Source: a virus. From it: a stretch of DNA of 20,957 nt. The notes below the pieces were generated by a model that saw nothing but the letters and a program-made list of their open reading frames with translations, was not told the DNA's origin and did not search any database. Each line of letters begins with the position of its first letter. The stretch's first letter is position 1. Shown here piece by piece: positions 1 through 20,957 of the stretch. Location of the stretch: positions 1 to 20,957 of IMG/VR virus record IMGVR_UViG_3300046001_003276; one strand, given 5' to 3'. Position numbers and translations under genes: made by a program.

Positions 1-2
1 CA

Positions 3-164
3 GCGAAATGCAACCCGATAACCGAAGCCGCTAAACAATTTGGCTACACTCGGCCCGGAATAGCCAGACTTATGAATGGTAAAGTTGACCGTTGGAAGCC
101 ACAACATTTCATTATTTATGATTTTCTTAAAAATTATTTGTCTGTAAATCAACAAGTTATATAA
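3..164 (+). CDS. C-terminal part of a helix-turn-helix-like protein (5' end outside window)
   Basis: Frame 3 is open from the left edge to a TAA at 162-164, giving about 53 residues. The visible part contains a stretch resembling the recognition half of an HTH domain: ITEAAKQFGY, then TRPGIARLMNGK, then a W/F-rich tail with KPQHFIIYDFLKNYL. The pattern 'EAAKxFGxTxxxIxxLMNGK' is what short Xre/Cro-like or Mor-like phage regulators show, so a DNA-binding regulator of the early genes is the natural guess. This is inferred from motif shape only; without the N-terminus the family cannot be fixed. It could also be the tail of a larger protein with an HTH end. About 85 nt with no gene follow before the next start. 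Confidence 0.5.
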   Translation, partial: AKCNPITEAAKQFGYTRPGIARLMNGKVDRWKPQHFIIYDFLKNYLSVNQQVI

Positions 165-180
165 TTAGTTCAAAATAAAA

Positions 181-211
181 TTAGGAGGTAATGAAATTAA
201 GTGTACATTTG
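181..211 (+). promoter_or_regulatory. Putative Bacteroidota-type promoter
   Basis: TACATTTG at 204-211 matches the Bacteroidota -7 box TAnnTTTG. A TTAGGA lies at 181-186, 17 nt upstream, where the -33 box (usually TTG) would sit, so the -33 match is imperfect. The same TTAGGA is found upstream of the candidate at 3592-3599. Predicted transcription start is around 215-218, downstream of the ATG at 191, which supports ATG 251 as the start of the next gene. Confidence 0.4.
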
Positions 212-250
212 TCCTATCAAATAATAACAACAACTAAAAACAAAACTAAC

Positions 251-460
251 ATGACAACAGAAACAGAATTTGATTACATGAGTTTATATACTATGGCTAC
301 TTTTGTTGAAGAAAAAACAGAAGTTGAAACAATCATTAATGCAGAAGAAAAAAAGCCAAAAAAGGAATGCAGAAGATGTTCAGGATACGGCAGAATTGAT
401 GCATACACACATATTAAAGGTGGTGTTTGTTTTTCATGCAATGGATCAGGAAAAAAATAA
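251..460 (+). CDS. Small protein with DnaJ-like CxxCxGxG zinc knuckle
   Basis: A 69-residue protein. Its C-terminal half carries C40-RR-C43-SGYG and, 16 residues on, C60-FS-C63-NGSG, a pair of CxxCxGxG half-sites like those of the DnaJ cysteine-rich region, which would bind one zinc ion. The N-terminal 35 residues are acidic and unremarkable. The frame also opens at ATG 191, but the AGGAGG at 183-188 is only 2 nt from that ATG, a promoter -7 box overlaps its codons at 204-211, and the added 20 residues are Thr/Lys-rich and featureless. ATG 251 has the AACTAAC leader seen before the ATGs at 515 and 1219, so it is preferred. Function unknown; phages often carry such short zinc-knuckle proteins, possibly binding nucleic acid or protein. 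Confidence 0.7.
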   Translation: MTTETEFDYMSLYTMATFVEEKTEVETIINAEEKKPKKECRRCSGYGRIDAYTHIKGGVCFSCNGSGKK

Positions 461-464
461 AATC

Positions 465-488
465 AAAGGGGGCTAAACACCCCCATTT
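465..488 (+). other. G5/C5 hairpin between genes
   Basis: GGGGG (468-472), loop CTAAACA (473-479), CCCCC (480-484), flanked by AAA and ATTT that can extend the stem with a one-base bulge. It lies in the 54-nt gap between two genes. The GC-rich stem could pause or partly terminate transcription or protect an mRNA end, but there is no proper U-tract after it, so it is not called an intrinsic terminator. Confidence 0.4.
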
Positions 489-514
489 ACAAACCCAATA
501 AAAACAAACTAACA

Positions 515-835
515 ATGAAATCAATTCACATCACAAAAACAATTACCACAGTTACAACGTGGTTTAACGATGAGCAAAAACAAAAGATTGAACACGAAAG
601 TGATAGCCAACACTTTTATTTTTGGGAGGATGGCAGAATAGCGGCATCATTTGAGCAAAAGGATGCAGCCGACATATTAAAGAAATGCGATGCACTTATT
701 TCGGCAGGTTTCAATGAAATGGATTTAGCAGGTCAAGACTTCATCCCTAACAATGCTTTTCTCTCAATAGTGCTTTCACAATTCCTTCACGTTCCAAAAA
801 TCGACACAATACATAATAATAGTAATCATAATTAA
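515..835 (+). CDS. Hypothetical phage protein, 106 aa
   Basis: No family recognised. The first 15 residues are a Thr/Ile/Val-rich beta-like segment (MKSIHITKTITTVTTWF), followed by an acidic/aromatic middle (HFYFWEDGRIAASFEQKDAADILKKC) and an Asn/His-rich C-terminus (HNNSNHN). The start is supported by the ACTAACAATG leader shared with the gene at 1219. It lies 13 nt before the SSB-like gene in the same orientation, so it is probably co-transcribed with the recombination module. No membrane segment or signal peptide is seen. Its position suggests an early protein with a DNA-metabolism or host-takeover role, but nothing in the sequence proves this. Confidence 0.6.
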   Translation: MKSIHITKTITTVTTWFNDEQKQKIEHESDSQHFYFWEDGRIAASFEQKDAADILKKCDALISAGFNEMDLAGQDFIPNNAFLSIVLSQFLHVPKIDTIHNNSNHN

Positions 836-848
836 TACAATAAATCAA

Positions 849-1193
849 ATGACAATTAAAGGCACAATTAAGCGCATAGGCGCAACAGTATCAGTAAGTG
901 ATGGAAAGTTCTCAAAGAGGGAATTAATCCTAACCACAACAGACCAGTATCCACAAATCGTATCAGTTGAACTACAACAAAAAGCCTGCTCACTTGCAGA
1001 TTCATTAAAAGTAGGTCAAGACATTGAGGCTTACATCAACATTCGTGGCAGAGAGTGGACAAGTCCACAAGGCGAAGTAAAAGTATTTAACACAATAGTG
1101 TGCTGGAAAGTGGATGCTAATCCGTTTACGCAAACTGAAGACCCGCAAGCAAGCTATGCAAAGCCTGTTGAAGATGATGGATTGCCATTTTAA
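849..1193 (+). CDS. DUF3127-like single-stranded DNA-binding protein
   Basis: 114 residues, the size of Bacteroidota DUF3127 proteins. The N-terminus MTIKGTIKRIGATVSVSDGK, followed by a KRELIL strand, DQYPQIVSVEL and the later GQDIEAYINIRGREW segment, matches the OB-fold layout of that family. The last residues are acidic and end in DDGLPF, the classic SSB C-terminal tip that recruits partner proteins in bacterial SSBs. The likely role is coating single-stranded phage DNA during replication and recombination. Genes just downstream (155-aa conserved protein, then a PD-(D/E)XK nuclease) form a recombination module with it. The family call rests on remembered sequence pattern; the SSB-like tail is directly visible. 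Confidence 0.8.
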   Translation: MTIKGTIKRIGATVSVSDGKFSKRELILTTTDQYPQIVSVELQQKACSLADSLKVGQDIEAYINIRGREWTSPQGEVKVFNTIVCWKVDANPFTQTEDPQASYAKPVEDDGLPF

Positions 1194-1218
1194 TTTTAAC
1201 CCTAATACATAACTAACA

Positions 1219-1686
1219 ATGAACACACAAAAAACACATTTCAAACAACTCCGAAATACCAACTACATCGGTGGTTGGGATTTAACCGATGCCGATAAAA
1301 CAGTTACAATAACCAAAGTTGACAAGGAAAAAGTCCACGATGGTAAAGGTGGCGAATCCGAATGCTGTATTGTGCATTTTGCCGAATGCAAACCAATGGT
1401 GGCTAACGCTACTAACCTTAAGCGAATTTCAAAACTTTTGGGCAGTCCATTTATTGAGGATTGGGCTAACAAACAAATAGTGCTTACAACTGAAAAAGTT
1501 CGCGCATTTGGTGAGATGCACGATGCGGTTAGGGTATCGACCAAGCCAGTTACTAAACCGACATTGACCGGTGAAGCAATCGAAAAGGCCAAAGCAGCCA
1601 TCGCAGCGGGATCGGTTACGATTGAAGCAATAAAGAAAAAATATAATGTTACTAACGAGGTGGAAAAACTATTGACAAATGGATAA
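1219..1686 (+). CDS. Conserved phage protein of the recombination module, 155 aa
   Basis: The first ~100 residues (HFKQLRNTNYIGGWDL; DKTVTITKVDKEKV; ECCIVHFAECKPMVANATN; FIEDWANKQIVLTTEKVRAFGE) look like a small beta-rich domain that I recall from many phages beside SSB and exonuclease genes, without an assigned activity. The C-terminal ~40 residues are helical (EAIEKAKAAIAAG, then a short helix-turn-helix-like stretch ending KKYNVTNEVEKLL) and may bind DNA or a partner. The gene lies between the SSB and the nuclease and overlaps the nuclease start by 8 nt, so translation is probably coupled. No RecT/Redbeta/Erf-type annealase is recognisable nearby; this protein occupies that slot, but its being an annealase would be speculation. 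Start ATG 1219 has the ACTAACAATG leader. Confidence 0.7.
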   Translation: MNTQKTHFKQLRNTNYIGGWDLTDADKTVTITKVDKEKVHDGKGGESECCIVHFAECKPMVANATNLKRISKLLGSPFIEDWANKQIVLTTEKVRAFGEMHDAVRVSTKPVTKPTLTGEAIEKAKAAIAAGSVTIEAIKKKYNVTNEVEKLLTNG

Positions 1687-2302
1687 GATATTCAGAATAC
1701 ATTGCTCTCAAATCGGTAAGATAATGAGCAACGCAAAAACTAAAGGAGAATTGTCAGCAACCTGCAAAACATTCTTGATGGAGTGGTATGCAAATGACCG
1801 CGAACAAATACATTCCAAGTACATTATGAAAGGTAACTTAGTTGAGATTGACCTTATCGACTTTATGGCCGAGCAAATCGGACTTGGTATGGCTCAAAAG
1901 AATGAAGTAACCGTTCACAACGAATGGATGGTTGGAACGTGCGATGTTATAACGAATCACTTAATTGTTGATGTTAAGGCAGCGTGGTCTCGTAAAACAT
2001 TGCAACAACAAGCTATTGAGGGAATGAATAGCGATTACGAATGGCAAGGTCGCGGTTACATGGCACTTTATGAAAGACCTACGTTTATCGTGTTTCATGG
2101 CCTTATGAACACACCAGAGGAGGCGAATTACGAAGGAGAAGTTGTGTATGATGACTTACCGGATAACGAAAGATGGGTGGCTTATCAGGTGCAACGCGAT
2201 GTAACTATTGAGCAGTTAATTATTCAGCGCGTCATTCAATGTCGCGAATGGTTGGAGGAATATGATAAAAAAATGCTTGCGACTTTGGGAAAGATTCATT
2301 AA
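1679..2302 (+). CDS. PD-(D/E)XK exonuclease, YqaJ-like viral recombinase
   Basis: 207 residues with the order of active-site motifs of lambda-exonuclease/YqaJ-type nucleases: E56 in KGNLVEIDLI, D89 in GTCDVI, and D98-V-K100 in IVDVKAAW (the (D/E)xK signature), followed by a helix YEWQGRGYM (120-128) carrying the conserved Gln. Such enzymes resect double-stranded DNA ends for phage recombination, working with an SSB and an annealase. It overlaps the preceding gene by 8 nt. Its stop codon TAA (2300-2302) is part of a -7 promoter box for the structured RNA that follows. It is at the short end for YqaJ-like proteins. Cas4/RecB-like members share the fold, so the exact subfamily is less sure than the nuclease call. 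Confidence 0.82.
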   Translation: MDKIFRIHCSQIGKIMSNAKTKGELSATCKTFLMEWYANDREQIHSKYIMKGNLVEIDLIDFMAEQIGLGMAQKNEVTVHNEWMVGTCDVITNHLIVDVKAAWSRKTLQQQAIEGMNSDYEWQGRGYMALYERPTFIVFHGLMNTPEEANYEGEVVYDDLPDNERWVAYQVQRDVTIEQLIIQRVIQCREWLEEYDKKMLATLGKIH

Positions 2303-2307
2303 GTTTG
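2277..2307 (+). promoter_or_regulatory. Bacteroidota-type promoter for structured RNA 1
   Basis: TTG at 2277-2279, a 20-nt spacer, and TAAGTTTG at 2300-2307 fit TTG-N17-23-TAnnTTTG. The predicted transcription start is about 2311-2315, just before the first paired arm of the RNA at 2320. The box overlaps the stop codon of the nuclease gene. Confidence 0.6.
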
Positions 2308-2312
2308 CATTG

Positions 2313-2406
2313 TTGTTTCGGTTCGACACTAAAGAAACATAAACTTATTGGCCTATTTAATGGAGTGTAGAAGTCGAACCCTACACGAAATTAGATAGGC
2401 TTTTTT
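2313..2406 (+). ncRNA. Structured intergenic RNA 1 (small RNA or attenuator leader)
   Basis: Roughly 94 nt, from the predicted start to the end of a T6 run. Pairings seen: arm A GGTTCGAC (2320-2327) is perfectly complementary to A' GTCGAACC (2373-2380). B GCCTATTTAA (2351-2360) pairs over 10 bp, with one G-U, with B' TTAGATAGGC (2391-2400). C GTGTAG (2365-2370) pairs with C' CTACAC (2381-2386), leaving A' in its 10-nt loop. A to A' therefore crosses helix B and forms a pseudoknot, or competes with it. A T6 run follows B'. The next gene starts 13 nt after the T-run. It has its own promoter and terminator like a small-RNA gene, but could also be a 5' attenuator of the J-domain gene. No known RNA family was recognised. 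Confidence 0.55.
2351..2406 (+). terminator. Intrinsic terminator of structured RNA 1
   Basis: Ten-bp stem GCCTATTTAA/TTAGATAGGC (one G-U) enclosing a second 6-bp hairpin GTGTAG/CTACAC, followed directly by TTTTTT at 2401-2406. It is a strong terminator shape placed 13 nt before the ATG at 2420, so expression of the downstream gene from upstream promoters would need read-through or anti-termination. Confidence 0.65.
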
Positions 2407-2419
2407 AATTATTATAACT

Positions 2420-2701
2420 ATGAAATTCCCATTTGGAAAATTTAAAGGCACTTACATTGATGACATTGAAACAAGTTACCTTATTTATGCACTTGAAAAT
2501 TTTGATATAAATGAAGATTTGTCTGGTGCAATAAAATGTGAAATCGCATCAAGGTTTAATATAAATCCACCAACAGTTAAAAATGTAAATTTTAAAACAA
2601 TTTATTTAACTATGGCTAAAAGGTTTCATCCTGATAAGGGAGGAAGTAATGAAGCAATGCAAGCTATAAACGAATTTTATTATTTGTTATGCAACCAATA
2701 A
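2420..2701 (+). CDS. DUF3820-like / J-domain fusion protein, 93 aa
   Basis: Residues 1-46 (FPFGKFKGTYIDDIETSYLI...) match the small DUF3820 (QSregVF) pattern 'PFGKxKGxxxxDxPxxYLxW'. Residues 58-91 look like helices II-III of a J-domain: FKTIYLTMAKRFHPDKGGSN with the HPD tripeptide at 70-72, then EAMQAINEFYYLL. The HPDKGGS sequence is very like that of polyomavirus T antigen. J-domains stimulate the ATPase of Hsp70 (DnaK), so the protein could recruit host DnaK, for example to remodel a replication complex. Helix I is not obvious, so the domain may be minimal. It overlaps the primase gene by 13 nt. Base composition is visibly more AT-rich than the nuclease gene upstream, and structured RNA 1 sits directly before it, suggesting an inserted cassette. 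Confidence 0.7.
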   Translation: MKFPFGKFKGTYIDDIETSYLIYALENFDINEDLSGAIKCEIASRFNINPPTVKNVNFKTIYLTMAKRFHPDKGGSNEAMQAINEFYYLLCNQ

Positions 2702-3567
2702 CATTCAACTATTACGAAGCCGACATCAAACGTAGCACTCCACTTGGTAGTGTTACGCTTGAATATCTTATAAACGCTATTAGAACACCTAAAAAAGATA
2801 TCCGCAATGTATTTGAGGAGATAAGGATTGCAGAGGAAAATAAAGACATGGCTAAAAAACAAGCATTAAAGTCAAAACTATACTCGTTTACTCCATGTGT
2901 TTATGTTAACGGGCCGCGTAAGTATTCCAACATTCAACATTGGACTGGCTTACTTGTTTTAGACTTTGACCATTTAGCATCCGATGTGGCAGTTGAATTT
3001 AAAGAATATTTATTCAATGAATATAAATACATCATAACCGCGTGGCTATCGGCTTCAAGGCATGGTGTTCGCGCACTGGTTAAGATTCCGATTTGCACTT
3101 CGGTAGATGAATTCAAACAATACTATGCAGGAATTGAGCGACACCTTAACTGTTATAATGGGTTTGATACAGCACCAAAGAACTGCATACTACCAATGTT
3201 TATTAGTTACGATGCCGACATTCTACACAGAAACGATGCTCAAACTTGGTCAACAAAACATATTGAAATCGTTAGGCCTGCAGTAAAACAATATATTATT
3301 GATGACAAAACTTCTGTTATAGAAAAGATTATTTCAAAGCGTATTAATACCATAACCGATACTGGGCATATTATTTTACGTGCTACGAGTTACTTGCTCG
3401 GAGGTTATGTTGGCGCAAATTATATTGATTATAATGATGCCATTTCTTTAATCAATAACTTAATTGATTCGCAAAGCTACCTTTCTAAAAAGCCTGATGT
3501 GTATAAACAAACCGCAAAACAAATGGTGGATAAGGGTTTAAATTTTCCTACTTATTTATCTAAATAA
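2689..3567 (+). CDS. VirE_N / BT4734-like primase (PrimPol-type)
   Basis: 292 residues. The core WTGLLVLDFDHL (85-96) supplies the D92-x-D94 metal-binding pair, and SASRHGVRALVKI (121-133) supplies the S-x-x-H motif of the archaeo-eukaryotic primase/PrimPol fold, as in the VirE_N (BT4734-like) family common in Bacteroidota mobile elements. The N-terminal ~65 residues (EYLINAIRTPKKD) are typical of that family; the C-terminal ~90 residues are helical. In many Bacteroidota elements this domain is fused to a P-loop helicase domain; here the helicase is a separate gene at 3884. The protein probably makes primers at the phage origin. It overlaps the preceding gene by 13 nt. It is followed by structured RNA 2. 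Confidence 0.8.
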   Translation: MQPITFNYYEADIKRSTPLGSVTLEYLINAIRTPKKDIRNVFEEIRIAEENKDMAKKQALKSKLYSFTPCVYVNGPRKYSNIQHWTGLLVLDFDHLASDVAVEFKEYLFNEYKYIITAWLSASRHGVRALVKIPICTSVDEFKQYYAGIERHLNCYNGFDTAPKNCILPMFISYDADILHRNDAQTWSTKHIEIVRPAVKQYIIDDKTSVIEKIISKRINTITDTGHIILRATSYLLGGYVGANYIDYNDAISLINNLIDSQSYLSKKPDVYKQTAKQMVDKGLNFPTYLSK

Positions 3568-3569
3568 AT

Positions 3570-3599
3570 TTAGGAATTAAAAATATTTAATTATATTTG
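3570..3599 (+). promoter_or_regulatory. Putative promoter for structured RNA 2
   Basis: TATATTTG at 3592-3599 is a perfect TAnnTTTG box. TTAGGA at 3570-3575 lies 16 nt upstream; it is not the usual TTG but is the same hexamer found at 181-186. The predicted transcription start (about 3603-3606) coincides with the first base of the paired arm at 3604. Confidence 0.5.
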
Positions 3600-3603
3600 C
3601 ACC

Positions 3604-3705
3604 GCTTACTCACTTATGAAAATATTTAAAAATCCTATCATTCACATTGCCAATTGTTGCGACCGCAACGAGTGGGTAAGCCTTTGTGTTTGATAGGTAT
3701 TTTTT
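3604..3705 (+). ncRNA. Structured intergenic RNA 2 (related to RNA 1)
   Basis: About 100 nt in the 141-nt gap between primase and the 62-aa gene. Pairings: A GCTTACTCACTT (3604-3615) with A' GAGTGGGTAAGC (3670-3681), 12 bp including two G-U; hairpin C GTTGC-GACC-GCAAC (3656-3669), which abuts A' and could stack on it; B CCTATCA (3634-3640) with B' TGATAGG (3691-3697), followed by TATTTTTT. The order A-B-C-C'-A'-B' is a pseudoknot topology. RNA 1 shares the promoter-head, the CCTAT...ATAGG terminal stem, the T-run and the size. The T-run ends 3 nt before the next ATG. It may be a small RNA or a leader attenuator; no known family was recognised. Confidence 0.55.
3634..3705 (+). terminator. Intrinsic terminator of structured RNA 2
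   Basis: CCTATCA (3634-3640) and TGATAGG (3691-3697) form a 7-bp stem followed by TATTTTTT (3698-3705). The loop is long (50 nt) and holds the GTTGC/GCAAC hairpin and arm A', so efficiency may depend on folding of the inner part. ATG 3709 follows at once. Confidence 0.5.
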
Positions 3706-3708
3706 ATT

Positions 3709-3897
3709 ATGGAAAACCCAAAAACAAAAAAAGAAAGATTTGATTACTTTGCAGGATTAGCAATGCAAAGTTTTATTTCAAAAATGGAAGAAAGTTATAA
3801 AGATTTTGAAGAACTTGACATAGAAATTATATGTTTTGCTGCAAGAGAATTTGCTCAAGAAATGATAAAACAAATTGACGAAAATGAACAAATTTAA
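3709..3897 (+). CDS. Small acidic phage protein, 62 aa
   Basis: The pattern RFDYFAGLAMQSFISKM...EIICFAAREFAQEMIKQ resembles short helical proteins found in many phages with a 'DYFAxxAMQ' motif and a C-terminal 'A..yADAmi' helix; I know of no function for that group. No membrane segment or cysteine motif is present. Its ATG is only 3 nt beyond the T-run of structured RNA 2, so ribosome access and transcription may be tied to folding of that RNA. It overlaps the helicase gene by 14 nt, which would couple their translation. Confidence 0.65.
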   Translation: MENPKTKKERFDYFAGLAMQSFISKMEESYKDFEELDIEIICFAAREFAQEMIKQIDENEQI

Positions 3898-5440
3898 GAA
3901 ACCCGAAAAGAATTCAATCTACAATCCAATAGATTGGTTTAACGAATTTGGAACGATGCAACAAATATTTGAGGGCGATAAAAAATGTATTTCGTTTTCA
4001 GAAACTGAAGCAACATATCCAGTTAGTGATGCAAGTGATTTGTCTAAAAGTCCTAATTTTATTTTAAATAAAAACGGAAAGATTGACATTAAGAAGTCAA
4101 ACCCATTTGATTTAGCAACTGGACAAAGCTTCAGTAAATTTATTTTACTTACAACAGTAAAATTTAAAGGCGATTACTTTCAAGCAATGAGTCACGTTTC
4201 TTACAATATAATGCAAAACGAAATACCTTACATTCGCGTTGGCTCCGATTATTTTAAAGTAATTAAAAAAGATGACCGCTATTCAGGAACTAATGTTATT
4301 TTAAAGTCTTGGAAAAAAGATGAAATAAAAGAAGATCATACGAAAAATATACTTTGCAAAATTTATAAGTTTGATGACTTCACAATTATTCCTAATAATG
4401 TGACTTTTATTCCATCTAAAAACAACTGCTATAATTTGTATGCCAAATTCCCACATACAAAATTTAGTGATACTGTTTACACCAATGACATTAGTGTTAC
4501 ACTTGGTTTGTTAAGTCACATATTTGGTGAGCAGTTAGAATTAGGTTTGAAGTACATGAAGTTACTTTATGAGTATCCTTGTCAAATATTGCCAGTGCTT
4601 TCGTTAGTTTCAACTGAAAGAGAAACAGGTAAGACTACTTTTTTAAATTATATTCAGATGTTATTTGGCGAAAATTCAACACTTATCAATCCAAGTGACT
4701 TAATGAGTAGCTTTAACGATGCTTATGCCACAAAGAATATAATTATGATTGATGAAACCGTAATTGAAAAGCAACACGTTGTTGAAAAACTTAAATCGTT
4801 GGCAACTGCAAAAACTATTTCAGTATCGCAAAAGTTTGTGCAACATTACAGCGTTCCATTCTTTGGTAAAATTATCGTTTGCACAAATAAGGAAACCGAT
4901 TTTATGCGAATTGATGACGAAGAAATTCGCTTTTGGATTAGGAAAATAAACCCAATCGTTGGCAAAAAAAATACAAACATTGAAAATGATTTGTTTAACG
5001 AGATACCTAAATTCCTAAAATATTTAGAACAACTGCCTGATATTGACTTTTCAAATTCGCGCATGGTATTCACGCAGGAAGAAATACAAACTGATTCGCT
5101 GGAGCTTATCAAAAAAGAAAGTAAAAACGGATTGAGAAAAGAACTTGAAATATACATTGATGACTTTTTTAACAATAACGATGTAAATGAGTTTGAAGCA
5201 ACTGCAAAAGATATTAAAGAAAGGTGGTTTGACAAAGAAAGAGAAAAGATGTCTTACATCCTTAAAGTGCTTAAAAATGAAATGAAAATGACACCACAAC
5301 CGAATAAGTATTATTTTCCATTTAATAGCAATAATTACCTTGAAAAAAAGAAAGGCACTCCGTTTCTATTTGTGAGGGAAAATACTCAAACCGTTCAAAA
5401 TGAATCTTATAGCGATTATGAAAACAGACAACCATATTAA
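3884..5440 (+). CDS. SF3-like (VirE / DUF5906-type) replicative helicase
   Basis: 518 residues from ATG 3884; the frame also allows TTG 3875, but an ATG three codons on is more likely. The C-terminal half has an ATPase core: Walker A STERETGKTT (243-252, K250), Walker B IIMIDE (286-291), a sensor-like GKIIVCTN (328-335) and an arginine-finger candidate in EEIRFWIRK (R349). This spacing is that of superfamily 3 helicases used by phages, plasmids and VirE-type elements. The N-terminal ~200 residues have no motif I recognise and may bind DNA or the primase. The partner primase is encoded at 2689. The gene overlaps the 62-aa gene by 14 nt and is followed by the repeat-rich candidate origin, which it could unwind. 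Confidence 0.8.
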   Translation: MNKFKKPEKNSIYNPIDWFNEFGTMQQIFEGDKKCISFSETEATYPVSDASDLSKSPNFILNKNGKIDIKKSNPFDLATGQSFSKFILLTTVKFKGDYFQAMSHVSYNIMQNEIPYIRVGSDYFKVIKKDDRYSGTNVILKSWKKDEIKEDHTKNILCKIYKFDDFTIIPNNVTFIPSKNNCYNLYAKFPHTKFSDTVYTNDISVTLGLLSHIFGEQLELGLKYMKLLYEYPCQILPVLSLVSTERETGKTTFLNYIQMLFGENSTLINPSDLMSSFNDAYATKNIIMIDETVIEKQHVVEKLKSLATAKTISVSQKFVQHYSVPFFGKIIVCTNKETDFMRIDDEEIRFWIRKINPIVGKKNTNIENDLFNEIPKFLKYLEQLPDIDFSNSRMVFTQEEIQTDSLELIKKESKNGLRKELEIYIDDFFNNNDVNEFEATAKDIKERWFDKEREKMSYILKVLKNEMKMTPQPNKYYFPFNSNNYLEKKKGTPFLFVRENTQTVQNESYSDYENRQPY

Positions 5441-5715
5441 TAGTAATGTTTTTTCTAAAAGTCTTTTCTATATTAAACTATTGATTACTAATTATTTAGA
5501 AAAAAATAGAAATAGAAAAGGTATTTGGCAAACTACTACAAAAAATATTATCAATAATAATAATAGGAATAGTTTTAGCCATTTACCTCTTTCTTTTTTC
5601 TATATATATATAAAATATAGTAGTAGTAAGGGTTATAGCTTAGAAAAGACTTAGAAAAGTTATTAGAAAAGACTTAGAAAAAAATTACGTTTTCTATAAA
5701 TTATAAATTAACAAT
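5441..5715 (+). other. AT-rich non-coding region, candidate replication origin
   Basis: 275 nt with no convincing gene. The motif TAGAAAA or its complement TTTTCTA occurs about ten times: + at 5497, 5513, 5641, 5652, 5664, 5675; - at 5451, 5463, 5596, 5690. There is also an alternating AT stretch (TATATATATATAAAA, 5601-5615) that could melt easily. It lies just after primase and helicase genes. Repeated short sites plus an AT-rich melting zone next to replication genes are the usual makeup of a phage or plasmid origin. A regulatory role (operators for a phage regulator) is the main alternative. An open frame of 84 codons across the first part is low-complexity Asn/Lys/Ser-rich and is not taken as a gene. 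Confidence 0.5.
5640..5681 (+). repeat. Phased iteron-like direct repeats
   Basis: A perfect 19-bp repeat TTAGAAAAGACTTAGAAAA occurs at 5640-5658 and 5663-5681. Each copy holds two TTAGAAAA units, so the unit starts at 5640, 5651, 5663 and 5674, spacing 11, 12 and 11 bp, about one helical turn. Inverted copies TTTTCTA occur at 5451 and 5463 (12 bp apart). This arrangement suits cooperative binding of a protein along one DNA face, as with initiator iterons. Confidence 0.7.
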
Positions 5716-6246
5716 ATGAAAATTTACACAATCCCCGAATTCGAACTATATTACCACAACCAATACAAACGGTCAAACATGGCTCAGGCGTTTTGGAACA
5801 CATTACCGATTGAGCGATTTAACCTCAACAAAAAGAAAGTAGTTAAGAAGCGCAAAGCGGAGCTCACGACAAACCATTTAGACTTGCCAGTAAACAATGT
5901 TATCCAACCGAAAGAAACCAAAGATGCTTTTAATACTAATAAGTTTACTGACCTTATTATTGCCTACCTTAAATCAGTACACAGTTGCAATAGTGCAAGG
6001 CGCATCAGTAGTGAGGGCAGATATCGAAAAGGTATTGGTTACATTGCAGGATTGAACAAAGGCATGGAGGATATCCAGTGCATATTGAAAGGCCGATTGT
6101 TTGCGATTGAGGTTAAATCCGAAAGTGACCGAATGGGAGAAGCACAATTAAAACGTAAAGCATCAATAGAAGCCGATGGAGGTCATTACATTATTGCTAC
6201 ATCGTTTGAGCAGTTGCAAACGGAATTATTGAGCATATTAAAATAA
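5716..6246 (+). CDS. VRR-NUC domain nuclease
   Basis: 176 residues. The C-terminal ~95 residues fit the VRR-NUC (PD-(D/E)XK) fold of phage nucleases: GMEDIQCILKGRLFAIEVKS with D119 and E132-V-K134, then the conserved Gln in GEAQLKRKASIEADGGHYII (Q144), then SFEQL. VRR-NUC proteins are structure-specific nucleases, often proposed as phage Holliday-junction resolvases. The N-terminal ~75 residues are basic (KKKVVKKRKAEL, 40-50) and not part of that domain; they may bind DNA. Stand-alone phage VRR-NUC proteins are usually near 100-140 aa, so this one has an extension. It follows the candidate origin and precedes the late promoter, so it could resolve branched DNA before packaging. Confidence 0.82.
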   Translation: MKIYTIPEFELYYHNQYKRSNMAQAFWNTLPIERFNLNKKKVVKKRKAELTTNHLDLPVNNVIQPKETKDAFNTNKFTDLIIAYLKSVHSCNSARRISSEGRYRKGIGYIAGLNKGMEDIQCILKGRLFAIEVKSESDRMGEAQLKRKASIEADGGHYIIATSFEQLQTELLSILK

Positions 6247-6258
6247 TACTTATCTTTG
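6229..6258 (+). promoter_or_regulatory. Probable late (structural operon) promoter
   Basis: TTG at 6229-6231, a 19-nt spacer and TATCTTTG at 6251-6258 match the Bacteroidota consensus very closely. The -33 box lies in the end of the VRR-NUC gene. The predicted start of transcription falls at about 6262-6265, essentially on the ATG at 6263, so the first virion gene may be read from a leaderless mRNA. Confidence 0.65.
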
Positions 6259-6262
6259 TGGT

Positions 6263-6619
6263 ATGAAAGCCGATGACAAAACGACCAAAAAACGACCTCA
6301 AAAACTATTTAAAGGCGATGAGGGTGTTAAGTTTAGCAAAGACAATCAACCACCGCCTGAAAACAAAAGCAAAGGATGGGAGGCAAGGCGCGCGGAAAGG
6401 TTATTGACTCAAAAGATTATTGAAAAGTTAACGGGCGCCAATAATTTAGAGGACTATGTCGATAGCCTTTTTAACAACGCAAAGATGGGCAATGCTAAAG
6501 CCATTGACACATTGAATAACGGAATAGAGGAGCAAATAACCAAAACCGAAACAACTATCACCGACAACCGCCCACCATCAACGGTTACGATGCCTGATGG
6601 AACTAAGATTGAAATTTAA
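6263..6619 (+). CDS. Putative terminase small subunit, 118 aa
   Basis: The call rests mainly on position: directly before the large terminase, with overlapping stop and start (TAATG, 6617-6621). The N-terminus is Lys-rich (KADDKTTKKRPQKLFKG) and has VKFSKDNQPPPENKSKGWEARRAER, like the 'FxkGqsgNPkGRP' lead of DUF5681-type phage proteins that precede terminases. A central helical part (LLTQKIIEKLTG...YVDSLFNNAKMGNAKAIDTLNNGIEEQ) could form the oligomer, and the C-terminus is Thr/Pro-rich. The role would be recognition of phage DNA and handing it to TerL. No clear HTH is seen. It sits a few bases from a strong promoter, which makes it the first gene of the virion operon. Confidence 0.6.
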   Translation: MKADDKTTKKRPQKLFKGDEGVKFSKDNQPPPENKSKGWEARRAERLLTQKIIEKLTGANNLEDYVDSLFNNAKMGNAKAIDTLNNGIEEQITKTETTITDNRPPSTVTMPDGTKIEI

Positions 6620-7929
6620 TGAATGTTGATTTACAAGCCAACCCAAAGCAATACGATTTCTACATTCAAGCGATGGCAGCGGCACAAGGCGCAACAGAGA
6701 AGCGCAACTTGCTTTATGGTGGCGCTATTCGTGGTGGCAAGTCATTCATCTGCGCCACGATCTGTTTGCGTTTGGCATCAATGTATCCAGGCAGCAAGTG
6801 GCATGTTATTCGTTCCGACTTTCCTAAGTTAGTTAAGACAATCATACCGACATTTGAAAAAATTATCGATGGCTCACCACACTTTAGATGGTCACGCGAT
6901 AAGTCAAACTACTTCTTAGAGAATACTAAGACCAAATCAAAAATATTTTTTATGGCTGAGAACATAAGCCATGACCCCGAGTTGAATGCATTTCTTGGAC
7001 TTGAAACGAATGGAGTTTACTTTGAGCAAATTGAGGAACTGAGTAAGAAACTTTGGAATATCGGCAGCTCACGCGTTGGCTCATGGTACATTGATAAGAT
7101 GCCAACACCTTTGATATTAGCAACCTTTAACCCAACTCAAACGTGGATTAAAGATGAAATACATATCCCGTATTTAAAAGGCGAATTAGGCCCCGAGTTT
7201 TACTATCAGTTAGCTTTGCCCGATGACAATGCTTTTGTAACTGAAGAGCAGCGAAAGGTTTGGTCACGTATGGATGAGCGTTATAAGCGGCAGTTTATTG
7301 GTGGCGATTGGACAAACTTTGACATGGATGGTAACCGATGGGCCTATGCTTACGATTCGACTAAACACCTCAAGCCCGTTGAACTTAATAAACAACTGCC
7401 CATTATACTTAGCTTTGACTTTAACCGTAACCCGATTTGTTGCTCAGTACTTCAAGTTATGCCGCCATCAACCATAAGAGTTAAGGAAACGATTAAACTT
7501 GCCAACAGTGACATATATCAACTATGCGATGTTATTAAGTCTAAGTATGGCAATGCACTATACCAAGTAACTGGCGATGCAAGTGGCAAGTCATCGAGTG
7601 CATTGGTTCAGGATAACCTCAACTATTATGTTGTGATAAGGCAGAAGTTTAACCTCAGCAACAATCAGATGTTAGTTCCAAGCGTTAACCCATCGTTAGA
7701 AGACAACCGAATGTTAGTAAACTCATTGTTGGCGCGAGGCAATGTAGAACTTGACCCTCAGTTTACTAAGGGCTTGCAATTCGATTTAGAAAACGTGGCG
7801 GTGTTGCCCGATGGGACAATAAAGAAAACAGACCGTAACGATCCGACACAACAAGCGGATGCATTAGACACATTTCGTTATGCATGTAACACTTATTTAA
7901 AAAATTTCATATATTTGTCAAATGTTTAG
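6619..7929 (+). CDS. terL: Terminase large subunit
   Basis: 436 residues, a normal TerL length. ATPase half: Walker A GGAIRGGKS (34-42), Walker B region VYFEQIEEL (133-141) with catalytic Glu, coupling motif LATFNPT (167-173). RNase-H-like nuclease half: D267 in LSFDFNRNP, D320 in TGDASGKSS and D417 in DALDTFRY. TerL packages the phage chromosome into proheads using ATP and cuts the concatemer; it docks on the portal (here encoded 9 kb downstream at 16772). The start overlaps the small subunit stop by one base. An alternative ATG at 6623 is in another frame. The family is unmistakable from motif order; the packaging type (cos or headful) cannot be told from this sequence alone. Confidence 0.95.
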   Translation: MNVDLQANPKQYDFYIQAMAAAQGATEKRNLLYGGAIRGGKSFICATICLRLASMYPGSKWHVIRSDFPKLVKTIIPTFEKIIDGSPHFRWSRDKSNYFLENTKTKSKIFFMAENISHDPELNAFLGLETNGVYFEQIEELSKKLWNIGSSRVGSWYIDKMPTPLILATFNPTQTWIKDEIHIPYLKGELGPEFYYQLALPDDNAFVTEEQRKVWSRMDERYKRQFIGGDWTNFDMDGNRWAYAYDSTKHLKPVELNKQLPIILSFDFNRNPICCSVLQVMPPSTIRVKETIKLANSDIYQLCDVIKSKYGNALYQVTGDASGKSSSALVQDNLNYYVVIRQKFNLSNNQMLVPSVNPSLEDNRMLVNSLLARGNVELDPQFTKGLQFDLENVAVLPDGTIKKTDRNDPTQQADALDTFRYACNTYLKNFIYLSNV

Positions 7930-8542
7930 CGTAATAATACCAACCATGTGGAAATCTCCACGCATCACACAACTGTTAACCGATTTGTGCGAATGCGAAT
8001 TGGTGGGTGAGGTAATCATTATTGATAATGCACCAGGAGAAGAAGCGGAATGGCGTTTTCACGAAAAAATATCAATGAGTTTTATGCCACGCAACATTTA
8101 CGTAAACCCTGCGTGGAATTACGGAGTTGAACGTTCCCAATTTGAGAACATATTAATTTGCAACGATGACATAAACTTTGATCCTGCATTCCTATCGATT
8201 TACGATGATTCATTGCAACACGTTGGCGTTATTGGCATGGACTTTACTAACTACCAACTACCGAAAGACCACAACATCCACCTCAAACCGATGAAAACGC
8301 GACCTTATGGATGGGGCTGTTTGATGTTGATACACAAATCAAAGTACACACCGATACCCGAAGACCTATTGATTGCAAACGGTGACGATTGGTTAGCACA
8401 ACACGCCACACCATTTGTTTTGCATGGATTAGCGGTGCAATCCGAAATCAGCACAACATCGAGAATGGAGGAGTTTGGAATGATTCAACACACCGATAAC
8501 GAAACTTATAAACTAAAATATGGCACACAGAGAACAAGCTGA
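7922..8542 (+). CDS. Family 2-like (GT-A) glycosyltransferase
   Basis: 206 residues. The first strand FSVIIPTMWKS and the later IIIDNAPG are typical of GT2 enzymes; NPAWNYGVERS followed by LICNDDINFD holds the metal/nucleotide-sugar-binding acidic motif (N81-D82-D83). GWGCLMLIHKS (130-140) and GDDWLAQ (154-160) fit the acceptor-side GxC and ED-like motifs. It probably transfers a sugar to a virion protein, DNA base or cell-surface glycan; the acceptor cannot be read from sequence. It overlaps terL by 8 nt and the methyltransferase by 23 nt, so the three are translationally linked. It is shorter than many GT2 proteins (about 250-330 aa). No membrane segment is seen. Confidence 0.75.
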   Translation: MFSVIIPTMWKSPRITQLLTDLCECELVGEVIIIDNAPGEEAEWRFHEKISMSFMPRNIYVNPAWNYGVERSQFENILICNDDINFDPAFLSIYDDSLQHVGVIGMDFTNYQLPKDHNIHLKPMKTRPYGWGCLMLIHKSKYTPIPEDLLIANGDDWLAQHATPFVLHGLAVQSEISTTSRMEEFGMIQHTDNETYKLKYGTQRTS

Positions 8543-9053
8543 ATGGTGCAAATTAGTCAAACACGCACACCCTGAACACTTTATTGGTGTTAAGGTATTA
8601 GACATTGGCTCACTTGATATCAATGGCAACAACCGTTACTTGTTCGAGCAATGTGATTATACTGGCATCGATATTGGAGATGGCCCGAATGTTGACTTAG
8701 TAATTAAAGGGCACTTGCATAGGACAGATATTGATAACAATTACGATGTGGTTATTTCAACTGAATGCTTTGAGCACGATGAATATTGGCAACAAACATT
8801 AAAGAATGTAATCAATAACCTACTCAAAGATGGCGGCTTGTTTTTGTTTAGTTGTGCGGCTCCAGGCAGACCCGAACATGGCACAAAGAAAACAAGCCCA
8901 AAGGATAGCCCATTCACAACCGACTATTACCGCAACCTATCTGAGGAGGACATTCGCAGCGTGTTGGATTGCGATAAAATATTTTCAAATTATAAATTCA
9001 AAACACGCAAAGACTTCCCACAAGATTTGTACTTTTACGGAATAAAAAAATAA
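8520..9053 (+). CDS. Class I SAM-dependent methyltransferase
   Basis: 177 residues with a Rossmann methyltransferase core: motif I VLDIGS (26-31), acidic end of strand 2 YTGID (47-51), motif IV-like YDVVISTECFEH (75-86), and LKDGGLFLFSCA (102-112), matching the Methyltransf_11/FkbM-like group that acts on small molecules, sugars or lipids. There is no DNA-MTase (D/N)PPY motif, so DNA methylation is unlikely. The overlap with the glycosyltransferase suggests they modify the same glycan or protein, for example O-methylating a sugar placed on the virion or host surface; this is inference. Before the core there are ~20 residues of variable helix. Confidence 0.8.
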   Translation: MAHREQAEWCKLVKHAHPEHFIGVKVLDIGSLDINGNNRYLFEQCDYTGIDIGDGPNVDLVIKGHLHRTDIDNNYDVVISTECFEHDEYWQQTLKNVINNLLKDGGLFLFSCAAPGRPEHGTKKTSPKDSPFTTDYYRNLSEEDIRSVLDCDKIFSNYKFKTRKDFPQDLYFYGIKK

Positions 9054-9056
9054 ACC

Positions 9057-9416
9057 ATGAGCATACTTAACTGTTTAACAAGCTACACCCAAGACATTAG
9101 CGGATGCGCTGAGGTATTAGAATTTAGTTCACCCACATTCACAAACGATACTAACTACGTCATTAAGTTTACCTATTCAAATGGATGGGTATTAAAACGA
9201 GATGTAACAAGCGGATTATACGATGCAGTCATTGAAATGAACAACAACGGATTCTGGAACATTGGAACGGGCCCCGTAAAAGTTGAAATACTAAATGGCT
9301 GCAATGTCGCAACATTTGACATTTGTGGCACCGTTTACTCATCGATTACCCTTAACTTCATAAACATAACTGAAGATGATACTATTGCCATTATTCCTTG
9401 TCCTTGTCCTGAATAG
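9057..9416 (+). CDS. Hypothetical protein, beta-rich, 119 aa
   Basis: Unrecognised. It is rich in beta-prone Thr/Val/Ile and Asn: NYVIKFTYSNGWVLKRD, SGLYDAVIEMNNNGFWNIG, GTVYSSITLNFINI. It carries cysteines at residues 6 and 17 and ends in IPCPCPE. It starts 3 nt after the methyltransferase gene. The composition is like small virion or tail decoration proteins of Bacteroidota phages, and its position between terminase and tail genes would suit a minor structural protein, but there is no direct proof. Its 3' end overlaps the membrane-protein gene by 41 nt. Confidence 0.65.
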   Translation: MSILNCLTSYTQDISGCAEVLEFSSPTFTNDTNYVIKFTYSNGWVLKRDVTSGLYDAVIEMNNNGFWNIGTGPVKVEILNGCNVATFDICGTVYSSITLNFINITEDDTIAIIPCPCPE

Positions 9417-9666
9417 CCTCGGTTGTTTAGGTGTTCACTGCCTAACGCGTGACGGTATGTTATTGGAGCAAGCAGCAACCTTAATACGTGATAACATTGG
9501 CGAATTTTGGAGCAAACCATTATTTGATTGCCCACCTTGTATGGCTTCGGTTTGGGGTTTAATTGGTTGGTTTTATTTTGAGCCAAACATTGCAATGATA
9601 CCCTACTTACTTACCCTTTGTGGGCTTAACGCTTTAACATCTAAAATGTTTTATTATGGAGATTGA
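9376..9666 (+). CDS. Small membrane protein with CPPCMAS motif
   Basis: 96 residues. N-terminal hydrophobic segment LLPLFLVLVLNSLGCLGV (3-20) and a C-terminal one near PYLLTLCGLNALTS (76-89) suggest two membrane passes, with a middle loop carrying KPLFDCPPCMASVWG (47-61). The CPxCMASxWG pattern recalls short membrane proteins of phages and Firmicutes (DUF1360-like), whose function is unknown to me. A holin is possible by size and topology, but the conserved cysteine motif is not typical of one. It starts inside the preceding gene (41-nt overlap), so some uncertainty attaches to the start; a later Met at residue 28 would lose the first hydrophobic segment. Confidence 0.65.
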   Translation: MILLPLFLVLVLNSLGCLGVHCLTRDGMLLEQAATLIRDNIGEFWSKPLFDCPPCMASVWGLIGWFYFEPNIAMIPYLLTLCGLNALTSKMFYYGD

Positions 9667-9856
9667 AGATGCACATAAGTTTCTGCTAAGTTTAGGATAC
9701 ACCTATACCGGTCAAACGTGTGGGTGTGGAGGCAGCGCAAAGAAGCGGACTTACAATAAAACAGATAGTAAAATTATAATTAATCTAAGAACGAAACACT
9801 ATACACATAACAATGAACTTCCGAAACCTATTCAAGAACTCGCCACCAGTTTATAA
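9656..9856 (+). CDS. Small Cys/Gly-motif protein, 66 aa
   Basis: The first half reads DAHKFLLSLGYTYTGQTCGCGGSAKK; the second is basic and polar. The GYxxxGxCxCGG motif is one I associate with short proteins lying before tape-measure genes in Bacteroidota phages; the function is unknown. Cysteines at residues 22 and 24 could bind metal as part of a dimer. It overlaps its left neighbour by 11 nt and its right neighbour by 44 nt. The long right overlap makes the end of this gene double-coding, which supports it less strongly, but the reading frame and motif favour it being real. The CGCGGS string recurs as CKGCGGS in the 18-aa peptide at 20000. Confidence 0.6.
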   Translation: MEIEDAHKFLLSLGYTYTGQTCGCGGSAKKRTYNKTDSKIIINLRTKHYTHNNELPKPIQELATSL

Positions 9857-10403
9857 ATCCGAATTCCCGCTTGAATTTGCGTTCAAGTGCGGAGGCGTTG
9901 ACTACTTTGAGTTTGTCGATAAAAATAATCTACCTTATGAGCGTGGGTTAGAAGCGTTGACATTCTACCAAGAAATGCAAAACGGAGTCACAAACGATTA
10001 CATTAAGAATTACAACGCGGCAATGAGCAAGTTGTTAAGTGATCCAAAGAAAATCAACCTTAACGAAATCATTAAATTGCAAATGCGATTCGAGGAACGT
10101 TGTAACTTCATTATAAGCAAGGATATTATTTACAAGGTTGCTTCTGTTGCGTTTGTTGATAAAAGTGAGCCATTGACACGCTATGACTTTAAGGCCAACG
10201 AAAAGAAGATTAAGAACTGGAAAGAGAATGCGGGCGATAGTTTTTTTTTGTCAATGCCAATAAAGAAATTAGTACCGTTTTTAGCGAAGTCAGGAGACAC
10301 TTCCCTGACGTATTTGGCGATAGTGGAAAAGGTAGAGCAGATTCAACGGGATATTCTTTCGTTACAGACGTTAGGGATGGAATTGCAAGCAGAGAAAGAT
10401 TAA
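9813..10403 (+). CDS. Putative tail assembly chaperone (unshifted product, gpG-like)
   Basis: 196 residues in the gene slot directly before the tape measure, where siphoviruses encode the tail assembly chaperones. The N-terminal region (SEFPLEFAFKCGGVDYFEFVD; YERGLEALTFYQEM) resembles tail proteins of Bacteroidota phages with a short beta domain followed by helices (YIKNYNAAMSKLLSD; LQMRFEERCNFII). The start ATG has a CATAACAATG leader and lies 44 nt inside the previous gene. At codons 144-146 the frame crosses a run of nine T (10241-10249). The unshifted protein ends with a helix EKVEQIQRDILSLQTLGMEL; a -1 shift gives a longer product (next entries). Sequence family itself not recognised. 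Confidence 0.7.
   Translation: MNFRNLFKNSPPVYKSEFPLEFAFKCGGVDYFEFVDKNNLPYERGLEALTFYQEMQNGVTNDYIKNYNAAMSKLLSDPKKINLNEIIKLQMRFEERCNFIISKDIIYKVASVAFVDKSEPLTRYDFKANEKKIKNWKENAGDSFFLSMPIKKLVPFLAKSGDTSLTYLAIVEKVEQIQRDILSLQTLGMELQAEKD
10241..10250 (+). promoter_or_regulatory. Candidate -1 ribosomal slippery site (T9 G)
   Basis: AGT TTT TTT TTG in the chaperone frame allows tandem tRNA-Phe re-pairing one base back (X-XXY-YYZ with all T). The -1 frame has a TAG at 10238-10240 just before the run, then no stop until 10520. A short stem GTCAGG (10289-10294)/CCTGAC (10304-10309) lies 39 nt downstream, rather far for a stimulatory structure. Confidence 0.6.
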
Positions 10404-10522
10404 AGATTACCGTATTAAAATATTTACCCGCGAATTATCAAATTAATTTACTAAATTTGTGGGATTTCTTTTTCTTTGCCAACGAAGCAAAGAAGCCACA
10501 ACCTAAACCGCCCAAAAAGTAA
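10247..10522 (+). CDS. -1 frameshift extension of the tail assembly chaperone (gpGT-like)
   Basis: The -1 frame runs without a stop from the T9 run to TAA 10520-10522, adding about 91 residues to the first 145 of the chaperone (fusion ~236 aa). No ATG occurs in this frame, and its upstream stop abuts the slippery run, so independent initiation is unlikely. The extension has plausible protein character: VNANKEISTVFSEVRRHFPD, a charged stretch, LKITVLKYLPANYQINLLNLWD, and a basic Pro-rich end (KKPQPKPPKK). It fills the otherwise empty 10404-10528 gap. In lambda-like phages the analogous T domain binds the tape measure. The alternative is a miscalled T-run base making a single continuous gene. 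Confidence 0.65.
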   Translation, partial: FVNANKEISTVFSEVRRHFPDVFGDSGKGRADSTGYSFVTDVRDGIASRERLKITVLKYLPANYQINLLNLWDFFFFANEAKKPQPKPPKK

Positions 10523-10528
10523 TGGCAG

Positions 10529-12817
10529 TTGGAAAACGTAATAATAAAGTTTGTTGCCGACACTTCAGGACTTGAGCCTGCAATAAAGCAACTTGAGTTA
10601 CTTGGCAAAATTAGCAAAGATGATGCGGCCGCGTTTGCGCAAGTAAACAATGAGCAAAAGGAATTTATCCAAAACTTAAATAAATCCACAACCGAAATGG
10701 GCAAATTGTCCAACGAGGTCGATGGGCTTATGGCTGAAATTCAAGCGGGAGTTATGGAGGGATTTGCTGACCATTTAGCTGAGGTAACAAAAGAAACCAA
10801 GCAAGCGGGTGGCGGTTTCAAGTCAATGAAAGCCGAACTAAAAGAACTTAAAGCACAAATAGCAAGCGGGTCATTAGGCGAAAAGGAATTGCGAGAGGCC
10901 ACAAAACGCGCGGCTGAGTTAACCGATACTATTGGCGATGTCAACGATAAGGTTAAGGCATTAGCAAGCGATACAAAGAGAATAGATGCGGTTGTAACTG
11001 CGTTTAGAGGTATAGCGGCAGCGGCTTCGGTTGCTGCGGGTGCTGCAACATTGTTTGGAAGTGAGAACGAAAAGTTAACTAAAACATTAGCGCAAGCCCA
11101 AGGCGCAATGGCATTGTTGCAAGGTGTCCAAGAATTAGCAAACATAGCCACAACTGAGGGGGCATTGAGAACGTTTCTTTTGGATGGAGCGCAAAAAGCG
11201 GCAACAATATCATCAGCAATAATGGGTAGAACTATTGCTGCATCAACAGCGGTTGCAACTGGTGGTTTAAGTTTACTTGTTGCGGGGTTAGCCTACCTAA
11301 TTATTACTATGGATGATGCGCGTGATAGCGCAACAGACATGAATAAAGCATTAGCAGATGATGCTGGTGTAAGGCAAAAATCTAACGATAAGTTGATAAG
11401 CATGATTAAAGATGGCTTGGACAAAGAATTGTTAATGAATAAGCAAGCGCATCAAAGAGAAATAAACGAACTCGATAAGAAATTTCGCGCTAAAACATTA
11501 TCACAAGAAGCCTATCAAGATGCGGTGCGTATTGAAGATGATTTGTTTTTATCTATTCAACAACAAACGAGAGATAAGTTTGCAAAGCAAGAAGCCGATG
11601 CAGCAAAAGCCCATCAAGAAAAGTTAGTGCAAGATAAAAAGATTGCTAACGATAAAGCATTACAAGCGCAACTTAGACAGATACGTGATGAGATAGCAGC
11701 AAATGAATTATTGATGCGTGAAACAAACGATTTGGATGCTAAGATGGCTTATTATGCTGCAATAACAAAACTAAAACAAGACCAAGTTAGACTTGATAGT
11801 TCATTAACTGCAAATGAAAAAAAATTAGAAATTGCAAACCTTAATGATTCACAACGTGTTTATGAGGAATCATTTAATAAGCGTAGTGAAACCGATATAG
11901 AAGCGTTTAATGAAGCCAATGAGGTAAAGTTAGAAGCTAATTTAGATTGGTGGGAAAAATACTTTGAAACTGAGGATGCTTTTTTAGAAGAGCAAGAAAG
12001 AAAAAATAAAGAAAGAAGAAAAGAATCAATTAAGGAATACACTGACTTAGCACTTTCTTCAGCGCAAGTTATCTCCGACACCATCTTCACTATTAACCAA
12101 CAAAATAGAGATGCCGAAACCGCATCGATATTAGAGTCACTTAGCATGCGTAAAGATGCCGAGTTAAGCAATAAAGAGTTAACCGATGCACAACGCTTAC
12201 AGATTGAGGAAAGATACGCACAACAAGAAGCCGAAATCAAAACACGCGCGTGGGAGGGACAGAAACAAGCGGCAATAATGCAAGCTATAATCAATGGAGC
12301 ATTAGCAATTGGTAACATACTTGCAACAGTTCCAGGCGGGCCATTAAGTCCTGCAACCATAGCATCATTATCAGCCGCTGCCATAGCAACGGGCGCACAA
12401 ATTGCAGTCATTGAAAGCGCACAACCGCCAAAGTTTGAAAAGGGCGGTGTTGTTGGCGGTCAATTGCATTCAAGTGGAGGCACATTGATAGAGGCTGAGC
12501 GAGGTGAATACGTTGTAAACCGACATGCAACTGCCGAATATTTGCCCGTATTAAAAGCCATCAATGAGGGAGAGCCAACATTTGCAAACAATATATTAGC
12601 ATCATTAGCCAACGGAACATTCGACCTTGCGGCACAATTTCAAACCAAACAAAGTGCAAGTAGTCATGGAATTAACTACGATAAGTTAGACCGAATTATG
12701 GCAAAGCACAAATCGAATCTTAATGTCAATATTGATGAGCAAGGGTTAACAACTTTTTTGCTTAAAGAAAATAGCCGCGTTGAATTTCGTAACAAAAAAA
12801 TGAGATATAGAGCATGA
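10529..12817 (+). CDS. Tape measure protein
   Basis: 762 residues. N-terminus ENVIIKFVADTSGLEPAIKQLE has the usual tape-measure opening, followed by long coiled-coil regions, a hydrophobic segment (TGGLSLLVAGLAYLIITM, about residues 243-260), further charged helices, a second hydrophobic stretch rich in Ala/Gly (roughly 590-630), and the typical KFEKGGVVGG...GEYVVNR motif. It sets tail length and forms the DNA channel; with ~0.15 nm per residue the tail would be about 110 nm. The frame has no ATG near its start: the first usable codon is TTG 10529. The ATG at 10522 (overlapping the TAA of the frameshift product) is in another frame and soon hits a stop; a single-base difference in the AAAA at 10533-10536 would bring it into frame. 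Confidence 0.9.
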   Translation: MENVIIKFVADTSGLEPAIKQLELLGKISKDDAAAFAQVNNEQKEFIQNLNKSTTEMGKLSNEVDGLMAEIQAGVMEGFADHLAEVTKETKQAGGGFKSMKAELKELKAQIASGSLGEKELREATKRAAELTDTIGDVNDKVKALASDTKRIDAVVTAFRGIAAAASVAAGAATLFGSENEKLTKTLAQAQGAMALLQGVQELANIATTEGALRTFLLDGAQKAATISSAIMGRTIAASTAVATGGLSLLVAGLAYLIITMDDARDSATDMNKALADDAGVRQKSNDKLISMIKDGLDKELLMNKQAHQREINELDKKFRAKTLSQEAYQDAVRIEDDLFLSIQQQTRDKFAKQEADAAKAHQEKLVQDKKIANDKALQAQLRQIRDEIAANELLMRETNDLDAKMAYYAAITKLKQDQVRLDSSLTANEKKLEIANLNDSQRVYEESFNKRSETDIEAFNEANEVKLEANLDWWEKYFETEDAFLEEQERKNKERRKESIKEYTDLALSSAQVISDTIFTINQQNRDAETASILESLSMRKDAELSNKELTDAQRLQIEERYAQQEAEIKTRAWEGQKQAAIMQAIINGALAIGNILATVPGGPLSPATIASLSAAAIATGAQIAVIESAQPPKFEKGGVVGGQLHSSGGTLIEAERGEYVVNRHATAEYLPVLKAINEGEPTFANNILASLANGTFDLAAQFQTKQSASSHGINYDKLDRIMAKHKSNLNVNIDEQGLTTFLLKENSRVEFRNKKMRYRA

Positions 12818-15012
12818 ATTGGAAGTTCACATTAATAGACAGTTCAAGTGTTTCAACCGTTGTTGAATCGCCAGTAGGGTGGAATGGCATCGGTGGAAAC
12901 CTAACGCGAAACATCATACACCATGGCATCAATATAAACATCTCAACCGATTCATTTGAGTGGGTAGGCGAGGCTTACGATTTGCTTTATGCTGAATACT
13001 TAACCAATGGCGCCAACGGTCAATACCAAGTGCAAATTGATTACGAATGTGCCGAGGGCGATGGCTATACAAACTACTTTATTGGTGCATTTGACTTCAA
13101 TACATTTGAGCGACAATGCTCGGATTATTGCTTTATTAAAATTAGCGTTACCGCATCAAAGTGCACCGATGTGTTTATGAGTAGAATGGGGCAAGATGTG
13201 GACATTGAAGCAACAACTAACTTTGATGGGCAAGCGATTACACCACCATTGTTGAGGGTATTAAACATTGAGGGGCAAGATATATTGTTGCAGAATAAAG
13301 CAAACAATAAAGATGGTGCGAATTGGAGTGGACATCACGATGATCCTATTGGTCTATCACCTGATGAAAGATTTTACTACTTTCCAGTTTATTTGCCAAA
13401 AAATCCTATAATCGAGTTTAAAAATAGTAACATTTCAAATGTATCTCCATCACTTGTTTTTATTAACAATGCACAATCTAATATAATAATTTGGCCAATG
13501 ACATCCATTCAATTTGCAGGTTATAAAAAATTACGATTTTATAAGCCAGTTGAATCGGAAAATATTATTAATACAATAGATGTTACATGGCGATGCAAAG
13601 GCACAATGACAATAACTTGCAGTTATGACGCAAACTTTGCAATTTTTATTTTTGCAGAAAAAGCATCAGACACTGTATTTTTAACATCTTTAGGAAGTAC
13701 AACGATTGCTACTGGCTCATTAACTGCATCTACACCTTTAGTTATATCTTTTGATGAATCATTTTCAGGAAGTGTTACAAATCCAGAGGGTGACTTGGAG
13801 CAAATAAGTTATTATTTTAATATAGATATTGTAAAATTAACAACAACTGGCGGAGTTGATACATTTGATGTAAGTGTTGATTATGATGCAGGTGGTGTTA
13901 ACTATTTCAATATGGAAGCGAATAGCATTAGCCCGGCATCAGTTGCCACATCAGTTTATTTGCCTGAGTTGTTAAAGTTTCTCCCATCGGCATACATGGA
14001 CACAGATTGCCCATCGTTAGTAATGGAAGATGAATTGAATCAATGTTTAGATTTTTATCAAATAACTAAGGGCTCATTTTTACGTGATGTAACTCAGCCA
14101 AGTGTTCCAAAATTATTTGTATCATACGAGTATTTATTTGAGCAATGCCGAAAAATATTCAACATCGGTTGGGGGTTTGACAACAACGAAACTGAATTAA
14201 AGATTGCAAGCATTGATTATTTTTATAAGTCAACAATAGTTTTCGATGTTGGGTTGGTTGACAAAGCTATATTCACAACTGCCCAAGATTTGATTTATGG
14301 CACGATTAACGTGGGCTATGACAAATGGGAAGCCGAAGAGTATAACGGACTTGATGAGATGAATACAGAGCGACAATATCGCAGAAACATAGACTCAAAT
14401 CCAAGCGAGTTAGACCTAATGTCTGACCTTATAAGCGCAGGATATACGATTGAAGTAACACGTAGAAAAAACCAAACCGAAACGGGCACAAGTGATTGGC
14501 GTTATGATGATGACTTGTTTATTGTTAATGCAGTTGTTGAGGGTGGTAATTTATATGCTTACCGCGGCACAACAGATGCCGCTAATATGTACTCACCATC
14601 AACAAGAATGAATTTAAGGATTACACCTTTAAGAAACTTGATGCGATGGTTTAAATCAATATGTGCACCAACGCCATTGATTACGAATGAGTCATTAATA
14701 TTCACAAGCGGAACTGGAAACTATATTGCCGAGTCACGATTTGCAGACCAGTGCTTTGTTGAAACGGGAGTTGTTGCCGAAAATCAAACAGTAATAAGCA
14801 CCGATGTAGCTGACCCAACACCAATTTGGAAGACAGAATACGTGACCTTTACCGCACCGTTTTCAATGGCAGACTTTGAAGATGTTAAAGTAAATCCTTA
14901 TGGTGCGATTCGATTCAGATGCTCAGACACTTACTACATTGGTAACATTGTTGAAATCAATCACGATCCAAACGAGGGATTAGCAGAATTTAAACTTTTA
15001 ATAAGAAGATAA
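12814..15012 (+). CDS. Large tail protein (distal tail / tail-tip region)
   Basis: 732 residues, first gene after the tape measure, where siphoviruses encode the distal tail and tail-associated proteins. The N-terminal ~170 residues (WKFTLIDSSSVSTVVESPVGW; FEWVGEAYDLLYAEYL; NYFIGAFDFNTFERQCSDYCFIKISVTAS) are beta-rich and like baseplate-hub or Dit-type domains of Bacteroidota phages. The centre (about residues 180-370) is more AT-rich in DNA and Ser/Thr/Asn-rich in protein, possibly an exchanged beta-domain. The C-terminus (YEYLFEQCRKIFNIGWGF; later GNIVEINHDPNEGLAEFKLLIRR) is a conserved end type. It overlaps the tape measure by 4 nt (ATGA). No enzyme motif seen; a receptor-contact role is inferred. 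Confidence 0.7.
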   Translation: MNWKFTLIDSSSVSTVVESPVGWNGIGGNLTRNIIHHGININISTDSFEWVGEAYDLLYAEYLTNGANGQYQVQIDYECAEGDGYTNYFIGAFDFNTFERQCSDYCFIKISVTASKCTDVFMSRMGQDVDIEATTNFDGQAITPPLLRVLNIEGQDILLQNKANNKDGANWSGHHDDPIGLSPDERFYYFPVYLPKNPIIEFKNSNISNVSPSLVFINNAQSNIIIWPMTSIQFAGYKKLRFYKPVESENIINTIDVTWRCKGTMTITCSYDANFAIFIFAEKASDTVFLTSLGSTTIATGSLTASTPLVISFDESFSGSVTNPEGDLEQISYYFNIDIVKLTTTGGVDTFDVSVDYDAGGVNYFNMEANSISPASVATSVYLPELLKFLPSAYMDTDCPSLVMEDELNQCLDFYQITKGSFLRDVTQPSVPKLFVSYEYLFEQCRKIFNIGWGFDNNETELKIASIDYFYKSTIVFDVGLVDKAIFTTAQDLIYGTINVGYDKWEAEEYNGLDEMNTERQYRRNIDSNPSELDLMSDLISAGYTIEVTRRKNQTETGTSDWRYDDDLFIVNAVVEGGNLYAYRGTTDAANMYSPSTRMNLRITPLRNLMRWFKSICAPTPLITNESLIFTSGTGNYIAESRFADQCFVETGVVAENQTVISTDVADPTPIWKTEYVTFTAPFSMADFEDVKVNPYGAIRFRCSDTYYIGNIVEINHDPNEGLAEFKLLIRR

Positions 15013-15905
15013 TGGCAGCGATATTAAACATACCTAATAGCTTTGTAACATTTTACAACCTGGCAAATGACTTAGGCATACCCGAGTATGTAACTGATAC
15101 CGAATGCGGAATTCAAAAAGATTTTTGCTTACCTATTTATGATGTTGGCGATGTGGCTTTTCAAACGCAAATAGTATCAAGTGAAGTAATAAGTAGCGTG
15201 ACAGTTTATAAAGTGCCGACAAGTGGCACTGGTATAATTTTGAACGATGTAATAACAAGCATTGTAACTAATGGAACACAAAGCGGAGTGCCGATTTACA
15301 ATATTTATTTTTCTTTTGTGTTATCTAATTTACTTGATAATACTTTTGATGGAGATTGTTTTCAGTTAGCGTTTGCTTGTGGTGTTTCTGAGCCAAGTTT
15401 TTTTATATCTAATCAATGCTTTAAAAAGGTTAATGATAAATGCTTAACCACTAAACTTGCATACACAAACACATCAAACGCATTTGGTTTTTATTATAGG
15501 ACTGCGGTTGTTGTTATTAACCCACCTCCTGCACCACCATTGCTTATACCTACAACTAACTATATCCGCTTACCATTATACTTCAAAGAGCCAAACATTA
15601 GCAGCGACAAAACTGTTTACGTTAGACCTGATGGAAGCCGCCAATTATTGTCGGCACGATTGGCAAAGCGTTATAAAGGTTATGTCGATGAAGTGCCAGA
15701 GGAAGTGCATCAAAACTTAGTAATTGCATTGAATCACGATGGCATTTACTTTACACCCGAAAACTTTACAACTCAAATACAAGCACGATTTGAGGATGAG
15801 TATAACAATAATTATCCCGAAATAATGCAGAACGTAAACATTTGGAGCTCAGATTTTACTATCTTTGAAACGCCATTTAACAACTTTAATTCTAACTGCG
15901 AATGA
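15012..15905 (+). CDS. Tail structural protein, 297 aa
   Basis: The N-terminus (ILNIPNSFVTFYNLANDLGI; CGIQKDFCLPIYDVGDVAFQTQI) is cysteine-bearing and beta-rich. The C-terminal third has TNSxNAFGFxY-like and FYN/LPLYFKEPNISSDKTVYVRPDG...QLLSARLAKRYKGYVDEVPEEVHQNLVIALNHD strings that recur in tail-tip proteins of flavobacterial and related phages, typically of unassigned activity. A Pro run NPPPAPPLLIP (about 173-183) separates the two halves as a linker. The start overlaps the preceding stop by one base (TAATG) and the end overlaps the glycosyltransferase by 4 nt. It is probably part of the tail tip and perhaps host contact; no lytic or depolymerase motif is seen. Confidence 0.68.
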   Translation: MAAILNIPNSFVTFYNLANDLGIPEYVTDTECGIQKDFCLPIYDVGDVAFQTQIVSSEVISSVTVYKVPTSGTGIILNDVITSIVTNGTQSGVPIYNIYFSFVLSNLLDNTFDGDCFQLAFACGVSEPSFFISNQCFKKVNDKCLTTKLAYTNTSNAFGFYYRTAVVVINPPPAPPLLIPTTNYIRLPLYFKEPNISSDKTVYVRPDGSRQLLSARLAKRYKGYVDEVPEEVHQNLVIALNHDGIYFTPENFTTQIQARFEDEYNNNYPEIMQNVNIWSSDFTIFETPFNNFNSNCE

Positions 15906-16771
15906 CAACTGGAATACTATTAATTGGAATAGGTCATAAAAACTATGGGTGCATGGCTGCAAACCTTGCGATGTCATTACGTGCCAACGGTTGTCACTTG
16001 CCTATAACATTAGTAACGCAAGCCGACACCATAACGCGTTTAGATGATGACTATAAAGCGTTGTTTACCGAGATAAAAGAAATACCACCACATTGCTACA
16101 CACTTGCCGATAACGAAACGTGTTACATTAAAGCAAAGGCGCACATGGATGAACTCACACCGTATGACTATACGTTGTTTATTGATGCCGATGTGATAAT
16201 GATTAACAACCATTCCATTAATGCAGAGATTGAGAAATTAAAAGGTATTGATTTCGCGGTAAAAAATAGCGGTTTCACTACCTATGATAGTGATAAGATT
16301 ACACCCGATGCAAAGCAATGGGCTAACTTGTTAGAAGTTAAAGAGGCGTTTGGATTTACAAATGAAAAGATTTGGAACGTACATAGTGAATTTATTTGGT
16401 GGAAAAAAGGCCATCCATTATTTGCAAAGTGGGTAGAAAACTTTGAAAACATACGTGTAAAAAACATTGAGTTTGCGGGTTGCATACCCGATGAGCTACC
16501 GTTATGGATAGCAATGTGCCAATTAGGTGTTGACTGCCATCAAGAGATGTATCATCCTACTTTTTGGCCAATGGATTCAACTAAAACAATGCGATTAAAG
16601 GATTTAACAGATGATTATTGTGGTGTATCTATTGGAGGTAACAGAATAAGTGAAGTGCAATTAACAATCTATAACAACCTTGTGCAAATTCATGCATTAA
16701 GAATGAATATGCGATATAAATTTTTACAACAGCCTAAAAGAAGATGGGCTCCAGAACGCCATACTTATTAA
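15902..16771 (+). CDS. Family 8-like (GT-A) glycosyltransferase
   Basis: 289 residues. TTGILLIGIGHKNYGCMAANLA (2-23) is a first strand/nucleotide-binding region; LFIDADVIM (92-100) holds the D95-x-D97 metal motif; CYIKAKAHMDEL precedes it as in glycogenin/GT8-like enzymes; VHSEFIWWKKGHPLF and PDELPLWIAMCQLGVD are acceptor-side motifs. It would add a sugar from a nucleotide donor, possibly to tail proteins encoded upstream or to host envelope glycans. It begins inside the previous gene (ATGA overlap) and ends exactly where the portal gene starts, so it is truly embedded in the structural operon. A second, unrelated glycosyltransferase gene follows terL. The acceptor is unknown. Confidence 0.75.
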   Translation: MTTGILLIGIGHKNYGCMAANLAMSLRANGCHLPITLVTQADTITRLDDDYKALFTEIKEIPPHCYTLADNETCYIKAKAHMDELTPYDYTLFIDADVIMINNHSINAEIEKLKGIDFAVKNSGFTTYDSDKITPDAKQWANLLEVKEAFGFTNEKIWNVHSEFIWWKKGHPLFAKWVENFENIRVKNIEFAGCIPDELPLWIAMCQLGVDCHQEMYHPTFWPMDSTKTMRLKDLTDDYCGVSIGGNRISEVQLTIYNNLVQIHALRMNMRYKFLQQPKRRWAPERHTY

Positions 16772-18721
16772 ATGGAAACCGAAAACAAATACATTATTAT
16801 TGATGCCGATATCGTTGCAGATGTGGCGCGTAATCCACATATCGAAGATGAAGAGTATGTTAACTTCCAGTACTATTCCGATGGAGAATATCCGCGTAAA
16901 TTAATTGATGAGGTAAGACCTAACGAACACATTATCGTTAAGGAATATCGCAAGAAAACTTATGAGGCGGTGTTTAGCGAGGTTTATGATCGTGTGTTAA
17001 ATGCACTTAATAAAATACAACGTGCTGATGGATTCTTTTTAAAGTTTCCAGACACGCAATATCCACGAATAGCAAAAGATGAGGACTTAAAAACATACCT
17101 TACTAAAAACTTTACCGCTTCCAAATCATTAATTAATTGGGCCTTTCAAGTTGGGTTAAAACAATATACAATCGATGCTAACGGTGTTATTATTGTTTGG
17201 GCGGAACAAGCTGAACCAACTGAATATAAGAAGCCGAAACCTTACGTAATCAATTCAAGCAGTATTGTTTACCATTACGAGGGCAATTCGATTGTCTATA
17301 AAGATGATGACAATGGCAATGTATATTATTCGATTGATAAGATTAGTTGGTCCAAGTGGCGCAAGAAAAAGAAAGGAAACGGATTTGATTTAGTTGAGGA
17401 AACATTCCATGGCTTAGGTGTATTCCCTGGCTTTACAATTGGTGGTGTAGTTGAAGAGGAAGAGGAACTTGGCCGCGAATATCAAAGTAGATTAAAGGCA
17501 ATGTTACCATGGCTTAACGTGGCAACGGTTGAGTTTAGTGATTTGCGTGCTGAGATTACGCAGCACATACATTCAACGGTTTGGATTTACCAAGATGAGC
17601 AATGTAAATCATGCAACGGTCAAGGCTTTACCTTTACCAAAGAGCAAGAGCGTGTGCCATGTACGAATAGCAAGTGTAAGGATGGGCAGATACCGACATC
17701 ACCTTACGAAACTATACGTGTAAGGCCTGCAAAAACAACGATGGGGGAAGTGCCTGCACCGACTCCACCGATGGGCTATATTCAAAAACAAACCGAGATT
17801 GCAGAGTTGCAGGACAAACGCATAAACGAAATGCGTTATCGTTCGTTAGCTGCCATCAATATGCAGTTTTTAGAGGCACAACCAGCGGCTCAAAGTGGTG
17901 TTGCAAAGGCATACGATAGAGATGAAACTAACAACACATTTTATGGTGTTGCAGTTGACTTAGGAACGATAATGACTAACATTGCGGAGTTATGTGCGAT
18001 GTGGAGATATAAAGAGATATACGATGTGGCAACCATTAAGTCAATGGTGCCCGTTTGCGTTGTGCCAAATCAGTTTGACATCTTAGGCAGTCAACTAATA
18101 CTTGAGGAGATTAAAGCGGCTAAGGATAGCGGTCTAAACGATGCGGTGTTAAGTGCGCAAGAGTTGGAATATATCGTTAAGCGTTTCCCGAATGACATTG
18201 CAATGCAAGATATGTTACGTGATGCATTCAACCTTGACCCTGCGAGTGGTAAAACGCAAGAGGAGAAAGCGTTGTTGGTTAGCAATAAGATGATGTCCAA
18301 AACAGATGCAGTTATAAGCACATACATTCAAGATTTCGTGCAACGTGCATACGCTGAGAATCCTGAATTCAACCGCTTAGATAAGTCAAGGCAGCAAGCG
18401 GTATTGAATGCATTTGCAGTTGAGAAGTTAAGAGAAATAAACACTAAGGATATATTGTTTAATCAGATATTTAATATAAACGAAACCGAAACTTTAAGTA
18501 GTGGTAAATCTCCTGCGGATTTAAAATACACAGTAGGTGGTTTAACTGGTATTATTGAAATCGTTAAAGCGGTAAGTAGTGGTGTTTACGATTTGGAGGC
18601 AGCTATTCAAATGGTTATGGATAGATTCGGATTAACTTATGAGCAAGCAAGAGCTCAATTAGGTACACCTCAAATCATAACATCGGAGGCGCAGTTAGAT
18701 AAGATAACTCAGTTGACTTAA
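16772..18721 (+). CDS. Portal protein with zinc-knuckle insertion
   Basis: 649 residues. AAQSGVAKAYDRDETNNTFYGVAVDLGTIMTNIAEL is the typical portal clip/stem-side motif (SGxAkxydxexT), and the whole has the helical C-terminal half usual in SPP1/HK97-type portals. The portal forms the dodecameric ring that receives TerL and joins head to tail. Unusual: residues 278-306 hold C278-KS-C281-NGQG and C297-TNSK-C302-KDGQ, a DnaJ-like zinc knuckle inserted before the SGVAK region. It starts right after the GT8 stop and its own stop overlaps the MuF-like gene by one base. The length is at the large end for portals, consistent with inserted parts. The gene lies downstream of all tail genes rather than next to terL. 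Confidence 0.82.
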   Translation: METENKYIIIDADIVADVARNPHIEDEEYVNFQYYSDGEYPRKLIDEVRPNEHIIVKEYRKKTYEAVFSEVYDRVLNALNKIQRADGFFLKFPDTQYPRIAKDEDLKTYLTKNFTASKSLINWAFQVGLKQYTIDANGVIIVWAEQAEPTEYKKPKPYVINSSSIVYHYEGNSIVYKDDDNGNVYYSIDKISWSKWRKKKKGNGFDLVEETFHGLGVFPGFTIGGVVEEEEELGREYQSRLKAMLPWLNVATVEFSDLRAEITQHIHSTVWIYQDEQCKSCNGQGFTFTKEQERVPCTNSKCKDGQIPTSPYETIRVRPAKTTMGEVPAPTPPMGYIQKQTEIAELQDKRINEMRYRSLAAINMQFLEAQPAAQSGVAKAYDRDETNNTFYGVAVDLGTIMTNIAELCAMWRYKEIYDVATIKSMVPVCVVPNQFDILGSQLILEEIKAAKDSGLNDAVLSAQELEYIVKRFPNDIAMQDMLRDAFNLDPASGKTQEEKALLVSNKMMSKTDAVISTYIQDFVQRAYAENPEFNRLDKSRQQAVLNAFAVEKLREINTKDILFNQIFNINETETLSSGKSPADLKYTVGGLTGIIEIVKAVSSGVYDLEAAIQMVMDRFGLTYEQARAQLGTPQIITSEAQLDKITQLT

Positions 18722-19638
18722 TGGCTGTTGGAAGTAAAGAAATACAAGCAACATTAAACGCCATTGACAGTGGTTTAATTACTTGGAATGAGGCAATGCC
18801 GAAAATCCAAGAGCAAATTTATCGTAGGCTATTACAATTCCAACGTGAGTTAGGTATTCAAGGCGATACGATAACGAATTCAGTTAAGAACATTAAACTG
18901 TTATCCAGTCTTAAGAGTGATTTGGAAACAATCATTCTTGATGACTCGGATTATGGCGAAAGTGTAACTAAATTTGCAAAACTTTATGATAAGGTAAACG
19001 CGCTTAATTTTTCTTACTACAAAGCACTTGAAAAGAAATTCAAACCGCCCAAAGTAGTTGAAGCAATCAGGCAACAATCAATATCAGTTACCTTGGAGGG
19101 ATTAACTGAATCGGGATTGAATCAAAACCTCATAACACCGGTGCGCGAAATGATAAACACCTATGTGACTACGGGTGGAAGTTATTCGCAACTATCTAAG
19201 GAGTTAAACAACTACATTAACGGAACACCAACGATTGATGGTGCACTTGTTAAGTACACAAAACAGATTGCAACCGATTCAATCAATCAATACAACGCAA
19301 CCGTTAACCAAGCTATAAGCGCGGATTTAGGGTGGGATTGGTTTCGATATGTCGGCAGCAATATAAAGACAACACGAACGTTTTGTAAGGCATTAACGCA
19401 AAAGCAATACTATCACAGAAGCGAACTACCAAAGATTATCAAAGGTAACTTTGCTGAATTCAAAGAAATGAAAGGAGAAATCTATGAGCGTACTGGATTA
19501 CCGCAAGGAATGATTGAGGACACTAACCCAAGTAACTTCCAAACTTATCGAGGCGGTTATAACTGCGGGCACCAAGCATATCCGATACCCGCATCGCTTG
19601 TGCCTAAGAATATAATTGCTACATTTGCAAATAAATAA
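18721..19638 (+). CDS. MuF-like head morphogenesis protein
   Basis: 305 residues. The C-terminal third fits the phage Mu gpF-like (head morphogenesis) pattern: WFRYVGSNIKTTRTFCKAL, a middle with EIYERTGLPQGM, then NPSNFQTYRGGYNCGHQAYPIPA, where Cys and His follow the 'GYNCrH' signature. The N-terminal part is helical. These proteins are minor head components placed next to the portal, sometimes carrying toxin domains at the C-terminus; none is present here, since the protein ends soon after the signature. The start overlaps the portal stop by one base. A good promoter lies across its last codons (19598-19627). Confidence 0.8.
   Translation: MAVGSKEIQATLNAIDSGLITWNEAMPKIQEQIYRRLLQFQRELGIQGDTITNSVKNIKLLSSLKSDLETIILDDSDYGESVTKFAKLYDKVNALNFSYYKALEKKFKPPKVVEAIRQQSISVTLEGLTESGLNQNLITPVREMINTYVTTGGSYSQLSKELNNYINGTPTIDGALVKYTKQIATDSINQYNATVNQAISADLGWDWFRYVGSNIKTTRTFCKALTQKQYYHRSELPKIIKGNFAEFKEMKGEIYERTGLPQGMIEDTNPSNFQTYRGGYNCGHQAYPIPASLVPKNIIATFANK
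19598..19627 (+). promoter_or_regulatory. Probable promoter for scaffold/capsid genes
   Basis: TTG at 19598-19600, a 19-nt spacer and TACATTTG at 19620-19627 match the consensus exactly. It lies in the 3' end of the MuF-like gene, and the next start (19656) is about 25 nt beyond the predicted transcription start. It would give extra transcript for capsid-region genes. Confidence 0.6.
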
Positions 19639-19655
19639 TTAAACCCAATAATAAA

Positions 19656-20000
19656 ATGGAAACAAATCCGACACTATTTAAATTATTAAAGATTACAAAC
19701 GTGCGAAATGAAGTTAATTACTTTCCTCTTAACCGCACTAACAAACAATTTCACGAAACTTATAAGCGTTCTTTGAGCAATGAAAAACGCGAGAAGTACA
19801 AAGTTGAGGAAGTTGAATTGACAACCGAGCAAGCGGCAGAGTTAGGTGTTGCAGAAGCACACGCTATTCTTTACCCACCGACACGCAAAGGGCAACCGAA
19901 TGCAACAAGCAACAACATTATGGAGATGCTTATTGCGCAAAATGCTAAGTTAATGGAGATGTTAGAATCTAAAAACGAAACCACTAAACCAAAGAAATAA
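19656..20000 (+). CDS. Hypothetical protein of the head region, 114 aa
   Basis: No family recognised. The first 60 residues (FKLLKITNVRNEVNYFPLNRTNKQFHETYKRSL...KYKVEEVELTTEQAAELGV) look like a small mixed alpha/beta domain; the C-terminal ~30 residues form a predicted coiled coil (NIMEMLIAQNAKLMEMLESK) with a Lys-rich end. It follows a good promoter, lies between the MuF-like gene and the scaffold-like gene and overlaps the next tiny ORF by one base (TAATG). A head accessory or capsid-assembly role is plausible from position only. Confidence 0.6.
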   Translation: METNPTLFKLLKITNVRNEVNYFPLNRTNKQFHETYKRSLSNEKREKYKVEEVELTTEQAAELGVAEAHAILYPPTRKGQPNATSNNIMEMLIAQNAKLMEMLESKNETTKPKK

Positions 20001-20056
20001 TGGCAAAGCAAACTAAACCTAAAGGCGGCTGCAAAGGATGTGGTGGCTCACGTTAA
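20000..20056 (+). CDS. Tiny basic Cys peptide, 18 aa
   Basis: ATG 20000 to TAA 20056 encodes MAKQTKPKGGCKGCGGSR. The start is fused to the preceding stop as TAATG, the same coupling seen at 6619, 15012 and 18721, and the small gap that follows would otherwise hold no gene. The composition (6 Gly, 2 Cys in CxxC, 5 basic residues) is not random-looking and echoes the CGCGGS string of the 66-aa protein at 9656. The size makes it uncertain. Confidence 0.5.
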   Translation: MAKQTKPKGGCKGCGGSR

Positions 20057-20079
20057 TTATAATTTAAAACATAAACAAA

Positions 20080-20957
20080 ATGGCAATATTAGCTGATACA
20101 ATTAAAAAATTACTTACTAAAGCGGGTTTTGACCTTAACTCTGAAACATATAGACAACTTATAGGCATCAAAGAACTTGTTGCTGAAATACCTGATGAGG
20201 TGGACCAATCATTGACAACTCTTATGAGTGCTAATGAGGCCAAGAATAACATCGACATTAAGAAACATTTTAAAGCCGAGGCACTTGATCCGTTTAACAA
20301 TAAAGTTTCAACGTGGTTAAAGGACAACGGTGCTGATGATGACACTATCAAACTGATTACTGATGACCCTAACACCTATAACAAAGTTGAGGTTGCAATT
20401 AAGAAGATTGCTGAATTGAAATCAAAGCAAGTTGATGGCAAAGGCGATAAGGCAGAACTTGAACGTAAGATTAACGAACTAAGCGCACAACTATCAAAGG
20501 CTGCAACGGATGCCGCAAACGAAAAGCAAAGTGCTATTGATGCGATTGTTGCTAAGTATGATGGCGAGTTTACAGAGATGGAGATTAATCGCATCATTTC
20601 ATCTAAAAAGTTGCCCGGGCAGTTTGGTTTGGATGTTGAAAGTAAGATTGCGCGTGAGTTTTTGAATAAGAAACTTGCCGAGAAAAGTGCTGCCATAAAA
20701 AAAATTGATGGAAAATTAAAATTAGTTGCAAAAGATGATGATAAAATGCTTATCTTTGACAACGGAAAGGAACTCGACCTTGACACTCTCACAGATATGG
20801 CCTTGGCCGACAATAAGTTTTTGAAAGTATCTGACAACGGAGGCGGTATGCCACCTAAGTCGCCACAGAGCCCACAAAGCTCATCTAAACCATCTGCCGC
20901 GGCAGCCAACGCTTTAAGCGACTTAGAAATCGCATTGCAAGGTTTCGGGCAGAAATA
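20080..20957 (+). CDS. Scaffold-like capsid assembly protein (truncated by or ending at window edge)
   Basis: The frame is open from ATG 20080 to the edge, 292 codons plus a final TA, so the stop may be cut by one base. The protein is highly charged and helical, with a coiled-coil centre (ELERKINELSAQLSKAATDAANEKQ, about residues 126-150, in shorter parts), then a beta segment (KLKLVAKDDDKMLIFDNG) and a low-complexity Pro/Gln/Ser region before the end. This arrangement and the position after portal and MuF-like genes match phage scaffolding proteins (gp20/DUF4355-like) that precede the major capsid gene. The leader ATAAACAAAATG is A-rich as elsewhere. A capsid protein with an N-terminal delta domain is the less likely alternative. 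Confidence 0.65.
   Translation, partial: MAILADTIKKLLTKAGFDLNSETYRQLIGIKELVAEIPDEVDQSLTTLMSANEAKNNIDIKKHFKAEALDPFNNKVSTWLKDNGADDDTIKLITDDPNTYNKVEVAIKKIAELKSKQVDGKGDKAELERKINELSAQLSKAATDAANEKQSAIDAIVAKYDGEFTEMEINRIISSKKLPGQFGLDVESKIAREFLNKKLAEKSAAIKKIDGKLKLVAKDDDKMLIFDNGKELDLDTLTDMALADNKFLKVSDNGGGMPPKSPQSPQSSSKPSAAAANALSDLEIALQGFGQK
20726..20758 (+). promoter_or_regulatory. Possible internal promoter in the scaffold-like gene
   Basis: TTG (20726-20728), 22-nt spacer, TATCTTTG (20751-20758). The -7 box is the same octamer as in the late promoter at 6251. It would transcribe the gene just beyond the window, expected to be the major capsid gene. The spacer is at the long end and the site is within coding DNA, so it may be chance. 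Confidence 0.3.

Follow-up and report, generated by a model that had tools for sequence, protein, structure and literature searches.

Does the DNA analysed here, a window of 20,957 nt that comprises positions 1 to 20,957 of the virus record IMGVR_UViG_3300046001_003276, carry two pseudoknotted RNAs headed by promoter-like boxes and closed by terminator-like ends, as a first-pass annotation had proposed, and what might such RNAs do for the genes behind them? The first element, RNA1 (type T1; 2314-2406, plus strand as for all features given here), follows the box TAAGTTTG (2300-2307), which by its sequence is of the -7-box type and overlaps the stop codon of the exonuclease gene (2300-2302). TAnnTTTG is the -7 promoter consensus of Bacteroidota, and the phages carrying the elements probably infect such hosts. 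Folding, a model of the relatives and allele counts pointed to a kissing-loop pseudoknot that closes with a stem like that of an intrinsic terminator, followed by a T-run. Arm A (GGTTCGAC, 2320-2327) forms 8 bp with A′ (2373-2380), part of the loop that hairpin C closes (2365-2370 with 2381-2386); hairpin C is in turn enclosed by the terminator-like stem B (2351-2361 with 2390-2400, 11 bp), and the T-run follows at 2401-2406. The first-pass annotation had recognised A, B and C and had missed a fourth helix, hairpin D (2314-2319 with 2334-2339). Since helix D puts A in a hairpin loop, A/A′ is a loop-loop kiss, and RNA1 consists of two hairpins with kissing loops, the second of which lies inside the terminator-like stem. 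The next ATG (2420) opens a 93-aa ORF (2420-2701) with an HPDKGG motif, which we take to be J-domain-like; residues 54-90 of this protein gave a single PHROG match, of unknown function.

The second element, RNA2 (type T2; 3604-3705), is preceded by the box TATATTTG (3592-3599), likewise of the -7-box type, and forms an H-type pseudoknot with an inner hairpin, again ending in a terminator-like stem and a T-run. Its arm A (3604-3614) pairs with A′ (3671-3681), stem B joins 3634-3640 to 3691-3697, hairpin C joins 3656-3660 to 3665-3669, and the T-run (3700-3705) is followed by the ATG (3709) of a 62-aa ORF (3709-3897). The coordinates and pairings originally proposed hold for both elements.

Chance controls were applied to both folds. 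By nested folding alone, RNA1 and RNA2 had z-scores of -4.1 and -4.6, and none of 200 shuffles equalled either. In a scan of the window for crossing helices followed by a T-run, the two elements ranked as the top two of 34 matches (-34.2 and -33.6); the best of ten first-order resamples reached -32.4, short of both scores, so that the margin was small, and the number of matches was not raised (34 versus 37-54 in the resamples). The main weight of the evidence is carried by covariation in relatives.

For T1, relatives were collected with a pattern that fixed part of hairpin D and three of the eight letters of A, leaving A′, B, C and the other five letters of A free. In the resulting 19 distinct sequences, the window's own counted in, A/A′ was complete throughout and changed on both sides at four of its eight pairs. 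Both-side changes were also found at 6 of the 11 pairs of stem B, one pair of which was open in 12 of the 19 sequences, and at five of the six pairs of hairpin C. All six pairs of hairpin D were kept in all 19, and one of them had changed on both sides in two sequences; this is weak evidence because the pattern fixes part of D. Across the four helices, 97.6% of cells were paired, compared with 31-48% when the partners were slid, although the rows are related (three main alleles and two rare ones) and the independent changes are thus fewer than the cells. The number of further pair types did not exceed the control: at least as many arose in 429 of 500 T1 shuffles and in 240 of 500 T2 shuffles. 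The T1 count omits two sequences, L120 and L129, whose 3′ halves MAFFT had shifted; both have an exact A/A′ and strong B stems. When sites were sought with a pattern blind to A′, 53 were found, and the exact A′ was present in all 50 complete ones, where each of the five alleles of arm A was accompanied by its exact partner. Between the covarying stems, the unpaired letters ACATTA, AACATAA and GAAG were conserved.

For T2, five sequences were compared, L200 being excluded for an alignment shift like that of L120 and L129, and L214, which matched the pattern without having a box or an A′, being discarded. All 11 A/A′ pairs were present in all five, with both-side changes at three pairs; stem B showed such changes at three of seven pairs and hairpin C at two of five. 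The first-pass annotation had specified in advance that relatives lacking compensatory changes would speak against it; such changes were present in T1 and T2 alike. The helices and the pseudoknots are hence confirmed by the covariation of the relatives, as is the proposal that structure is kept more than sequence, and a structured-RNA class is well supported, with unusually clean allele-level covariation of the loop-loop contact.

It had further been suggested that A/A′ and the terminator stem form an either-or switch. Comparison of the base positions did not bear this out, for the named helices use separate bases, and a nested rival fold of RNA2 was fully paired in two of the five sequences, compared with five of five for A/A′. 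No terminator/antiterminator alternative was visible among the named helices of both RNAs or in the nested rival checked in RNA2. The layout expected of an attenuator leader is present, namely a stem and then a T-run between a promoter-like box and a start codon. A leader-peptide attenuator in RNA2 was rejected, as the 25-codon ORF starting at 3617 loses its reading frame in L216 and L218 and is interrupted by a stop codon in L109.

The proposed relationship between the two elements stands as membership in one structural class, whereas kinship by descent found no support. A′ lies inside the C loop in RNA1 and after the C hairpin in RNA2, and an unfiltered search with the RNA1 model gave no match to RNA2 on the plus strand at E up to 10; because of these two results, a single family is not established and a common ancestor was not adopted, kinship at great distance being conceivable. 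The shared CCTAT...ATAGG bases, previously taken as a common feature, proved allele-specific, since relatives of RNA1 carry GCCCG, GCCTG, GCCCTTA or ACCCA at the CCTAT position and those of RNA2 carry CCCAT; their coincidence in the window looks like chance.

Both elements belong to a wider class, in which five types recur and two more were seen once each; its members mostly lie 3′ of a TAnnTTTG-like box and 4-21 nt 5′ of a start codon. T3 to T6 were compared by eye, T6 and T2b come from one contig each, and A/A′ of T5 was invariant in the copies seen. The exact box occurred at a near-fixed offset in each type, with 40 of 48 distinct sites in T1 (38 at -15, 2 at -13), 9 of 9 in T2 (8 at -12, 1 at -13), 13 of 13 in T4, 10 of 10 in T5, 5 of 9 in T3 and 0 of 2 in T2b; the eight T1 sites lacking it were one letter off by eye, and it was also absent from four T3 and both T2b sites. 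In 761 kb of sequence from which duplicate contigs had been removed beforehand, strong crossing-helix matches (-28 or lower) had a box in 36 of 68 cases (30 distinct sequences), whereas five first-order resamples together gave 3 of 180; an earlier scan, in which some contigs were present twice, gave 39 of 72 versus 1 of 27 in one resample. Weak crossing-helix matches in total were rarer in the real sequence (420) than in the random ones (466-507). Among the 23 distinct boxed matches with an ATG that were listed in the earlier scan, those of L205, L177 and L203 near 3472 (-24 to -25.5) fit none of the types and probably arose by chance.

The class was not recognised by Rfam 15 in the seven sources scanned, in line with what had been anticipated, no covariance model scoring close to its gathering cut-off: the window gave two snoRNA matches only, away from the elements (near 20332-20392, E 0.97 and 2.4), and L120, L129, L216, L217 and L218 (T1, T2, T6) and L180 (T3, T4, T5) gave no matches at E up to 0.5. 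Blastn searches of named phages with the 4-kb region, and with a single copy of each of T1, T2, T5, T4 and T3, gave no match. No convincing element was seen in four cultured phages that share the replication genes and had been identified as relatives by protein search (Cellulophaga phi18:1 and phi17:1, Flavobacterium FPSV-S1 and lotta8-1). Two boxed matches were discounted on visual inspection: one near 21838 of phi18:1 lies within a gene, and one near 32215 of FPSV-S1 is intergenic and has a box that overlaps A. In bacterial genomes, where type T1 alone was sought, five contigs matched the pattern, and these were ascribed to chance as the T1 model scored no better than E 0.3 and the downstream fold was absent by eye.

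An ATG-initiated ORF of at least 30 aa began within 70 nt 3′ of the element in 89 of 90 distinct element-gene combinations, the remaining one being cut by a contig end, while ORFs were so placed behind 901 of 3914 T-runs at large; closeness to start codons is partly expected among the compact, co-directional genes of phages, which the T-run control leaves in. This placement bears on the proposal that the elements are free-standing small-RNA genes, whose terminated RNA of ~95 nt would act in trans on a host protein or RNA, the next gene being incidental. Such genes would have a promoter-like box and terminator-like end of their own, as seen here, and would accord with the conserved unpaired letters, which resemble those of partner-recognised RNAs, with the single T1 match in each of 28 of 38 records (E 4e-4 or better), and with the presence or absence of an element at one site among related contigs. 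We nevertheless regard a trans role as unlikely, in view of the nearly constant, co-stranded position close 5′ of the next gene and the similar distances to unrelated start codons. At the junction of the BT4734-like gene and the primase, moreover, T4 stood alone in 7 of 40 contigs, 14-18 nt 5′ of the primase ORF, and an element-free gap of 8-16 nt was found in 17 of 40; where T4 stands alone, the primase seems to need read-through, as the T4 terminator would otherwise cut it off.

A role as a 5′ mRNA stabiliser or insulator, which would protect the leader and provide a clean start site with termination unaffected, would suit folds that begin near the predicted 5′ end and are used by many unrelated genes. 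The T-run placed directly after the closing stem looks, however, like termination, and the start regions at both window elements are T-rich (60% T in the 20 nt 5′ of the start codon after RNA1), whereas those of 16 chosen element-free window genes are mostly A-rich (10-50% T, mean ~25%), which makes this role quite improbable.

We give an even chance to the reading that the elements are horizontally moving leader cassettes, acting in cis as terminators that are leaky or regulated. Each cassette would comprise, in order, a promoter of the host kind, a compact RNA pseudoknot whose first base lies a few nt past the -7 box, an intrinsic terminator built by the RNA's own 3′ stem, and a short gene start region. 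Host RNA polymerase would start at the box or arrive from upstream; the 5′ arm A would be presented, in RNA1 within the loop of hairpin D, and the emerging A′ would then pair with it. Stem B and the T-run would stop part of the polymerases, yielding an RNA of ~95 nt, and the remaining fraction, fixed or regulated, would read through into the mRNA of the gene behind. We infer from the sequence that A/A′ may set the level of read-through, conceivably in response to an inducing factor. Should the cis reading be correct, phages of this group would control newly acquired genes by a plug-in RNA cassette, a point relevant to the control of imported genes in mosaic genomes; the predicted terminators would represent natural terminator parts for Bacteroidota, and the natural alleles give a ready mutational test of A/A′.

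Several known systems share parts of this layout. The PeSLs of T4-type phages combine a promoter with a stem-loop in short units, found repeatedly before different genes of exchanged modules; compared by description only, the elements are similar in that the same cassette precedes unrelated genes in divergent phages, and differ in being pseudoknotted, covarying, T-run-ended and of several unlike sequence types. Leader RNAs between promoter and gene govern read-through in the UpxY system of Bacteroides and the put RNAs of HK022, which have a NusG-like partner or an antiterminating activity, whereas the present elements are known from sequence. Type III toxin-antitoxin RNAs are small phage-borne pseudoknots whose antitoxin consists of tandem pseudoknot repeats beside the toxin gene, unlike the one T1 match per record with no constant gene behind. 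In cluster K mycobacteriophages, the start-associated sequences (SAS, 13-bp GGGATAGGAGCCC) and ESAS (with imperfect 17-bp inverted repeats) are repeated sites just 5′ of the start codons of many unrelated genes; each genome contains one such sequence many times over, its function is unknown, and a part in translation initiation has been proposed (PMC3203893). The elements likewise precede the start codons of unrelated genes, and differ from that description in the single T1 copy per record, the promoter-like box, the crossing helices and the T-run; by eye, neither window element has the 13-bp sequence between its T-run and the ATG. The HMP-PP (thiS motif) riboswitch has a leader pseudoknot around or beside an intrinsic terminator (PMC6478431), and the fluoride and preQ1 riboswitches also combine the two in a leader, as do the elements. 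Unlike in these riboswitches, the genes behind T1, T2 and T5 are unrelated and share no single pathway, and neither a ligand nor an alternative fold was evident.

The horizontal movement assumed for the cis-acting leaders accords with the distribution of types over genes. The same ORF followed different types (the KSPSGK ORF T1 or T3, the 62-aa ORF T2 or T4), and a single type preceded many genes, including those for HNH endonucleases, C5 and N6/N4 methylases, DUF6291 and BT4734-like proteins; of ten proteins behind elements, seven had a Pfam match at E<=0.01 (ParB_N being below its curated cut-off) and three had none. Types and downstream genes recombine freely, and the cassette would be generic, passing between unrelated genes and between phages. 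The elements of L046 and L024 are 99% alike beside exonucleases that are 55% alike; this pair and the different genes behind would also fit elements kept chiefly as recombination joints, i.e., linkers for swapping neighbouring genes. Recombination requires matching sequence, yet the alleles differ while their pairing is kept, and we hold such a purpose to be very improbable. A broader reading, which we put forward only tentatively, is a hitherto undescribed mobile class of phage RNAs, in which allelic kissing-loop or H-type pseudoknot terminators are interchangeable units of ~100 nt that pass between phages and between genes unrelated to one another and bring any gene behind them under a common control, possibly answering a phage- or host-encoded antitermination signal, and in which the alleles would give RNA-level specificity between co-infecting phages. 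That the T1 alleles differ in sequence with pairing kept points to selection on the RNA fold.

Both RNAs proposed in the first-pass annotation were found to be correctly placed within the 20,957-base virus record, RNA1 (2314-2406, plus strand) preceding a 93-aa ORF that starts at 2420 and RNA2 (3604-3705, plus strand) a 62-aa ORF that starts at 3709. RNA1 was predicted to form four helices followed by six T, namely D (2314-2319/2334-2339), A/A' (2320-2327/2373-2380), the terminator-like stem B/B' (2351-2361/2390-2400) and, enclosed by B/B', C (2365-2370/2381-2386). Because arm A sits within the D hairpin loop and A' within that of C, A/A' would constitute a kissing contact. RNA2 differs in shape: its A/A' (3604-3614/3671-3681) crosses B/B' (3634-3640/3691-3697), and a small hairpin C lies between them. 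A 25-codon ORF (MKIFKNP...) inside RNA2 (3617-3694) was dismissed, as it was not conserved in relatives.

Nested folding, in which crossing pairs are ignored, was superior to that of shuffled sequences (z = -4.1 for RNA1 and -4.6 for RNA2; 0 of 200 shuffles as good). When the window was scanned for crossing helices with a T-run, the two RNAs took the top two ranks among 34 hits (-34.2 and -33.6). Each of ten first-order resamples contained more hits than the window (37-54), but the best of these scored -32.4, so that none matched either RNA. By themselves, these statistics make a modest case.

Pairing was further assessed in relatives, i.e., viral contigs (L- and G-numbers hereafter) obtained from two protein searches and one element pattern, most of which share the gene neighbourhood with the window. 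Among 19 distinct RNA1 sequences, window included, 97.6% of the 589 cells were paired and 16 of 31 pairs showed both-side changes, and all 19 kept the crossing helix A/A' intact, 4 of whose 8 pairs had changed on both sides. With the partners displaced by 1-3 columns, pairing fell to 31-48%. The number of further RNA1 pair types was not above that in shuffles. As the pattern for the RNA1 type (T1) did not specify A', this arm served as an independent prediction: of 53 sites, 3 were truncated by contig ends, and each of the 50 complete ones contained a perfect reverse complement of the A at that site (GGTTCGAC in 21, GGTCTCAC in 14, GATTCCAC in 13, GCTCTCAC and GGTTCAAC in 1 each), the partner of another allele being found in 0 of 200 trials. 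For RNA2, 114 of 114 cells were paired in five sequences, with both-side changes at 8 of 23 pairs; a sixth RNA2-like sequence, from the distant relative L200 (13-bp A/A'), was misaligned and hence excluded from the count. The initial observation of two structured RNAs was thus borne out and reinforced by pairing kept across relatives, while its interpretation was only partly supported. The conserved unpaired letters in T1 (ACATTA, AACATAA and GAAG) may interact with RNA polymerase, with a protein or with the element's own helices.

The two RNAs belong to a wider class. Scanning these contigs and related ones (761 kb) at a cut-off of -28 or lower yielded 68 hits, 36 of them (30 distinct sequences) with a promoter-like TAnnTTTG box just upstream, versus 3 boxed hits out of 180 in five resamples. 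Five recurring types were recognized, T1, T2 (the RNA2 type), T3 (ACC(C)GCCAA), T4 (arm A GATTCAC or GATTGAC, with extra hairpins) and T5 (GTAGGAG), together with two single examples, T6 (GTTGCGGC; minus strand of L217 near 9432, score -26.9) and T2b (in L200, without box). By eye, a two-hairpin kissing layout is common to T1, T5 and T6, and A' is carried in the inner-hairpin loop in T3 and T4 too; a weak T1-model match in G009 (E 0.034) coincides with a T4 element. Within a type, box and element are separated by a nearly constant distance, a box standing there at 40 of 48 distinct T1 sites (38 at one offset), 9/9 for T2, 13/13 for T4, 10/10 for T5, 5/9 for T3 and 0/2 for T2b, and the T1 and T3 sites lacking an exact box were, by eye, one letter off. 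A same-strand ATG ORF of at least 30 aa followed within 70 nt in 89 of 90 distinct element-plus-gene combinations, the remaining one being truncated by a contig end; the same criterion at T-runs at large in these contigs gave 901 of 3914. The matched T's are followed by the start codon at a distance of 4-21 nt.

In L217, the T6 box is followed by a hairpin GTGG...CCAC with GTTGCGGC in its loop and the partner GCCGCAAC, and the ORF behind it has a start resembling that of the BT4734-like ORF found behind T3. L200 carries two T2-like elements with outer helices of 13 and 11 bp, at 2067-2167, preceding an ORF whose ParB match falls below the cut-off, and at 6198-6301, without a TAnnTTTG box.

Elements and genes were variously combined. 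A single type precedes many genes, including those for HNH endonucleases, C5 and N6/N4 DNA methylases, a DUF6291 protein and a BT4734-like protein; a KSPSGK ORF was found behind T1 or T3, and the 62-aa ORF behind T2 or T4. The T1 elements of L046 and L024 are 99% identical, versus 55% for the adjoining exonucleases. T1 or T2 is present, too, where the compared contig stretches resemble the window little or not at all in their proteins (L129, no match; L120, a single one at 25% identity; L216 and L218, one each at 38%). At 63 loci after the exonuclease (loci, not contigs, some contigs being counted twice), T1 was present at 55, T3 at 7 and no element at one (L086). Of 38 whole records searched with the T1 model, 28 had just one match with E no higher than 4e-4. 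T2 stands directly before HNH endonuclease ORFs in L090 and L216 (Pfam) and in L217 and L218 (by likeness), and the two might move as a pair; in L218 they lie behind an ORF resembling, by eye, a tyrosine recombinase. The class is patchy, because no convincing element was found in the four cultured relatives scanned. A strong stem with T-run and overlapping box near 32215 in Flavobacterium phage FPSV-S1 (L222), within an intergenic gap of about 310 nt, was set aside by eye as a plain terminator.

With respect to function, the T content of the 20 nt before ATG was 60 and 65% behind the two window elements and 10-50% for 16 chosen other window genes, which are mostly A-rich there; T-rich start regions fit termination rather than a plain leader. 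Among 46 contigs with the BT4734-like gene, 40 were readable through to the primase, of which 17 had a gap of 8-16 nt, 7 had T4 alone, 10 had T4 then the 62-aa ORF, and 6 had T2 then the 62-aa ORF. In the seven T4-alone contigs, 14-18 nt separate the T's from the primase ORF, leaving little room for another promoter, and therefore the primase mRNA would have to pass the terminator. The predicted terminators would then be leaky or conditional, the primase mRNA arising via read-through. Of all the evidence, this deduced read-through speaks most strongly for an action in cis; the mRNA might instead begin at a concealed start within the element. An either-or switch between A/A' and the terminator, as also envisaged initially, was not seen in its classical design, because no base belongs to both helices.

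Such elements may already be listed in an existing survey of candidate structured RNAs from viruses and phages. Mobile promoter/stem-loop cassettes of T4-type phages are among the closest known kinds. So too are the ESAS sites of mycobacteriophages (PMC3203893) and the riboswitches with an embedded terminator (PMC6478431). Among the matches listed for the open literature, none described elements of this sort, and they are regarded here as a variant of the known structured leader/terminator cassettes with a putative functional role.

The window further encodes an SSB-like protein, an exonuclease, a BT4734-like protein and a DUF5906/primase-like protein, among others. We infer a Bacteroidota host, because the BT4734-like protein has its closest named relatives in Cellulophaga and Flavobacterium phages (41-43% identity) and TAnnTTTG is the Bacteroidota -7 consensus. 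The primase (3875-5440) occurs in two divergent versions, complete copies being about 62-68% or 94-100% identical to that of the window, both at one position in contigs that are alike elsewhere, a swapped module. Between it and a 176-aa nuclease-like gene lies a very AT-rich stretch of about 275 nt (5441-5715) with repeats such as aaaagacttagaaaa, possibly a replication origin; in FPSV-S1 and lotta8-1, gaps of 245 and 298 nt separate the primase/VirE-like and VRR-NUC genes.
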